The notes beneath the pieces were generated by a model. That model was not told the DNA's origin. It worked only from the letters and a program-made list of their open reading frames with translations, and made no database searches. 63,198 bases of DNA from Deltaproteobacteria bacterium (GTDB taxonomy: Bacteria; Bdellovibrionota; Bdellovibrionia; Bdellovibrionales; Bdellovibrionaceae). The stretch spans positions 1-63,198 of the forward strand of contig JAFLCC010000017.1 of NCBI GenBank assembly GCA_017302835.1, in the 5' to 3' direction. A program made the position numbers and the translations under genes. Shown here one piece after another: positions 1 to 63,198 of this stretch (position 1 is its first letter; each line of letters starts with the position of its first letter).

Positions 1-175
1 AGTCCATTCCTTGGAACTCCTTTTAATTTGAAATTGCGTAGTAACAAAATCAAATCACAAGGCCATGGAATGGGCAATTTTTGACTCATATCTAACTAAA
101 TACCCCGTTCAAATCCCGTGAACCCTACTTAAGAATCTTTGACTTCCTCTGGTTGCATTCCTAAAGAAATTGATT

Positions 176-258
176 TGAAACTATTGACGTCCATCCTTGG
201 TGACTCCTTGTCTTGGTTGGTTTGGTCACCAATAATCAAAACAAGGAATCTAGTTTCA
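176..258. other. Nested inverted repeats in the leftmost non-coding stretch
   Basis: The first 305 bases contain no convincing gene. They hold a set of nested inverted repeats. The outer arms TGAAACTA (176-183) and TAGTTTCA (251-258) enclose CCTTGT/ACAAGG (206-211 and 241-246). TTGGTGAC/GTCACCAA (197-204 and 225-232) also lies inside but interleaves with the previous pair, so the two cannot both form without a pseudoknot. This could be a structured RNA or a protein-binding region; the strand is not determined. Confidence 0.3.
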
Positions 259-276
259 TAGACAGGCAAGGATAAA

Positions 277-302
277 TTAAGAAAACCCTTGGTTTTACTT
301 AA
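277..302 (-). terminator. Hairpin just downstream of the first lipoprotein gene
   Basis: TTAAG + AAAACC (277-287) pairs with GGTTTT and CTTAA (291-302) across a 3-base loop. It begins 4 bases beyond the stop codon of the minus-strand gene at 306-1541. On the minus strand it is followed by a T-rich stretch, as expected for an intrinsic terminator, although the T tract is interrupted. Confidence 0.5.
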
Positions 303-305
303 GTC

Positions 306-1541
306 CTATTGATAAGGACAGTTCACCCACTGGTTGTTGCTGATGTATTTCGCATCACAAGCTTGCATACCTTGTTGGATTGTTGTTCCACCAACAGAGA
401 AATTAGCTTCCACAAAAGCCTCACCTGCAGGCGCAGTGCAATCCCAAACTTGATCCCCAGTAAATGTCACAGTGGCTGCTGCATTGGGGGCATCAGGAAC
501 AGTTCCCGCATTGGCAGCCGTATAATAGTCACCACTGGAAGCGGTCCCTAAATTCATCTTAGTATCGCCGTTCCAAGAGACAGTTCCTGATTGCGTAAAT
601 GGCGAACCCACGCTGGGGGTGTAGGACATGGAATATTTCGAACTGCCGTCGCCGATGGCCGTGGTTGCTAGTGATGTGGCATTGATTATCTGAGCGATGG
701 TGAAAAATCTGTTCTCAAAAGTGTTTCCACCAAAAACACCCTTCATTGCAATCGACATATCAATGCGATTGGAATATTGGTTCAAGTTGAGTGTATTCAC
801 AAAAGAGCTTCCACTTTGGCTATAATACTTGTAACCAGAAATATTTTTGCTGCTCCAAGCGCCGGCAGTGAATGTTCCCGTGGCTGTCATGCTGGACCCA
901 AAGGTCGCGCCGGATTCAGAACCCAGGTATTTCGAACTCACGGTAGCGGTTTCACCAGTGAACGATTGTTCTATATACTCGCTCTGTACTGGCACCGTGG
1001 ATGTGCCGCTGAAGCAAGACCACATTTTGAAGCTGGATATGGTCCCATTGCTTTTCACAATTTGAAACTTGATTTGAGGAGTGGAATTGCGGTCACCGCC
1101 CCCCTCGTTTGGCAAATTCACCAACTTGATATAGTGAGGAAGTCCATCCGCCACATTCAATGTGCTGGGGATTACATCAGCGCCTTTCATCTTTCCCATA
1201 TAACACAAGATTTTATCTGGCGATGCGGCCTCTCTAAGAATCTCTTTCACATTATTGACATTTTCACACATAGGCACAGACATTCCTGAGCTGAAGGTGC
1301 TGGTAGCTACTGTTGCTAATGGGACACCTGTGGTCGCGGCTAGCGCAGAATTGAGTCCCAGAGCCCCTGAAGACACGCTTGTTACTGGGCCTGTCACCTC
1401 GGGAAGATTGGCAAAATCATTGGTTGAGCTCCCTGATGCCACTGCGGTTTCTGACTTCTTTGTGCAAGCTCCTAGTCCCAATGCCATACTGATGACTAGA
1501 ACTGACGCCAAGGACTTTTTATGCTTTATAAAATGATTCAT
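306..1541 (-). CDS. Secreted lipoprotein of unknown function
   Basis: The 411-residue product starts with a basic N-terminus, a hydrophobic segment and a lipobox LGAC with the acylated Cys at about residue 26, followed by a Ser/Thr/Gly-rich linker. Several Cys residues in the mature part (in MCENV, ILCYM, MWSCF, VWDCT, QACDAKY, WVNCPY) suggest disulphides in the periplasm or at the surface. The body is rich in Gly, Ser, Thr and Asn and looks beta-structured. I recognise no family. It is a monocistronic minus-strand gene with its own hairpin downstream. Certain as a gene and as a lipoprotein; function unknown. Confidence 0.85.
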   Translation of the reverse strand: MNHFIKHKKSLASVLVISMALGLGACTKKSETAVASGSSTNDFANLPEVTGPVTSVSSGALGLNSALAATTGVPLATVATSTFSSGMSVPMCENVNNVKEILREAASPDKILCYMGKMKGADVIPSTLNVADGLPHYIKLVNLPNEGGGDRNSTPQIKFQIVKSNGTISSFKMWSCFSGTSTVPVQSEYIEQSFTGETATVSSKYLGSESGATFGSSMTATGTFTAGAWSSKNISGYKYYSQSGSSFVNTLNLNQYSNRIDMSIAMKGVFGGNTFENRFFTIAQIINATSLATTAIGDGSSKYSMSYTPSVGSPFTQSGTVSWNGDTKMNLGTASSGDYYTAANAGTVPDAPNAAATVTFTGDQVWDCTAPAGEAFVEANFSVGGTTIQQGMQACDAKYISNNQWVNCPYQ

Positions 1542-1808
1542 TTACGTACCTTCCATTCTTAATTTGGCCCATGATTGAGCCAGACTTAAGTTCGGGAGAT
1601 AAGTTAAATACTTGAGAGCCATTATGAGAAATAATTCTAAAAATTTGTTAACAAGAATTTGAACTGATTTGAGACAACCCAGGTTCTAATTTCAAAATAA
1701 ATATTTCACTTTGATCCTTTTGCGTAAATTGCACAAAAGATTGAACAAAATAATATGATAGATTTCATACAAGCCCTAGGTGAAAAAATCCTGGCATTAG
1801 GGAAAATG

Positions 1809-2261
1809 TTAATAACTTGCAGTGAACTTCCTGGGATTTTGACAGAGATTATAATTCCAAAAAATTGATTCGCTGTTTTTTAAAAAAACGAAATCAACAC
1901 TGTTATCTCTCATTTGCAAAAAGTATTCAAAATGATTGAATTTATTCACATAGCGTTTCTCTTGAAGGTTATACCTAATAGGGAGGACAAATTGATCATA
2001 ATTTACACTTTTAAGGACATTTTCTGAAACAAGGTACTGAATCGCGTTTGGTTTTAGTGGGCCATATAGCGAAACTTTCGGCGAATTGAGCATGATTTTA
2101 AAATCAACGTCACTAGCTTGATCATCTTGTGATAAAATGAGTTGATTTCCATGATGATCATAGCAAATCAAACGAATATTTGATTTTCCATGAGCCTGCA
2201 CTTGAATGAGAAAATTCGTCAATATAAGCAAATAAATTGAAAATCTTAACAAATTCATCAT
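1809..2261 (-). CDS. Small secreted protein, unknown function
   Basis: The 150-residue product begins with a Sec signal peptide (hydrophobic residues about 4-20, cleavage plausible after VQA at 21-23). The start has a good AAGAGGAAACC Shine-Dalgarno sequence just before two consecutive ATGs. The mature part has two Cys residues (in RLICYD near the N-terminus and NLCQN near the C-terminus) that could form one disulphide. It is mostly predicted beta strand and has no motif I recognise. It lies alone, with AT-rich spacers on both sides. Likely a periplasmic protein. Confidence 0.75.
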   Translation of the reverse strand: MMNLLRFSIYLLILTNFLIQVQAHGKSNIRLICYDHHGNQLILSQDDQASDVDFKIMLNSPKVSLYGPLKPNAIQYLVSENVLKSVNYDQFVLPIRYNLQEKRYVNKFNHFEYFLQMRDNSVDFVFLKNSESIFWNYNLCQNPRKFTASY

Positions 2262-2491
2262 GGTTTCCTCTTGAAATGTTATGAACTATTTCTGTCTATT
2301 TTCTGTATATTAAAATTTAGGATACTCATACTGCCTTATTTTAGACAGTAAAAAGTATATAGATTCACGAAAATTATAGACTTGCCTTACAATGGGACAG
2401 TTAAAGCAATGGGACATTGCTAAAGTTAAGGGAATTTCTTATTCAAGGAATATCTTTGCACCGATTTTAATAGGTGTCACTCACCATCGTT

Positions 2492-3373
2492 TTATTTTTT
2501 TCTTTTTAAAATAAATAAAACTATTTTTCTTTTTAGCTTTTGAATAGGATTGCGATTTCCAAAGTATAAGTACTTCCTTACCATTCTTTTTTTCTGTAAA
2601 TCAAATTGAAGAAATCTTGGCGCCAATAGATTACTTTTCTTATGAATTAAAATTTGTAATGCTTCGGCTCCTGTTAAAGCTGCACATAAGTTAATGGAAG
2701 GAGCTAATGAAGGGCCTTGTTGCTTTTCGATATTAACACTTTGGCTATCTATTTGTCCCAATTGCAAAAATGAAGGACAAGTTCCCACAATAAATGCGAC
2801 AAAACATTCTTCAAAATTTCGGCAACTTTTAAAGTCAAAATATTTTTCAAATGACATTGACCCTGGTCCAAAAACATGAAGTGTTCCCGTCAAGCCTAAG
2901 GGCCCAGAGGCAATAACAAATTTTTCTTTTTTGCTGCAAGCTTCATATAATTTCCTTCGAATAGGTATGGCAAAGGCATCAAGTCCATCTAAAATGATAT
3001 CAACTCCATTCAAAAAATCCGACAGGTTTTCGTTAGTTAACCCTTTTTCAAAAACAGTTACTTTTGCTTTTGGGTTGATTGAAAGTATCATTTCTTTTAT
3101 TACCACTCCTTTTTGTCTTCCAAGAGTGGAAATAGTTGCTCCCGCCTGACGATTCATGTTTGCAGGTTCGAAAATATCAGGATCAGCGAGATAAAATTCA
3201 CCTACTCCCATTCGTGCAAGGGTGATTGCATGTGCACCACCAACTCCCCCAACACCAGCTATGCCCACCTTTGAGTTTGAAAGAACAAGTTGCTCATTAG
3301 TTGAAACAATTCCAATATTTCTTGAAAACAATTCTTCGTAGGATGGAAGTACTGAACTTGAATCATTAGACAT
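2492..3373 (-). CDS. ThiF/MoeB/HesA-family E1-like adenylyltransferase
   Basis: The 293-residue protein has the E1-like fold signature: a glycine-rich nucleotide-binding loop GVGGVGG (about residues 40-46), an acidic ADPDIFE strand end (64-70) and an N-x-N-R-Q motif (72-76) that in MoeB/ThiF contacts ATP. Family members adenylate a C-terminal glycine or carboxylate of a small protein or peptide (ThiS, MoaD, ubiquitin-like proteins, the MccA peptide). The usual pair of CXXC zinc motifs is not evident; only scattered Cys (CRNFEEC, GTCPSF) remain. The start lies 2 bp after the stop of the upstream O-methyltransferase gene, so the two are co-translated. No ThiS/MoaD-like partner gene is adjacent, so the substrate is unknown; a role in modifying a peptide or metabolite is inference. 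Confidence 0.85.
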   Translation of the reverse strand: MSNDSSSVLPSYEELFSRNIGIVSTNEQLVLSNSKVGIAGVGGVGGAHAITLARMGVGEFYLADPDIFEPANMNRQAGATISTLGRQKGVVIKEMILSINPKAKVTVFEKGLTNENLSDFLNGVDIILDGLDAFAIPIRRKLYEACSKKEKFVIASGPLGLTGTLHVFGPGSMSFEKYFDFKSCRNFEECFVAFIVGTCPSFLQLGQIDSQSVNIEKQQGPSLAPSINLCAALTGAEALQILIHKKSNLLAPRFLQFDLQKKRMVRKYLYFGNRNPIQKLKRKIVLFILKRKK

Positions 3374-3375
3374 TT

Positions 3376-4440
3376 TTACTTAATACCTATGATAATTCCG
3401 TGATCACGAGCTAAACGGGTATGCTGAATGGAATGAAATCCACATTCGGCGAACCAGGCCTTATATTCTTTTGCGGTATAAAGCATTCCCAAACCGGTGG
3501 CAATTCCTAGAAAATAAGGCGAGCCTACGGCTGCACTCAGGGGGCCACACTCATTATCATCTTGAAACATATTGAATATAATAACTCTTCCCCCTTTTGG
3601 AAGAAAGCTATAACACTTTTTGAGTAGCTCTTTTCCCTTTGACTCTCCCCAGATAGTGAAAAAGTGACAAAACATTAATGAATCTGCACCTGCAGGAAAA
3701 GGAGTCGAAAACGCGTTCCCAATCGAAGTGGACACTCTATCAGCTAAGCCTTGATGTTTTATATTTTGAATAGCAATATTGCAGACAGTCTCTGAATCGA
3801 ACACCACGGTCTTTAACTGTGGCCATTTTCTTGCCAAGGCTAATGCGTTTGTCCCATCACCCCCTCCAACATCTACAAGTATTTTAACTCCATTGAGTTC
3901 AAGGTGATTTGCCAGTTCTTTATTGGCATGCAAGGAAAGTTCTTGCATCGCTTCTTGAAATATTTTCTCTAGTTCAGGGTCATGGGCCAGTCGTTCATAT
4001 AAAGTCTTCTCATTTCCTGGAATTTCTTTTAAACCGACATTCTTATATTCTTTTACCGATTCTAAAAGCCAGTACAGACCTCTATACATAACTCTGTGTT
4101 GCAATTCAATATAGGCTATCACTTTTTTAGGACTGGAATGAACAAACAACATATCTGAGAGATAAGAGTTAGAATAACGAGAACCCTTTTTCTTTATAAA
4201 ACCTACAGATGTCAATCCAAGTAAAATTATCCGAGTTGGTTGAAGTTGAAGAGAAAGCTTCTCTGCGATCTCCTTTAATTCAAGAGAACCATTTTGTTTT
4301 AACAGATCAAAAAGCCTTAGTTGAACCGCAACCCTTAATGTTTGAAAAAAAATATGCCCACCAAAAACAAGATAGAACTTTTCTATTTGTCTTTTAAAGA
4401 AAACTCTTTCAAAAAGGTAGTTATAAATTCTATGAAGCAT
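3376..4440 (-). CDS. SAM-dependent O-methyltransferase (Methyltransf_2 / hydroxyneurosporene-type)
   Basis: With the ATG at 4440 the protein is 354 residues. A longer reading from a TTG at 4464 is possible, but GGAGG sits four bases before the 4440 ATG. The N-terminal third is a helical dimerisation/winged-helix domain typical of plant-like O-methyltransferases (LKEIAEKLSLQLQPTRIILLGL). The C-terminal part is a Rossmann methyltransferase with motif I VDVGGGDGT, an acidic FDSE, and the late LPKGGRVIIFN strand. It transfers methyl from SAM to a hydroxyl on a small molecule, unknown here. It is directly upstream of the ThiF-like gene and divergent from the gene at 4587; the 120-bp spacer should hold both promoters. 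Confidence 0.85.
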   Translation of the reverse strand: MLHRIYNYLFERVFFKRQIEKFYLVFGGHIFFQTLRVAVQLRLFDLLKQNGSLELKEIAEKLSLQLQPTRIILLGLTSVGFIKKKGSRYSNSYLSDMLFVHSSPKKVIAYIELQHRVMYRGLYWLLESVKEYKNVGLKEIPGNEKTLYERLAHDPELEKIFQEAMQELSLHANKELANHLELNGVKILVDVGGGDGTNALALARKWPQLKTVVFDSETVCNIAIQNIKHQGLADRVSTSIGNAFSTPFPAGADSLMFCHFFTIWGESKGKELLKKCYSFLPKGGRVIIFNMFQDDNECGPLSAAVGSPYFLGIATGLGMLYTAKEYKAWFAECGFHSIQHTRLARDHGIIIGIK

Positions 4441-4586
4441 CATTCCTCCGATTGAAAAAATCAAATCAATTATGAAACTGCAAAATGATTTATAAATGAA
4501 AAGTTAGTTGTTTATATCTTGACTCACAATTTATTTTTTTTATTATTGAAACGTATTTTGAAACGAACGCATTCCTAAGGAATTTT

Positions 4587-6356
4587 TTGAAATCACAACT
4601 TCCAAAGCATCCTCTTCTGATAAATGCAATTAATGCTCGGTTATTCCAAAACATTGATAAGGTAAATCTATTTTGTGAACGATATCAAAGGCAAATTCAA
4701 AGCTCGCCTGATCCTTGGGATTTTTTTCATTTCCAGATGTTACGTGCCTACTCTATAAGCCTAGACGAAAATGTCGACTCGCGTTTTGAAATTTATAAAA
4801 AACTGCAAACTCAATTTTCTGAACTGAAGCTTTCTGATAGTTTTCTTTATCTGTATGAGCTTTCAGGCGTATTTATTCGACGTCGACAATATCATACGGC
4901 ACTTGAATACTCGCTATCCGCGGAAAAAAAATCTTTTGACACGAATAGTTTTTACTCCACACACATAAACTCTTTAATCTGTCAAGAAGCCCTTGGTTTT
5001 GATATTTCTGAAAAGATTAGCAATCTTCGAAACAAAATTAAGAAAATTCCAAAAGAGACTCTCAACCAAAAAACTTTTTTAGAATTTAATTCTCTGCTTT
5101 TAAGATTCTACTTTCGCGAAGGCTTATGGACTCAGATTTATAACTATAAGGGACCTTCCATTTTTTATTTTCTTTGGTTAAAAAGACTTCCACAAATGAA
5201 TTTAAAATCTAGCAATCTGAGTTTTTCACTAAATACCCTTCAACCTTATGCTCGATTTATTTTAAATACCTTGCAATTTCGTAGAACAGCAGAAGACCTT
5301 CACAACCCACCTATAAATCATTGGACAGATCGTCTTTATCTCTGGACTTGGACTTCATTGAGTCAACCTAATAAAGTTAATATAAACTCGGTGATTCAAT
5401 TACTTGAAGAGTTTCCATTTGAAAAATTTATTTCTTCACTAACTTCTGAAGATCAAATAATGTTAAGTCATTGTTTAATTTTAGTGTCCTTATTTGATCC
5501 TTCTTCTCAAAAAAAAGCCTTCCAATTTATAAATTTATTGGGTCCTTTAAATTACAAAGGGCATCACTATTTGAATCAAGAAAGAAGATTCATTGATGAT
5601 TTAATAAATTTGAGTCTTCATCTTCCTATGAATTTAAAAAGTGATCTTCAAAATATCCTCCCTTTCTTCCGTCAATTTCAACCATTAAAAAAATCAAAAG
5701 TTAGAGAAATTCTACCGGGTCTTTGTTTGAATTCATTTACGCCAATCAAATTCAACTATTCAAAAATAATTTCTCATTTAATCTATGGTCGCTTGTGGGA
5801 TCCGATTTTTAAAACTTGGATTTCAAGTGAAAGTCTAGTTTTAAGTTCCCATTTTTTTCTTAATATTGAATCTAACACTGCTGCAATCATGAATGATTTT
5901 ATGGAATCTGTTTTTGGAATTTCCTATTACGATGAACTTATTCATTACAGAAAAGTTTACAATGTATTATCTAGGTTAAAATCAATTCACAAGGGATCCT
6001 TTGATTTTAGCATAAGACGACAAGTGATTCATTTTCAAATGAGAAAGGAAAGATATCAACTAATTAAAGGAGTTTCTCAAAATGAATTTGATAAGAATGC
6101 ATGGAGAAAAATTTTGACGAGAACTTGTAAGGCTCGTAATGCGACAGAGTTAAGTAAGGTTATATATGAAAAAATCTCGTCTCAACTAGAGTTGAATGGT
6201 TTCCAAAAAAGGATAGATTTAGAAAAGTCATCTGGTTTGAGTAAAGCTAAAACCATTAGAATTATCAATCAAATGATTGAAGATGGAGTTGTTCTTCGTC
6301 AAAACTCTGGAAAAAAATCACTGTATAAATTAACAAAGGCGTTTAATTTCTCTTAG
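4587..6356 (+). CDS. Large protein with C-terminal winged-helix domain, unknown function
   Basis: 589 residues, starting at TTG preceded by AAGGAA at suitable spacing; no ATG fits better. The bulk (1-510) is helical and rich in Lys, Leu, Phe and Ser, resembling degenerate TPR or helical-repeat scaffolds but without a clear consensus. The last 70 residues read as a winged helix-turn-helix: a helix pair (LEKSSGLSKAKTIRIINQMIEDGVV) followed by a wing (LRQNSGKKSLYKL). It may therefore bind DNA, perhaps controlling the divergent methyltransferase/ThiF pair, but this is inference from position. No signal peptide, so cytoplasmic. Convergent with the amidotransferase-like gene downstream. Confidence 0.75.
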   Translation: MKSQLPKHPLLINAINARLFQNIDKVNLFCERYQRQIQSSPDPWDFFHFQMLRAYSISLDENVDSRFEIYKKLQTQFSELKLSDSFLYLYELSGVFIRRRQYHTALEYSLSAEKKSFDTNSFYSTHINSLICQEALGFDISEKISNLRNKIKKIPKETLNQKTFLEFNSLLLRFYFREGLWTQIYNYKGPSIFYFLWLKRLPQMNLKSSNLSFSLNTLQPYARFILNTLQFRRTAEDLHNPPINHWTDRLYLWTWTSLSQPNKVNINSVIQLLEEFPFEKFISSLTSEDQIMLSHCLILVSLFDPSSQKKAFQFINLLGPLNYKGHHYLNQERRFIDDLINLSLHLPMNLKSDLQNILPFFRQFQPLKKSKVREILPGLCLNSFTPIKFNYSKIISHLIYGRLWDPIFKTWISSESLVLSSHFFLNIESNTAAIMNDFMESVFGISYYDELIHYRKVYNVLSRLKSIHKGSFDFSIRRQVIHFQMRKERYQLIKGVSQNEFDKNAWRKILTRTCKARNATELSKVIYEKISSQLELNGFQKRIDLEKSSGLSKAKTIRIINQMIEDGVVLRQNSGKKSLYKLTKAFNFS

Positions 6357-6421
6357 TCCTAATATCTGGATCACTCTTTTTTGGAGTCAATTCGCTCAAC
6401 CCTTGAAAAAAACAACAAAAA

Positions 6422-7591
6422 TCACAGTCTGACTTCCTTTGAACTTAGTCCCAGTTTTTTTAATACCTTAGAGATTATAGTTTCCAAAAGAAACCGTCTT
6501 TTTACAGCGAGCTCCACAAGTTCAAAAACATTTCGCCAGTAAATGGGATCGTTCTCGCGAAAGCGAATCATTTCAGAAAATTCTGGTTCGAAACTGCAAT
6601 AGCCGATGGTTTTAATGTCAATAGCTGTCATCACCGCAAGTACTTGATTGTTAGTCAAGATGGGAGAAGAATCCCGTTTCGGTAGTAACTCCTGTAGCTC
6701 TTGATCGTCCTGCACTGAACTTTTATCAGGCCTCCACGCTAAGAGGGGGAGTATATAGCGAGGAATCTTTGCTTTGTCTTTCCCTGTTCCATCCCAAAAA
6801 AGCTTTTGATCCTCCTCAGAAAATATTTCTTTAATTTTAAAACCTGATCGTCGTTCCATTCGGTCCAACAACGTCCGCGAACCCATGTCCTCGAAAGGCA
6901 TTTCAAAATAACTATGAAACTGCATGATCTGTTCTTGAGCAAAATCGACGCCGGCCAATACTAAAGGAATGTCCATGAGATAAGCGTAATGAAAACCTAA
7001 AAATTGATTAAGGGTTCCATCCATTCGATCAACAGTTTGGTAACTCCCTTTCTGTCCTACATTCTGAAGGGTATAACGATAGAGAGTTTTATACACCGAA
7101 GAACTTGGCTTGTAGCGAATATGTTCCAGATTCAATTTCTGAGCGACCTCTAAGGATCGCTCAAGAGCTACGGCACTATAAAAACCATTATCCCAGGTCA
7201 TCAGCAACAACCGAAGTCCAGGATAATCACGTTTGAGTCGATGCAACATGTAGGTGCTATCCCTGCCTCCACTAAATAACACGATGGCATCATATCGACC
7301 TCGACCTTTTCCTTGATAAGCTTTAAGAAGTTCATCAAGAGCCCTGGCCTGATGAGCAATGTATTTCTCATGCCATGCTTCTTCTTCTTTGTTCTTGGTT
7401 CGGTTGTAATCAGCACAAAGATTACATACCCCGTCAGTTAAGGTCACATAGGAGACACGAGATGAAATAACACATTGAGAACAACGCTGGGCTATCATCT
7501 TAGTAAATAACCATCGCACTCTGGGCCAAATTTTTTGAGCCACAAAATCGAAGAATCTAATTTCGCGAACTATCTGCTGATCAACGTTCAT
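6422..7591 (-). CDS. PP-loop ATPase, N-acetyl sugar amidotransferase-like
   Basis: 389 residues from the ATG at 7591. It has two Cys pairs, CSQC and CNLC (about residues 37-40 and 56-59), that look like a zinc knuckle, followed by the PP-loop SGGRDST (about 107-113). This architecture matches the WbpG/PseA-type amidotransferases and the wider adenine-nucleotide alpha-hydrolase family. They adenylate a substrate carbonyl or carboxylate and replace it with nitrogen supplied by a partner glutaminase. No glutaminase (HisH/WbpH-like) is visible nearby, so the amide donor and substrate are open. The start codon overlaps the stop of the RRM gene as ATGA, with GGAG seven bases upstream; this favours it over the ATG four codons earlier. 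Last gene of a three-gene operon. Confidence 0.8.
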   Translation of the reverse strand: MNVDQQIVREIRFFDFVAQKIWPRVRWLFTKMIAQRCSQCVISSRVSYVTLTDGVCNLCADYNRTKNKEEEAWHEKYIAHQARALDELLKAYQGKGRGRYDAIVLFSGGRDSTYMLHRLKRDYPGLRLLLMTWDNGFYSAVALERSLEVAQKLNLEHIRYKPSSSVYKTLYRYTLQNVGQKGSYQTVDRMDGTLNQFLGFHYAYLMDIPLVLAGVDFAQEQIMQFHSYFEMPFEDMGSRTLLDRMERRSGFKIKEIFSEEDQKLFWDGTGKDKAKIPRYILPLLAWRPDKSSVQDDQELQELLPKRDSSPILTNNQVLAVMTAIDIKTIGYCSFEPEFSEMIRFRENDPIYWRNVFELVELAVKRRFLLETIISKVLKKLGLSSKEVRL

Positions 7592-7824
7592 ATTCCACTC
7601 CATTCATGCACTCGTAAGTGAGTTGAACCTATCTTGAGTCCATCCAATTCAGCAATGGCACGATCCACATCTTTCACCCTCACCAATGCATAGGGTTCAA
7701 AGTGAGGGTTTATCCAATCGGCAAAGATCTGTATGTTCTCTTCTGGCCCGTAAGGTAAAATTAATTCTCTAATTCTTTTTTCATCTGCCCTAAAAGGCAA
7801 AGCACCAATAAAAAGACTCTTCAT
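7588..7824 (-). CDS. Small RNA-recognition-motif (RRM) protein
   Basis: The 78-residue protein is a single RRM fold: beta1/RNP2 SLFIGALPF (3-11), helix, beta2, then a degenerate RNP1 strand YALVRV and a closing helix DRAIAELDGLKI with final strand THLRVHEW. RNP1 lacks the usual G-F-G-F, so RNA binding may be weakened or altered. Stand-alone RRM proteins occur in several bacterial phyla. Here it sits between an FAD oxidase (3 bp upstream) and a PP-loop enzyme (ATGA overlap), an unusual place for an RNA-binding protein. The AAGGAG ribosome site overlaps the stop of the upstream gene. Confidence 0.8.
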   Translation of the reverse strand: MKSLFIGALPFRADEKRIRELILPYGPEENIQIFADWINPHFEPYALVRVKDVDRAIAELDGLKIGSTHLRVHEWSGI

Positions 7825-7827
7825 TAT

Positions 7828-9360
7828 TTAACTCCTTATTCCATAGCGTCCTGGTGCTATGATCCCTTGAGGATCCCAAGCTCGTTTGAGTTTTTGGATA
7901 GACTCTAACCGTTCCTTAGGAATTCCATATCCTTGAAAAACAATTCCATTACGATAACAATTAATTCGCTCTTTCCTAAATTCTGAATGAAGCATTCGAT
8001 AGGCCCGATGAGCCCTTAGCAGCTGTTCCTGATTTGATTTATCAAAGGAAATATTTAAAACACAGACCAAGTGAATTTCATCAATCAAGGTCATGGTAAT
8101 GGGAAGCTCAAATCGAAACTTTTCAAAAATAGGGCGAACCAATCTCAATAGTTTTTCAGCTTCTTGAGGACAAGCTCTGATAACTGGACATATCCAAATA
8201 AGCCCTAAATCTGTTTTGTTTTGAGTTTTCCACTGTATGTGTTCATTGGGGCGAGCAGAGGGAATTCCCTCGCACAAAGAATAAATATCTTCAAGCGACG
8301 AAAGACTCCTCTCAACATTTTGAAGATAACTTGGAGAATTGAAAAAAAAGAGGCGACTGAGCCGGCGTAAAATTTTAAATCGACCAGGGTTGAACATCTT
8401 CACCTGTCCATATTTTCCAAGCCTCGTTTTCAAAATATGCATGGACTCCTTCACTTGGATTTGGCTCCCATAAAGCCCACCCACTCCTGCCCACAGCGGT
8501 GTTCGCATCAATGGAATTTTTAAACGCTCACGGCAATCAGCGTCTGAAAGGCATTGTTCCTTTCCCAACTCCGGTGGAAAATGATTGGTGGACATAAAAA
8601 TACGAGTGGCATTAGCAAAGTGAGGCAAACTTCGAATCACTCCGAGCTGGCGAAGTTCTCTTAAGACAGGAAGGACCTCCAAATAATTTTCTTCCTTAGA
8701 AATTTGCAAGGTGTAGGTAACAATAACTTCAGGCCTACGAAAAAGCGGAAGTTGTAAGGCCGTAACAATTCCAAAGTTAGACTGAATAAAAAGCGGTGCT
8801 AAGTTTGGTCCCATCGTTGGAAATCTTCCCGTATGCAGAACTTCCCCTGATCCCAAAACAGCACGCAATGAAAGCAAATGGTCACGATGATTTCCCAAGG
8901 GTGTGTGACCAAAACCGCCATCGAGTGTATTCCCAACCAAACTGGCTTCGGGTGAAGCCCCGGTTACATCAGCCATCCAGTCCTTGGCATTCTGCCTTAA
9001 AAAACTAACCAACTGCCCTTGGCTAACTCCTGGCTCAATGGTGACGGTACCACCTTCGATGTCCAAATCTAGAATTCGTGACATCCGCTCTAAACTCACT
9101 ACGACTTGATTTTTTTTGACCGGGGTCATATCTCCATAGCCCCTATTTCGTCCTCGACTTAAAGGGTACAGCGGTACGCTCCATTGCCCTGCCGATTTGA
9201 CAATACTCAACACGTCAGCTTCACTCTTCGGAAATAAAATAGCAGGAACGCGCCTATTCACACCTAAAGAGTTTTGCGAAACCTGGGCTAGGAGATCTAC
9301 ATCCGTGATCACCTTGTCTTCCCCAATTTGCTCTCTTAGAGTTTTCAGAAATTCTTCCAC
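7828..9360 (-). CDS. FAD-linked oxidase of the VAO/4-cresol dehydrogenase type
   Basis: 510 residues beginning at GTG, with AGGAGG 11 bases upstream. The N-terminal half is a PCMH-type FAD-binding domain: SRGRNRGYGD (about 68-77), TIEPGVSQGQL (108-117) and TGASPEASLVGNTLDGG (133-149). The C-terminal half has the substrate-cap region and the closing WDPQGIIAPGRYG motif that is diagnostic of vanillyl-alcohol-oxidase-like flavoproteins. Such enzymes oxidise phenolic or other alcohol/amine substrates, commonly para-substituted phenols. No cytochrome partner like PchC is adjacent, so an oxidase is more likely than a cytochrome-linked dehydrogenase. First gene of the operon with the RRM and PP-loop proteins. 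Confidence 0.85.
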   Translation of the reverse strand: MEEFLKTLREQIGEDKVITDVDLLAQVSQNSLGVNRRVPAILFPKSEADVLSIVKSAGQWSVPLYPLSRGRNRGYGDMTPVKKNQVVVSLERMSRILDLDIEGGTVTIEPGVSQGQLVSFLRQNAKDWMADVTGASPEASLVGNTLDGGFGHTPLGNHRDHLLSLRAVLGSGEVLHTGRFPTMGPNLAPLFIQSNFGIVTALQLPLFRRPEVIVTYTLQISKEENYLEVLPVLRELRQLGVIRSLPHFANATRIFMSTNHFPPELGKEQCLSDADCRERLKIPLMRTPLWAGVGGLYGSQIQVKESMHILKTRLGKYGQVKMFNPGRFKILRRLSRLFFFNSPSYLQNVERSLSSLEDIYSLCEGIPSARPNEHIQWKTQNKTDLGLIWICPVIRACPQEAEKLLRLVRPIFEKFRFELPITMTLIDEIHLVCVLNISFDKSNQEQLLRAHRAYRMLHSEFRKERINCYRNGIVFQGYGIPKERLESIQKLKRAWDPQGIIAPGRYGIRS

Positions 9361-9498
9361 TGAATCTATCTCCTCCTAAGAAAGCCTTGCATCGAAGAAA
9401 AAAAGGAGCAACACCAATCCATGAGTTACCTTGTGATCTTTAATTAAAAATGTTGTTGAGTGTTTACAAAATCATCCTCGGCGCAACAGGAGGAAACA

Positions 9499-10317
9499 CT
9501 ATTTAGTTTGAGTGAGCGCACAAAAATCAATACTCAGTAAATACACGTCATCTGGTTCTTGTGTTTTATAGGTCAAGTCATCAACTTGATTTTCGAAACT
9601 ACGAATGAGCCTTTTTATTTCTTCCATTTGAGCATGGTTCAAGGCAAAAAAATGTCTTGCATGGTGTGATCGTTCTCTGTTTGTTCCAAGAATGGACTTA
9701 AGCTTTCGTGGATAAAGAGATTTTTCCATCCTCCTGCAAAACAATGCCTTATCGCCTTCGATTTGAACCGAATAGTTTTCATGTATTTCTAACTTTCCAT
9801 TCACCATCATCAACGCTCCCTCCATGAGCAATTCATCAACAGCTTTTTTTACATGAGCTTTTCTCATCCCTAGGGCCTTCGCTATCCAATCAAAATTCAC
9901 ACGAAAGTCTTTCAGTTGCGTCATTCTTCGAATAGTGAAGTGATACCAACTCCAATAGAAAGGGTTTTTAACAGTTAACTTTTTGGTCAAGATCCCTTCG
10001 CTATAACGATCAACTAGAGCTTGAGCGGCTGCCTTTTCTGTAGGGTTTTTTCCATAACGAGATTCGACCAATGCTATAAACCAATCTAATTTTTCATCTT
10101 TAAATCCAAGCTTAGACCCTATTTTTAAGGTCATGGCTCTACTGGATACAGCTCGTGCGGAGAGAATTCGACTTAACCGTGCCGGCGAAATTCCAAGATC
10201 TCGGGCAAATGCACGCAAAGAATATTTTGGATTTCTTTGTGTGCGACTTTTTAATTCCCCTCGAAGAATTTCTGTAAAATCATTAAGGGGCTCCTTCTTC
10301 AGTTCTGAATTTATCAT
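9499..10317 (-). CDS. TIGR02147-family transcription regulator
   Basis: 272 residues from the ATG at 10317; an upstream reading would overlap the decarboxylase, whose stop is 22 bp away. The N-terminus is a lambda-repressor-like helix-turn-helix (YSLRAFARDLGISPARLSRILSA, residues about 32-54). It is followed by the helical DUF4423/TIGR02147 region with a second winged helix (FDWIAKALGMRKAHVKKAVDELLMEGAL). The family is abundant in Bdellovibrio and Fibrobacteres and is assumed to regulate transcription; its ligands are largely unknown. Its position directly behind the decarboxylase suggests it controls that enzyme, perhaps through the palindrome at 12154-12181. Confidence 0.85.
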   Translation of the reverse strand: MINSELKKEPLNDFTEILRGELKSRTQRNPKYSLRAFARDLGISPARLSRILSARAVSSRAMTLKIGSKLGFKDEKLDWFIALVESRYGKNPTEKAAAQALVDRYSEGILTKKLTVKNPFYWSWYHFTIRRMTQLKDFRVNFDWIAKALGMRKAHVKKAVDELLMEGALMMVNGKLEIHENYSVQIEGDKALFCRRMEKSLYPRKLKSILGTNRERSHHARHFFALNHAQMEEIKRLIRSFENQVDDLTYKTQEPDDVYLLSIDFCALTQTK

Positions 10318-10339
10318 CTGTGTATTCAAGGAGTATGAA

Positions 10340-12130
10340 TTACCCCTTCCTTTCCTTATGGGACTTTGCCTTGCTGCCCTCATCTATATTTTTAAGAACA
10401 AAATTAACGAATTCTTTTTTAAAGTTTATCTTGAATTCCTTGGAATCAAAAAAAGGATTCATCACCGTCACCCTGATCAACATTAAGTCTTTTTTTTGGG
10501 ATTGTTCATTATTACATTTCCACTGTTGACTGAGCTTTTCAATATAAGCCGAGTAACTTTCATATTTTAAAATGGTTTGTGAGACAATAAAGCCCTCTTT
10601 TTTTTTCGCCATTTTATTCAATAAGCTTTTTGTTTTTTTATTTACAGATAAGAAACTATCTCCCTCCGAGGCCAAACAAAAACACAAAATATTTAGATCT
10701 GTACTGTGAGCAATTCGAATCCCTGGATGGGATTCTCGTAATAAAATCTCAAGATCCTTTTTGGTCCGCAAAGTTCTTTTAATTATCTGTCCTAAACCTT
10801 GGGAATTTAATGGAATTGATTTCGCAGTCATCCACATCGCTGTGGCCCCCGTTCCAGGACGAGATCCCTCTAGGGTGTAAGGACCTCGATCTACTTTTTC
10901 TTCATAGACAACGTAAGGGCCAAAAAATGATTGCAAATAGTAATCCTCTCTATGGGCACATAAAAAAGCGCCACTCGAATAAGGAACGTAGCCCATTTTG
11001 TGGGGGTCAATGGTGACTGAGGTTGCTAACTTCATTGCCTTTAAACTTTGAAAAGCTTTCTGAGTAAAAAGCTTTGGTTCCGTTTTAAGGGTCGCAAAAA
11101 AACCTCCAAAGGCGCCATCTATATGGCACCAGGTGTTGGGCACTTTGTTTTTTTTGAGCAACTGAAGAATCTTATCAATAGGATCCACAAAACCTAGCTC
11201 GGTAGTTCCAAAAACGGAAACAATCATCTGAATGGGACGATTTTCCTTTTTCAGCTCTCCTAAATCACGATCTAGTTTTTTTAAATCAACCTTCCCATCG
11301 GCATCAAGATCTAAATAACGAACTTGCTCGGGATCCAAACCTATAAAAGAGCAGCCCTTCATCCAGGAATAATGTTTATGCTGTGGAATCAGCACCACGG
11401 GGTCGTTATTTTGAGTTCCAAACATTTCTTTAAAATAGATTCGTTTACTCTCGCTGGAGTTCAATTCTTTTAATGATTTTTGAAATTGCCTTCTAATTTC
11501 TTTTTTTAAAAATAATTTATGAAACCTTTTCCACCCACAAGAGCTGGTTTGCCATAACTCATTTTTCGTCTTTAGAACTTGATTTTCCGTAGCCAACATG
11601 AGGGCCCATAAAAAAATTCGTTCTTTCGACCTGATCAAAGATTCAAAATTAGCAACTGTTCCACCCGAGGTGAAATGCCCATGATTTCCTTTAAATCCAA
11701 TCATTTGATTGAGCCAACCAATCGCTTCATTTTCAATTTTGATCCCCACCTTTGCCGATTCATGGGAAATGATGTTTGGATTATGAAGCAAGCTGATAAA
11801 GTGTCCTAGTAAAGCAGGCAAATTAACTTCAGAAAACATATGACCAATATAACGAGGTGAAAATTGAGGAACCTCTTTTTCAAAAAGAGCCGCTAAATGT
11901 TTAAGATTTTCAGAAACAAAATTTTGTTTATTAATAAACTCCTTGAGGTTTTGGTCAAAAGCACTGACCGCAGGGCCATCATAGGGATTAAGCTTTTTTC
12001 TCCATAAGAACCAATTGTTTAAAATGCCCAACATTTGTTCTAACAACCAAGAACTATTCTCTGCCTTTGGTCCCAAGAAAAGGCTCTTCATGGAAACTTC
12101 AGAGGGATAACATTTTTGATATTTTTTCAT
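10340..12130 (-). CDS. Group II pyridoxal-phosphate decarboxylase
   Basis: 596 residues with the group II decarboxylase signatures. These are TSGGTVANFES (about 154-164, phosphate binding), HKHYSW (251-256, stacking His), CHIDGAFGG (335-343, Asp that binds the PLP ring nitrogen) and the Schiff-base lysine in TIDPHKMGYVPYSSG (K378). The enzyme decarboxylates an amino acid such as glutamate, tyrosine, tryptophan, DOPA or aspartate; the substrate cannot be read from the sequence. It is longer than the usual 450-550 residues because of insertions around 165-240. No clear Shine-Dalgarno precedes the ATG, so an internal start at 12091 (MKSLFLGP) is possible. Probably transcribed with the downstream TIGR02147 regulator. 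Confidence 0.88.
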   Translation of the reverse strand: MKKYQKCYPSEVSMKSLFLGPKAENSSWLLEQMLGILNNWFLWRKKLNPYDGPAVSAFDQNLKEFINKQNFVSENLKHLAALFEKEVPQFSPRYIGHMFSEVNLPALLGHFISLLHNPNIISHESAKVGIKIENEAIGWLNQMIGFKGNHGHFTSGGTVANFESLIRSKERIFLWALMLATENQVLKTKNELWQTSSCGWKRFHKLFLKKEIRRQFQKSLKELNSSESKRIYFKEMFGTQNNDPVVLIPQHKHYSWMKGCSFIGLDPEQVRYLDLDADGKVDLKKLDRDLGELKKENRPIQMIVSVFGTTELGFVDPIDKILQLLKKNKVPNTWCHIDGAFGGFFATLKTEPKLFTQKAFQSLKAMKLATSVTIDPHKMGYVPYSSGAFLCAHREDYYLQSFFGPYVVYEEKVDRGPYTLEGSRPGTGATAMWMTAKSIPLNSQGLGQIIKRTLRTKKDLEILLRESHPGIRIAHSTDLNILCFCLASEGDSFLSVNKKTKSLLNKMAKKKEGFIVSQTILKYESYSAYIEKLSQQWKCNNEQSQKKDLMLIRVTVMNPFFDSKEFKINFKKEFVNFVLKNIDEGSKAKSHKERKG

Positions 12131-12153
12131 ATAAAATTTATTTCACTGCACGT

Positions 12154-12181
12154 TTAGTTAGCTAAATATTTAGCTAACTAA
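12154..12181. promoter_or_regulatory. Perfect 28-bp palindrome upstream of the decarboxylase
   Basis: TTAGTTAGCTAAAT (12154-12167) is followed immediately by its exact reverse complement (12168-12181). It sits 23 bp upstream of the decarboxylase start and 7 bp past the stop of the FHA gene. With no loop and no T tract it fits a dimeric-repressor operator better than a terminator, though a double role is possible. The obvious candidate ligand is the TIGR02147 regulator encoded in the same unit. Confidence 0.5.
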
Positions 12182-12188
12182 TGGCCAA

Positions 12189-15185
12189 TTATTTAGCTGT
12201 GGAACTTTGATCAATTTCCCCATCATTTTGCTGTTTTGAGCTTCTGGCAAGGTAGAACTTTTCTAACTCTTCGCGAAAATATTTTCTTTCAAATTTTCGA
12301 AAGGATTCATACTTTACCTGAGATCCTAGAATTTCTATGACTTTATTCGCGCTTTCGCTTTCAATTTCCTTCATTTTAGCCAAACCTTGTTCTAGAAAAT
12401 CAGTACGGATGGTTTCTTTTTTTTCAATCAAATTCTTGACGAGAGTGTGCGACATGGCCACAATTTTTATGGATTTTTCTTCTTCAATTCTCCATGTTTT
12501 CAAAAGATAATCCATCGCCGCCTTGCCCCACTTGTCATGATATTTGTGGTTTAAGTAAAGCTCTGTAAATTGGTCTGTGTACAGCACAAGATCCACATAG
12601 GACTCCTTCACTTCGGGGACTCTGGCTGGGATAAATTTTTTACCTATTAAATCTTTCTTGTTTTGCTCTGCTTGCTCTGCGATTCTTTCACTCACAGGGG
12701 TCTGTTTCTCTTTCACGTAATTATAACCAGAGCTCCCTAAGAAAAACAAGAGCATCCCCATCAACATTCCGCCCCCAACAAACTGCTGACGTTGTCTTTT
12801 CTGTTTCGACAATACCAAAGTGGCATCTTTCTTTAATTGCCCTTTATCTGAGTCCGTCTCTGCCGATGTGGCGGCTGAATGTTCATCAAAGGTGTTAACA
12901 ATTTGCTTATAAATATTTTCAGACAGCTGAGCAAATTGAGCCGGCGGCATGGTTCCAATAATTTCTTTTTCAATAGAACGATGAATCTCCTTCGCTATCG
13001 TTTCTTTATTCTTATAAATATCGCTTAACATCGTTTCTTTCATGGTGTTTAGCTTATCTAATTCGAGAATTTTCATTTGATTCACTTGTTCTTGCGTAGC
13101 CTTCTGCATCTTCTGTTGTTCGATAATTAACTGTTCTTTGAATAAAGATTTTTTGGCTTCAAAATCTTTTTCCATATGAATGACGTTTTCTTGCTGCGCA
13201 CTCATCTCATATCTCATCTCTCCCAATTTCTTTTCGACAATTCGGGTTTCATGGATGACAGCCTCTTGTTGCTTTAACAAACGGATATTTGATTCTTTAA
13301 GCTTATCTACTTTCTCCTTGGTCTCATTAAAGTCTTTTATGATCAGGTCATTTTCATTTCTTAACTGAGAGTTGTTTCTTTCTAGACTGGTATGATCTAC
13401 TCTTAATTCTTTAACTTTAGCTTCTAATATATTATTCTCGTCAATTAGATCTTTATTTTTATATAAAAACTCGTCCTGTCTTTCTTTCAACCATTGACTC
13501 AACTCTTTGTTTTTCTTTTCTTCTAACTCTTTAATCTCGGCTGCTTTGAGTTGCCATTCATTTTCTTTCTTTTTTTGTTCGGCCTTGATCCACGCTTGGG
13601 TTTCATTTCGTTTGTTTGACTCAAAATTCCTTAATTGAACCTCGCGTTCATCCCACTCTTTTTGTAATCGAGATTTAGTCTCCTCAACCCAGCTGTTTGT
13701 TTCTTTTACCAGTTTTTCATTCTGTTCTCGTACTGATTTCTCTTGATGCTCAAGCTCTTTTAATTTAGCTTCCTTATCTCTGTTAAAGTGAAAGTAAAAC
13801 TCTTCTTCCTTTTTTTTCAGGTTTCCTTTGAATTCAGAAAGTTCATTGTTTTTTCGTTCTTCTTCAAGTTCTAAATCATTATAGCGAGAGGCAATGTCTC
13901 TCTCTGCAAACTCTTGTCTTTTTTTAAGTCTTGATTCAAAATCCTCACCTTTTTCAGCAAGCGATTTTTCAAAGGATTCTCCTCTCAATCGAAGCTCTTC
14001 ATCTAGCGACTTTCTTTTATCTTGTTCTTCTTTTTCAAGTTTTGACTTCAGACTTTTTCGACTCTCATCAAGAGCTTTAATTTCATTTTCAAGTTTTTCA
14101 ATATCTTTTTGCAGCAAAGATATTTCTTTTTTCTGATTATCTATTTCAGACTCTGAGTCCATTTTTATTTTTTCAATATCACGATAAGCGGCCGCAATTA
14201 ATTTTTCTTTTTCTAACTTGGCATTTTCTTCTGATTCGGCCAGCAACACATGCATCTTTTTTAATGCCTCTCGTTCTGTTCTTTGCAATAAGCTTTCTTT
14301 CTCTGACTGAGCATCCTTTAAAATACTATTTTTCAATTCCTCAATTTCAATAAGTGACTTACTTTTTAGCTGCTCCATTTCATTTTGTGAGAATTCGCGC
14401 ATCAAGGAGGCTTTTTGCCTGGCCTCCTCGACTATTCCATGGGCTAAGGTCTCGTTCCTCTTTAACATTTCCTGAGCTTTTAACTGAGCCTCTTCAAGCT
14501 TTAATTTATAATAATCATCCGATTCTTTTTTAAATTCATTTGCCTTGCTGTAGATTTCTTGAACCTTAATCTCTGCATCGTTTTGAGCGTCATTGATAAG
14601 ACCAACGCCACGTCTTTTGGCGTCTTGGACAATTTGAGTCGCCTGGGCGGAGGCCGTGGATAAAATTTCATTTTGTTTTAACAACATCTCATTTTCAATG
14701 CTGACAGCTTTTTGTTCAGCAATTTTAATTAATTTATCATGCCCTTCCTGCGCCAACTTAACGATTTTTTGCCCTTCGGCATGAGCCCCCTGAATCACTC
14801 GAGAAAGTGATTCTTTCTCGTCCTTAGGCAATTGGCTCTTAACAATTTCATCTTTTTTAAAACATTTCTCTAATAAATTAAAAGACAAATAAATTTCAGA
14901 TTTTCCTAACTTGACTTTATCTCCAGGCTCGACACTGATTGTCTTTTGCGAAGGGATTTTTTGATCGTTTACAAATGTACCGTTCGCTGAACCTTGGTCT
15001 TCAACCCAAATTTTATTATGTTTTAATGTCACGATCAAATGAATACGGCTAATATTCTGATCACTAAAGGCCAAGGTGGCATCTAAGGATCGGCCCACCG
15101 TAAAGGTGCTATCGTCAACTATTTTATAGTCAACATTCTCACCTTCTTGAACCGTGACAATAAAAACCTGAATCGACTTTGCCAT
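12189..15185 (-). CDS. FHA-domain protein with very long coiled coil and C-terminal membrane helix
   Basis: 998 residues. Residues about 25-100 form an FHA phosphothreonine-binding domain with the conserved GR (31-32), SRIH (46-49) and SANGT (67-71) residues. Residues about 110-790 are almost continuous heptad-rich coiled coil. A single membrane helix follows at about 803-824 (GGGMLMGMLLFFLGSSGYNY), then a helical C-terminal domain of about 170 residues, presumably periplasmic. This topology puts a long cytoplasmic rod and a phospho-reader inside the cell, anchored to the membrane. It is the last gene of an operon with the MotA-like (16 bp upstream) and MotB-like genes, so it probably docks on, or signals to, that channel. 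No match to a named protein is claimed. Confidence 0.85.
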   Translation of the reverse strand: MAKSIQVFIVTVQEGENVDYKIVDDSTFTVGRSLDATLAFSDQNISRIHLIVTLKHNKIWVEDQGSANGTFVNDQKIPSQKTISVEPGDKVKLGKSEIYLSFNLLEKCFKKDEIVKSQLPKDEKESLSRVIQGAHAEGQKIVKLAQEGHDKLIKIAEQKAVSIENEMLLKQNEILSTASAQATQIVQDAKRRGVGLINDAQNDAEIKVQEIYSKANEFKKESDDYYKLKLEEAQLKAQEMLKRNETLAHGIVEEARQKASLMREFSQNEMEQLKSKSLIEIEELKNSILKDAQSEKESLLQRTEREALKKMHVLLAESEENAKLEKEKLIAAAYRDIEKIKMDSESEIDNQKKEISLLQKDIEKLENEIKALDESRKSLKSKLEKEEQDKRKSLDEELRLRGESFEKSLAEKGEDFESRLKKRQEFAERDIASRYNDLELEEERKNNELSEFKGNLKKKEEEFYFHFNRDKEAKLKELEHQEKSVREQNEKLVKETNSWVEETKSRLQKEWDEREVQLRNFESNKRNETQAWIKAEQKKKENEWQLKAAEIKELEEKKNKELSQWLKERQDEFLYKNKDLIDENNILEAKVKELRVDHTSLERNNSQLRNENDLIIKDFNETKEKVDKLKESNIRLLKQQEAVIHETRIVEKKLGEMRYEMSAQQENVIHMEKDFEAKKSLFKEQLIIEQQKMQKATQEQVNQMKILELDKLNTMKETMLSDIYKNKETIAKEIHRSIEKEIIGTMPPAQFAQLSENIYKQIVNTFDEHSAATSAETDSDKGQLKKDATLVLSKQKRQRQQFVGGGMLMGMLLFFLGSSGYNYVKEKQTPVSERIAEQAEQNKKDLIGKKFIPARVPEVKESYVDLVLYTDQFTELYLNHKYHDKWGKAAMDYLLKTWRIEEEKSIKIVAMSHTLVKNLIEKKETIRTDFLEQGLAKMKEIESESANKVIEILGSQVKYESFRKFERKYFREELEKFYLARSSKQQNDGEIDQSSTAK

Positions 15186-15201
15186 AAAATAATACTTTCT
15201 A

Positions 15202-16131
15202 TTAAGATATCTTTATTTTTTTAATCTCATCAAATTCTCTACCACGTTGCCCTTTAGCTATTTCAATATTCAGTGATTCTTCAGCTAGCGCCTCTTCTGG
15301 ATCTCTATTCTCATCAAAGGGTTTTTCATTGCTTGGAAACTGATTATGATCACTTCGATACCACAATAAATCCATCGAGCTTTCAAACCTATCGATCATC
15401 GAAACGAATACTCTATCTGGAGAAAAAATCACGTTGATAAAATTAAGCAACAATGAAAAAGTGATCCCTGAAATAGAAGATGACATGGCATAGGAAATTT
15501 CAAATAAAAATCGATCCATCACATTTTTGGTATTGTCCATGTCTTGCAAATTCATTCCACCCAGTTCTGGCAAGCCTTTGGCTATTCCCATAAAGGTTCC
15601 AAGGATACCTGCCACAACAAAGAGTCCTGGAAGGATCGTAACGACATCATTAAGACTAGATATCGGAAACACACCAAAAACCCTATTAAAACAAGGATTG
15701 TGATGAAAAGTAGCCTTTGTTATATGTAATAACTTAGGGGTCTCGTCAGTCCATTTTAAAAATTTTAATTGTTTCAATATGTCTTTAACCAACCACGAAC
15801 ATCCTTGTTTAACCAAAAATATCCTATCACTCCAACGCATGATTTTATCAGTGCGTCGGCGTAACATACGGTCTCGCATTTCAAAAATTTCATAATACGT
15901 TCTTTCTAACATTTTTTTAGATAGCACATAAAAAGAAACATTTTTTTTGTCATTTGGTTTTTCTGTTTCCATGAAAAGCGAAACTCTTTTCTCAAACTCT
16001 CGAGAAAACCATTCGTGGCGTTTTACCGTGTACCAAATCATGACTCGCAGAAAGGCACCCAGTATAAATACCCCACCCATTATGTAAGGTAGAGAGAGTA
16101 TAAAATATTCTACCAATGTTTTAGTTCCCAT
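15202..16131 (-). CDS. MotA/TolQ/ExbB-type (ZorA-like) proton-channel subunit
   Basis: 309 residues. An N-terminal membrane helix (about 9-32) is followed by a cytoplasmic loop rich in Arg/Lys. Two more membrane helices follow: ILPGLFVVAGILGTFMGIAKGL (about 176-197) and ISYAMSSSISGITFSLLLNFINVIF (about 220-244). The LPG-L-x-GILGTFxG signature is the pore helix seen in the MotA/TolQ/ExbB superfamily and is especially close to the style of ZorA. The C-terminal tail of about 60 residues is acidic and has no long coiled coil, unlike classical ZorA. GGAG lies 10 bases upstream of the ATG. It should pair with the MotB-like protein encoded 18 bp upstream to use the ion gradient for work. Confidence 0.85.
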   Translation of the reverse strand: MGTKTLVEYFILSLPYIMGGVFILGAFLRVMIWYTVKRHEWFSREFEKRVSLFMETEKPNDKKNVSFYVLSKKMLERTYYEIFEMRDRMLRRRTDKIMRWSDRIFLVKQGCSWLVKDILKQLKFLKWTDETPKLLHITKATFHHNPCFNRVFGVFPISSLNDVVTILPGLFVVAGILGTFMGIAKGLPELGGMNLQDMDNTKNVMDRFLFEISYAMSSSISGITFSLLLNFINVIFSPDRVFVSMIDRFESSMDLLWYRSDHNQFPSNEKPFDENRDPEEALAEESLNIEIAKGQRGREFDEIKKIKIS

Positions 16132-16149
16132 GTTCCCATTCTCCTTTAA

Positions 16150-17811
16150 TTATTTCTTTCCATCCATTCCAAATCTGATAATAACTCTTTGTGATTTTTT
16201 GCAATCGTTGACCTTACAAAAATCCACTCCCGGCGACACATTTTTAACTTTCATCACCTCAAGAAAACTTCTTCCAGAAACTTTCATGACTGGGAACATG
16301 TCTTTTTGGTGATCAAATTCCATCGTCTTGTCATCTATAATATGAGTAAAGATGGATTTCGCTCGCTGATAACTCAAATCCATGTTGTACTTTAAAGCTT
16401 GTTTGTCATTTTTGGCACTCGAGTTAGGGTCCACATATTTTCCCTTATAGGTCGGAGAAGCAAAGCCCACAATTTCAACTGCAGATATTTTTCCTTTTAC
16501 TTTGTCGTTCCCAAATAAAGACTTCGCATACACGGGCATGGCTTTCTCAAGAACTGACTTCATATCTTCATTTAATTTGGCGGATCCCGATTCAAAATAA
16601 GAATCACCAAAATCGAGCATTACTTCCCCTGTCTGAAGATCGATATCAGCCTTCACGCCAGCTTTTTCAAATCCCTTTTTGATTTCCTTTGCAACGTCTT
16701 TGCGCAGATCTCTTTCTTCCAAGGCTTGACGAAGCTCTTTATCTTTGCTCCCTAAATCTTTTGACAGACCGGCAATTTTATTTTGCAAATCACGCTCTTT
16801 CTGTTCCGCTCTTTGTTTAAACTCGCCCTCTCTTTTGGCTCTTTCGGCGGCTCCTAATTTTTGCGCCCCTAGCTCTTTTTCAAAGGCCTTGCGATCACGG
16901 TCTCTCTCTGATTCATACTGTCCTTGCAAATCAGCGATTTTTTTATTGTACTCGCCTTCAACTGTTCCTAATTTGTTCTTAAGTTGGTCCGCTTCTTTTG
17001 ACTTTACATTGAGGGCGGACTGGGTTTGTGCCAGACTTGATGACAATTCTCCAAGCTTGCTTTGCGATTGAGTTAATTCTTTTTGATAGGCCTGGTTGTC
17101 TTCATTAAGCTTATCAATGTTTTTCTGATTGTCCTCTTTCAATTTTGCCATTTTCTTCTGATAGGCCTGCTGAGTGATTTCTTTATTTTTAAGCGCCATC
17201 TTAAGATCATTCATTTTTTCATCTAAAGTTTCTTGAACCTGAGCTATTTTCATTTCACCTTCAGCAATCAACTTCTTTTTGGTTTCCACATCTTCATTGA
17301 GATTCGTAATTTGTTCTTCTTGGGACACAATGGTGACATCTTGTTCTTCGATAATCGAATCTCGTTTTTTAATTTTAGTTTTTGATAAGACATTGGCGTT
17401 AATCATATTGCGAACCATTTGCTGGTACTGATTAAGCGCTTCTTCTTTTTGACCATTCGCCAAAGAGGCCTGTCTTAATTTCTCTTTCTCGTCTTTGGCT
17501 TCTTCCTTGAGAAGAACTAACTTATCCATTAATTCTTGATAAGCCTTGAACTCTGATTCAGGCGCTTGAGATTTTAAATAATCTTTTTTTATCGACTCAT
17601 ACATTTTCAACTGACTTTTTAAATCCTGAACTTCAGTTTTGAGATTCTGGTTATCTACCTGCTGTTTCATGCCATTGGTTCCCGTTCGCAGTGAAGATGT
17701 GACATAAAGTAGCAAAAAAATAGTTGATAAACCTAAAAACAAATCTGAATAAGAAGTCCAAAAATGTCCATCATCTTGGTGATTTTTATGTTTTTCATAA
17801 TTAAATGACAT
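16150..17811 (-). CDS. MotB-like protein with coiled coil and OmpA peptidoglycan-binding domain
   Basis: 553 residues from the ATG at 17811, chosen because GAGGAAAAC precedes it; the reading frame is open further upstream. The N-terminal membrane segment WTSYSDLFLGLSTIFLLLY (about 18-36) carries Asp 23 in the position of the ion-binding Asp of MotB. Residues about 50-390 are coiled coil. The C-terminus (about 400-553) is an OmpA/MotB domain (FASPTYKGKYVDPNSSAKND, LSYQRAKSIFTHI) that should anchor to peptidoglycan. The coiled coil is far longer than the linker of MotB or ZorB, so the anchor would reach deep into the periplasm. First gene of the three-gene module. Confidence 0.85.
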   Translation of the reverse strand: MSFNYEKHKNHQDDGHFWTSYSDLFLGLSTIFLLLYVTSSLRTGTNGMKQQVDNQNLKTEVQDLKSQLKMYESIKKDYLKSQAPESEFKAYQELMDKLVLLKEEAKDEKEKLRQASLANGQKEEALNQYQQMVRNMINANVLSKTKIKKRDSIIEEQDVTIVSQEEQITNLNEDVETKKKLIAEGEMKIAQVQETLDEKMNDLKMALKNKEITQQAYQKKMAKLKEDNQKNIDKLNEDNQAYQKELTQSQSKLGELSSSLAQTQSALNVKSKEADQLKNKLGTVEGEYNKKIADLQGQYESERDRDRKAFEKELGAQKLGAAERAKREGEFKQRAEQKERDLQNKIAGLSKDLGSKDKELRQALEERDLRKDVAKEIKKGFEKAGVKADIDLQTGEVMLDFGDSYFESGSAKLNEDMKSVLEKAMPVYAKSLFGNDKVKGKISAVEIVGFASPTYKGKYVDPNSSAKNDKQALKYNMDLSYQRAKSIFTHIIDDKTMEFDHQKDMFPVMKVSGRSFLEVMKVKNVSPGVDFCKVNDCKKSQRVIIRFGMDGKK

Positions 17812-17878
17812 GTTTTCCTCTTTTGTTCTTCGATTCTCTATTCGAGAAAATCTAGATAAAACTAAATGCATTGACTTA

Positions 17879-17894
17879 GTTTTTTTAAAAAAAC
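17879..17894. promoter_or_regulatory. AT palindrome in the divergent spacer
   Basis: GTTTTTTT followed by AAAAAAAC is a perfect 16-bp palindrome. It lies between the divergent MotB-like (start 17811) and mono-haem protein (start 17961) genes, where both promoters must be. It could be an operator or simply a curved A/T tract that helps promoter opening. Confidence 0.25.
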
Positions 17895-17960
17895 CGACTT
17901 TTGACCATGACCAACAAAGTTCTGCTTGATTTTAGTCGAGTGTTGAAAAATGATAGTTCC

Positions 17961-19124
17961 ATGAAATATTGTATTTTATTTTTAGTGTGGTTTGTTTCCT
18001 TATGTTACCCGATTTATGTTCAAGCCTATGCTGATTTTATTGGCTATGGATACAGCTCCTGCATGACTTGTCACTACAATGGTCAAGGCAATGGTCCCCT
18101 GAATGACTACGGTCGTGGAGTTTTTGCTGCGGAAGTTATCTCTAAGTCTTTTATGAAATCTACGGTTACCGATGAAGAACTCTCAGAAAAAAGCGGTTTT
18201 CTTGGGAAGACCTCCTTGCCTTGGTGGTTTCGCCCGGGAGTTAAATACCGTGGGTTATGGTTTCAAACAAATCCTGGAAGCAAAGAAGCATTAAGTAAAT
18301 TCGTCACCATGCAAGCTGATGCCAGCGCCGTGATTCATTTTGACCAAGATCAAAAATGGGTATTCGTTTCAAGTTTCGGTTACTATCCCGTGCCTGCTAA
18401 TTTAAAAAATGATCCCAATAAACCCTCCGAGTGGATCTCTCGAGAGCATTACCTTCGCTACTTAAAAAATGATAATTTAATTTTCTTTGTTGGACTTATG
18501 GACAAAGCTTTCGGCATCAGAACTGTCGATCATACAGCTTTTTCTCGAGTCAAGACGGGGTTGGCCCAAAATGACCAAACTCATGGAGTGATGACCACCT
18601 ATAAAATGGAACCTTGGGATTACACTGCCCACGCTTTTCTTGGAAATCTTTCCCAAGATGCCGATCTCAGGCAAAAGGGATTTTCATTAATGGCAGAAAA
18701 AGACCTCCACCAGTTTCATCGAATCGGCTCAAGCTTTATGATGTCACAAAACGATTATGTGAACTGGCTCCGCGTTTCCGCTCACTCCAAATTGGGTTTT
18801 GGCAAAGGCAATAGTTTTTTAACCGAAGCTGGCTACCTGCAAAATAAACCAAAAAGTGGCGCGACCAAAAATGGAGGCTATGCCATGGCTCAAAGCATGG
18901 CCCTCATCCGCCGCGGATTTTTCTTTCTTTCCCAAGCTGAGTATTTTAATCAATCACTTTCGACAAAGTCTCCCGATAATTTAAAATGGACCTTTGGGCT
19001 TGTCTCTTTTCCTTATCTAAAAACTGAATTTCGTTTAACCCTAGTCAATGGCAGAGACCTTTCAGATGAAACCACTGCTGGTGATTCTTGGGCTGCCCAA
19101 ATGCAACTTCATCTATCTTTATAG
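17961..19124 (+). CDS. Secreted mono-haem outer-membrane beta-barrel-like protein
   Basis: 387 residues from the ATG at 17961, which places the signal peptide (hydrophobic 4-20, ending VQA) correctly; the frame opens 20 codons earlier. Right after the cleavage site comes one c-type haem motif, CMTCH (34-38), within SSCMTCHYNGQGNGPLNDYGRG. The rest (about 90-387) has alternating aromatic/polar strands (WVFVSSFGYYPV, LIFFVGLMDKAFGIR, GFFFLSQAEYFNQ) suggesting a barrel in the outer membrane. A single haem fused to a barrel suggests electron transfer at, or sensing through, the outer membrane. The family is not named here. Downstream barrel gene starts 7 bp after its stop. Confidence 0.7.
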   Translation: MKYCILFLVWFVSLCYPIYVQAYADFIGYGYSSCMTCHYNGQGNGPLNDYGRGVFAAEVISKSFMKSTVTDEELSEKSGFLGKTSLPWWFRPGVKYRGLWFQTNPGSKEALSKFVTMQADASAVIHFDQDQKWVFVSSFGYYPVPANLKNDPNKPSEWISREHYLRYLKNDNLIFFVGLMDKAFGIRTVDHTAFSRVKTGLAQNDQTHGVMTTYKMEPWDYTAHAFLGNLSQDADLRQKGFSLMAEKDLHQFHRIGSSFMMSQNDYVNWLRVSAHSKLGFGKGNSFLTEAGYLQNKPKSGATKNGGYAMAQSMALIRRGFFFLSQAEYFNQSLSTKSPDNLKWTFGLVSFPYLKTEFRLTLVNGRDLSDETTAGDSWAAQMQLHLSL

Positions 19125-19131
19125 AGGTTTT

Positions 19132-20169
19132 ATGTTACGTTTCACACTCCTGTTTTTGGTTTTCTCAATTAAGGCTTTTTCCTTGCTCCTATCTGAACCG
19201 ATACAGCTTGCAGAAAATGCCATTGTGATTGACGAGTCTACACTCATAGCCAAGCCCAAAAGCCCCTCTGAATCTAAATCCAAGACTCAAACGCAGTCCC
19301 AAACAAAATCTCAAGCTAAGCCAAAGAGTCTAACTAAACCTCAAACTCAACCTGTTGCAAAGTCAAATACGGCCAAAAAAGCCCAACCAAAAGCGCTAAA
19401 AATGAATGAGGGACTTACTTTTTCTGATGAAAGCCCCCAAATTCCACCCCTTTCCGAAGAAGAAACTAATTCTCCTGTGAAGGTGCCACCACCGGTTTCT
19501 TCTGCTCCCCCGCAATCATTGAACCCCAAAAAACAAAAGATTAGACCTCCATTGGTTCTCGACGAAAGCAGCGGAAGAGAGGAACCCAAAAATCCCATGG
19601 AGGTAGCCCCTACAGCCAATTCATCAAACACTGGACATTCCACTGTGAGCAAATCCAAGTTTAAAGATCGAAAAGCTATCACCATTGATTACAATACTTG
19701 GTACGAAACAATTAAAATTTTAAATAGCTCGACAAGCGCCTACTCTGATACGAAATCTCATTATTTTGGCGTTGGTATCTATTACGATCATACGATTTAC
19801 GAAGAAAAATATGGTTATGCTTTTTCTCTGGGAGCTATCAGTGGAAATGCCCAGTCAGGGATAGTCAACACTGGCGAATACTACGAAAGAAGAATTTCCT
19901 GGCTTGGGTACCGAGTGGGAGGAAGGTTTTTTGTTCGCGCGAATACCCGAATAGACATTGGCCCTTCCATTTTAGTCCAATTTAAAGATACCAAATGGCC
20001 CGAAGAGGCCACCTTCAAAGTCATGCCTCAAATCAACCCACAATATTTTTTCTTTTTGGATACCCGTTGGAGGATCAGTTACCCCCTTGAATTGGTTCAA
20101 TCTTTCGGCTTTCATACAAGACAATACTCAATGATCTGGAGACTAGGTTTTAATTACACGCTAAATTAA
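19132..20169 (+). CDS. Secreted protein with low-complexity linker and C-terminal beta-barrel
   Basis: 345 residues from the ATG at 19132, preceded by AGAGG; an earlier in-frame start would overlap the previous gene. A signal peptide (1-19) is followed by a Lys/Ser/Gln/Thr-rich tract made of repeating SKSKTQTQ-like units (about 40-85) and a Pro-rich linker. From about 185 on, the protein has beta strands with aromatic girdles (HYFGVGIYYDHTIY, WLGYRVGGRFFVR, YSMIWRLGFNYTL), a pattern typical of an outer-membrane barrel. The linker could span peptidoglycan. Probably co-transcribed with the mono-haem protein gene. Confidence 0.7.
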   Translation: MLRFTLLFLVFSIKAFSLLLSEPIQLAENAIVIDESTLIAKPKSPSESKSKTQTQSQTKSQAKPKSLTKPQTQPVAKSNTAKKAQPKALKMNEGLTFSDESPQIPPLSEEETNSPVKVPPPVSSAPPQSLNPKKQKIRPPLVLDESSGREEPKNPMEVAPTANSSNTGHSTVSKSKFKDRKAITIDYNTWYETIKILNSSTSAYSDTKSHYFGVGIYYDHTIYEEKYGYAFSLGAISGNAQSGIVNTGEYYERRISWLGYRVGGRFFVRANTRIDIGPSILVQFKDTKWPEEATFKVMPQINPQYFFFLDTRWRISYPLELVQSFGFHTRQYSMIWRLGFNYTLN

Positions 20170-20331
20170 GTAGCTGTAACAAAATAAGGATCCTCATTGC
20201 TTTTCCAATATATCGGGAAGATATTTTAGAAATATTTTTGCCAAACTTGTTTCACAATTGACTCACTCCTTAAGAGAAAACAGTACATGCTTCTTTAAAT
20301 TAGGAGTAGAAGTAAAAAAAAGGAGTTAGTT

Positions 20332-20577
20332 ATGAAAAAAAGTATTGCTATGTTATTTTCTGTCTTAATATCTTTAGCCACTTTCGCTAAGGGGGATGGC
20401 CCAGTCGCTGCAGTTTGCAAAACTGATATTGAAAAATTTTGCGCCGGCAAACAGCATGTTGCTAAGGAAGTAAGAACTTGCCTTGAAACAAAAAAAACTG
20501 AACTATCAAAAGAATGCCTTCAAGTTCTTGAAAGTACTGGACCAGGAACTGGAATGGGAAAAGGTAATAAAAAGTAA
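20332..20577 (+). CDS. Small secreted cysteine-rich-repeat protein
   Basis: 81 residues with a signal peptide (1-19) and one cysteine-rich repeat of the type found in animal GLG1: C29..DIEKFC37...VRTC50L...LSKEC62, four Cys likely forming two disulphides. Small proteins with one to two such repeats occur in many proteobacteria; their role is not established. A strong AAAAAAGGAGTTAGTT ribosome site precedes the ATG. Stand-alone gene with a hairpin downstream. Confidence 0.8.
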   Translation: MKKSIAMLFSVLISLATFAKGDGPVAAVCKTDIEKFCAGKQHVAKEVRTCLETKKTELSKECLQVLESTGPGTGMGKGNKK

Positions 20578-20618
20578 ATTTTTAGAATTCTAATTATTTT
20601 TAAGCAGAGTTTTTTAGA

Positions 20619-20639
20619 AGCTGACCTTCTTGGTCAGCT
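20619..20639 (+). terminator. Stem-loop downstream of the cysteine-rich protein gene
   Basis: AGCTGACC, a 5-base loop TTCTT, then GGTCAGCT: a perfect 8-bp stem 41 bases beyond the stop codon. It lacks a following T tract on the plus strand, so it may be a weak or factor-assisted terminator, or an RNA-stabilising hairpin. Confidence 0.35.
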
Positions 20640-20788
20640 AAATCAGCCGATATTTCTGTCTTAAAAGTGTTCTTTTCTTGCAGTACAAGCCTCTGCTAAA
20701 ATTCTTATGTAGATTATATCTGCAAATATGCATTTATAGAATGTATATTTGTGCATTTACAAAATCATTGTGAAAGAATAGCATGATA

Positions 20789-20819
20789 GCTGATGATCTT
20801 ATTTACAATGTTCATCAGC
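20789..20819 (-). terminator. Stem-loop downstream of the secreted protein at 20849
   Basis: GCTGATGA (20789-20796) and TCATCAGC (20812-20819) form an 8-bp stem with a 15-base AT-rich loop, 29 bases beyond the stop of the minus-strand gene. No T tract follows, so termination is only a possibility. Confidence 0.3.
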
Positions 20820-20848
20820 GAGAATGTGCGTGAATAAAACAACTTTTC

Positions 20849-21388
20849 TTATGGCAATTGAGTTGTGCCCCAACCGATCTCAAGTGACTGCTGATGAGCT
20901 TTATCAGCGAAAACTAAATCATTAATCTTTACTTCGAGAAAATCAGAAACAACTTTAATGGGCGCCCTAACCAAGATCTCCATTTTTTGCAAATGAAAAA
21001 AGTATTTAGATTTAATAAATTTTCCCCCCATATCATTTATTACTCTCATTACATCTTTGGTTGTTCTCTGGGCATCACTGATGGGATATTTAGGCAATTC
21101 AGACCAACCATTTACATTAACTTCTTTTTGAGAAACCTCCATCATATTTATTTCAACACCATTTACTTTTGTCGTATCTGCGATTAGAATTTCACTTTCT
21201 CCCTTGAAAAAAGTTAATTTTACGTAAATTACTTGTTCTTTATTCTCTTGATTAAGAAAAACCTTCAAACGATCACTCATTTGAACTGATTTGTTTTTAT
21301 AATTCTGAGAACAATTTAATAGATTTCCGGCATTGCTTTTGGCTGACAATAATATGAGAACTAAAAGACTCATTGTTTTTATAAGCAT
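20849..21388 (-). CDS. Secreted protein, unknown function
   Basis: 179 residues with a Sec signal peptide (hydrophobic 5-16, cleavage near SNA/G). The start is supported by TTGGAGCGATT before the ATG. The mature part has one Cys, mixed alpha/beta composition, and no motif I recognise. Stand-alone minus-strand gene with about 280 bp of AT-rich non-coding DNA upstream. Confidence 0.7.
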   Translation of the reverse strand: MLIKTMSLLVLILLSAKSNAGNLLNCSQNYKNKSVQMSDRLKVFLNQENKEQVIYVKLTFFKGESEILIADTTKVNGVEINMMEVSQKEVNVNGWSELPKYPISDAQRTTKDVMRVINDMGGKFIKSKYFFHLQKMEILVRAPIKVVSDFLEVKINDLVFADKAHQQSLEIGWGTTQLP

Positions 21389-21672
21389 AATCGCTCCAAT
21401 TTTGAAAAATTAAAGTTACTTCTGTTTAAAAATACCACTGAAACTTCTAAAAGATTTAGTTTTTTTACGACCATTTCAAAGTTTCGGTGTGAACACAAAT
21501 TAGAAATATAATATATAACAAGATTCTAAATTTTTCACCTGTAGAGATTTAAACAAGATAACAAAAAACGTCACTTCCGAACGACTAACCTTAAGAACCA
21601 GAGGTCGTTGAATCGATTTTATGACAAAAGAATTTGTAGTACAGAATTAACACTTAGTGGAACCATGGCTAT

Positions 21673-22035
21673 TTACTCAATATTATTGATCCAAGTTTTG
21701 ATCAATTGCATTTCTGATTGAGAGAGATTGGGATTGCTTTGTGGCATGTCCCCAGCTGTGCCCGTATCATTTCCTCTGATTCGATTGTAAATAGAGGAAT
21801 TCGTCGGATTTTTCTTAGTAACTAAATTCTTTGAAATGTAATCAGCCTCTGAATAACTTGTCCAAGCGCTGTGGCAGCTTAAACATTTATCTGCAACCAC
21901 TTGTTTAGCAGCAACAAAAGCCTCGGTTCCAGAGGCCGAAGCGACGTCTGAACTTGAAGAGTTTTTTACTTTCCCACACCCCTCTAGCATCACTAAAAAT
22001 ACTAGTAACAATACAATCTTAATTCCCTTTTTCAT
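21673..22035 (-). CDS. Small mono-haem cytochrome-c-like lipoprotein
   Basis: 120 residues: lipobox LEGC (Cys 20), a Ser-rich tether, then a compact cytochrome c-type domain. This has CLSCH (51-55), a later Met in GDMPQSNPNLS as possible distal ligand, and a final helix SEMQLIKTWINNIE. This matches the small c-type domains found in planctomycete-type lipoproteins. It would sit in the periplasm or at the cell surface as an electron carrier. It lies downstream of the larger haem-lipoprotein cluster on the same strand but is separated from it by a methyltransferase gene. Confidence 0.8.
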   Translation of the reverse strand: MKKGIKIVLLLVFLVMLEGCGKVKNSSSSDVASASGTEAFVAAKQVVADKCLSCHSAWTSYSEADYISKNLVTKKNPTNSSIYNRIRGNDTGTAGDMPQSNPNLSQSEMQLIKTWINNIE

Positions 22036-22157
22036 TCTATTATTATGCCTTCTTTGTTCACTTTTGATCGAGCAATTTTATTTAAAAATCTCAAAAAAAG
22101 TCAAAGGTCTGGTTGAACTAGCGAATGTGCTAATCAATTATTTTTGGAACTCCAGAA

Positions 22158-23540
22158 TTATTTTTTCTGAGTCTTTTCGTAATAGGACCCTAAAGTCGTG
22201 ACAATCATGTCTTCAGCAAGCTGTGGCTCCAATTGATAATGAGAAACGAATAACTCAATGAGCTTTTCTACACTCACACGGCCATCCAGAGAGTTAAAAA
22301 GGTCGCCTTGAAAGCGAGCGAGCGCCTGCTGCTGAATGAGCTGAGGATCCAAAGGGATGGCCATTTTCTTATCTCTAAGCCATTCCGGATAGGTATTTAT
22401 TTTTTCCACCTCCATATCGCGGACTTTAGTCCATCGAAATAAAAGTACGGACTCGTTTCTCGACTGCACTTCATTCGGATGAGATAGGTAAATCATCTTT
22501 TTAACTTCAGAGACCTCGACCTGAAAACCCCAAGCAGAAGCATTTTCCTTTAGTTCCTCTTCGGTATACATCAAGCTCTCGTTTGAAGAAGCATAACCCA
22601 AAGGACCAAAGTTAATCCACTGTCCTCCAAGTTTAAGTATTTTATTAATTCGTGTGCTTAACTGTCTTACATTCATGGGTAAAATATCGATCACCCATGG
22701 AGTTAAAACCAAATCCATACACCCTGCACGCAAGGGTAGATAGGCTGCATCAGCTAGCAGAAAGACCAGACCTTCAGATGCTGGATGAGGCGATTTAAGC
22801 TGATATTTAATTGCTGCTTGTTCGAGAGTCAGGGGAGCAACGGCAAAATCGTACAAACTCACATTTTCTTGTTTTTGCACACGGTGGGCGATTTTCGTTA
22901 ACAATGGATTAAAATCAATAGCGAATGTTTTATCCCATTTTTGTTGGTGATGTAAATCAGTAGCTAGCCTTCCAGCACCAGATCCCAGCACCGCTACTTT
23001 TTTTATTTCAGAAACACCCTTTAAAATTTCACTGACAAAACTCAAAGAGATTTCATTTTCTTGAGTCTGCCACGCCCAATCTCGAAAAATATTCTTATGA
23101 TAAAGAGTTAACGATTGATGCGAGGGAATCACAAACTCCCTCATTCCCCCGCTTTGATTCAATTCAGGAAGCCATTTTAAAAGCATTTCCAAATTATGAC
23201 GATGGGCTTGTATTAAATTTTGCAAGCGCTTTTGAGTGGAAGGAACGAGCTTACCTTCGCTTAATTGGAGCTTTAAACTTTCTTTTTTCATTCTATGAAA
23301 CTCAATTAAATCTCGAAATTTTTGCCGCCAATAAGACTCATAATTCCCAAGATTTGGAAAAAGCCAAGGCAGTTTATCAATAAGCGGAAATACATGTTTC
23401 CCGGTTGAAGATCGAGATGAAGATTGAAATCCTTCCCCATTCCACTCCAGTTCTCCACCATCGACTGGCGAAATTAAAAAGGGCAATAAATCACTCCAAA
23501 ATTTAGACGTCGATGAAGGCGACGATGACGAATTAGACAT
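22158..23540 (-). CDS. Methyltransferase resembling carnosine N-methyltransferase (N2227-like)
   Basis: 460 residues. The first 65 (LISPVDGGELEWNGEGFQ...LPWLFPN) resemble a Trm112/UPF0434-like small domain without zinc Cys. Residues about 180-370 are a Rossmann methyltransferase with motif I AVLGSGAGRLATDL and acidic AIDFNPLL. Its later part, GGQWINFGPLGY (306-316) with MYTEEELKENASAWGFQVE and YLSHP, strongly resembles the N2227/carnosine N-methyltransferase family. That family methylates the imidazole of histidine-containing dipeptides in eukaryotes. The C-terminal 50 residues (LDGRVSVEKLIELFVSHYQLEP) look like a PqqD-type winged helix. Substrate in this bacterium unknown. Confidence 0.75.
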   Translation of the reverse strand: MSNSSSSPSSTSKFWSDLLPFLISPVDGGELEWNGEGFQSSSRSSTGKHVFPLIDKLPWLFPNLGNYESYWRQKFRDLIEFHRMKKESLKLQLSEGKLVPSTQKRLQNLIQAHRHNLEMLLKWLPELNQSGGMREFVIPSHQSLTLYHKNIFRDWAWQTQENEISLSFVSEILKGVSEIKKVAVLGSGAGRLATDLHHQQKWDKTFAIDFNPLLTKIAHRVQKQENVSLYDFAVAPLTLEQAAIKYQLKSPHPASEGLVFLLADAAYLPLRAGCMDLVLTPWVIDILPMNVRQLSTRINKILKLGGQWINFGPLGYASSNESLMYTEEELKENASAWGFQVEVSEVKKMIYLSHPNEVQSRNESVLLFRWTKVRDMEVEKINTYPEWLRDKKMAIPLDPQLIQQQALARFQGDLFNSLDGRVSVEKLIELFVSHYQLEPQLAEDMIVTTLGSYYEKTQKK

Positions 23541-23604
23541 AAATTGATTATTTATGAGTTTAAAAATATTTACTAGAACTATTTTCTAAGAGCTCACTTA
23601 GCAT

Positions 23605-24372
23605 TTATCTGAGGGCTCCATTTTGGATCCAGAGTCTTATAGCTGCCAGCTCTTCCGCGCTTAACCTTGCTCCACCTCGTGGCATAAAATCATTACCGGG
23701 CCTTTCGACGGATAGAACAAGCCGCGAGCCAGCTGGGTTTCCTGCAATGATACGGTTGCTAGCAATTAAAGTGTCGTAGCTATCTAGGTTGGTTCCCCCT
23801 GCTGCGTTTCCTGCAGTGTGGCAGCTAAGACATTTTGTGTTAAAAATTCGAACCTTGATACTATTGAAAGTGGGTTCTAAGGTTGCGGACCCTCCTGGCA
23901 GAGCGATATTACCTGACGAATCTATGAGTCCTTCCATGATCCACTTATTTAATGCTTGTAATTCGTCGGTTGATAATTTTTTCGTTCCTGGAGGCATGCT
24001 TCCCTCTTTGATCACTCGGATGATGTCAGAGATTTCTGGCTGTCCTGGAATCACCAAGCGAGTATACAATAAATATCCTAAATCATTGATGTCTGAAATT
24101 CCCCCTTCGGGTTTATCAGGATTGTGACAACTCAAACATTTGGAGTTGAGAATATCCATAGCCTGTTTTCCTAACACATCCTGCTCGCTCATTCCTTCGA
24201 ATGAACCCTGGTCAGAGTTGTTTGGAGCTCTCACCGCAGAGCAGTTTTGAAACATCAACACCAGGACCAAACAACCGAGGCAGGCCAAAAGACTGCGCTT
24301 TATTTTTTGAATTCGACTGCCTCTGACCGTACCTAAATTGTTTTCATTGTTTTCATTGTTTTCAATTTTCAT
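23605..24372 (-). CDS. Lipoprotein with two tandem c-type haem domains
   Basis: 255 residues. An Asn/Glu-rich start (ENNENNENN) precedes the signal peptide, and the lipobox FQNC places the lipid on Cys 44. Two homologous haem domains follow, CLSCH at 79-83 and 181-185. Each is closed by an MP(P/R)G..LS..EL.A...WI..G segment that supplies the likely distal Met and last helix, as in planctomycete-type cytochrome c domains. Expected to be an envelope electron carrier. Starts 11 bp after the stop of the next haem lipoprotein, so both are in one transcript. Confidence 0.85.
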   Translation of the reverse strand: MKIENNENNENNLGTVRGSRIQKIKRSLLACLGCLVLVLMFQNCSAVRAPNNSDQGSFEGMSEQDVLGKQAMDILNSKCLSCHNPDKPEGGISDINDLGYLLYTRLVIPGQPEISDIIRVIKEGSMPPGTKKLSTDELQALNKWIMEGLIDSSGNIALPGGSATLEPTFNSIKVRIFNTKCLSCHTAGNAAGGTNLDSYDTLIASNRIIAGNPAGSRLVLSVERPGNDFMPRGGARLSAEELAAIRLWIQNGALR

Positions 24373-24383
24373 AGGATTTCCCC

Positions 24384-26138
24384 TTAATTGTTCTTAGCCC
24401 CACTGAGCAACCAGGATTCTAGATCGAAATATTCTGATGCCGTTAATGGTTTTAACCGAGGCATTAGCAGGGCCTCAGTAGTGAATTTTCGCAAAGTTCT
24501 GCGATACATGAGACTCACGGGGACAATCACTTTATCTCCTTCAGCCGTGAAAGAAATGGAGTCAGCACCTGGCACCAAAATCTGCTTGTTACTTGAAATC
24601 ATCAGCTCGTAATCCTGAATATCATAGCCCCCATCCCTCCTAACCGAATTGTGGCACTCCGTGCAGGTAGCAAATAGAGTCCCACCGTTACTCATCAATT
24701 TGCTAAAGGTAATTTCTGTTGAAGGAGGCTCTCGGTGCATTCTTTTATTAAAGACGATTCTTGCAACCTCGGTTCCCTGAGGGATTTGAACACTGCCAAG
24801 ACCCGCTTCTAAACGCAGTGTTAAAACGCGGTTTGATTCATATCTTTCATCCCGAGCCGTTTTGATTGTGATCGGTTTTAAGGTTTCACCGGGAGCAAAG
24901 GCAAATGATGTGGTTCCCAATTTGTAATCCCAATCAAAACGGTTAAAGCTGGTCCCTACCACAGATCGTGCGACTTCAAAGTTCCTAGCCAAGGGGTGAC
25001 CACAACCACCAGCTGATGGGCAAACTAAATTATATACGTCTGGCAAACAGCTTGTTGAATTAGTTACTCCTCCACTACACAAAGCGCTGGTGTCTGGGGT
25101 AATAGAAAAGGTAATGACCTCGGTGCTAGGCTTATCTAGAACGACGTTAAAACTCACTTCACCAGTATTGTTAGCCAACACCGTCCTGGTTCCTGTGAAG
25201 GATAACAAAACAGGAGGAGGCGGTGGGGGAATATTCGTTGTTTCTATGTTCTCAAAATCAAAGCTAAGCTTATCTTCAGCAAAGATAGCTCCGGCAATGA
25301 CGATAGCGCCAGTGGATAACAAAGAACTAGGTAAGGCCGCTTGTGCGGTTTTTGGAATCTTTGCATCTAGATATCTAAAATTAGTACTATAGTTGATATA
25401 ACGCCCATTAATTAAAGTAAATAGCCCTTTAATATGAATATCCTCGCTGCTTCCATAAATACGTGGTGAATGGACGGAAAAATATCTTTCAGTGCCACGA
25501 AGCACTTTATGAACAACGACTGAAAACTTCGCCCCTTTCAAATCAGGCACGCTTTTGTCCTTTAGCTGAATCAGGTCTTTAGCCAAATCATACTCAATAG
25601 TTCTTTCTTCTCCGTCGTTCATTGTTGGGATGATTTTGCCAATTAATCCAAAATTCGATCGGTCTTTAATACTTAAATTCTGCTGCGCTTCTCCAGTGCC
25701 GCCAAGGCACATATCATATTCTGAAAGAGCCTTAACCCATGTAATTTTAAGCTCATTGACAGCAACCGTATGTTGTGAACCAGTGTAGGGAGGGTTATGG
25801 CCATCGCTGATGGCATTGCTAGATACTTTGGAGTAACCAACCTGCATAAAATCCTTGTAAGCCACAACAGTATCAGGATTGGAAAATTGACCCTTACCGG
25901 GCCCTGTGGAATGACAAGACTTACAATTCGCAATCAAGAAAGGTTGATAACTTCGAGCATAAAAATTCATCAATTGATCCTCGCAAGGTTCCTCACTGAG
26001 CTGCTGGTTTGTCAGGGAGCTCAAAGACGATGATGATTCTTCTGCATCCTTTGGATTGCTGCAATTATTAAAGGCCACCGTGGTGAAGACCCCAACCATA
26101 AACAGCACTGATAGATTTTTTAACATTCGCAAATTCAT
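24384..26138 (-). CDS. Haem lipoprotein with Calx-beta-like domain
   Basis: 584 residues with lipobox FNNC (Cys 26). CKSCH (72-76) marks an N-terminal haem-binding segment. Residues about 310-470 are a Calx-beta-type Ig-like domain (TGEVSFNVVLDKPS, FAFAPGETLKPITIKTARDE, ESNRVLTLRLE), and CTECH close to the C-terminus marks a second haem segment ending in LDSWLLSG-like helix. Proline-rich PPPPPP joins the parts. The start has GGGGGG 5 bases upstream of the ATG. It looks like an extracytoplasmic scaffold carrying haems at both ends. Operon member with the DUF1501-like gene upstream. Confidence 0.82.
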   Translation of the reverse strand: MNLRMLKNLSVLFMVGVFTTVAFNNCSNPKDAEESSSSLSSLTNQQLSEEPCEDQLMNFYARSYQPFLIANCKSCHSTGPGKGQFSNPDTVVAYKDFMQVGYSKVSSNAISDGHNPPYTGSQHTVAVNELKITWVKALSEYDMCLGGTGEAQQNLSIKDRSNFGLIGKIIPTMNDGEERTIEYDLAKDLIQLKDKSVPDLKGAKFSVVVHKVLRGTERYFSVHSPRIYGSSEDIHIKGLFTLINGRYINYSTNFRYLDAKIPKTAQAALPSSLLSTGAIVIAGAIFAEDKLSFDFENIETTNIPPPPPPVLLSFTGTRTVLANNTGEVSFNVVLDKPSTEVITFSITPDTSALCSGGVTNSTSCLPDVYNLVCPSAGGCGHPLARNFEVARSVVGTSFNRFDWDYKLGTTSFAFAPGETLKPITIKTARDERYESNRVLTLRLEAGLGSVQIPQGTEVARIVFNKRMHREPPSTEITFSKLMSNGGTLFATCTECHNSVRRDGGYDIQDYELMISSNKQILVPGADSISFTAEGDKVIVPVSLMYRRTLRKFTTEALLMPRLKPLTASEYFDLESWLLSGAKNN

Positions 26139-26273
26139 TACGTCCCCCCAACAATCCTCAAATTAATTCCCATACCGACCCAATGCTAAGAAAAACTAAG
26201 CCAATCTAGGCAAATTAAACCAAACTAAGCCGAACCGTCTCAGTTAGACCTATCTACCTAACGTCTCGTCATA

Positions 26274-27755
26274 CTACGCAGCCGCTTTACCATGTATCTT
26301 CACAATCTTATCCAAAGCCAAAGTGTCAAAGGTCCGATTGGTTTCTGGAATTCCTGACCACAACCCAAGTTTTCCATTAAAGGACAAATAGTTTGCAAAA
26401 ACGGCCGCAGCGGCAATTTCTGAGTTTCCTCCCACTAAAAATCGATCATCCGCAGCTTCGGCATCCGGATCATTTTTCATATGTCCCAGCTGAGAATCGA
26501 CAGACTCAACCGTTTCACTGGGGTCATAGGCCATCATGAACATGGCTCCAGCATCTCCACGATCTGCTGTGGGATCTACTCCTGGCGAATCCGACTTTGG
26601 CGTACCCACGCCTCCATCACTTACTAAATGAATAAACCCTGGAGAATTCATTACATGAAGTGATTGAATGATTCTCCCAATCACCACTCCTGCGTCGGTG
26701 TCCATTCGGTTCGTAGTCGCAAGATCAGAGCCATGATAATCATAACCGCCCAGTTCAATACTTATAGTTCCTGCATTCCCGTTAATTGCATTAAAAAGAA
26801 GAGCCGCATTAACATATGAGGCGTCCCCTCTCCCTGTATTGGCATTCAATCCCCAAACGGCAGCAAAAGCAGGATTGGTTCTAGGATCTAAGTCTAAGCC
26901 AGAAGGGTTTTCGATCAAATTCACATTGTCTTTATTTGCAGTTCCTAAAAGGCGATCCAACAAACTTCCACCCGTCATGCTAGCTAATTTCCTAGATTGA
27001 GCTTGGGATAGTTTTGCAGAAGCTTTGAAAAAACTGGTTTTCTGCGAGGCACTTAAACCACTCAGCCGATCAGCGACCCCCAATGCGTTGATAATATTAT
27101 CGACGTTATTCACAATTAAGGGAGCGGGAGGCATGACAAAAGCGGTGGCATTGCTTACGCCAATTCCATTGTCCACACGACCCATGTTAGGTAAAATCTT
27201 TCCTTTCATCCCGGCTTTGGCAACTAGTCCCGAGCTATCAAATCTATTTGTGTCTGAATCGTTCTGAGATTGGAGGGGCAACCCAACAAAGTGAGTTTTA
27301 GCTAAAGCAGAAGTAGCTAAATTGGGAACAAGACTTGTTTGAACACCAGCTAAGAATCCAGATCCTGAATAAAAATTAGGTTTATTTTTAAAATGCCCGT
27401 CTTTTACAATTTGACCGACCAAATTGGCTGCAGATCCCAAACCTTGAAGTCCGTAGTGAGGCAATAACTCACGCCCTTCTGTTAAGGCAATCCAATTTCG
27501 AGTAGCTCCCCAACCGCCGTTCAGATTGACAGTGATAAAGGGCGCGAGCTTCGTGGCTGCAGCAGCTTTACACAATTCCTGTGCCTGGGCCAATCCAGAC
27601 TTGGCAAACATGGTCATGAGCGAGGGCATGGTCATTGAAGCCATAAACGGAATGGCTCCGGAAGCTAAAAACTCCCTCCTCGTGACGGGTTTTCTTCCAT
27701 GGTACAGTTTAGGTCTGTTGTTGTTGTTACCGTTGTTACTATTGTTGTTTTCCAT
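26274..27755 (-). CDS. Tat-exported DUF1501-like protein
   Basis: 493 residues. The N-terminus is a run of Asn/Ser (ENNNSNNGNNNN) followed by a twin-arginine motif TRREFLASG (25-33) and hydrophobic segment, so it is exported folded. The body matches the DUF1501 pattern: a VNLNGGWGATRNW opening strand, LGGYDYHGSDLATT, and HLVSDGGVGTPKSD, where DUF1501 proteins keep sulfatase-like metal-site residues. DUF1501 proteins are typically encoded beside cytochrome-domain partners in planctomycetes and myxobacteria, as here. Enzymatic role unproven. A GGAG site precedes the ATG. Confidence 0.8.
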   Translation of the reverse strand: MENNNSNNGNNNNRPKLYHGRKPVTRREFLASGAIPFMASMTMPSLMTMFAKSGLAQAQELCKAAAATKLAPFITVNLNGGWGATRNWIALTEGRELLPHYGLQGLGSAANLVGQIVKDGHFKNKPNFYSGSGFLAGVQTSLVPNLATSALAKTHFVGLPLQSQNDSDTNRFDSSGLVAKAGMKGKILPNMGRVDNGIGVSNATAFVMPPAPLIVNNVDNIINALGVADRLSGLSASQKTSFFKASAKLSQAQSRKLASMTGGSLLDRLLGTANKDNVNLIENPSGLDLDPRTNPAFAAVWGLNANTGRGDASYVNAALLFNAINGNAGTISIELGGYDYHGSDLATTNRMDTDAGVVIGRIIQSLHVMNSPGFIHLVSDGGVGTPKSDSPGVDPTADRGDAGAMFMMAYDPSETVESVDSQLGHMKNDPDAEAADDRFLVGGNSEIAAAAVFANYLSFNGKLGLWSGIPETNRTFDTLALDKIVKIHGKAAA

Positions 27756-27872
27756 TTTTAATTCTCCAATTTTTTAATTTTTATTTTTATAATAACTCAC
27801 TAACTTTCTCTGTGATTCGGGCATTTTGCCAAGCTACTTTAACTGAGCTCCCCATCTCATCAACTACATTGG

Positions 27873-28547
27873 TTAATTCAAGAGAGCGTTTAAACTCGCT
27901 AACATAGAAGTGCACAACATCACGGCTGCTGTTCTGGAAGCCTGAGTTTCATTCGCACCGACAGAACTCGTGATAGAATCAATAACGATATCTCTTTCTT
28001 CGTTACTAAGTTCGTAGTCCCTAAAACAAGATAAAGCCATATTTGATGCCGCCACACTTATGGCTGAAGTGCTGGGCAATACATCGGCATTCAAATTCCA
28101 GCCAGCAAAAATCCTTGTACCCCTGGCAATTTCTTGATCGACAAGATCATTGCATATTTCACCTGCAATGCTATGTACAGCCATCATCATTGGCGGAGTG
28201 AGCGAGTTGACAGCTCCATAGGTTGATACAGATCCCACTTTGGCATCGTACACACCTAGTGTTAATGACGAAACACTTTCCAAACCTGTACAAGCAGCTA
28301 AGTGCTGAACAATATTTGTTGAGCCGACTAACGCTGCTGTTTTTGCTCCTGGAATGACCTCAATAGCATCTGGGTCGACACAAGAAGCCCCGAGTGTTGA
28401 GCTTAGTTCTTGGCTGTTATTTGCATTAGGATAAAAACCCCCTTCAGAGCAACCATTTCCAAATATAACCACAGCAGAAACCAGGACCAAGGACGTTTGA
28501 AATACCCGCATAAGTCGTTTTGCTTTAATTTGATTTTTGTCGTTCAT
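27873..28547 (-). CDS. Lipoprotein, unknown function
   Basis: 224 residues with a lipobox NGC (Cys 33) after a hydrophobic VLVSAVVIFG segment. Mature part is mostly helical, Ala/Ser-rich, with four further Cys (SCVDPD, ACTGLE, ICNDL, SCFRDYE and LCTSM region) that may pair. No known domain. The ATG is one base past the stop of the upstream haem protein gene and has GGGGGG seven bases before it. Most likely a partner subunit of the operon products. Confidence 0.75.
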   Translation of the reverse strand: MNDKNQIKAKRLMRVFQTSLVLVSAVVIFGNGCSEGGFYPNANNSQELSSTLGASCVDPDAIEVIPGAKTAALVGSTNIVQHLAACTGLESVSSLTLGVYDAKVGSVSTYGAVNSLTPPMMMAVHSIAGEICNDLVDQEIARGTRIFAGWNLNADVLPSTSAISVAASNMALSCFRDYELSNEERDIVIDSITSSVGANETQASRTAAVMLCTSMLASLNALLN

Positions 28548-28548
28548 G

Positions 28549-30852
28549 TTATTTCCCCCCTAAACATAATTCGTTTGAAACAATTTTTTGAAATAAATAC
28601 TTCAGGTTGTAGTTACGTTCAGGTTTCGAAAATTCTTCAGCCACAGTTTTAATAAATCCATCTTCTTTTACACCAGCCTCGCGTTTGCAAACCGTAAAGA
28701 AAACTCGTTTTGCCATACAACGAGGGAAAGCCTTGCTTTCAGCTATCGCTTTACCAAATTCATTGGTGCCTTTCCCCGATACTCTCGGGCCCCATCCAAT
28801 GGCGATCTTGTTTGTTCCACTGTTAGCATTATTCACCCATTCATCACCTCTCAGAATTCTGCCATCCCTAAAAGTTTCTTCGTTGTGATTCATCTTACGT
28901 GATACGGTAGGAGCATCTGGATGAATTCTCATTACAATAGAATTGTCCTCATTAGCATTTGCAGCTGTTGAGTTCGGAACCAAAGAGGAGTGTTTTAAAA
29001 AATCATTCGAGAAAGTCATGTGAGCAAAGGCAGGACGGAACCCATCTAAGACCGTATGGCAAGCCCGACATGAAGTCGTGAACTTGGCCCTGCTGCCTCC
29101 AGGATTGCGATCGATATCCCGACCAATCACATCCTCTGGGCCTGAAGCATCTGCCATATTTTCAATGGGCATGCACAAAAACTCTCTAAAAGTAAACTCC
29201 GCAGCCCTTCGATTAGTACCGGCCACCATGTGGGACATCGCCCACTGACGAGTCGTTAGTAAACCAGCAGCCCAGGAGTTATCTACCGCCTCAAAGGTAA
29301 TATTATTAATGTTGTTATTATTCGTGCTATTGTTGGCCGTTGCTGAACTAGCTCTTAACAAAATTTGTTTTCGCTTCATCAAAACGGCTTTCAAATCAAA
29401 GTTTCCAGATTCCAAGGCTTCATAATGATTGTTAGATCTTAAAATATCATCGATGTCGTCACTTGGAACCGCTGATTTTGTAGGATCTCCTTGATAGAAA
29501 AAATCTCCAGATAACAATTCTTTAGCGCTGATATCATCCCTTACAGCCCCAATTACGGTTGCTGTAAAATCATTTAAGGGGTAATTAATGGTCTCGTCCC
29601 TATTTGACATCTTGGCCGCAAAATTTCTGACAACAATATTGTAGAAAGAGGGATTCTCAGTAACCAAAGCCGCTGCTCCAACACCATCATTCACATTTAG
29701 TCGTTGTTCCATTTGTGTCAACAAAGGGTTGTAAATAGGAGTCTTGGTTCCCGTCAGACGCTCATAGATCTCGGAAGCTTTTAGCAAATTTTCAGTTCTT
29801 GGCACATTCACTATGGGAAACAATTCATTCTTAACAATTTGATAAGCACTCCCAAAAACCTCGTCCTTACTCAAAGCCTCGCAGTAAATAGCCAATCGAT
29901 ACATCTTCCCTTTCCAATAACGATTAGGGTTATTTGATTTTGGATCACTTCCAATGTAATCCTGAAAATTTTCTGGTTGGGTTAAAATGGAGGTTGAGCT
30001 TATGTAGTCATTTCCTACATTTAAATAAGCATCACTTATCCATTTATCAAAATAGGTCCCAGGAGTTCCACCATTAAAACCATTTCTGGTTTCAACGGCA
30101 GGATAAAGATTTCCGTTTCTGTCCGTAAGATACAGATTCGCAAAACCTGTTAGCTTATTAACTGTAAAAATAACTTTCTGTTTATAACTTGTTGCTTTCC
30201 GCCCTAGACCATCGATCAAGACCGAAGTAGCGGACGAGGTCACCGGCTGTGCGAATAGGTTTTGATTTACTGGATTTGTTAGGGCCCCAAGAAATCTATC
30301 TCCCATATTATAAACTTGGCCTAATGCAAAATTGATGTTTACATTGTTTCCTCTGTTAGTGAAATCTTTTGACATGCTCACTATACGAAGAGGTTGAAGG
30401 AAATTAGGATTATTGCTCTCAGGGTATTCTCCCGTTCTTCTTTCAACAGTTTCATTACTTTCGATTTCCGCTTCGATAGTTAAACCTGTAGTCCCTGGCT
30501 TCCTGCATTCCGAAGTAATTTTTGTTGCGTAATCAATGGATCGAATAATAGTGCTCCCACGAATCCTGAGAAAGCCATCGTTACTGCTATCTTTTCCAAA
30601 TTCAATTTTTGTTTTGTCGGTTCCATACCATCTTAAATTTAATTTAGCCCCTATATTTGATTTGTCTTGGAACACGACGGGGGCATCATTTTGAAGCATT
30701 GAAGTGAAATCATCTTCAAAATCGTAGTGTACTACCGCCTTGCTATTTCTGACAGCAGAAGTGATATCTGCAATGGAGATCATACCCACAAAAAACACGG
30801 TCAAAAATACCCAATGCTTTGCTTTTATCTGTTCTCTCATCTTCGCTCTCAT
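28549..30852 (-). CDS. Exported protein with concanavalin-like and DUF1592/1588-like haem region
   Basis: 767 residues from the ATG at 30852, which has GGGGGGAAA six bases upstream; the frame is open 13 codons further. A signal peptide or anchor (about 12-33) is followed by a LamG/concanavalin-A-like domain (about 35-330: AVVHYDFEDDF to GKMYRLAIYCEALSKDE). The C-terminal region carries a CRACH haem motif in FTTSCRACHTVLDGFRPAF, preceded by REFLCMP, which resembles the DUF1592/DUF1588 proteins of planctomycetes and myxobacteria. Those are the habitual partners of DUF1501/DUF1552 proteins. Likely periplasmic or surface-exposed carbohydrate- or polymer-related, but the substrate is unknown. Confidence 0.75.
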   Translation of the reverse strand: MRAKMREQIKAKHWVFLTVFFVGMISIADITSAVRNSKAVVHYDFEDDFTSMLQNDAPVVFQDKSNIGAKLNLRWYGTDKTKIEFGKDSSNDGFLRIRGSTIIRSIDYATKITSECRKPGTTGLTIEAEIESNETVERRTGEYPESNNPNFLQPLRIVSMSKDFTNRGNNVNINFALGQVYNMGDRFLGALTNPVNQNLFAQPVTSSATSVLIDGLGRKATSYKQKVIFTVNKLTGFANLYLTDRNGNLYPAVETRNGFNGGTPGTYFDKWISDAYLNVGNDYISSTSILTQPENFQDYIGSDPKSNNPNRYWKGKMYRLAIYCEALSKDEVFGSAYQIVKNELFPIVNVPRTENLLKASEIYERLTGTKTPIYNPLLTQMEQRLNVNDGVGAAALVTENPSFYNIVVRNFAAKMSNRDETINYPLNDFTATVIGAVRDDISAKELLSGDFFYQGDPTKSAVPSDDIDDILRSNNHYEALESGNFDLKAVLMKRKQILLRASSATANNSTNNNNINNITFEAVDNSWAAGLLTTRQWAMSHMVAGTNRRAAEFTFREFLCMPIENMADASGPEDVIGRDIDRNPGGSRAKFTTSCRACHTVLDGFRPAFAHMTFSNDFLKHSSLVPNSTAANANEDNSIVMRIHPDAPTVSRKMNHNEETFRDGRILRGDEWVNNANSGTNKIAIGWGPRVSGKGTNEFGKAIAESKAFPRCMAKRVFFTVCKREAGVKEDGFIKTVAEEFSKPERNYNLKYLFQKIVSNELCLGGK

Positions 30853-30945
30853 TAGTTTCCCCCCAACTAGATATTTTTCATCACTCACCACCCACTCACG
30901 TTCAACATTTTTATTTCAAAAATATAAACTCATTTCATTCTTTGA

Positions 30946-33156
30946 TTACTTAATCTCATAAATATAAACAGCCCCTGCATTAGATCTAATTTCTGATGGA
31001 CTCACGACCTGCGGCTTTGTTTGCGCCCCTACGATAATTGTTGGCTTGGAAGCCCCTTCAGACACCGACATTGAGTAGCTAAAACTCTCTCCATTTTCAC
31101 TATAATGATCTAACTGAAGGAAGCTTACCGATGCATTTCTAGCATTCAAGTTGGCTTTTGTATGTCGAGAGATAGAACCTCCGCTAGAACTATTCCCTCG
31201 AGTACCGACATAAACCGAATCTCCAACCATGGCCAATGAGACGCCAAATCGAATTTCATCGGCCCCCGCTCCAAAAATAATAAATGGATTGGTTACATCA
31301 GTATAGTTTTGGTAATAAATCATGGCCCCACGAGCTATTTGTCCCGGTCGGCTATCATCCACAGCTCCTACCGCTAAAGATGTGCCGTCAAAGCTAATTG
31401 AAGAGCCAAACTTTCCTTTATCTGAAATAATGCTTGGGGAATTAATGCTAGCGACATTCACAAAGGTTCCCGCATCGACATTAAATATATGGATAGATCC
31501 CTTATAGGAATTAGCTCCCTGGTAAGCAGCCACGACAGCTCGGCCTCCTTGAAATACAAGATTAGCTCCTAAAGCTTGAAGATCATTAAAGGCATCATTA
31601 CTAGAAAGGATGGTACCTAACAAGGTAGACGTAGGAGTTCGATCACTCGTGCTTCCATCTCCGAAGAGCTCCGCATTGTAAGCGTACAGATAGACGGCAC
31701 CCTTTACTTGTGCGGTCACATCCCCAACTATCACCGAACTTCCTGTCAAAGCCAGACTCGAGCCAAAACGGGAACAAGGAGTCGTAGGATAAGAGCAAGT
31801 CACCGGATTTTTTATCGTCTGAACTAGACTCGCCAGACCACTACTGATACTATATACATAAACTCTCCCTGAAAATCCTTGGTTACCCATGGAGCTCACG
31901 GCCAGTAAATTTCCCTTCAACGCTACACTAGTTAAATTGCTTCCAATGGGATTTCCTGGAAGAATTTTTTGTACAAAACTCCAATTACCTTTCAAATTTT
32001 TTTTAAACAAGTAAATATATCCAAGATCATCCTCGCCCTCACTCAAGGCCGCAGCAAAGTCCCCGTCCATCGCCACACTCGTCCCAAACTTGGCATTGGT
32101 TGCTGGTAATTTAGTAGAGTCTTCGGAGGCTATTGCGTTGTTAAGCTTTTGCTCTTTCCAACAATTGTTCTCAATATTCGTTTGCACGTAGATCGGTTCG
32201 GACTCTAAACTCACATTAGCCATATTTGTCGAAGCATATCCCACCTTCACTGTATTTAAATTAGTAGTCGAAACTCGGATAAAGAGTTTATAATAAGCCA
32301 CGCCATCAGCACAGCGAATGGCTCTGGTTCCCATATTAGCCTGCCGATTGCGAAATCTTAGTGAGATATTACTGTTAGCGTAAGTAGCTCCGCCATTGTT
32401 TAAATTATTATTATTAGCTCGAGGCTCTACTGCCGCTCCCAATCTATCCGTGACTCTTTGACCGTTGACATCATTGTCTATGGTTATCGGAGCTCCGCTT
32501 GCATCGATTCCACTGTTAAATTGAGATACCTTGCCAGCATCCATACTGAGTGAAACCTGCAAACGAGTTTCATAGGTACATCCATCTGCAGGATCAACCT
32601 TCGGATTAACTCCTTTATTATCATCTACAATGACATCTAAAGAAGAAGCATCGTCAATATCTCCAGAACCAACGGCCAGTCCCGCTTTCAAATTAAACAC
32701 CTTGGCTTTCACCACGTCGGCATTCATAATCATGGGAGTCTGAAGCCATCCTTTGCATCGGTTCTTACGCTCTATTTCAGCTTGAATCTGCGCTGCCGAA
32801 GGACCTACAGGACCTGTGGGAGCTGTAGGCTCTGTCGGCGCTACTGGAGCTATGGTTCCTGGCGGGTTGTTAGTAGGTGTTCCAACCGTTTCGGCGGTAT
32901 TAGATGGCTCGTTGACAGAGTTATTGGAAACAGATGAAGAATCTGTTTCTTCTATTTTAAAAGTTCCTTGGGAGCAGTTCTGAAAGGGAATAAATAATAA
33001 CAGAGAAAGCACAATAAATGAGACCCTTCGCGAATACTTTCCACGACGCTGAATCAAATACTTTATGAAGTTTACCACTCCAGTTTTTGCATTCAAAATA
33101 ATTGTACCCAAAATCCCTCCCCAGTTCCTCAACGCTCTTTTCATGACTCTTATCAT
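30946..33156 (-). CDS. Lipoprotein with FG-GAP/beta-propeller-like repeats
   Basis: 736 residues. The lipobox FQNC puts the lipid Cys at residue 61, so the N-terminal part before the signal peptide is unusually long (about 40 basic residues) and the true start may be later. A Pro/Thr linker (PVAPTEPTAPTGPVGPS) precedes the body. From about 390 onward it has repeats of the form FG(S/T)S(V/L)A(M/L)xG....V(G/S)....GxVYxY, the pattern of FG-GAP propeller blades seen in integrin-like surface proteins. Probably a surface-exposed binding protein; first large gene of the minus-strand run. No obvious ribosome site precedes the 33156 ATG. Confidence 0.78.
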   Translation of the reverse strand: MIRVMKRALRNWGGILGTIILNAKTGVVNFIKYLIQRRGKYSRRVSFIVLSLLLFIPFQNCSQGTFKIEETDSSSVSNNSVNEPSNTAETVGTPTNNPPGTIAPVAPTEPTAPTGPVGPSAAQIQAEIERKNRCKGWLQTPMIMNADVVKAKVFNLKAGLAVGSGDIDDASSLDVIVDDNKGVNPKVDPADGCTYETRLQVSLSMDAGKVSQFNSGIDASGAPITIDNDVNGQRVTDRLGAAVEPRANNNNLNNGGATYANSNISLRFRNRQANMGTRAIRCADGVAYYKLFIRVSTTNLNTVKVGYASTNMANVSLESEPIYVQTNIENNCWKEQKLNNAIASEDSTKLPATNAKFGTSVAMDGDFAAALSEGEDDLGYIYLFKKNLKGNWSFVQKILPGNPIGSNLTSVALKGNLLAVSSMGNQGFSGRVYVYSISSGLASLVQTIKNPVTCSYPTTPCSRFGSSLALTGSSVIVGDVTAQVKGAVYLYAYNAELFGDGSTSDRTPTSTLLGTILSSNDAFNDLQALGANLVFQGGRAVVAAYQGANSYKGSIHIFNVDAGTFVNVASINSPSIISDKGKFGSSISFDGTSLAVGAVDDSRPGQIARGAMIYYQNYTDVTNPFIIFGAGADEIRFGVSLAMVGDSVYVGTRGNSSSGGSISRHTKANLNARNASVSFLQLDHYSENGESFSYSMSVSEGASKPTIIVGAQTKPQVVSPSEIRSNAGAVYIYEIK

Positions 33157-33170
33157 GATGGCGTAAACTT

Positions 33171-33227
33171 TTATCCATGTGTTACGGATTCATTCAACTG
33201 TTCCAGTATATTCGGAACGAAATTCAT
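33171..33227 (-). CDS. Possible 18-residue leader peptide
   Basis: An ORF of 18 codons (MNFVPNILEQLNESVTHG) starts at 33227, seven bases after GAGGAGGGGGG, one of the strongest ribosome sites in the window. It ends 14 bases before the start of the FG-GAP lipoprotein, which itself lacks a clear site. It may act as a translational leader that feeds ribosomes to the next gene. It could also mean that the annotated start of that gene is wrong. Confidence 0.3.
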   Translation of the reverse strand: MNFVPNILEQLNESVTHG

Positions 33228-33514
33228 TTTTCAATCCCCCCTCCTCGCAATATTTGGTAATTAATTTAACTTTCATCGCTATCTAACTTGATTAACTTGA
33301 AGTTTTCAGAATGAGATTCTTGATAATTTAATTTTTACCGTCTCACTTGTATATTTATATTCTTAAGAAAATGAATAATGTGATCACACCTTGTGAACGA
33401 GATAAATAAACTGAGTCATTTTGGGACGATCCTCATTTTTTATATCTTTTCCTTAGAATATAGAAAAACTAACAGCTAAAATAGAATCTAAAGAGATCAC
33501 GTGGGGAGAATTAA
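33228..33514. promoter_or_regulatory. Divergent intergenic region
   Basis: About 290 bases of AT-rich DNA without an ORF separate the minus-strand lipoprotein/haem run from the plus-strand haem lipoprotein at 33515. Promoters for both directions must lie here; I cannot assign convincing -35/-10 boxes by eye. Confidence 0.4.
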
Positions 33515-34276
33515 ATGAATCATCCAATGAATAGAAATCATTACAAAGCTTTGCTCATTTTTATTTTAATCAGCACGACCCTTTCCTTGTTTTTTACAAA
33601 TTGCTCGGATCCCAGCCAACAATTTCAAGCCAACTCTGAAGGCGGTTCCAGCACTTCCACAACGGATATTCAAACTTCAAATAATCCTGTCGTTGGAAAT
33701 GAATTCAGTGGAAAGGTCACCGGAGTGATCGATTCCGTTTCTATCTCTGGGCAAGTGTGGGGCTATGCTTTTGATCCCGTAAATAAAAGTAAAACTTTAA
33801 AAGTTTTATTTTATTTGGACGGCCCTGTTGGCGTTGGGACTCTGATCGGCGAAGCTCTTGCTAATATCCAATCTCTCGGAGTTAATGCCGGTCATTATTA
33901 TAAATTTGATCTCCCACCAGCTTATGCCGACGGAAAGAATCACAAGATTTACGCCTATGGACAGTCTGCGACTCCCTCTTTGGCCTTAACCCCAGGTGAG
34001 ATGAGCTATACTTCATTCACACCTAAGGCCGAACCTGTTTACAATTCGTTTTTAAATTCATATGTCAGCAATTGCTCTAGATGCCATAGTTGGAACTTCA
34101 ATAGCTTATATTATGGAGCTCTAGTAAGTCCAACTCCTCTGCAAGGAGGAACTGCTACCAACAATAAACTTATAAATAAGTTACTCAACGGACATAATGG
34201 CAACTCCTGCAATGGGAACTTAACCACATCCCCCTGCTCTAATATTCAAGCCTGGTGGAATGCTGAATTCAAATAA
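33515..34276 (+). CDS. Mono-haem lipoprotein
   Basis: 253 residues: signal peptide with lipobox FTNC (Cys 30), a Ser/Thr-rich tether, a beta-sandwich-like domain (about 65-170: GKVTGVIDSVSISGQVWGYAFDP...KIYAYG) and a C-terminal haem motif CSRCH (187-191). It resembles the other haem lipoproteins of the locus and is divergent from them. The start is preceded by GTGGGGAGAATTAA. Ends 7 bp from the convergent protease gene. Its last 60 residues contain two further Cys (NSCNGN, SPCSN) that may form a disulphide. Confidence 0.8.
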   Translation: MNHPMNRNHYKALLIFILISTTLSLFFTNCSDPSQQFQANSEGGSSTSTTDIQTSNNPVVGNEFSGKVTGVIDSVSISGQVWGYAFDPVNKSKTLKVLFYLDGPVGVGTLIGEALANIQSLGVNAGHYYKFDLPPAYADGKNHKIYAYGQSATPSLALTPGEMSYTSFTPKAEPVYNSFLNSYVSNCSRCHSWNFNSLYYGALVSPTPLQGGTATNNKLINKLLNGHNGNSCNGNLTTSPCSNIQAWWNAEFK

Positions 34277-34283
34277 TCCGTTC

Positions 34284-35816
34284 TTAATTATTCAGAGTTA
34301 CCAAAAGTGGCTCCGTTTTAACTTGAGCTTTAATTTTGTTGGTATTTACTTTTCCTACTAACCAAATGGAATATTTTCCATTTTTTAATTGACCTGTTCT
34401 CCAACCCAGTCTCATTTCTTCAGCTACATAATCAGTTGTTCGAACGGTTTCATTTCCCGATTCATCTTTAAAATGAAATTCCAAACTGTTCATGGGCACA
34501 CTGTTGCTTTCAGCAAATACCTGAAGTTCAATGCGTCCTTTGATATCTTTATTTAAGTCTACCTGATAACCTTTAAAAGAAATTTTAAGCTCGGGTTCAT
34601 GATTGACGACGTAAAAATACTGTGGTTTTGAAGTCACCAGCAGCTGATTCAATATATCGTAGGCCCTTGCTACGACGTTATACTTTCCATCTGGAAGAGT
34701 TGAAGAATCAACGGTGACGGCCAGGGCCTTTTCAGCGGTCTTAGTTTCACTCACTATTCTTCCAGAATTGTCGATGAGGCTGTAAACTACATTTTGAATA
34801 TCGTTTTGATTTGACTGAGAGCTAAACTCAACAGAATCGGAAACAAAATCATTATTTCTTGGGTACTCAATCGAAATCACTTTCATTCCCTTATCTACTT
34901 CGTAGGACCACGTCGCGTTTCCTATTCCAGAAGAGTCCTCGTAGTCCATATAGGCAAAACCCTTTTCCCCCCAAGACTCACCCCAACTATTTCTAATTAA
35001 GAAGGCTCCTTTGGCATCATCGTATCCGACTAAAGAGACCGCATGACCTCCTAAGGCGCCTCCACTTGCATGTTTATAGATGCCTTGGCTATAAACTAAA
35101 AAATCTTCATACACTTTCATGGTGGTCACCAAGGGTCCATTCAATAAGGCCTTTTTAACGCTGCTAGGACTCTTAAAAAACTGGGTGGGACGATGGTAAT
35201 CCGTGATCCTCAGAACACGTTTTGAGGAATCGGAGCAGGTTGACTGGCAGCTCACGTCCTCACCTGTAACCCCAGAAGAGTAAGGCATGCAGGATTCATC
35301 CACAACTCCTTTTTTTTTCAAAAACTTTGCAGCTGATTCGGGCATCCAACCATAGCTGCAAGCTCCGCCACCACAGGCAAATAGGTGTTGAGGAGATAGT
35401 TGTAAATTAAGACTTGGCAAAAATGAAGAAATATTTATCTGGGTTTCCAAAGTGCCAATAGAGGCGAAAGCCACACAGGATCCACAACTTCCTTGGTTCA
35501 TTATGGGAGAAACCCAATTTTTTCCATCCTTGTTTCGCCAATCAATGGATACAGGTAAGGTCATTGCTAACTCTTTGCTTGAATGAATAAATTCCACATC
35601 GGTATTTGGCGCCTCAGCACCCAACATTTTCTTTAATTCAGCCTTGGATAAGTCATTTAGCCAATTATCCTTAGCTATCCATTGAGGTTTTTCTTTGATT
35701 GAACTTAATTGAGTTGAATTTAAAAAAGTCTTGTTGAGATGATTTACATCTAAGATTTTTGCATCACTCTGAAAATGAGATAAAAAAACGATCGTTAAAA
35801 TTATAAAAGTCTTCAT
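34284..35816 (-). CDS. Secreted papain-like (C1A) cysteine protease
   Basis: 510 residues from the ATG at 35816, which follows GGAGGGGACC; the frame opens four codons earlier. A signal peptide (about 1-19) leads into an inhibitor-like propeptide (about 30-85). The mature protease opens with IDWRNKDGKNWVSPIMNQ. The active site is complete: oxyanion Gln 108 and catalytic Cys 114 in QGSCGSCVAF, His 258 in GGHAVSLVGYD and Asn 276 in IRNSWGESWG. An extra C-terminal region (about 310-510) looks like two Ig-like domains (VEFSSQSNQND, LKISFKGYQVDLN). Exported peptidase for degrading extracellular or prey protein is a plausible role. Confidence 0.9.
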   Translation of the reverse strand: MKTFIILTIVFLSHFQSDAKILDVNHLNKTFLNSTQLSSIKEKPQWIAKDNWLNDLSKAELKKMLGAEAPNTDVEFIHSSKELAMTLPVSIDWRNKDGKNWVSPIMNQGSCGSCVAFASIGTLETQINISSFLPSLNLQLSPQHLFACGGGACSYGWMPESAAKFLKKKGVVDESCMPYSSGVTGEDVSCQSTCSDSSKRVLRITDYHRPTQFFKSPSSVKKALLNGPLVTTMKVYEDFLVYSQGIYKHASGGALGGHAVSLVGYDDAKGAFLIRNSWGESWGEKGFAYMDYEDSSGIGNATWSYEVDKGMKVISIEYPRNNDFVSDSVEFSSQSNQNDIQNVVYSLIDNSGRIVSETKTAEKALAVTVDSSTLPDGKYNVVARAYDILNQLLVTSKPQYFYVVNHEPELKISFKGYQVDLNKDIKGRIELQVFAESNSVPMNSLEFHFKDESGNETVRTTDYVAEEMRLGWRTGQLKNGKYSIWLVGKVNTNKIKAQVKTEPLLVTLNN

Positions 35817-35912
35817 GGTCCCCTCCACAGATAATAGGGCAACTCAATCGGACTTATTTGTCTAACAAAAACCCAAGACTATAGTTAAGAATAGAACTAT
35901 GGTCCATATCCA

Positions 35913-38024
35913 TCAGTTCCCATAATGTTTTAAACACTGATTACTTTGAGTCGATGATACAGATGAACGAGGCTTAATCAGGGTTTGCTGAACCAAGGAT
36001 TGATTTGTCGATTTTTTCTTTTTAAAAATTTGATTCCAAGCTACTTTAAATAAATCCTTTGTTGTTACCTCTTTTAATTTTAAAACTTTCAAGGCCTGAA
36101 TGGGGTGTCTTGATACCACTTTGAGAGCATTAGAAAGAAAGGTATTTTTTGTATCCACTTCTGCTAACTGACTTGATAGCTCCACAGAACCCCTTAAAAA
36201 TTCTTGAATATGAAGATTCAACTCTAATCCAATTTGAGGAAAAAACTTTAAAATTGACTCAATAAAATGAGGATCATTAGAAATTTCTTGATCCGATCGC
36301 GCTCCATACTTTTCATCTATTTTTTGATATAGCTCATTCCTTGTAATCGAGTTTTGTTGAGTATCAGACATCCTCCAAGCCATTTCGGTGAGAGATTGAA
36401 TATTCTTTGAGGCTATGGCCACCGCAAATCCCATTAAATTAAGACGGTCTTCTTTAGAAAGTCTGCCCACCATTCCAAAATCGAGGAGGGTTTTTAATTC
36501 TCTGTCCGCACCTTTAAATTTTTCTCTGAGCTTAACCATTAAGTTTCCTTGATGCGGGTCTGCATGAAAAAAACCCGTTCCAAACAAAGCCTCTTCAAGC
36601 CAGTACTGAATAATGGCATTGAGTGCATTCTGTCTGACTTGAATGGAGTGATTTGATAACTCTTCACCGTCCGCCCTTGTTTGAACCATGAAAAGAGGCT
36701 GCTCCTCTAAAGAAAGCCACACTTCGGGAACAAAGACATCCGAACGCGAATAAACCTCGATCCCCTCTAATTGGTTTTTAGCACTCACTTTTAAATTCAT
36801 ATCATCCAATATCATGGAATAGGCGTTGCTGGCTAACTTTGAAAACTTAGGATAATCCTTACCTAAAAAATTAGGATTTTTATCAATAGCTTCACAAGCA
36901 TTGTTAATTACCAGGGTCTCTGCCAAAGCCATGGCTTGAATCCCCGGTTTTATAAATCTAAAAACGACCTGCTTGATTTTCCCATCAGGAAATTTAACCT
37001 TTCCGCCATGAACCTGGGCCATGGTACCAACGCCCAAAGGCTCTTTCTCAAACTCAAGAATTTCGAACGGAAATGTAGATTCCGCTAAAAGTTTTTGCAC
37101 TTGCCAATCAGGAACGGGTCTTCCGTTAGATTCAAACTTTTTAAACAGCTTTTTCCACTCAGGACTAATACTTTTATTGCGCGCTAGGAGTTGAATGACT
37201 TTTTGAAGTTGAGGGCCACTATTTGCGAAAAAAGTAGATATCAAATCTTCCTTAGACAGGGGAAATTTAAGATCGAGTAAAGCCGAGAATATATTCACTT
37301 TCATTTCTGAGGAAGAGTTTTTAAAATACTCAGACAGCAAAATCGGTAAAACATCCCTCATTAACTGATCCCCGTTACTTGAAAACATCCCTCTAAAAAG
37401 CTCAACAAATTGGTTTTCAATCTGCCTTTGTAGAGATGAACCATAAAATCCCTTAGACTGGTTTGATTTAAATTCAGACTGGCTTAAATTAACTAAAGAA
37501 GTGATTGTTGCTAATCCCATTTTTTTTAAGAACTGAATTTGATTTTGCTCATTCTTCGCCCAAAGTTGATTGGCGATTTCATTGTCAAAATGGGGTACTG
37601 TCAAAGTAAGTCCTACCTCTTCAATTCTTTTTATATCGGTTTTTAAATCTCCTGATTGTGGCCATTCTGTTTTTTCAAAATCGATATAATCTTCCATCGA
37701 TGAAAAATCTTTTTTTACAATGGATACTTTTTGCTTGAACACTAAATATTTTTCTTTAATCTTTTGAATATCTAACGATTGAATATCCAAAACTTGATTT
37801 TTCATCGAATGGTTTTTGAGAGCTTCCGACATCATGAATTTAAGCCATAGCTTATCTTCACCAAAAATCTGAAAAGGTTCCGTATTTTGAAACTGACTTA
37901 TTTGATTAATTAGCACTTGCCCTAGGTTCAAAGAATCTGCTGATTGGCCCAAGGAGCTGTCTAAAAAACTGAAAAACGTGAGGGACAATATAAAAAAATT
38001 TCGACTTAATTTAAAATATTTCAT
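35913..38024 (-). CDS. ABC1/UbiB-like kinase with apparent signal peptide
   Basis: 703 residues. The kinase-like part (about 265-520) has the family marks: a KxGQ-related segment (GPQLQKVIQ, 270-278), the Ala/Gly loop GVGTMAQVHGGKV (331-343), catalytic HADPHQGN (487-494, D489 and N494) and the LLDFGMVGR metal site (513-521). The ATP-anchoring Lys of the usual V-A-V-K strand is Arg here (VVFRF, R356). Residues 1-27 look like a Sec signal peptide (hydrophobic FFILSLTFFSFL, then SSLGQ), unlike cytoplasmic UbiB. If exported, ATP would be lacking, so either the segment is a membrane anchor or activity differs. UbiB members support ubiquinone and lipid handling. Confidence 0.75.
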   Translation of the reverse strand: MKYFKLSRNFFILSLTFFSFLDSSLGQSADSLNLGQVLINQISQFQNTEPFQIFGEDKLWLKFMMSEALKNHSMKNQVLDIQSLDIQKIKEKYLVFKQKVSIVKKDFSSMEDYIDFEKTEWPQSGDLKTDIKRIEEVGLTLTVPHFDNEIANQLWAKNEQNQIQFLKKMGLATITSLVNLSQSEFKSNQSKGFYGSSLQRQIENQFVELFRGMFSSNGDQLMRDVLPILLSEYFKNSSSEMKVNIFSALLDLKFPLSKEDLISTFFANSGPQLQKVIQLLARNKSISPEWKKLFKKFESNGRPVPDWQVQKLLAESTFPFEILEFEKEPLGVGTMAQVHGGKVKFPDGKIKQVVFRFIKPGIQAMALAETLVINNACEAIDKNPNFLGKDYPKFSKLASNAYSMILDDMNLKVSAKNQLEGIEVYSRSDVFVPEVWLSLEEQPLFMVQTRADGEELSNHSIQVRQNALNAIIQYWLEEALFGTGFFHADPHQGNLMVKLREKFKGADRELKTLLDFGMVGRLSKEDRLNLMGFAVAIASKNIQSLTEMAWRMSDTQQNSITRNELYQKIDEKYGARSDQEISNDPHFIESILKFFPQIGLELNLHIQEFLRGSVELSSQLAEVDTKNTFLSNALKVVSRHPIQALKVLKLKEVTTKDLFKVAWNQIFKKKKSTNQSLVQQTLIKPRSSVSSTQSNQCLKHYGN

Positions 38025-38100
38025 TTTGAGAATATAATCGAAACACTAAAGTAAAACCACTGAAGAGAATTAAACACTTTTAACAAAAAGAAGACAAAAA

Positions 38101-38259
38101 TCGTCACTTCCAAAGATTCTTACGGATGGGACTCCGCGGGCGAAGGCCACGGGAACCCTTCAGGTTTGGGATCCCAACATCAATCTTCTGGTGCCTATCA
38201 ATTACACCGAAGCTGGAGTCATTAGCCTAATTCATATACCTTGCTTTTACTATTTCTAA
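38101..38259 (+). other. Possible coding remnant in a GC-richer patch
   Basis: Between the kinase and the subtilase lies a patch that is visibly richer in GC than its surroundings. Its frame stays open for about 50 codons and ends at a stop inside the end of the subtilase gene. It reads TDGTPRAKATGTLQVWDP followed by NINLLVPINYTEAGV. It has no start codon or ribosome site and may be the end of a lost gene; chance is not excluded. Confidence 0.2.
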
Positions 38260-41200
38260 TTGATCATCCGATGAAAGCACATTCAGCACCGATCTATTCG
38301 TTGGTGTTAAAAGAATCAACTCGCCAAAGCCTTGACCTTTCGTGAAAGAAAGCACTTTGTTTTGGTGCCCCTCCAGCTCAAGAGATAACTGATCAAAGAT
38401 AAAACTCTGTCCCTTAGCGGAAAGATCCATTTTTCTCCACTGATTTTGATCATTACCTAGATAGTCATCACCTTCGATCGCGTACTCTTCCAAACTTGAG
38501 GTTGCCAGCTTCACAAACACCTCTCCTGTGGGATCTCTTTTGATCTTGTTCATATCCACAATCAGCATGGCAATACTTGAGTGATCGTAATAGATCATCT
38601 CCTGAACATCATTGACAGCCTTAAGATAATTGGGGCGCTTAGGACTTTCAGATTCTTTGGACTTATCGTTTTGTTTTTCAAAAGCCGTTCTCAGGTTTCT
38701 GATCATTGAAGCATCCAAATTTAAGGTTACAAATTTACCCGAAGCCGGTAGCCCTTCTAGCCGGCTCATGGGCACACCCACAATTTCTTGGTCGGGGACG
38801 CCATCCCTGTCTGAATCAATTTGCATGTTCAGCTCACACAGGTTCCAGGAGGTAACCTGTTGATACAATTTAAACCCGACATAAAGCTTATCGCCAACAA
38901 CTTTATATCCAACACTTTGTAAGTCACAAGCTTTGGATTTAAACTCATCTTGGGTGGGATCCTTTTTTCTATCATCAGTCATAATTAAATTCATCGGATA
39001 GGTGATGCCTTTTTGTCCTGATAAATTTGATAAGCTTAGCTCAGCTAAAGCCCCATCGCTATCCACTTGAGACGTCGATTGAATCATCAGGGAGTTAGCA
39101 CTGATTCCCGAAATTTTACGAACTACCGCCAACAGTGGCAATCTAAACACTTCAGTTTTATCTTTTTCCTTATCTTTATAAAACTTCACATAGCCATCAA
39201 GCTCTGTTGCCGAATTTACGGTAGCGGAATTTCCAGTAGCTGATTTTTTTAAAAGTGATGCCAATAAAGTAAACTTCAGGCTCACGGCAACTTCAGCTCG
39301 TGGATCCAAGGAGATCTCCTGGGGCTCCATAGTGAGAGCTGGGTTCCCTTCAAATACGGCCGTAACTTTGATTGGTTCTGGCTTAATGTTTTTCAAGTTC
39401 AAGTTCTTTAACAACATTTTCTGACTGTCTATCCGCACATCCCCCAAACTCAAGGCGGAAGTTGCCGAAGCCAGTGTTGCAGAAAGAGCTTGATCAATCT
39501 GAACCCTACCGGCTCCCACCCGAGAAATGGAATAGGGTTTTCCATCGGCATCCACCATGGACTTAGCCGTCCCCATGACCACTGACTTTAGCTCGGCAAC
39601 ACTCAGCTCGGGATAGTACTGTTTCATCAAGGCCATGACTCCGGCGATATGAGGGCCCGACATGGAGGTCCCTGAAAACTTGACGGTCTCTTTCCCCTTC
39701 CCCATAGCCGCGGAAATAATATTGGCTCCTGGAGCGGCAATTTCTGGTTTTATCAAGGCATCTTCAGACCTGGGTCCACGGGAAGAAAAATCAGTTATGG
39801 TGTCAATCAAATTAGTTTTCTCTAGCAGTTTATCGAGCTTAAAATTAATCGAAACGGGCCCCGCCTTCAAAGCTTCTTTAATTCTTAAACCTAACTTCTT
39901 AGAAACCATAATAGCAGGAATATCAAATTTTCCAGTTCCACCCATGGAAAAAGGCTCGCCATCTTGATTGTTAACAACAACAACTCCGACGGCTCCAGCC
40001 TGTTCAGCACGATGAATCTTTTCTGAAAATGTAGATTCCCCTCTGTCTACCAAAGCCACCTTCTCATGAAGCAAAGCCTTTTCTTCTTCCGTCAAATCTT
40101 TATTTAGAGAGCCCACATACATGAAATTTCCTTGGGTTGACTCAAGATGAGCCAAAGGCTTGGACATGGAGGATTCCACTGCCTCTACAACTGTTTCTGA
40201 CTTATCATTAAACTGAATAGATATCGCTTTAAACTTCCAATTGTGTTCCATGGAATCCACACTGGCTGCCACACTGATGGCTTCATCACTCACGCTGGGC
40301 GCCCCAACGATATAACTCGTGTCCCCTGAATTTCCAGCAGAGCAAACCACCACCGTTCCACCTAAGGTCAAATTTCTGATGGCTTGATTATAAAATATTT
40401 TAGGCCCTCCATAGTTTGAACCTAAGGACAAATTGACGACATCTAATCGATCATCCAAAACTTCATCCCCATCAGGATCTGCAGCGTATTCCAAAGCGGC
40501 AATCACCACTTCATCGGAGGTTGAACCTTCGGCACCAAAAACTTTAAGGGCATACAACAGGGCCGATGGCGCCACCCCATTATAGGAATTCGAACCATCA
40601 CCGATTCCTGCCACTGTTCCGGCGACATGGGAACCATGCCCCCCTTCATCCATGGGATTACCGTCCATTTTAGGTATTCTTTGTGAAAAAACATCACTGG
40701 CTGCATTGAACTGAGTCCCAACAAAATCTAGACCGCCTACAACTTTTCGATTTGGAAACTGAGATGACTCCTTATCTGGAGAGACCTTGCTATAATCATC
40801 AATGTTCCCAGACCCACCTAGCATAGCATGGGTGTAATCAATACCTGTGTCGATAATTCCGACTCTGATATTTTGACCTTTAATGTTTTTGTCATAAGCG
40901 GTCTTTGCTCCCAAAAAAAGAGCAGAGTTATTCAAATTTAAACTGATAACCGAGGAGGCCACTTCCGCTGTTGCTGCTGTTGCCAGTGTCGCTGCTGTGG
41001 CCGGCATCACGGCTTTGGCGCGTTCGAAAGATTGAGATCTTTGAACCAAGTTCACTCCCGTAACCCCCTGGATCTTCTCGAGATCCTTTTCTGGCGCCAC
41101 AATGGTCAGGGCATTGAGGACCATTTTATACCTATAGAGGATTAAAATTTCTGGATTAATTTCTTTTAATTTTGCGATCACCGCGGCCTGTTCGGCTTGA

Positions 41201-41460
41201 ATCGCCCGAGACAATTCCTTATCGACGACGTTTTTTAATCTATCTATTTTTAATGCTGACAACAATGCCGGTTGTGACAATTTCAATAACAAAACGACAT
41301 CACCCTTTTGTTGGGGACGATCACTAAAAATCTGGCTTGCCCTCTTTAAGTCTGGGCCAAACAAATTCAAGTTTGGTTTTTGTTGCGTGCATGATACGGT
41401 AAAAAGACTAGTTAAAATTAAGAAACAAAGAGAAGACCACATCCGTTGTGAAAAATCCAT
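38227..41460 (-). CDS. Subtilisin-like serine protease lipoprotein with PA domain
   Basis: 1077 residues. Lipobox VSC (Cys 24) anchors it to a membrane. An I9-like propeptide region (about 50-145) precedes an S8 catalytic domain with Asp 204 (GIIDTGIDYTH), His 275 (GGHGSHVAG), oxyanion Asn 377 (SAGNSGD) and Ser 599 (FSGTSMSGPH). A protease-associated (PA) insert lies at about 440-535 (VALVDRGESTFSEKI, AVGVVVVNN). The C-terminal 400 residues look like several beta domains. An Ala/Thr-rich tract (ATAATLATAATAEVA) links propeptide and protease. Five Gs lie just upstream of the ATG. Architecture resembles Vpr/C5a-peptidase-type subtilases: a cell-bound degradative enzyme. Confidence 0.92.
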   Translation of the reverse strand: MDFSQRMWSSLCFLILTSLFTVSCTQQKPNLNLFGPDLKRASQIFSDRPQQKGDVVLLLKLSQPALLSALKIDRLKNVVDKELSRAIQAEQAAVIAKLKEINPEILILYRYKMVLNALTIVAPEKDLEKIQGVTGVNLVQRSQSFERAKAVMPATAATLATAATAEVASSVISLNLNNSALFLGAKTAYDKNIKGQNIRVGIIDTGIDYTHAMLGGSGNIDDYSKVSPDKESSQFPNRKVVGGLDFVGTQFNAASDVFSQRIPKMDGNPMDEGGHGSHVAGTVAGIGDGSNSYNGVAPSALLYALKVFGAEGSTSDEVVIAALEYAADPDGDEVLDDRLDVVNLSLGSNYGGPKIFYNQAIRNLTLGGTVVVCSAGNSGDTSYIVGAPSVSDEAISVAASVDSMEHNWKFKAISIQFNDKSETVVEAVESSMSKPLAHLESTQGNFMYVGSLNKDLTEEEKALLHEKVALVDRGESTFSEKIHRAEQAGAVGVVVVNNQDGEPFSMGGTGKFDIPAIMVSKKLGLRIKEALKAGPVSINFKLDKLLEKTNLIDTITDFSSRGPRSEDALIKPEIAAPGANIISAAMGKGKETVKFSGTSMSGPHIAGVMALMKQYYPELSVAELKSVVMGTAKSMVDADGKPYSISRVGAGRVQIDQALSATLASATSALSLGDVRIDSQKMLLKNLNLKNIKPEPIKVTAVFEGNPALTMEPQEISLDPRAEVAVSLKFTLLASLLKKSATGNSATVNSATELDGYVKFYKDKEKDKTEVFRLPLLAVVRKISGISANSLMIQSTSQVDSDGALAELSLSNLSGQKGITYPMNLIMTDDRKKDPTQDEFKSKACDLQSVGYKVVGDKLYVGFKLYQQVTSWNLCELNMQIDSDRDGVPDQEIVGVPMSRLEGLPASGKFVTLNLDASMIRNLRTAFEKQNDKSKESESPKRPNYLKAVNDVQEMIYYDHSSIAMLIVDMNKIKRDPTGEVFVKLATSSLEEYAIEGDDYLGNDQNQWRKMDLSAKGQSFIFDQLSLELEGHQNKVLSFTKGQGFGELILLTPTNRSVLNVLSSDDQLEIVKARYMN

Positions 41461-41578
41461 TTTTTCCCCCAGAATGATATTTGATACTTAATTCAAAGGT
41501 CCTGTCACCAAAACAAATTAAGCGCGCGGCAGAAAAAAATGCGTCATAAGGGAATATTATTATAGAAATTGTTTCTTC

Positions 41579-41959
41579 TTATTTACGAATCAAGAAAGGA
41601 ATCTTTGAAGAAGTCGATTTGATAAAAATCAAATCTGGATCACATTTGATTTCTGAAAGTGGAAACTGTAATTTCTGCTCTACATTGATATCACAAGAAA
41701 CCACTTCTTCATTTGTTAACAACCACCCATAAAGAAATGTCCTTTGTGAAGAGTCATCAAAGGCACAATCCTCCCATTGAATAAAATAATCGGGGGCCTG
41801 ACACCCCCCCATATAAGCAATAGTTAAATTTAGAATTTTTTCTTTCGCCAAATAGTTTCCGTCTAAAACCCTGGCTGCAAAAAGACTTTCAGATAAAAAT
41901 AAAGAAACCAAAATAGAAAGAAGTGAAAAAAAGCCAATTTTTAAATTCCTATTTTTCAT
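41579..41959 (-). CDS. Small secreted protein, unknown function
   Basis: 126 residues from the ATG at 41959, chosen for the AAAGGAGATTAT ribosome site; the frame is open 13 codons further up. It has a signal peptide (hydrophobic about 8-27, cleavage after FAA or so) and four Cys in the mature part (GGCQAPD, EDCAFD, VSCDIN, IKCDPD), which suggests two disulphides. No known family. Located between the acyl-CoA dehydrogenase and the subtilase on the same strand. Confidence 0.7.
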   Translation of the reverse strand: MKNRNLKIGFFSLLSILVSLFLSESLFAARVLDGNYLAKEKILNLTIAYMGGCQAPDYFIQWEDCAFDDSSQRTFLYGWLLTNEEVVSCDINVEQKLQFPLSEIKCDPDLIFIKSTSSKIPFLIRK

Positions 41960-42030
41960 ATAATCTCCTTTGTAGAGCGAACTCGCGATTCTATGCACTT
42001 GTTTGAAAGCAAGTGCTTGAAAATTCGCTT

Positions 42031-44496
42031 CTAAAAACTTTTCATTTCGATAAGCTGAGGATGGTACTCTTTCCTTCCCATAAATTCATCTTCATCATAG
42101 TCATCAACCAAAATCACATCGTACCTAATGGCATCGGATTCTTTAATTAATTTAAGTTCATCCTCACTGATAACATTTTTAGCCCGAGCCTCTTCTAGAA
42201 TTTCGTATATTTTCTTCCTAGGTAGGATCTTATCTTTGATCGCTTTTTTAATTTTCTTTTCTGCATTTTCAGCTTTTATTGAAACTCTAAAAGCATTCTC
42301 AAGACGAGCTAACTGCTGAGTCATATCGCTTGGCAAATGAATTCCACCCGTAATACGCTGCCTAAACTCACCATCTTGCATCACATCGGTTGAAATATGA
42401 TGAGACCAACCATCACTGGCCTGACTTCCCACAGAATTAATCCGCGACCAAGCTCCCACCCATCCTTTTAAAAACCATCGCAATCCTGGGATTTTCAAAT
42501 TATCAAAAATCCCATCAAAAGCTTCTTGAATTTTAGCTAAACCATATTTTAAGTTATAATGAACGACAGCTAAATCTTCTTTATTTCGACCTTCAGCTTC
42601 AAAACGGCGTAGGATACATGTCATGATATACATATGTGCCAACACATCTGCGAATCGACCAGTTAGCTTCTCGCGCAGCTTTAGGGCTCCTCCAAGGGAT
42701 CCCATGGCCACATCCGACAGGATTGCAAAACTTGCCGAAACCCATTGCAGTCTTCTAAAATAAACACGCAGTTGAGGATGACAATCGGGTGAATTAGCAA
42801 GATAACCACGAGTCAATGACAACAAGATGCTTCGACAAAGATTTCTGACCACATGGCCCACATGACCCCAAAAAGCGGTATCAAAACCATTTAAATCATT
42901 AGCCTCTAAGGTCTTCACCTCATTGTAAGCAAAAGGATGGGCTCTCAATGCCCCCTGGCCAAAAATAATCAAGGTTCTTGTTAAAATATTAGCCCCTTCC
43001 ACCGTAATCCCAATGGGAGTCGCTACATAAATTTCACCAATAAGATTTCGTGGGCCCAAGGAAATTCCAGAGCCACCCATCACGTCCATGCCATCATTAA
43101 CAACTGACCTGCCTAACTCCGTTGAATAATACTTTTGAATGGCTGTGATCACCGGTGGCTTTATTCCTTTATCAAGAGCTCCAACGGTAAATTTCCTCAT
43201 AGCCTCCAGTGCATATGTTTTCGCCGTGATCCTGGCCAAAGGCTCTTCAATACCTTCAAATTTTCCAATGCTCACACCAAATTGTCTTCGCACCACAGAA
43301 TGTGCTGAAACCACTCTGGCAATCAGTTTAGAACCTCCTGTTGCTTGGGCGGGCAAACTGATACCTCTTCCAGCAGCAAGACACTCCATCAACATTTTCC
43401 AACCTTCGCCACAGCCAGCAGCCCCACCCACAACCGCGTCGACATCGACAATCACATCATGACCTTGGGTAGGACAATTATGAAATGGAATGGATAAAGG
43501 ATCATGCCTTCGGCCAATGACGACGCCCGGAGTATTTGAAGGGATCAAGGCACAAGTAATTCCTAGATCTTCTCCTTTTCCTAAAATATTTCCCGGATCC
43601 CTGAGCTTAAACGCCAGACCAATCACTGTTGAAATCGATGCCAAGGTGATCCATCTTTTGTTCCAATTTAGCTTGATCTTTATTTTTCCCTGAGCGTCTT
43701 TAAAAATCACTCCACTTGAAGTGATGCTACCAGCATCAGAACCCGCCAAGGGTTCCGTTAAGCCAAAGCATGGCATGTCTGTCCCGACGGCTAATCGAGG
43801 TAGGTAATAATTTTTCTGCTGATCCGTTCCGTAATGGACAAGCAGCTCCGCAGGCCCCAGCGAATTAGGAACCATCACCGAAATCGTTGCAGGTAGCGAT
43901 CTTGAAGACAACTTCATAATCACTTCCGAGTGACAGAGCGCCGAAAAACCCAGCCCACCATACTCTTTTGGGATAATCATCCCCAGAAATTTTTCATGCT
44001 TAATAAAATCCCAGACTTCCTTAGGCATTTCACGATCGCGCCAAATTTTCCAAGGTTGGAGCATTTTACAAAGCTGCTCAACAGGCCCGTCAATAAATGC
44101 TTTTTCTTCACTTGTTAGATCTGGATAAGACTCTTTCATCAGATTTTCAAAATTTGGTTTTCCCGAAAACAAATCTTTTTCAATCCAAACAACTCCCGCA
44201 TCCAGAGCGATTCTCTCTGTTTCTGAAATTTTAGGGATAAAATCAAATTTTTTAAATAACTTCACCACCAAGGCGGTTACTGTGTGCGTGCGAACGGGTT
44301 TTAAAACAAACACTAATAAAAGAATCACTGCCACAACCAAGGACCACAGGGGCAACCCCAGACCCACCATGTAAATCAAAATAGCTAGGGACCACAAAAT
44401 CATGGGTGCCCCCACGTATCCCAACATCAGCGCTGCTAACAGTCCTACAAGCAAACTCCAGCCCATAAAGGCTTGCAAAAAACCAAATGCCTCCAT
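42031..44496 (-). CDS. fadE: Acyl-CoA dehydrogenase, FadE type
   Basis: 821 residues, close to the 814 of Escherichia coli FadE and clearly longer than ordinary acyl-CoA dehydrogenases. N-terminal hydrophobic helices (about 10-65) suit membrane association. The dehydrogenase core includes FGLTEPLAGSDAGS (FAD/substrate site), RWITLASIS, and GGSGISLGPRNLIGEIY. The C-terminal extension (about 560-821) corresponds to the FadE-specific DUF1974 region. It catalyses the first step of fatty-acid beta-oxidation, FAD-dependent introduction of the trans-2 double bond in acyl-CoA. No other beta-oxidation gene is adjacent. The symbol is given by architecture, not by alignment. Confidence 0.88.
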   Translation of the reverse strand: MEAFGFLQAFMGWSLLVGLLAALMLGYVGAPMILWSLAILIYMVGLGLPLWSLVVAVILLLVFVLKPVRTHTVTALVVKLFKKFDFIPKISETERIALDAGVVWIEKDLFSGKPNFENLMKESYPDLTSEEKAFIDGPVEQLCKMLQPWKIWRDREMPKEVWDFIKHEKFLGMIIPKEYGGLGFSALCHSEVIMKLSSRSLPATISVMVPNSLGPAELLVHYGTDQQKNYYLPRLAVGTDMPCFGLTEPLAGSDAGSITSSGVIFKDAQGKIKIKLNWNKRWITLASISTVIGLAFKLRDPGNILGKGEDLGITCALIPSNTPGVVIGRRHDPLSIPFHNCPTQGHDVIVDVDAVVGGAAGCGEGWKMLMECLAAGRGISLPAQATGGSKLIARVVSAHSVVRRQFGVSIGKFEGIEEPLARITAKTYALEAMRKFTVGALDKGIKPPVITAIQKYYSTELGRSVVNDGMDVMGGSGISLGPRNLIGEIYVATPIGITVEGANILTRTLIIFGQGALRAHPFAYNEVKTLEANDLNGFDTAFWGHVGHVVRNLCRSILLSLTRGYLANSPDCHPQLRVYFRRLQWVSASFAILSDVAMGSLGGALKLREKLTGRFADVLAHMYIMTCILRRFEAEGRNKEDLAVVHYNLKYGLAKIQEAFDGIFDNLKIPGLRWFLKGWVGAWSRINSVGSQASDGWSHHISTDVMQDGEFRQRITGGIHLPSDMTQQLARLENAFRVSIKAENAEKKIKKAIKDKILPRKKIYEILEEARAKNVISEDELKLIKESDAIRYDVILVDDYDEDEFMGRKEYHPQLIEMKSF

Positions 44497-44611
44497 AAAG
44501 AATCCTTTCTTTTGAATTCACAAATAAAATTCACAAATTAATACAGCTATGTGGTATTAAAACTCTTAAATTCTTCTGAAGCAAGCCCGATTTAAAAATT
44601 ATTTGGGCCCT

Positions 44612-44872
44612 TTATTTAGATTCAGGAGTTTGTTGTGGTTCTGGTGACTTGACCGCAGGTGCTGCTGGTTCTGCAGGCAAATTGCTTTCAACTGGCTGAG
44701 CCATTTGCTCTTGTGAAGGTTGTTGCTCTACGGGGGCTGACCCTGCTGGCGCCTGCTCCGAAGTCGCTGCCGGCGTTTCTTCGTTTTTGATCTCTTCGGG
44801 TTTGTTTTTAGAACAAGTAAAACCTGTTGCAAAAGAAAGCGCGATCAATGAAGCCATAACTAGTAATTTCAT
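44612..44872 (-). CDS. Small proline/glutamate-rich lipoprotein
   Basis: 86 residues: a short signal peptide with Cys 20 in a slightly atypical lipobox (GFTC), then a mature part made almost wholly of Pro, Glu, Gln, Ala and Ser (APAGSAPVEQQPSQEQ). It cannot fold conventionally and is probably a flexible spacer or surface decoration. Stand-alone gene; AAAGGAAAAAT precedes the ATG. Confidence 0.6.
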   Translation of the reverse strand: MKLLVMASLIALSFATGFTCSKNKPEEIKNEETPAATSEQAPAGSAPVEQQPSQEQMAQPVESNLPAEPAAPAVKSPEPQQTPESK

Positions 44873-45040
44873 ATTTTTCCTTTATCTAAACTAAATATTA
44901 ATTTTGGTTGTCACAATTCTCCGTGTATCAAATCAAAACCTTGATTGATTATCAATCAAATTTTATTTTTAATACACATCACATTAATAACCACTTCCAC
45001 ACTAAATGGAATGCCAACACTAAGAACAACTACAAAAGAA

Positions 45041-45070
45041 AAAGAGCCAATTTTTTTCGATTGGCTCTTT
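45041..45070 (-). terminator. Intrinsic terminator of the chemotaxis receptor gene
   Basis: AAAGAGCCAA (45041-45050) pairs with TTGGCTCTTT (45061-45070), loop of ten. Reading the minus strand, the stem is followed by a T-rich run, as needed to end the transcript coming from the receptor gene at 45221-46909. The other side is also T-rich, so it may work in both directions. The rest of 44873-45220 holds no gene I can support. Confidence 0.7.
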
Positions 45071-45161
45071 TTCTTCTTTTCTTTACTTTTTGTTTTTACG
45101 CTTTATTTTTTATATTTATTTTGAAATTCAAATTACTTATTTTTTCAAATCACTTCCTATT

Positions 45162-45200
45162 TTCTAAATTAAGCTTCTAAATTAAGCTTCTAAATTAAGT
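45162..45200. repeat. Three tandem copies of a 13-bp unit
   Basis: TTCTAAATTAAGC occurs at 45162-45174 and 45175-45187, and a third copy at 45188-45200 differs only in its last base. The array lies 20 bases past the end of the chemotaxis receptor gene and looks like a slippage product. Confidence 0.7.
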
Positions 45201-45220
45201 TGCTATCTCAAGCTACTATC

Positions 45221-46909
45221 TTAAGCCGCAGAATTCTTTCCCTTGGCATGATGATTGACTCTGCCTTGATTCGGAAGTTGATTCTTACCGGAAGAACCTC
45301 CTCTGGAGACATTTTTCCTTTGCTGGTGAAGCCCCTTATTATTCTCAAAATTATCGGCTCGTCTTCCTTGCACGACATAAACTAAATCTTCCACGATTCC
45401 TTTTAAAATAACCGCTTCAGATGAAAGCTGCTGCGCCGAGGTTGAAGCTTCTTGACTGGTAGTCGTGTTTTGCTGATTTACTGTATCTAACTGACCCATG
45501 GCCTTGTTGATCTCTGTCACCCCTTGGGCTTGTTCTTTACTCGCTTGCGAGATTTCTTGAGACAATGTGGAAACCTTAGAAACATTATGAACAATCTCAT
45601 TTAAAACATCAGAACATTGACGAGCCACCCTGACTCCAGACTCCACTTTTCCTTTTCCTTGAGCCACAAGAAGTTCCACTTTTGACTTGGTTTCGTTCAC
45701 AATAAAATCCACTTTGGAAATACTTCCATCTAACATATCGGAGATTTCTTTGGCTGCATTACCACTCATCTGTGCCAAGTTACCTACTTCTTCAGCAACA
45801 ACCGCGAATCCCTTACCGTGCTCTCCTGCCCGCGCAGCTTCCACCGAGGCATTAAAAGATAATAATTTAGTCTGAAACACAATTTCATTGATCACTTTTG
45901 TCTTATTACCAATTTCTTGAATCACTCTGACGATCTCGCCCATCTTTTGATTACTTTCGTTTATCTGTGCCATGATAGATTCATTACTTTGACTGATTTC
46001 ATCCATCGAGGTTAGCATTTGATCAACGGCGATACGGCCCTCTTCAGCCTTTTGCTGAGATTCTGTGGAACTAATGGCAGTCGAATTAGCACTCTCTGCC
46101 GCTTTAGAAATCATCGCGCTAATTTCCTCTAAGGAGGCCGCCGTTTCCTCTAGAGACGAAGACTGCTCTGTGGCCGCCTCGGAAACGCTCATAGATGATT
46201 GTGAAACATGGGTCGCCACTTCGGCTACTTTTTCAGAAGTACTTTGCAACGAAGCAATCGAGGTATTGATCGGATTCACAATTTTCGAAATTAGAAACGT
46301 AAAAATCAATATCGATAGCAATCCCACAACTCCTGAAACCACGACAGTGGTCCAAAATAAAGTTCTCATGCTCTTAATGCCATCAAGCGATTGATCTTTA
46401 TTTTCTTTCTCAACTTGATCTAATAGGGCGTTCAAAGGCTCCAAGGCTCCACGGTCAATTCCCTTGACAGCTTCATCTGCAGATGCCGCATCAAACTTAC
46501 TAGGATTGATAAACTCCGTTCTCGCGGCTTTGTACTTTGACTCCAATTCCTTGATCTTAGAATTAAAGCTATCTAACTGAGATAAGTGCGCCTTATCTGT
46601 TTTTCCTCTAAGGGTGTTTACTTTTTCATAAATACTCACCAGGGCTTTATCAAAGGCATTTGCATGTTTATCATAGGCTTCTTTTTTACTGCCTCGTAAC
46701 AAGGTGTTTTTCCATTCCTGTATCATGTGACTAAAATCCTTTTGAATGGAAGCCACAGAGTCCGAAAACTCTAAGCCTTCTTGAGTGTCTTTGGCAGACT
46801 CCAATGCTTGATGATAGGATCTATACAATCCAAAAACGCCCACAGCTATTGATAAGACAATCGCTACAATTAAACTAAACAAGATTTTGGCTTTAAATGA
46901 CTTGACCAT
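45221..46909 (-). CDS. Methyl-accepting chemotaxis protein
   Basis: 562 residues. TM1 at about 7-27, a four-helix periplasmic sensor of about 160 residues, and TM2 at about 192-213, then a short HAMP-like stretch and a long helical hairpin. The conserved tip reads [29 protein letters not shown], the CheA/CheW contact. Glu/Gln-rich flanks ([17 protein letters not shown]) are likely methylation sites. The C-terminus carries a basic, Asn/Gln/Gly-rich tail without the usual CheR-binding pentapeptide. The ligand is unknown. Divergent from the ExbB operon. Confidence 0.92.
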
Positions 46910-47074
46910 GAGATACCCCTCTGATTGATTTTCTTTTGTTTTAGACTTAGCAAAATGAGGATCGACATATTATTTTTTATCTTGAGACCTATTTTAATTT
47001 AGTTCTATCTTCCAACTATCCTTCAATAGAAATAACAATTATTGTTTTGTTTTTGCCAGAATTTGTCTTAACTT

Positions 47075-47107
47075 TTGACAAGTTGATGAAAATTTCAATT
47101 TTATAAT
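47075..47107 (+). promoter_or_regulatory. Possible promoter of the ExbB/ExbD operon
   Basis: TTGACA at 47075-47080 and TATAAT at 47102-47107 are perfect sigma-70 boxes but are 21 bases apart, longer than the normal 16-18. They lie about 115 bases upstream of the ExbB start in the 313-bp divergent spacer between the chemotaxis receptor and this operon; nothing else recognisable is in that spacer. Confidence 0.35.
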
Positions 47108-47222
47108 GACTCTACCCACTTTAAATTGATCTTGCTGATGCACTGGACTTGGCCCATGGCTTGCTGACTTTTATGGCGCTAACTGTTTTTTTAACCCTAA
47201 TTTGTTTTTTAAAGAGGTACGT

Positions 47223-47927
47223 ATGGGATTTTTTTCCAATTTATTTCAAGCTTTTTCCCATGGTGGATTTGTCATGTGGATTATTTTTTTCGGTCAAATC
47301 TTTTCTATAGCGATCATTGTTGAAAGAATTTACGTTCTTTTTCTCTCTCGATCTCTGAACAACAGAAATATGGCTCTCCAATTTGAGGAAGATATTAAAA
47401 AAGGAAACCTTGATACCGTTCTCTCTAAGGCCAAGTCCCTTTCTAAAAAAGACTATGCCCTTGGAAAAGCTATTGTTGCAGGGACTCAAGCCGCCGTTCA
47501 CCGAGGCGGCAGCCAAGAGATTCAATCAAAGATGGATGAGGTCTTACTTTCAGAGACCTCTCAAGTTGAAAAGCGTACTGGTTTTCTGGCGGCCATTGGT
47601 AACATCGCCACCCTAGCAGGTCTCTTAGGAACGATCATGGGTCTTATTGATTCTTTTTCTGCTGTAGCCAACAGCAATCCTATAGAAAAAGCGGCACTCC
47701 TATCTAACGGTATTTCAATGGCCATGTATGCGACAGCCTATGGATTGTTGGTTGCTATTCCTGCCCTCGTTATGTTTGCCGTCTTACAAAACAGAGCTCA
47801 ATCCCTGACGGAAGATTTAAACCAAACAGCCTTAATGGTCTATAATTGGTTAACCTATAGTTACGAACCTGTTTCTAAAAAAATCCCTCGTACTTTTGAT
47901 TACCGTCAAGCTGATTTTCATGAATAA
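47223..47927 (+). CDS. ExbB/TolQ/AglR-type proton-channel protein
   Basis: 234 residues from the ATG at 47223, with AAAGAGGTACGT upstream; a TTG reading 7 codons earlier is less likely. TM1 at about 12-33 (FVMWIIFFGQIFSIAIIVERIYVLF), a cytoplasmic loop, then TM2/TM3 in LAAIGNIATLAGLLGTIMGLIDSF and GISMAMYATAYGLLVAIPALVMFAVL, the classical MotA/TolQ/ExbB pore helices. With the two ExbD-like products it should form a proton-driven motor. First gene of a ten-gene operon; in gliding myxobacteria the equivalent channel is AglR, which is an analogy only. Confidence 0.9.
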   Translation: MGFFSNLFQAFSHGGFVMWIIFFGQIFSIAIIVERIYVLFLSRSLNNRNMALQFEEDIKKGNLDTVLSKAKSLSKKDYALGKAIVAGTQAAVHRGGSQEIQSKMDEVLLSETSQVEKRTGFLAAIGNIATLAGLLGTIMGLIDSFSAVANSNPIEKAALLSNGISMAMYATAYGLLVAIPALVMFAVLQNRAQSLTEDLNQTALMVYNWLTYSYEPVSKKIPRTFDYRQADFHE

Positions 47928-47951
47928 AAGAAATTAGGATAGGAGGTATTT

Positions 47952-48443
47952 ATGGGAATGTCTGGTCAGTCTTACTCTAAGAAAGATTTGAATTTTGAAC
48001 TTAATTTACTTCCTGTATTTGACATCCTTTCTGTATGTATCTGTTTTTTATTGATGACCGTGGTGTGGGTGGAGATCAGGTCCCTTGAAACAAAGCAAGT
48101 GATTGGTAGCCAAGGCCTGGCAGAGACGGAAACGAGAGAAAGCCTCTGGATTAGCTTGGATCAGGAAAACAACCTCACTCTGAACCTGCAATCGCCAAAA
48201 AAATTACAAGACGGCACCTCTTCCCCTTCGGCCTCTACCTCTAGAAAATCTTATTCCTTGATGGCGGCGAAAGGTCAAATTGACTGGAACAAGATGAGTT
48301 TGTATTTAAAATCGATTGCCAATAACAAAATCGAAATCGCGCAACTTCTTCCAACAAAAAAAACCAAGTACGATGAAATCATCAAGCTTATGGATCTTCT
48401 AAAACAAAATGGCTTTAAGGATATTGGTTTATCACCTATATAG
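47952..48443 (+). CDS. ExbD/TolR-like stator protein, copy 1
   Basis: 163 residues. One N-terminal membrane helix (LLPVFDILSVCICFLLMTVVWV, about 17-38) contains the Asp expected to carry protons, followed by a periplasmic domain that ends KYDEIIKLMDLLKQNGFKDIGLSPI, the usual ExbD C-terminal helix-strand. AGGAGG lies 5 bases before the ATG. With the second ExbD copy it gives a two-TolR arrangement like AglQ/AglS beside AglR. Confidence 0.88.
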   Translation: MGMSGQSYSKKDLNFELNLLPVFDILSVCICFLLMTVVWVEIRSLETKQVIGSQGLAETETRESLWISLDQENNLTLNLQSPKKLQDGTSSPSASTSRKSYSLMAAKGQIDWNKMSLYLKSIANNKIEIAQLLPTKKTKYDEIIKLMDLLKQNGFKDIGLSPI

Positions 48444-48472
48444 TTGCAACTAAATGAAGGAAATGAACTTAC

Positions 48473-48949
48473 ATGAAAGCAAGTGTTTTAAAAAACCAAA
48501 TAATAAACAGCCCGCTTCAACTGCAAAAGCGAATTCAAGCCTCTGGAGCTTCCCCTAAAGGTAAAAGCCTCTCCTTTGTGATGAACTTAACAACACTCAT
48601 TGATGCTTTTTGTATTTTAGTCATTTTTTTACTTTCCAACATGAACGGACAGCTACAACATTTTCAATTGGGAAAAAGTTTGATTCTACCCTCCGCTATG
48701 AAAACGGAAGTTTTAAGCCCCGGTGTTCAAATCAAATTTGAAAAGGAGTCGCTTTTTGTAGATGAGAAAGCGACCTCCTTTGAGGACTTAACAAAAAAAC
48801 TCATCGCTCTCAAGGCTGAGAACAAAAATCATTTAGTGATTCAAGCGGATCGAAATTCTGATTTTGAAAAAATAAGCTTGTTGCTTAGGGCTGGCGGACA
48901 AGCTGGTTTTGATAAGTATTCTTTTGCCGTCCTCCCAGGATTCAAATGA
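48473..48949 (+). CDS. ExbD/TolR-like stator protein, copy 2
   Basis: 158 residues. An extended basic N-terminus (about 1-35) precedes one membrane helix MNLTTLIDAFCILVIFLLSN with its conserved Asp, then a periplasmic ExbD fold (VQIKFEKESLFVDEKATSFEDLTKKLIALKAENKNHLVIQADRN). Ends with the normal motif KYSFAVLPG. Its stop overlaps the next start by four bases (ATGA), showing translational coupling to the TPR gene. Confidence 0.88.
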   Translation: MKASVLKNQIINSPLQLQKRIQASGASPKGKSLSFVMNLTTLIDAFCILVIFLLSNMNGQLQHFQLGKSLILPSAMKTEVLSPGVQIKFEKESLFVDEKATSFEDLTKKLIALKAENKNHLVIQADRNSDFEKISLLLRAGGQAGFDKYSFAVLPGFK

Positions 48950-51900
48950 GAAGTTTTATGTTACGTCTTTTGTCTGCCATTCTTTCTTTAAGTTTGCTTT
49001 CTGGCGGGGCAGCCCAAGCCGAAAAGATGAGCCTGACCGTCCATGATTCTCTGATTGAGAAACTAGAATCTGTTCTCAATCCTCCTCTTAAAGACAGCAT
49101 GTTAGAACAAACTCAATTATATTTGCGACTGGCTGATCTCTATGCAGAAAGAGCCAGATTATTAGGTCTGGAAAAGGATGGACAAGGTGCTCTTTTAAAC
49201 AAGACAAAAATCGATCTCGATAGAACCAAGTCCTTGGGTATTTATTCCCGATTACTTCATAAAAAATCCGCATTTACTGTTGAAAAATGGGGCCATATTC
49301 ACTTACAAATTGCGCATTTAAATTTGATCCAAAATCAGGAAGCCAAAGCCATCAGTACTTACTTTCGTATTTTAAACCATAAACAAAATTTTGATGGGCA
49401 AACTATTTTCACTGCCAATGTCCAGCTTGGTGATCTTTCCTTTTATAAGGGAGATTATAAAAAAGCTAAAATTTATTTTACAAATTCACTTAAAGAATCA
49501 CAAGGATTGTTATTAGGTTCAAATCAGGTGAGTTTAGCTCAAACAAGCTCCGCCCGAAGGGCTTATGCAGCCTACCGAGCCGCTTGGTGCGATTTTAATT
49601 TAGGACAAGCTCAAATGGCTAAGCAAAGCCTGATTCAACTTCTAAAAAATATATCTACGACATCAACTAAGAACCAAAGCTTTCACGAAGATGTCTCCAG
49701 AGATTTGGCTACTTTTATGGCCACTTTAGATGTTTCCGAGTCAGAGATTGAACTGCTTGAAAACTTAAGCCCCCAACCCGCTAAGCAAAAAAATTTGATT
49801 TATTTGGCTAACGAGTTAGAAAGAACAGGAAAGAAAAAAAGTGCCCTTCTTGTTTGGAAAAAAGTGGAAAACAAAAACCCACAGATTGAAGATAGAATCG
49901 CAGGACAATTGCGAGTGACTCGGATTGAGTATGACCTGGGCCGCAAAGATAAATTAATCCTTGAATTGGACAAAACGATCCACCTTCTTCAAGAACCAAA
50001 ATCAAAAGAATTACCAGAAAGTTCTGAAAATCAAAAAAAATTAAAATCCCTTCTCGCTGAGTGGGCCAAAGCGGAAACACAACATCCCTCCTTAGAGCTT
50101 ATCAAGGCCAATCAGCTTTTTACAAAAGCTTTTCCTGACTATGAAATCAGTTTTTGGATCGGACAAACATCCTTAAAAAGAAAAAACTATCTAGAAGCCA
50201 TTCAAGCCTTTAAAGATGCAGCCACTTTACTTTCCTCTGTTCCAACCTCTGTTCCTAAAAATCCAAGACTTTCTCGTTTATTTGAAGACGCACTCTTAGG
50301 AAACATCGAAGCCTCAGAAAAATTAAACTCAACGGATCTCAAATTAGAGGCTTATACATTTTATCTAGAGCTAAATCCAAACGGAGAAAAACTCTATTCC
50401 GTAAAATATCAAATGGCCCATGGGTATTATGAAGCCAATAATTTTCAAAAATCTCTTACCTTATTTAAAGAAATTTCCTTAGACAAACAAGCACCCTATT
50501 CCCTTAGGGACACATCTGCTGAATTAAGTATCGATAGCGCGGTTCTTCTTAAAGATGAAGTTCAAATTGAAAAGGACGCACTTTTGTTTTCACAAGTTTT
50601 TACAAAAAAATCAGACTATTATCTTACGCTTTGGCGCAAATCCATTCTCAACCAAAGCGCCAAATTGTTAAACGATGCTTCCACATCATCAAGCTCCCTC
50701 GAAAAACTCTCTGACAAACTAAATGCTCTCGATCTGCACTCGTGGCCAACCGCAGATCTAAAGAAGACCCTACAGCATCAAACTTCCCTAGGCTTGAAGT
50801 TAAACCGTCTTGACCTCATCCTCAACTCATCACAAAAATTATTAAAGGTCCCTCAACTATCCTTGTCTGAGATAAACTCTGCATTCACCCAAATAGCCTG
50901 GGTCTACGAAATGAAAATGGATTTTCCCATGGCTATTTTTTATTCACGTAAAATTACCCCAACGACAAAGAATAGAGCGGACCATTTTTATAAACTAGCG
51001 CTCTTATCTGAATTAGCCGGAGTCGATCCTACCCCAGACTACCTTCAATTTATAGCTAGCTCCAAAGATCCTTCAAAGAAGCAATTGGCTATTTACAAAA
51101 TTGTTTTAATTTCTAAAAATCCAAAAAGTGTCTTTTTAAAATATCAAAATATTTTAAGGTCCAATTTTATTGTTTACGCTGCTGCAGGAACTTTTGTTTT
51201 TGAAAAAACAAAAGACGATTTATTTGCAAAAAAATTACTTAATTCAACCAAAGTTAAAAACACCTTTGAAGGCCAACTATTAACTCATTATTTAGAGTTC
51301 CAGAAAATGCTTCAAAAACAATCTCATCTCCGCCAAATTCCTATTTCTGGTTCTTCTGGAAGCGCCTTAAAAAGAAATATTTTAGCAAAAGTTTCAGGGC
51401 TAAGCAAAGTTGAAACCCAGATCCAAAAATTAAATCCACGAAAGGATTTTATCTTGCAACTTTTTGGTTTGGTCTATTTAGCTCAAGAAAATTCAAAGCT
51501 AGCCACAGATATTCTTTCACTGCCAATTCCCAAGCAATTAAAGCCTTCACAAAAAAAAGAATATCTTGAACAAGTTCAACAGCAAGTTCATCCCTTTCAG
51601 CTGAAGTCAATTTCAATTACGGAAAAAACCCATACTCTCTATCAGGAAGCCATCGCTAAAAATTTATTTAAAGACCTTTTTGACTTGAGTCAGGAAGAAG
51701 GAAAACCAGGTTCTCTGCTTGCTAAAAATCTAGTGCTTCATCTCCAAACTTCCGCTTTGGCCATTGGACTTAAACAGGATCCTTTTATAAGTTTTTCACT
51801 TGAACGACAAAAAATAGTCAATGAAGCCAATGCAAGTAAAAAATTCCTTCTTAAAGATCCATTTAATATCAATGAGTTAGAAAAATTCCGCAACTTACAA

Positions 51901-51978
51901 AAAGCTCTAGGAGATGGCCCCTTAGTTGCTTATCTAGATTCACGACTTGCCTTCCCTACCCCTCAAGGAGCGAAATAA
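48946..51978 (+). CDS. Large periplasmic TPR-repeat protein
   Basis: 1010 residues with a signal peptide (ending GGAAQA/E, about 26). The rest is helical with several TPR-like pairs (for example TANVQLGDLSFYKGDYKKAKIYFTNSL and YQMAHGYYEANNFQKSLTLFKEIS). TPR scaffolds of this size in an ExbB/ExbD operon recall GltD/AgmU-type periplasmic proteins of the gliding machinery. Overlaps both neighbours (ATGA upstream, TAATG downstream). An internal ATG at 48958 is an alternative start. Confidence 0.8.
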   Translation: MRSFMLRLLSAILSLSLLSGGAAQAEKMSLTVHDSLIEKLESVLNPPLKDSMLEQTQLYLRLADLYAERARLLGLEKDGQGALLNKTKIDLDRTKSLGIYSRLLHKKSAFTVEKWGHIHLQIAHLNLIQNQEAKAISTYFRILNHKQNFDGQTIFTANVQLGDLSFYKGDYKKAKIYFTNSLKESQGLLLGSNQVSLAQTSSARRAYAAYRAAWCDFNLGQAQMAKQSLIQLLKNISTTSTKNQSFHEDVSRDLATFMATLDVSESEIELLENLSPQPAKQKNLIYLANELERTGKKKSALLVWKKVENKNPQIEDRIAGQLRVTRIEYDLGRKDKLILELDKTIHLLQEPKSKELPESSENQKKLKSLLAEWAKAETQHPSLELIKANQLFTKAFPDYEISFWIGQTSLKRKNYLEAIQAFKDAATLLSSVPTSVPKNPRLSRLFEDALLGNIEASEKLNSTDLKLEAYTFYLELNPNGEKLYSVKYQMAHGYYEANNFQKSLTLFKEISLDKQAPYSLRDTSAELSIDSAVLLKDEVQIEKDALLFSQVFTKKSDYYLTLWRKSILNQSAKLLNDASTSSSSLEKLSDKLNALDLHSWPTADLKKTLQHQTSLGLKLNRLDLILNSSQKLLKVPQLSLSEINSAFTQIAWVYEMKMDFPMAIFYSRKITPTTKNRADHFYKLALLSELAGVDPTPDYLQFIASSKDPSKKQLAIYKIVLISKNPKSVFLKYQNILRSNFIVYAAAGTFVFEKTKDDLFAKKLLNSTKVKNTFEGQLLTHYLEFQKMLQKQSHLRQIPISGSSGSALKRNILAKVSGLSKVETQIQKLNPRKDFILQLFGLVYLAQENSKLATDILSLPIPKQLKPSQKKEYLEQVQQQVHPFQLKSISITEKTHTLYQEAIAKNLFKDLFDLSQEEGKPGSLLAKNLVLHLQTSALAIGLKQDPFISFSLERQKIVNEANASKKFLLKDPFNINELEKFRNLQKALGDGPLVAYLDSRLAFPTPQGAK

Positions 51979-52265
51979 TGGCGAAAAAAGAAGTAAAACC
52001 TTTGCAAAAACAAAAAGTGATTTTAATTTTTACATTTTTTATTCTCGTATTTTTCTCTTTAACTCTTTTAGCAAAAATAAAAAATAAGAAAACAACTCCT
52101 GCTTTATCTACAGCTATTGATTTTAATGACCAAATGGTTGGGGGTAAGTATCAATCTCCCTTTGAAGCTTTAACCGTCGTAGAAGATGAAAAATCTATCG
52201 ATGACCTTATTGGGGTCCGTAAGAACTTTCAAGATCGTCAACGTCGTTCCAAGGTGATGAGGTAA
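51978..52265 (+). CDS. Small single-pass membrane protein
   Basis: 95 residues: a basic N-terminus, a membrane helix (VILIFTFFILVFFSLTLLA, about 14-32) and a short, charged periplasmic tail ending in RRSKVMR. No family recognised. It is tightly coupled in the operon (one-base overlap with the TPR gene, three bases before the AgmX-type gene), so it is probably a real accessory subunit. Confidence 0.7.
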   Translation: MAKKEVKPLQKQKVILIFTFFILVFFSLTLLAKIKNKKTTPALSTAIDFNDQMVGGKYQSPFEALTVVEDEKSIDDLIGVRKNFQDRQRRSKVMR

Positions 52266-52268
52266 TTC

Positions 52269-53501
52269 ATGAGTTCTCAACACTCCCGTCCTATTTACTA
52301 CCTTGAAAACAATCAAGGACAAGCCGTCCGAGCCATTGAATGGGAAGAAGAGAAACTTCATTTTATCTTTCGTCACGACACTCAAAGAGTGGAAGCTATT
52401 TATGATTTAGGCCCATTAGTCGAAGAAAATATTTCTTTTACCTTGCTTGAAACCTTGGACAAACAAAGGTTTTCTTTAAATAAACGCTATCCTTTAAGCT
52501 TTATGAATAATCATATCAGTTTGGTTGCTGAATCTAAGAACATTTTGCGAAATGTGGATTTACCCAAAGACGATCCAGATCATTTTATCGAGATTTTAAA
52601 AAAAACCAGTGGGATCATGGTTTTTTTAGTCGCCTTTTTACTTATTGGAAGCATTTTAATCCCTAACATCAATGATCACAAAAAAAATGCGGACCCTTTG
52701 CCTTTACAAACCGTCACTGTCATTGACCGAAAATTAGTACCCCCCTCACTCCTCGTTAAACCTCTGGCCATCAAACCCTCTGCCTTGGTTCAACAGGCTC
52801 CAAAAAGAATCATTTTACCTAGAAAATTTTCTCGATCCCATTTACAAAAAAAGCAAATTAAACCCATCGCTATAACTCAGTTAGGTGCTCTGGGAGCCTT
52901 GGGGCAATTGAAAAAATCACCTCAACGTGGTGGACTTTCATTGAACCATTTTAAGACTTCAAAAGGAATTGGCCGTGGAGAAGGTCTTGAAGGCAGCGGT
53001 GGAATTCAAACTTCTCACTATGCTAAGGGAATGTTTTCAGCCCCCCTTGGCACTGGAAAAAATATTTATGGCGGCGGAGGCTATGGCAGCAAAGGTAAAG
53101 GTGGCGGGGCCAGCGGTTATGGAAAAATGGCCCTTGTTGGATCCTCTTCTTCATCAACGGCCTTCATTGAATCCATCGATAGCGAAGCCTGGAGCCAGGG
53201 TGGATTAGATAAAAATGCCATCGCCGCCGTGATTCAAAGACATCTAAGTGAAGTGCGATTTTGTTATGAAAATAGTTTACAAAAAAATCCAAATCTTTCG
53301 GGACGTGTTTCAATTAATTTTACAATTGGTCAACAAGGTCTTGTGACCTTGGCGCAAGTGAATAACTCAAGCATGGGTCATCCACCCGTAGAAAATTGTA
53401 TCAGAGACCACCTGCGAAGTTGGAAGTTTCCAAAGCCGCAAGGCGGAGTAAACGTCAAGGTTAATTACCCTTTCGTTCTTCGCAGGGTCAGTGACACATG
53501 A
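52269..53501 (+). CDS. AgmX/PglI C-terminal domain (TonB-like) protein
   Basis: 410 residues. A cytoplasmic N-terminal beta domain (1-110), one membrane helix (about 114-133), a basic Pro/Lys periplasmic spacer, a Gly/Ser-rich tract (about 230-290), and a C-terminal AgmX/PglI domain (about 312-410: LSEVRFCYENSLQKNPNLSGRVSINFTIGQQG...CIRDHLRSWKFPKPQGG). The domain has the two Cys of the family (C336-, C377-region). It is TonB-like and would link the ExbB/ExbD motor to outer envelope parts, as proposed for GltG/GltJ (AgmX) in Myxococcus. Confidence 0.88.
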   Translation: MSSQHSRPIYYLENNQGQAVRAIEWEEEKLHFIFRHDTQRVEAIYDLGPLVEENISFTLLETLDKQRFSLNKRYPLSFMNNHISLVAESKNILRNVDLPKDDPDHFIEILKKTSGIMVFLVAFLLIGSILIPNINDHKKNADPLPLQTVTVIDRKLVPPSLLVKPLAIKPSALVQQAPKRIILPRKFSRSHLQKKQIKPIAITQLGALGALGQLKKSPQRGGLSLNHFKTSKGIGRGEGLEGSGGIQTSHYAKGMFSAPLGTGKNIYGGGGYGSKGKGGGASGYGKMALVGSSSSSTAFIESIDSEAWSQGGLDKNAIAAVIQRHLSEVRFCYENSLQKNPNLSGRVSINFTIGQQGLVTLAQVNNSSMGHPPVENCIRDHLRSWKFPKPQGGVNVKVNYPFVLRRVSDT

Positions 53502-53612
53502 AGTGGAACCAACTAAGTGCCACTTAACACTTAATAGTGGAACCAGTTTCGAGCCACCCAGTGGTTAGTGAATTAAGATTTTTTGGGGATTAAAAAAATG
53601 GGGAGAATAAAA

Positions 53613-55043
53613 ATGAAAATGTTCTTAAATCAAAAATCAGTGTCTATGATCAGTAGGGCTTCAAGCTGTTTGGCTTTGAGTTTACTATTAACCTCTTGTA
53701 TTGGGTCCTCATCCAATCCATTGGCGGCTTATTCTGAATTAAAATCGGCTCAACCAACTGGTAAAACTTCAGAGTCACAAATGATCGTTCCGGAGGTCTT
53801 CACTCCACTCATGGTTCTGGAAGATGCAGAAGTTCTCGCATTGAATTTGCAGGGAACTCAAGGGGAAAGGAACTCTTATCAGGGGAGCAATAATTCTCGA
53901 TTTTTAGAGGAACAAGAAAAAACTTTCTTCTTCAAAGTGCTACCAAAAAGTCAAAAAATCACCAAGTACTCTACGCAAATTTCAGATATCTTTTTAGGAA
54001 CACAATCGCTTCCCGTCAAACCCGAAATAAAAGAAACAACTGTTCCCAATGTTTTTTCTCTTACCTGGAAAGCTCCCTTTGGAACGATTCCTAACGGCGA
54101 GCTTTTTATTTTATTAGAAACAAAAATTCAAGTCACCGTTTTAGAAGCCACAAGTTCACATCTTGTCGGTCTTACCAAGTTAGAATCACTACCACTCCTC
54201 CTCACTCGGGATAACTCAGTACCCCTTCTTTTTGTTGAGCACTCCAGTTTAAATGCTGGCATCGATGAAGGAAAAATCATCGATTTTGAGGTGGACCTAG
54301 AAGATCCTGGATCTATTCTGAGTCCCAAAATTCCCTTACTCCAAATTACGGCACACCCTTATACAAATACGGAGGCCTTTCGAGCGGACGGTTCTTCTTT
54401 GGTGAGCCTTAAGTGTTCGCAAAAAACTGGCTCCAGTTGTGACCCTAATTTTATCAACCCAAAAAGATTTACCGACAACCCAAAAAAGTGGAAATTTTAT
54501 TTGCAAATAAATGCAGACAAACTCCCACTGGATAAAGACCGTCTTGGGATCGATAACCCCTTATCTCCTGAAGTCGATGTCTGTTTCAATCTTCGAGCGA
54601 TCAGTGTTTTGAACACCTATTCTCCTGATCAGCAAGTCTGTTTAAAGGCCCGGTATGCGGCTCAAGCTCCCATTCTAAAATGGGAAGATGAAAATCAGAC
54701 AAAACTCACCGCCGGAGAACTGAATGTGATAAAATTTAGAATTTCTTCTGCGAATGACTTAGGGAAAGTGGATATATCTAATCCAACAAAGCAATTGTCA
54801 AATTTAAGTGGAAGTAAAAAGTTAGAATGCCGACCAGAAACTCCAGAAAAACTAACTTCTCAAGTTTGTGAACTAAGCTGGACACCCACGTGCCTTTCAA
54901 AGGAATCTCTTAAAAAGATATCTCTCAAAGTGGATAACCTCACTGGCAGCAAAACGAAATCTGCGACTTTTATTAAAACGTTTACACTTGTTCCCAGTCA
55001 GACGGCTTGTTTAAAAAAGGGTGGTACACATGAAAAAAACTAA
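53613..55043 (+). CDS. Lipoprotein of the motor operon
   Basis: 476 residues from the ATG at 53613, which follows GGGGAGAATAAA. The lipobox LLTSC puts the lipid on Cys 29. The body appears all-beta with Cys pairs (SLKCSQKTGSSC, DVCFNL, QVCLKA, LECRPETPEKLTSQVCELSWTPTC), suggesting Ig-like disulphide-bonded domains. No family recognised. The 110-bp spacer before it holds two direct copies of AGTGGAACCA (copies separated by about 30 bases) but no clear terminator, so it is probably still in the same transcript. Confidence 0.75.
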   Translation: MKMFLNQKSVSMISRASSCLALSLLLTSCIGSSSNPLAAYSELKSAQPTGKTSESQMIVPEVFTPLMVLEDAEVLALNLQGTQGERNSYQGSNNSRFLEEQEKTFFFKVLPKSQKITKYSTQISDIFLGTQSLPVKPEIKETTVPNVFSLTWKAPFGTIPNGELFILLETKIQVTVLEATSSHLVGLTKLESLPLLLTRDNSVPLLFVEHSSLNAGIDEGKIIDFEVDLEDPGSILSPKIPLLQITAHPYTNTEAFRADGSSLVSLKCSQKTGSSCDPNFINPKRFTDNPKKWKFYLQINADKLPLDKDRLGIDNPLSPEVDVCFNLRAISVLNTYSPDQQVCLKARYAAQAPILKWEDENQTKLTAGELNVIKFRISSANDLGKVDISNPTKQLSNLSGSKKLECRPETPEKLTSQVCELSWTPTCLSKESLKKISLKVDNLTGSKTKSATFIKTFTLVPSQTACLKKGGTHEKN

Positions 55044-55782
55044 AGTTTCATTTCCTCATTCTACTTTATTCTTCCTTATTTTTTTCTTTCAGCATTTTAG
55101 CTTTTCTGTTTATGCAGAAAAAACTAAAGATTTAAAAGATGATTTTAAAACTCTTGGAAACAGCCCAGAAGTATCCGAGCGAATTAAAAATTTAAATCAT
55201 GATCAAAAAATCCGAGTGGTGCAAAACCGTTTGGTCGACAGGAATAACCGCCTTGAGCTGGCTCTAAACTATGCTTTTAATGGCGGAAGTGATAGCTATG
55301 TGAAAACCCAGTCTTTGGGTGGTTTCTTAGAGTTTCATGTGAATCCTCGTTGGTCCCTGGGATTTGAATACCAAAAGTCCTACAATCAACTTTCTCCCGA
55401 GGGAAAAAATCAATTTGATAAGGCCTTGGCAGCGCAAAAAATCGATCCTGCGAGCCCTGAAAAATTCCCGGCCATAGATTACCCCTTAGATTCTAACTTG
55501 CTTAAACTTAATTTTTTTCCAATTTATGGAAAGCTCAATTTGTTTGATATGGGGATTGCCCAATTTGATATTTACATGCAATTGGGGTACGGAAGCGTCA
55601 CTCTTTATTCTGGAAAAAGTAATCTCTATTCTGTAGGTTTAGGTACGGGATTTTGGCTTAACCAATGGATCACGAGCCGTTTAGAAGTACGCTATCTTAA
55701 GTACAACGACCTTCTCAACAGTGAAGTCCGCAACCAATCCAATCTTCAAGCCCTTGCCAGTGTGGGAGTTCTTCTATGGTAA
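55030..55782 (+). CDS. Outer-membrane beta-barrel protein
   Basis: 250 residues from the ATG at 55030, overlapping the previous gene by 14 bases. Signal peptide about 1-27. After a charged helical segment, residues about 80-250 have strands typical of small OMP barrels (LELALNYAFNGGSDSYVKTQ, FLEFHVNPRWSLGFEYQKSYNQL, LYSVGLGTGFWLNQWITSRLEVRYLKY) and end in VGVLLW with a terminal aromatic residue, a typical BAM signal. Small barrels GltA, GltB and GltH play this part in the myxobacterial gliding complex. Confidence 0.82.
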   Translation: MKKTKVSFPHSTLFFLIFFFQHFSFSVYAEKTKDLKDDFKTLGNSPEVSERIKNLNHDQKIRVVQNRLVDRNNRLELALNYAFNGGSDSYVKTQSLGGFLEFHVNPRWSLGFEYQKSYNQLSPEGKNQFDKALAAQKIDPASPEKFPAIDYPLDSNLLKLNFFPIYGKLNLFDMGIAQFDIYMQLGYGSVTLYSGKSNLYSVGLGTGFWLNQWITSRLEVRYLKYNDLLNSEVRNQSNLQALASVGVLLW

Positions 55783-56768
55783 AAACTCTCTTTAATTTAT
55801 TTCTATTCCTTTTTCTGGGGAGCGGTCCACTTGAAGCCTCGAGCTCCATAGTAAAAACAGCACCGCTGGCGCGGTCTCAACCTCAACCCCTTCGGCAAGC
55901 TCAACGCCATTTGCAACTTCAACCCCAAGATAAAATGATCTTAAATACAGCTAGATCCTTGTATGCAAAGGCTCATTATTCTGAAGCCATCCAAAATTAT
56001 ACTTTGATTCCACCCAGCTCAGATTTTTGGCTAGAAGCCCTTGAAGAGAAAGCGTGGGCCTTCACTAGCTTAAAAGACTACGAAAAAGCCTTAGCTGAAT
56101 TGCATTCAATCACGACACCGATTTGGGCACCTCAAGTGGGTCCTGAAACCTATATGCTATCCGCTTTTGTATCTCTTAAAATTTGTGCTTATAAAGATGT
56201 TCTTAAAAAAATAGATCACTTTAAAAAAGTGATGATTCCCCGTGTGGACTCTTTGCAAGCTCTCATCAACAAACCGCCATCAGAAGACTTATGGAATCTG
56301 ATTTATCAAATCAAAAAACCAAGTTTAAATTTAATAGGCCTTGGGAAACAAGCTGAAAAATTGCCTCGTTATTTTTTTCGTGATAAGGCTCTTATTTCTT
56401 TTATCCTTCAAAATAAAAAACCTGAATCTTTAAAACGCCTGCGTCAGTTAGCCCAAAATGATTTGGATGAAATCGAGCTGAATTTAAAAAAAATGAAAAT
56501 CATCGATATCCAAGTAATGCAAAAGATTTTAACTCAAGATAAAAATAGTTTGATAACCTCTCAGAATTCTGAAAGTCAGAAACTCCAATTTTCAAAAGTT
56601 GATAAAAACAATACCGTGACCTTTCCTGTTTCTGGTGACAATGATGAGGTCTGGCTTGATGAAGTTGGTAAGTTTCAAGTAAGAACGAATCTCTGCCCTT
56701 TCTCGGGACAAGAAAAACCAACAAAAAATAACCAATCAAACAGTAAAAACCTGGGGGCTATTATATGA
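55776..56768 (+). CDS. Periplasmic TPR-like protein
   Basis: 330 residues. Signal peptide (about 1-21), a Gln/Arg/Leu-rich linker, then TPR-like pairs (MILNTARSLYAKAHYSEAIQNYTLIP and WLEALEEKAWAFTSLKDYEKALAELHSI), and a helical rest. Overlaps the barrel gene by seven bases and the vWA gene by four. GGGAGTTCTTCT precedes the ATG. GltE is a TPR protein in a similar setting. Confidence 0.78.
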   Translation: MVKTLFNLFLFLFLGSGPLEASSSIVKTAPLARSQPQPLRQAQRHLQLQPQDKMILNTARSLYAKAHYSEAIQNYTLIPPSSDFWLEALEEKAWAFTSLKDYEKALAELHSITTPIWAPQVGPETYMLSAFVSLKICAYKDVLKKIDHFKKVMIPRVDSLQALINKPPSEDLWNLIYQIKKPSLNLIGLGKQAEKLPRYFFRDKALISFILQNKKPESLKRLRQLAQNDLDEIELNLKKMKIIDIQVMQKILTQDKNSLITSQNSESQKLQFSKVDKNNTVTFPVSGDNDEVWLDEVGKFQVRTNLCPFSGQEKPTKNNQSNSKNLGAII

Positions 56769-57943
56769 AAAATGTAACTTTATTGCTGATGCCCATCTTG
56801 ATATCACTTTTTTTAACCGCTTGTGGGAATGTTTCACCTGATCGCCAAGCTCCACCTGAATTCTTTACTTCGGTATCTGAGGAGTTAACCCAAACTGATA
56901 CTCTTTCAGATCCTAAGGTAAATATCTTATTTGTTGTCGACAACTCTCAATCAATGAACCCCTATCAAACAATTTTAGCTGAAAATATCGAACTTTTTGC
57001 CAATGCTTTTTTTGATAATACCCGTATTGATTACCGAATAGGCGTCGTTCCTGTTTATGATTCGAAATATTTGAATGATCAAACCGTTTACAAACCCTCA
57101 GGAAAAAGAAAAATGAACGCTTTGGGGAAACTGGTCCCTTTAAAAGGCCTCAACGATGAGATCTCGCCAACTCCTCTTTATATCACGAGGGAAACACCTC
57201 AGCCGAAGCAAGTTTTAAAAGAAACGGTCCTTATTGGAACTCAATGGGGGCCAGAGGCAGAAGAGTCTTTTTCCCCGGTGTTGGCAGTTATGACTGATCA
57301 AATTAATTCGACAGACAACCAAGGATTCTATGAACAGGATTCCTATTTTGCCGTCATTTTTTTAACAGATGCCGACGATGCGAGTCCTGGTTTATCAGCG
57401 GAAGATTTTTATCAAAAATTAGTAAAGTCCAAACATGGCGATCGCTCAAAAATTTTGATCGCTGCAGCCCTACCTAAAACCACAACCGCCAACTGTGGTC
57501 ACTCTAAAGAAAAGCCCCCAACCCAGGCCTTCCCTTCACTATTAGCTGCTTCATCTGGAGTTTTTGCCGACCTGTGCTCTGAAAGTTTTGGCAGCAGCCT
57601 GGCAGAGTTTGGAAATCAACTTCGCCGAAGAGTCTCGACGCAAAAAAAACAACTCTCCTACACGCCAGACATTGAAACTTTAAAAATTTCAGTCAGTAAC
57701 AGACCTATTGCTAACGCAACAACCCCCGATACCCATCTTTCAGATCAAGATACAAAAAACCAAAACATAGAACGGCAATTAGAAAGACCAAAGGACTATA
57801 CTTTTAACCCTGAAACTAATGAAATCATTCTAAACCCATTTCTAGAGATCAAGAGAGAAAAAAACAAAGAAACAAAAATCACAATTACGGCAAAACCTGC
57901 AAGTCTAGATAATTACAAAACAAAAAGGCTTCGATCTTTATGA
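56765..57943 (+). CDS. Lipoprotein with von Willebrand factor A domain
   Basis: 392 residues: lipobox LTAC (Cys 20), then a vWA domain beginning KVNILFVVDNSQSM, whose D59-x-S61-x-S63 is the metal (MIDAS) motif. The central strand FAVIFLTDADDASPG adds the further acidic site. C-terminal region is a beta domain. vWA lipoproteins bind protein partners via a metal ion; in this operon it may be a surface adhesin or assembly factor. Last gene of the operon. Confidence 0.85.
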   Translation: MKNVTLLLMPILISLFLTACGNVSPDRQAPPEFFTSVSEELTQTDTLSDPKVNILFVVDNSQSMNPYQTILAENIELFANAFFDNTRIDYRIGVVPVYDSKYLNDQTVYKPSGKRKMNALGKLVPLKGLNDEISPTPLYITRETPQPKQVLKETVLIGTQWGPEAEESFSPVLAVMTDQINSTDNQGFYEQDSYFAVIFLTDADDASPGLSAEDFYQKLVKSKHGDRSKILIAAALPKTTTANCGHSKEKPPTQAFPSLLAASSGVFADLCSESFGSSLAEFGNQLRRRVSTQKKQLSYTPDIETLKISVSNRPIANATTPDTHLSDQDTKNQNIERQLERPKDYTFNPETNEIILNPFLEIKREKNKETKITITAKPASLDNYKTKRLRSL

Positions 57944-57962
57944 AATTTAGTTAAAAAAATTA

Positions 57963-57991
57963 TTGCTTTAACTTATTAAATTGATTATAAA
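57963..57991 (+). promoter_or_regulatory. Sigma-70 promoter of tRNA-His
   Basis: TTGCTT (57963-57968) and TATAAA (57986-57991) separated by 17 bases, ending 18 bases before the tRNA. The boxes and spacing fit well. Confidence 0.55.
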
Positions 57992-58009
57992 TTTCTATCT
58001 TTCAATTAT

Positions 58010-58086
58010 GGTGGCCGTAGCTCAGTTGGTAGAGCATCGGATTGTGATTCCGAGTGTCGCGGGTTCAACCCCCGTCGGTCACCCCA
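58010..58086 (+). tRNA. tRNA-His (anticodon GTG)
   Basis: A complete cloverleaf: acceptor GTGGCCG (58011-58017) pairs with CGGTCAC (58076-58082), D-arm GCTCAGTTGGTAGAGC, anticodon loop TTGTGAT with GTG, T-arm GCGGGTTCAACCCCCGT region, and encoded CCA at 58084-58086. The extra G at 58010, opposite discriminator C58083, is the G-1 peculiar to tRNA-His. Confidence 0.95.
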
Positions 58087-58380
58087 ATTTTCTTATCCCT
58101 CGGTTGGGGGAAAAATAAAATTTTGTACCCAGATCGGTGGATAAGCCGAGTCAAACTCGATATTTTCAAAATTTGATTTTCTAAAAAATTGTTCCCATGC
58201 CGTGGATAACGGTGGGAGGCCCTGTCATGCCTAAAATTCGACAAATTACCTCGTGTGATGAGTGGACTTACGGGCGGTGTGCTCATCGTCAGGACCGCGC
58301 GGACAAATATATTTCATGAGGTTTTGATCGAACCTCTAGTGGGTGTACTAAGTTGTTAAAGCGTTCGTGGGTTCAAATCC
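58087..58380. other. Non-coding stretch with T-arm-like fragment at its right end
   Basis: No gene is visible between the tRNA and the insertion elements. It contains a hairpin GAGGTT/AACCTC with a 7-base loop (58318-58336). At 58362-58380 it contains CGTTCGTGGGTTCAAATCC, which has the GGTTCAAAT signature of a tRNA or tmRNA T-arm. The apparent IS1380 end begins directly after it, so this may be the remnant of an RNA gene cut by the element. Complete tRNA or tmRNA structures could not be drawn. Confidence 0.35.
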
Positions 58381-60153
58381 CCTGACCTCCAAACTTCCAA
58401 ACCACAAAAAAATGTTCCCGTAGTTTTTTATTTGAATTTCAAGGAACGACCTTTCCTTCGGGCTTACATAATCACGCCGAAGAGAACTGTCGAGGCGATC
58501 TTTCCGAGTTTAACCTCAATCTCTCTCTTAATTGCCTTACTCCTTGGTAATGAAATTCCATTATTTTTAAAAATACTTGTCTTGCATGATGTACAATTTT
58601 TCCTGGAATAAAAATAAAATGCTTTCTTAATTTCTTTGAAAAATGCGGCTTCTCTGGCTTTGTCATGATAGCAACCCATCTCAGAATATTGTGGGCCACC
58701 ATGGCGAGCTGTCCATAAGCGTAGTTAGCATTTAATTTCAAACACGGAAAATGTTTTAAGTCATAACCATATTTTTCTTCTTTAATAAAATTCTCAGCAT
58801 TGCCACGTTTTTGATGATGTTCAAAAACTTCTTGAATGGAATACCTTTTTATTTTTTCTCTAGTGGTTGAGTTTTCCACAAGTTTTTCTGTGGATAAATC
58901 TAGTGGAAAATTCGTGACCACAGCGTAATAATCCCAGGGGTCTTCATGTTTAAAACCTTCATCATGAAATAAAGAAACCTGTCGTCCTTTTTTTTCTAAC
59001 TCGAGCTCTTTATCTTTATTCCAAGTTCTTTTAACTAAAATAGGAAATACTAATTTGGACTCTTCTTTCTCAGACCACTTTGGCGTCCAATACATTCTGG
59101 TGAGCTCAATTTTTGGGAGTTCTTTTTCTTTTATTGCAGCTCTTTCTTGTTCTTCTTGGGAATAAATCCACTCACTCAAGGTAACTCCGCTATTTTCTAG
59201 AAGTTCCTTCCAATTAGTTGTTCCGTCGTGGGCTGTAAGAGTAAATAAAACTCCAAGTTCTACAAGAGTTTTAATAACATCTTGTTTGCAATAAGCACTA
59301 TCTGCCCTGAAGAAGTCATTGAATTTAAATTTACGCTCGACTTGTTTTTTGCCATCAGCAAAAGACTGTCGAATTAAACTCTCAGCATCTACACCCGATT
59401 TAGTGTTCCCTGGTCTTAATTGAAAACCATGACATAAACCAATCTGATTAAAGCTTACTTGTGAATCTAGGCACCATTCATTTTTATAATTAAATGCTAA
59501 ACCTTCCATTTTTTCACCGTGCTGTTCATGGGATGTGGAGTCTACATCGATGATAAGTTTTTTAGGTTTAAACTGTTCAGGCAATTGGAGTTGCATCTGT
59601 TCAAAAATATGACGAGACATGAGGTTTAAAAACTCATTTAGTTTTTTTAGATGAGTTTCATCAAAGTCTCTTAAAAAATCGCCGTGAGTTCTAGCTGCGG
59701 CTGTTGGGTTGCCAAATAACTCTGCAAGTTTGGGATCATTACGAAAATGATCTAAATCCTCTAAGCAATCATAGCCATAGAGAAAGGCTGCCATAAGGGT
59801 TAAGGCCATTTGATAGCTACCCACATAACGATGAGATGTACGCTCAGGAAGGCAAGTTATAAATTGATTTTTAAGTTCTGTTTGATCAAAGAGCTCAATC
59901 AAAGTCCCAAGGCCTGCGGCCATAGTGAGTTGATCTTTGGTGCTAGATAATTTTAACTTTTTAAGCAGGTTTTTATCTGTGGTCATTATCAATTTTCTCC
60001 AGACCTAAAGACAATATCAACTTTTCTTAAAATCGTCAGCGCTGGAAATGACGCGAAAAACTCTTCACCCAAAAGGTGAATTTGATAAAAACTAAAGACT
60101 ATTAGAAATCATTAACTTAGAAAATATTTTGCTGGGTTATCTGCGGATTCAGG
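58381..60153 (-). mobile_element. IS1380-family insertion sequence
   Basis: The right end is well fixed: IS256-type protein similarity stops exactly where CCTGAATCC begins on the minus strand (60153 going left). The left end is proposed at CCTGACCTCC (58381), giving the same first five bases and an element of 1773 bp, normal for IS1380. The flanking ATCC (left) and ATCT (right) could be a decayed 4-bp target duplication. The left end is less certain than the right. Confidence 0.6.
58472..59986 (-). CDS. IS1380-family transposase
   Basis: 504 residues from the ATG at 59986 (a TTG two codons upstream is the alternative; GGAG serves either). It has the IS1380 DDE layout: first Asp in LIIDVDSTSHEQHGEK, second in FFRADSAYCKQD, and Glu in NAENFIKEEKYGYDLKHFPC. 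The frame is intact, so the element may still be active. It is the only complete transposase of the cluster. Confidence 0.9.
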   Translation of the reverse strand: MTTDKNLLKKLKLSSTKDQLTMAAGLGTLIELFDQTELKNQFITCLPERTSHRYVGSYQMALTLMAAFLYGYDCLEDLDHFRNDPKLAELFGNPTAAARTHGDFLRDFDETHLKKLNEFLNLMSRHIFEQMQLQLPEQFKPKKLIIDVDSTSHEQHGEKMEGLAFNYKNEWCLDSQVSFNQIGLCHGFQLRPGNTKSGVDAESLIRQSFADGKKQVERKFKFNDFFRADSAYCKQDVIKTLVELGVLFTLTAHDGTTNWKELLENSGVTLSEWIYSQEEQERAAIKEKELPKIELTRMYWTPKWSEKEESKLVFPILVKRTWNKDKELELEKKGRQVSLFHDEGFKHEDPWDYYAVVTNFPLDLSTEKLVENSTTREKIKRYSIQEVFEHHQKRGNAENFIKEEKYGYDLKHFPCLKLNANYAYGQLAMVAHNILRWVAIMTKPEKPHFSKKLRKHFIFIPGKIVHHARQVFLKIMEFHYQGVRQLRERLRLNSERSPRQFSSA

Positions 60154-60669
60154 ATCTAATTTAGATAAATCTTTTTTCTTCCACTCTTGAAATTCTGTAA
60201 CTAATTTCTTTGTTATTCGACTTACCGTAGACTTAGATAACTTAATTTTCTCTCCTGTGGCTGACTTCAAGGATTTCTTTACTTTCCTGGTAGAAATTCC
60301 ATTCACATACATATCACAAATTTGACTTGCAAACTCTTCAGGCCTTCTCATATACGGAATATGAAATTGCGACTGAAAATCCTTAGCTCCATGGACTCTT
60401 GGGCGATCATAGGTAATGGCTCCAATGGGCGTGTCGATAGTAGTCTTTCTAATTCCATGTCGATAACCTTTATTTTTCTCATTTGGTGAGCTATGCTGGT
60501 AATACGACCTACCCAAGTGTTCAGAAATCTCGGCCTTTATAGCTTCTGACAACAACATCTGGCTTCCAAACTGTAGCAGACCCATGAGGCTTGATGTTTG
60601 AGGAATTTCTAATTGCAAATTTGATTTTACTTCTTGCGAAGTTACTTGTGATGACTTACTTTTTCTCAT
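60112..60669 (-). pseudogene. IS256/Mutator-type transposase, N-terminal fragment
   Basis: 185 codons, against about 400 for an intact enzyme. Residues 1-172 match the Mutator N-terminal part (RHGIRKTTIDTPIGAITYDRPR, YVNGISTRKVKKSLKS, LSKSTVSRITKKL). Right after KKDLSKLD the family would continue to the first catalytic Asp. Instead the frame enters the IS1380 end (PESADNPAKYFLS) and stops. The whole catalytic DDE part is gone, so it is inactive. The start retains a good GGAG site. Confidence 0.85.
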
Positions 60670-60773
60670 TAGGGAGTTCTCCTTTGTTATTAATGATTTA
60701 TGTGTTTAAGTTAAATCATTATGGAGTGCTCCCTTTTTAATTTCTACCACTTTCGGGACGTTGCCTAGCCCGT
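60154..60773 (-). mobile_element. Truncated IS256-family element
   Basis: What remains is the upstream end and the N-terminal half of the transposase. Its outer boundary is placed at about 60771-60773, where similarity of the ISNCY-type transposase ends. The inner boundary is the IS1380 end at 60153. The missing half is not found on the other side of the IS1380 element. Confidence 0.55.
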
Positions 60774-61568
60774 AACGCCGACCAGTCTCATTTCTGGGAT
60801 TAGTCGATCCTGAAGGGTGCGATTAAGACGCTCAACCCGGCCCTTACATTCAGGAGAGTTGGCATAGATGATTTGTATATTGAGCTCTTCTAAAGCTCTT
60901 ACAAGTTGCGAGAAGTGGGTTCTTTTCTGTCCCCCATACATTCCGGCACGATCCACGTAAATAACGCTAGGAAGGCCGTTTACGATGAAAATATCGCTTA
61001 AGACCTTGAAACAACCAAACATGGTTTCTGTTTTAAAAAATTCTCCACCCATGACTTTGTTCGTGGCATCATCAATAGCCACTATCAAACAGGATTCTTC
61101 GTTATTAAACCAGCGATGAGGGCTGCCATCAAGCTGAAGCATGAAACCCGCTTGGCTATAGCGATTGCGGCGAAAGCGAGGTTTACCTCTGCGCTTGTGA
61201 GCTTGTTTAACCATACCTCTTAGGTGGCACCACGTGCGGAAAGTTTCTCGATTAAGTTTTAGATTAAATCTGGATTCAATTTTCTCCAGGGCATGGAGCA
61301 TATTAAAATCATAAAGCTCGGCTTCAACAAAATTCATAATTTGTTGAAGTAATTCTTTAGGTTTTTTATTCTTCGGAGTTTTTCCTTTATTGCCATGACT
61401 GATGAACGCAATGCCTTGAGCCTCATAGCTTCTAAGCCATCGCCGTAGTGTGCGCTCACTCACATCTAAAAGTACAAGCGCTTCTTTAGATTTCATCATC
61501 CCTTTAGAAACCTTTGCTACAGTCTGAATTCGTAACTGATCCTTAGTTCCAACCACTAGTGCTCCCAT
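60765..61568 (-). pseudogene. ISNCY-type (ISDol-like) transposase, C-terminally truncated
   Basis: 267 codons, against more than 400 in intact relatives. It keeps the helix-turn-helix (KEALVLLDVSERTLRRWLRSYEAQG), first Asp in MLQLDGSPHRWF, second in IYVDRAGMYGGQ and Glu in CKGRVERLNRTLQDRLIPEMRL. So the DDE triad is present but the C-terminal domain is lost: after MRLVGV the frame meets a stop contributed by the IS256 end. AGGAGGTGAGTTGGT precedes the ATG. Confidence 0.85.
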
Positions 61569-61689
61569 ACCAACTCACCTCCTGTTGTAAGTAGGCGAAA
61601 TCACATCAAGAAATGTTTCAAATTGATACACTCAGTCGGTCAAAGTCGCTTTGTAATTAGCACCGGTCAAAGTCGCTCTGTAGTTACAC
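60774..61689 (-). mobile_element. Truncated ISNCY-type element
   Basis: Carries the N-terminal and catalytic part of the transposase and, at its right end, two copies of a 26-base end repeat (61637-61689). The outer tip on the minus strand reads TGTAACTACAGAGCGACTTT. The left half is missing because of the IS256 insertion. Confidence 0.6.
61637..61689. repeat. Two direct repeats at the ISNCY-type element end
   Basis: CGGTCAAAGTCGCTTTGTAA (61637-61656) and CGGTCAAAGTCGCTCTGTAG (61664-61683) are near-identical, 27 bases apart start to start. Repeated end sequences of this kind are transposase-binding sites. Confidence 0.7.
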
Positions 61690-61905
61690 TGTCAACGAAA
61701 TTGTAATCAAATGTCAAAGGGATTGGCGCCTCCAAACGATACGAAACTTTGAGATCAATTCAGAATGATTCGATCGAAAGAATAGTCTATTGTTTATTTG
61801 ATTTCCAGCCAGCCCCTTCCCGTATTGAGATCCGGAATGTCCATTGCAATAAGGATCTGTGTTAGAAAGTAAGAGGATTTCTAATAAACTTAGGAGAATA
61901 TCAAA

Positions 61906-63012
61906 ATGAAAAAAAGAATTGTATCAATCTTGAATTTGATGGGTCTAATGTTGGCGGTAGCTCAATACGGAGAAGACGCTCAAGCAGCGACGACGGAGGT
62001 GATCCGGCGGACCGCCTCGGGTGCCGTCCTGCTTAGTCGAACGACCTTCGACGATGGAAGTTCCGCGGGTTATACCTTTGATCCGGACAATCAATATGAA
62101 TATTCAAAATTGACTTATAAATATGATTCGTCAGGAACTCTGGTATCAGTAGAAAGACTTTACGACGACGGAGCGAAGCAAGTGAGCTATTTCTATGCAG
62201 CCTCGTCTCCTTTACTAATGATACATCAAAACTACGTGCCATCTGGGTCGCTCCTACAACAAAGAGTCAATTATAGAAACGGTGATCTTTACACGTCTAC
62301 CTATGACATGAATGGAAGCCAACAATGGACTGCCCATCATCAGATGATCCGTGGTCAGGTGAATGATGGTACCACGATTTCTGGCGGGACGATAGATTTC
62401 AACGACTATCGAATGGATGATGGGACCCGGCGCATTGAACGCTTTGATCAATTAGGAAATCAAACCTATACAAGATTTATAGATTATCTTGATAAATCAG
62501 GACGAGTTGATTATCGAGAGATGTTTATGGACAACGGAAACCGACTAATTACAGACTATGACGAGACAAATACACTGGCCTGGAAGAGTCTGTACAAGAC
62601 TTTTAACCCAAAAGATCAGTTGCTTTCTCAAGATTATAGATTTGATGATGGGACCAGGCAATATGAAGGATTTGATGTCGAAGGAACGATGACATGGGCG
62701 AGATATGTAAGTTCTTACAATGCTCAGTCACAGTTGGACTACGTTACTTACTACTTTAAGGATGGACGTCGACAGGTGTCAGATTATGATCAGGCGAGCA
62801 CTCAATCGTGGAGTAGGTTGATCAAGGTCTTCGATAGTCAAGGTCGTCTGGATGCTCAAGACTATCGAATGGACGATGGAACTCGGATCTATATCGACTA
62901 CGACCAAACATTACAAAACACTTGGTCCGAGAGACGACTCACGTACAATAGCTCTGGGCAACTGATCTCACAACGTATCACTAACGACGATGGAACAGTC
63001 ATTATAAAATAA
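61906..63012 (+). CDS. Secreted protein of eight 38-residue YD-like repeats
   Basis: 368 residues. Signal peptide about 1-27 (ending AQA). From residue 49 the protein is built of repeats starting with (D/K)(D/N)G: 49-86, 87-124, 125-170 (this one 46 long), 171-208, 209-246, 247-284, 285-322, 323-360, and a final stub DDGTVIIK. Consensus: DDGTR....DYD..GT.TW.R....YD..GQLD...YR(M/F). It resembles YD/RHS repeats, which wrap toxins or form surface fibres, but with a regular 38-residue unit and no toxin domain. GC is visibly higher than in the rest of the window. AGGAG precedes the ATG. Likely a surface or secreted repeat protein acquired by transfer. Confidence 0.85.
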   Translation: MKKRIVSILNLMGLMLAVAQYGEDAQAATTEVIRRTASGAVLLSRTTFDDGSSAGYTFDPDNQYEYSKLTYKYDSSGTLVSVERLYDDGAKQVSYFYAASSPLLMIHQNYVPSGSLLQQRVNYRNGDLYTSTYDMNGSQQWTAHHQMIRGQVNDGTTISGGTIDFNDYRMDDGTRRIERFDQLGNQTYTRFIDYLDKSGRVDYREMFMDNGNRLITDYDETNTLAWKSLYKTFNPKDQLLSQDYRFDDGTRQYEGFDVEGTMTWARYVSSYNAQSQLDYVTYYFKDGRRQVSDYDQASTQSWSRLIKVFDSQGRLDAQDYRMDDGTRIYIDYDQTLQNTWSERRLTYNSSGQLISQRITNDDGTVIIK

Positions 63013-63038
63013 ACCATCAGCAGATTGACTGCGACTTC

Positions 63039-63068
63039 GGAGAGGGTTCTTAAGAATCCTCTCCTTTG
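63039..63068 (+). terminator. Intrinsic terminator of the repeat protein gene
   Basis: GGAGAGG (63039-63045) and CCTCTCC (63058-63064) form a 7-bp GC-rich stem, with further inner pairing around TTCTTAAGAA, followed by TTTGCT. It is 26 bases past the stop codon. The remaining 130 bases to the window end hold no feature I can name. Confidence 0.65.
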
Positions 63069-63198
63069 CTACATGTAGAAGTTGGGATTTAATCTGACAG
63101 TTGCCCTTTTGTTCATCAATTTATTTTTAACTTTTTTAAAAAAATCTGTACTGTCAGTTCAAGTTTTGATTGATGGTTTTTTCTCTTGCTATTCTTAA

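Follow-up and report, generated by a model that had tools for sequence, protein, structure and literature searches.

A conserved three-gene cassette of Bdellovibrionota sets a ZorA/ZorB-like motor core beside a long FHA rod protein and probably encodes a motor under signal control, not a defence system

The question raised by this locus is what a cell does with a MotA/MotB-like membrane channel whose genes are followed directly by the gene of an FHA protein with a very long coiled coil. The locus lies in a window (the whole stretch of DNA that was analysed, 63,198 nucleotides) from a member of the Bdellovibrionaceae. It consists of three co-directional genes on the minus strand at 12189-17811, transcribed in the order P0003, P0002, P0001, and the three close open reading frames that an earlier note had described there were all confirmed, with intergenic gaps of 16 and 18 bases. 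The features of the cassette are as follows.

16150..17811, minus strand: P0003, MotB/ZorB-like subunit, 553 aa (ORF, PADLOC ZorB profile, alignment)
15202..16131, minus strand: P0002, MotA/ZorA/TolQ-like pore subunit, 309 aa (ORF, ZorA profiles, fold)
12189..15185, minus strand: P0001, FHA-rod protein, 998 aa (ORF, Pfam FHA, heptad analysis)
14904..15101, minus strand: FHA domain of P0001 with a canonical phosphothreonine pocket (Pfam, pocket conservation)
12207..12833, minus strand: predicted membrane helix and C-terminal helical domain of P0001, residues 785-993 (AlphaFold2, pLDDT 93.8)

The start of P0003 was placed at a conserved MSF, which gives the 553 aa listed; the longest open reading frame begins at 17871. 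Upstream of the cassette, at 17901-20169 of the window, are two divergent open reading frames that have no Pfam match and are conserved in neighbouring genomes, the first of them containing a haem-like motif, CMTCH.

The pore subunit P0002 has three predicted membrane helices with the signature PGLFVVAGILGTFMGI and carries the GxxGTxxG signature of the TolQ/ExbB/MotA/ZorA superfamily; this pore signature is invariant or nearly so among its orthologues. Profiles of ZorA align to TM2-TM3 (PADLOC 5.7e-11, NCBIfam 9e-12), both as partial-profile matches and with the NCBIfam score below its cut-off, and there is no Pfam match. A search of the PDB with the pore profile returned ZorA chains alone as convincing matches (8vvn at 8e-08, 8qyd and relatives), and the fold model of P0002 (mean pLDDT 79, pTM 0.65) gave a modest fold match in which six ZorA chains came out on top (E 0.004-0.03), with TolQ and ExbB next. 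The earlier assignment of the channel to the MotA/TolQ-type motor superfamily, and its likeness to ZorA in particular, are thus borne out by signature, profiles and fold. The partner subunit P0003 matches the ZorB profile of PADLOC at 1.7e-29 and the Pfam MotB plug at a sub-threshold 0.009, and a PDB search with the MotB profile leads to ZorB chains, one of them a type II ZorB. It has a single membrane helix in which Trp18, Asp23 and Leu24 are invariant (Trp18 and Asp23 of this plug helix show no exception in 36 orthologues), a periplasmic coiled coil of about 320 residues (heptad signal z=3.9 for residues 60-385) and an OmpA/ZorB-like C-terminal domain whose Cys532/Cys537 pair is invariant in the 36 aligned orthologues, in agreement with the MotB/OmpA protein with a long coiled coil that had been noted. 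In this domain another residue stands in place of the canonical OmpA Asp (GFASPTYKG), which makes wall binding by P0003 uncertain; a similar change is found in a type II ZorB. These comparisons place the motor core in the Zor branch in a broad sense, as its nearest relative by sequence and, with a modest match, by fold.

We compared the cassette with the known systems built on such motors. Its pore and MotB-like subunits find their nearest relatives by sequence and fold in the ZorAB proteins of Zorya types I and II, a long cytoplasmic rod belongs to the machine in both, and the unusual OmpA-like loop of the MotB-like subunit recurs in a type II ZorB. Unlike Zorya, however, the cassette has a pore subunit that continues for only about 45 residues after its last conserved region, without the long tail of the 729-aa ZorA chain, its MotB-like subunit carries the extended coiled coil, and its rod is a separate FHA membrane protein. 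The absence of ZorC, ZorD and ZorE, already remarked upon, was upheld, as no PADLOC Zor effector was found in the rod or in the ten flanking proteins. Membership in Zorya was rejected on the missing ZorA tail and the missing ZorC/D/E-like genes, though a ZorA-like pore and a ZorB-like partner are present. With the flagellar MotAB stator the cassette has in common a MotB-like plug helix with a conserved Asp and an OmpA-like domain, but its pore subunit has no Pfam MotA_N or MotA_ExbB match, separate MotA_N proteins are encoded elsewhere in the window's genome, and membership was again rejected. Compared with TolQRA and ExbBD-TonB, it has the TolQ/ExbB-like three-helix core and a bitopic third protein; it differs in a MotB/ZorB-type rather than ExbD-type partner, in a very long cytoplasmic rod and in lacking a TonB-like motif.

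The earlier statement that no established system places an FHA protein on a motor of this kind is contradicted by GltG of Myxococcus, which combines an FHA domain on the cytoplasmic side with a membrane helix and a TonB-like part, and whose interaction with AglR was shown in a two-hybrid test (PMC3169522), although the present rod family is separate from it. Bdellovibrio has several core clusters of the AglRQS-GltG type (Luciano et al., PMC3169522). The cassette resembles Agl-Glt (AglRQS with GltG) in having a bitopic FHA protein alongside a TolQ-class motor, but it is without the ExbD/TolR subunits, the TonB_C part and the TPR Glt partners, its partner subunit is ZorB-type and its rod is long. 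Membership was rejected on domains: Pfam gave no match to an AglR-type PF01618 subunit or a PF02472 pair in the three proteins, and FHA is present but TonB_C absent. A second motor operon, at 47202-53501 of the window, resembles the Agl-Glt core clusters and comprises a PF01618 subunit, a pair of ExbD-type subunits, a TPR protein of 1010 aa and a TonB_C protein; the genome as a whole has 15 PF01618 and 10 FHA matches. No published description of the cassette was found in the main texts of the openly accessible papers searched.

The FHA domain of P0001 occupies residues 29-94 (Pfam 2.3e-15). Its pocket residues are Gly31, Arg32, Ser46, Arg47, His49, Asn68, Gly69 and Thr70, each kept in 44-49 of 49 rods (Arg32 in 46/49, Ser46 in 48/49, Asn68 in 44/49), and this near-invariance is compatible with the reading of phosphothreonine; a Ser/Thr kinase was present in 12/12 genomes tested. 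Phosphothreonine reading is not essential to the cassette everywhere, because one f17 sub-lineage retains the rod with an FHA domain that is degenerate or missing. The loci concerned are L127, L129, L133, L136 and L137, and in most of them the motA tail motif discussed below is altered. Behind the FHA domain, residues 110-785 include 3 prolines and 42% charged residues with a heptad signal of z=3.2 against shuffles. This region of about 676 residues and the one membrane helix near residues 800-820 correspond to the coiled coil of about 680 residues and the single late helix proposed earlier; the helix was located by eye, a simple hydropathy cut-off having missed it here and detected it at the equivalent place in most orthologues. 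The straight-rod length is 27-199 nm among 49 orthologues, with a median of about 90 nm, and in a profile search the coil resembles a DivIVA-type coil, far below the cut-off. The N-terminus is predicted to be cytoplasmic because KQKRQRQQ precedes the membrane helix, and by the positive-inside rule the C-terminal domain is predicted to be periplasmic. P0001 is thus bitopic and has, beyond the helix, a conserved helical domain of about 150 residues that was absent from the earlier note. For this domain a Foldseek search of solved structures gave no match at E under 1, and a known fold was rejected, the best VIA match being a designed protein at Z 6.0, a score too low to be meaningful between helical bundles; the lack of a structure match does not show that the fold is new. 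No TonB_C domain was found by Pfam in P0001, nor does TonB_C figure in the 25 families listed when the C-terminal domains of 54 orthologues were scanned, and the membrane helix has no conserved His of the TonB/TolA kind, any His occurring in 7/54 rows.

Reading of the loci across genomes, in answer to the earlier note's call for a synteny check, found the order motB-motA-FHA conserved well beyond one strain, across genera and families of the Bdellovibrionota. That this order is kept amid unrelated flanks argues that the cassette is a real unit. No fourth gene is conserved across the loci, save for a neighbourhood common to the window's own genus and its near kin. Among 99 genomes of the class, protein searches at a strict cut-off located the pore subunit in 61 and the rod in 52, and a profile search found pore relatives in 88/192 genomes of the phylum, some in a more distant sister family. 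A rod gene accompanies 55 of the 73 loci compared (counting G048, where it sits on another contig) and is lacking at the other 18. By genus, the cassette is found in 6/6 genomes of g1, 19/21 of g3 and 1/10 of g2; its presence in g3 and general lack in g2 is only a lead towards a link with predation mode. The trees of all three genes place two f17 loci, L122 and L123, among those of the Bdellovibrionaceae, and this agreement suggests that the cassette was transferred as one piece. In genome G016 it lies at about 1,107,724-1,112,616, some 2 kb ahead of an SRP54-domain gene that we read as ftsY, and B. bacteriovorus HD100, the organism we take this genome to represent, appears to have the cassette slightly upstream of that putative ftsY; neither HD100 locus tags for it nor expression or mutant data on the locus were found in the literature searched. 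A cross-phylum genome scan by exact peptide patterns recovered close relatives only, including one match in a contig binned as Actinomycetota that we take to be contamination, and the single plasmid match was a distant ZorA. A few loci are irregular. In genome G022 (L065 and L066) the first 43 or so codons of the rod gene follow motA and the remainder is 0.9 Mb away, as if the gene had been broken by rearrangement, which could be an assembly error. In G048 (L085 and L086) motB and motA with its tail motif are followed by a 3164-aa open reading frame. An apparent frameshift interrupts the pore gene in one MAG (L063, 9995-10838; also G097).

The cytoplasmic C-tail of P0002 bears the motif FDENRDPEEALAE and a small C-terminal residue. 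With a pattern drawn up after viewing the alignment, a tail motif of the type DEHRDPxEALA was found in 52/55 loci with a rod gene and in 0/18 without one, and the three rod-bearing loci that escape the pattern all retain part of the motif. In the tested genomes that lack the rod gene, searches of the whole genome gave no rod domain either, and the rod C-terminal domain occurred in 0/7 tested genomes without the pore gene. We regard the association of rod and tail motif as a hint and not as proof, since the tree explains the loss of the two by one or two events, too few for independent pairs to reach significance. At the very end of the chain, the pore subunits finish in Ala, Ser or Gly in 74/75 sequences, the exception being what we take as a locus with a masked stretch, and the ending [AVGS][ASG] is seen in 69/75 of them versus 5.4% of 1051 other open reading frames (binomial 7e-80, a value that ignores relatedness). 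At 15205-15213 of the window and in the motA orthologues (L064-L103, L122-L156) this end is typically K-A-S or K-A-A. Fifteen control open reading frames end in [KR][AV][AS], 8/15 of them being the cNMP proteins of the sister cassette described below, and the genome's MotA_N protein terminates in KKAA. Alanine-rich C-termini are often recognised by ClpXP, so that a degradation signal may reasonably be suspected at the pore C-terminus. The attack-phase core genes include those of ClpX and ClpP (PMC5430801).

A sister cassette was found at nine loci of families f16 and f17 (L148-L156), where the motB-motA pair is followed directly by a protein of 146-160 aa. The nine small proteins are mutually homologous, those scanned have a cyclic-nucleotide-binding domain (3/3), and they end in KAA, KAS or similar. 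That the third slot can hold an FHA rod or, in its stead, a protein of the cNMP-binding type suggests that it serves as signal input. We tentatively extend this to a Bdellovibrionota class of Zor-type motors in which an exchangeable third gene would couple a cytoplasmic signal to the motor, in most lineages as a phosphothreonine-reading FHA rod and in the sister cassette as a cyclic-nucleotide-binding protein, and in which the small C-terminal end of the pore subunits and of the cyclic-nucleotide proteins, as a putative degradation signal, would help control the amount as well as the activity of the motor through the life cycle; we hold this broader reading to be conceivable rather than probable.

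For the cassette itself, the account towards which we lean, by a modest preference, is an ion-driven motor in the inner membrane that belongs to the Zor branch and has a bitopic rod protein of its own with a phosphothreonine-type FHA tip; it would be gated by a signal and serve a role other than defence. By analogy with related motors, five MotA/ZorA-like subunits may surround two MotB/ZorB-like subunits reaching toward the cell wall, and this 5:2 assembly would conduct ions. The rod would substitute in trans for the cytoplasmic tail that is fused to ZorA in Zorya, anchored by its own membrane helix with the helical domain in the periplasm; on the cytoplasmic side it would reach inward for some tens to about 200 nm and hold the FHA domain at its far tip. 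We infer docking, gating and function for the rod and motor as a pair, their contact being suggested by gene order and co-occurrence: the C-tail of motA is the likely docking site, and a Ser/Thr-phosphorylated partner at the FHA tip might switch the motor or link it to a load. The most likely role would be a signal-controlled mechanical function, such as surface motility, polarity or envelope work, and not phage defence.

Three other explanations were weighed against this account. The cassette might be an energised force transducer like TolQRA/ExbBD-TonB or AglRQS-GltG, in which the motor moves the periplasmic domain of the rod so that it acts on the wall or the outer membrane, and the cytoplasmic rod with its FHA domain is a regulatory or localisation handle. 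GltG is a precedent (PMC3169522), the rod is bitopic as are GltG and TolA, and its periplasmic domain is conserved and tied to the motor by co-occurrence; the missing TonB_C domain, the lack of a conserved TonB-like His in the membrane helix and a MotB/ZorB-like partner, OmpA-like domain included, in place of ExbD/TolR lead us to consider this explanation rather unlikely. It is improbable that the FHA rods are a structural or polar scaffold that organises the cytoplasm or the pole, with the MotAB-like proteins anchoring them without turning, because a mere anchor would not need the proton-path Asp of MotB and the TolQ/ZorA pore signature, both invariant or nearly so; the long coiled coils of variable length (27-199 nm if straight) and the far sub-threshold DivIVA-type similarity are what such a scaffold has in its favour.

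A Zorya-like anti-phage system, with a rod that senses or recruits an effector, would accord with a motor core closest to ZorA/ZorB. Against it, there is no ZorC/D/E-like gene and no conserved fourth gene, the window has no convincing defence genes beside the cassette (weak matches of a PLP enzyme to DndA/SspA only), and the lone plasmid match is to a distant ZorA. The cassette is moreover near-universal or mostly absent by genus and not patchy among strains, and such a lineage trait is unlike a mobile defence island, as a pattern of distribution and not a functional test. We judge this explanation to be very unlikely, and defence to be the least likely of the three functions proposed in the earlier note (motility, envelope remodelling and defence). 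What the cassette encodes is probably a motor that answers to a signal and has no part in defence.

Work on the Zorya motor has treated it as a defence device, and a conserved relative whose rod is detached and bears a signal reader would reveal how Zor-type motors serve other ends. The cassette would also make it possible to ask, in the genetically tractable Bdellovibrio, what passes from a motor along a rod in the cytoplasm.
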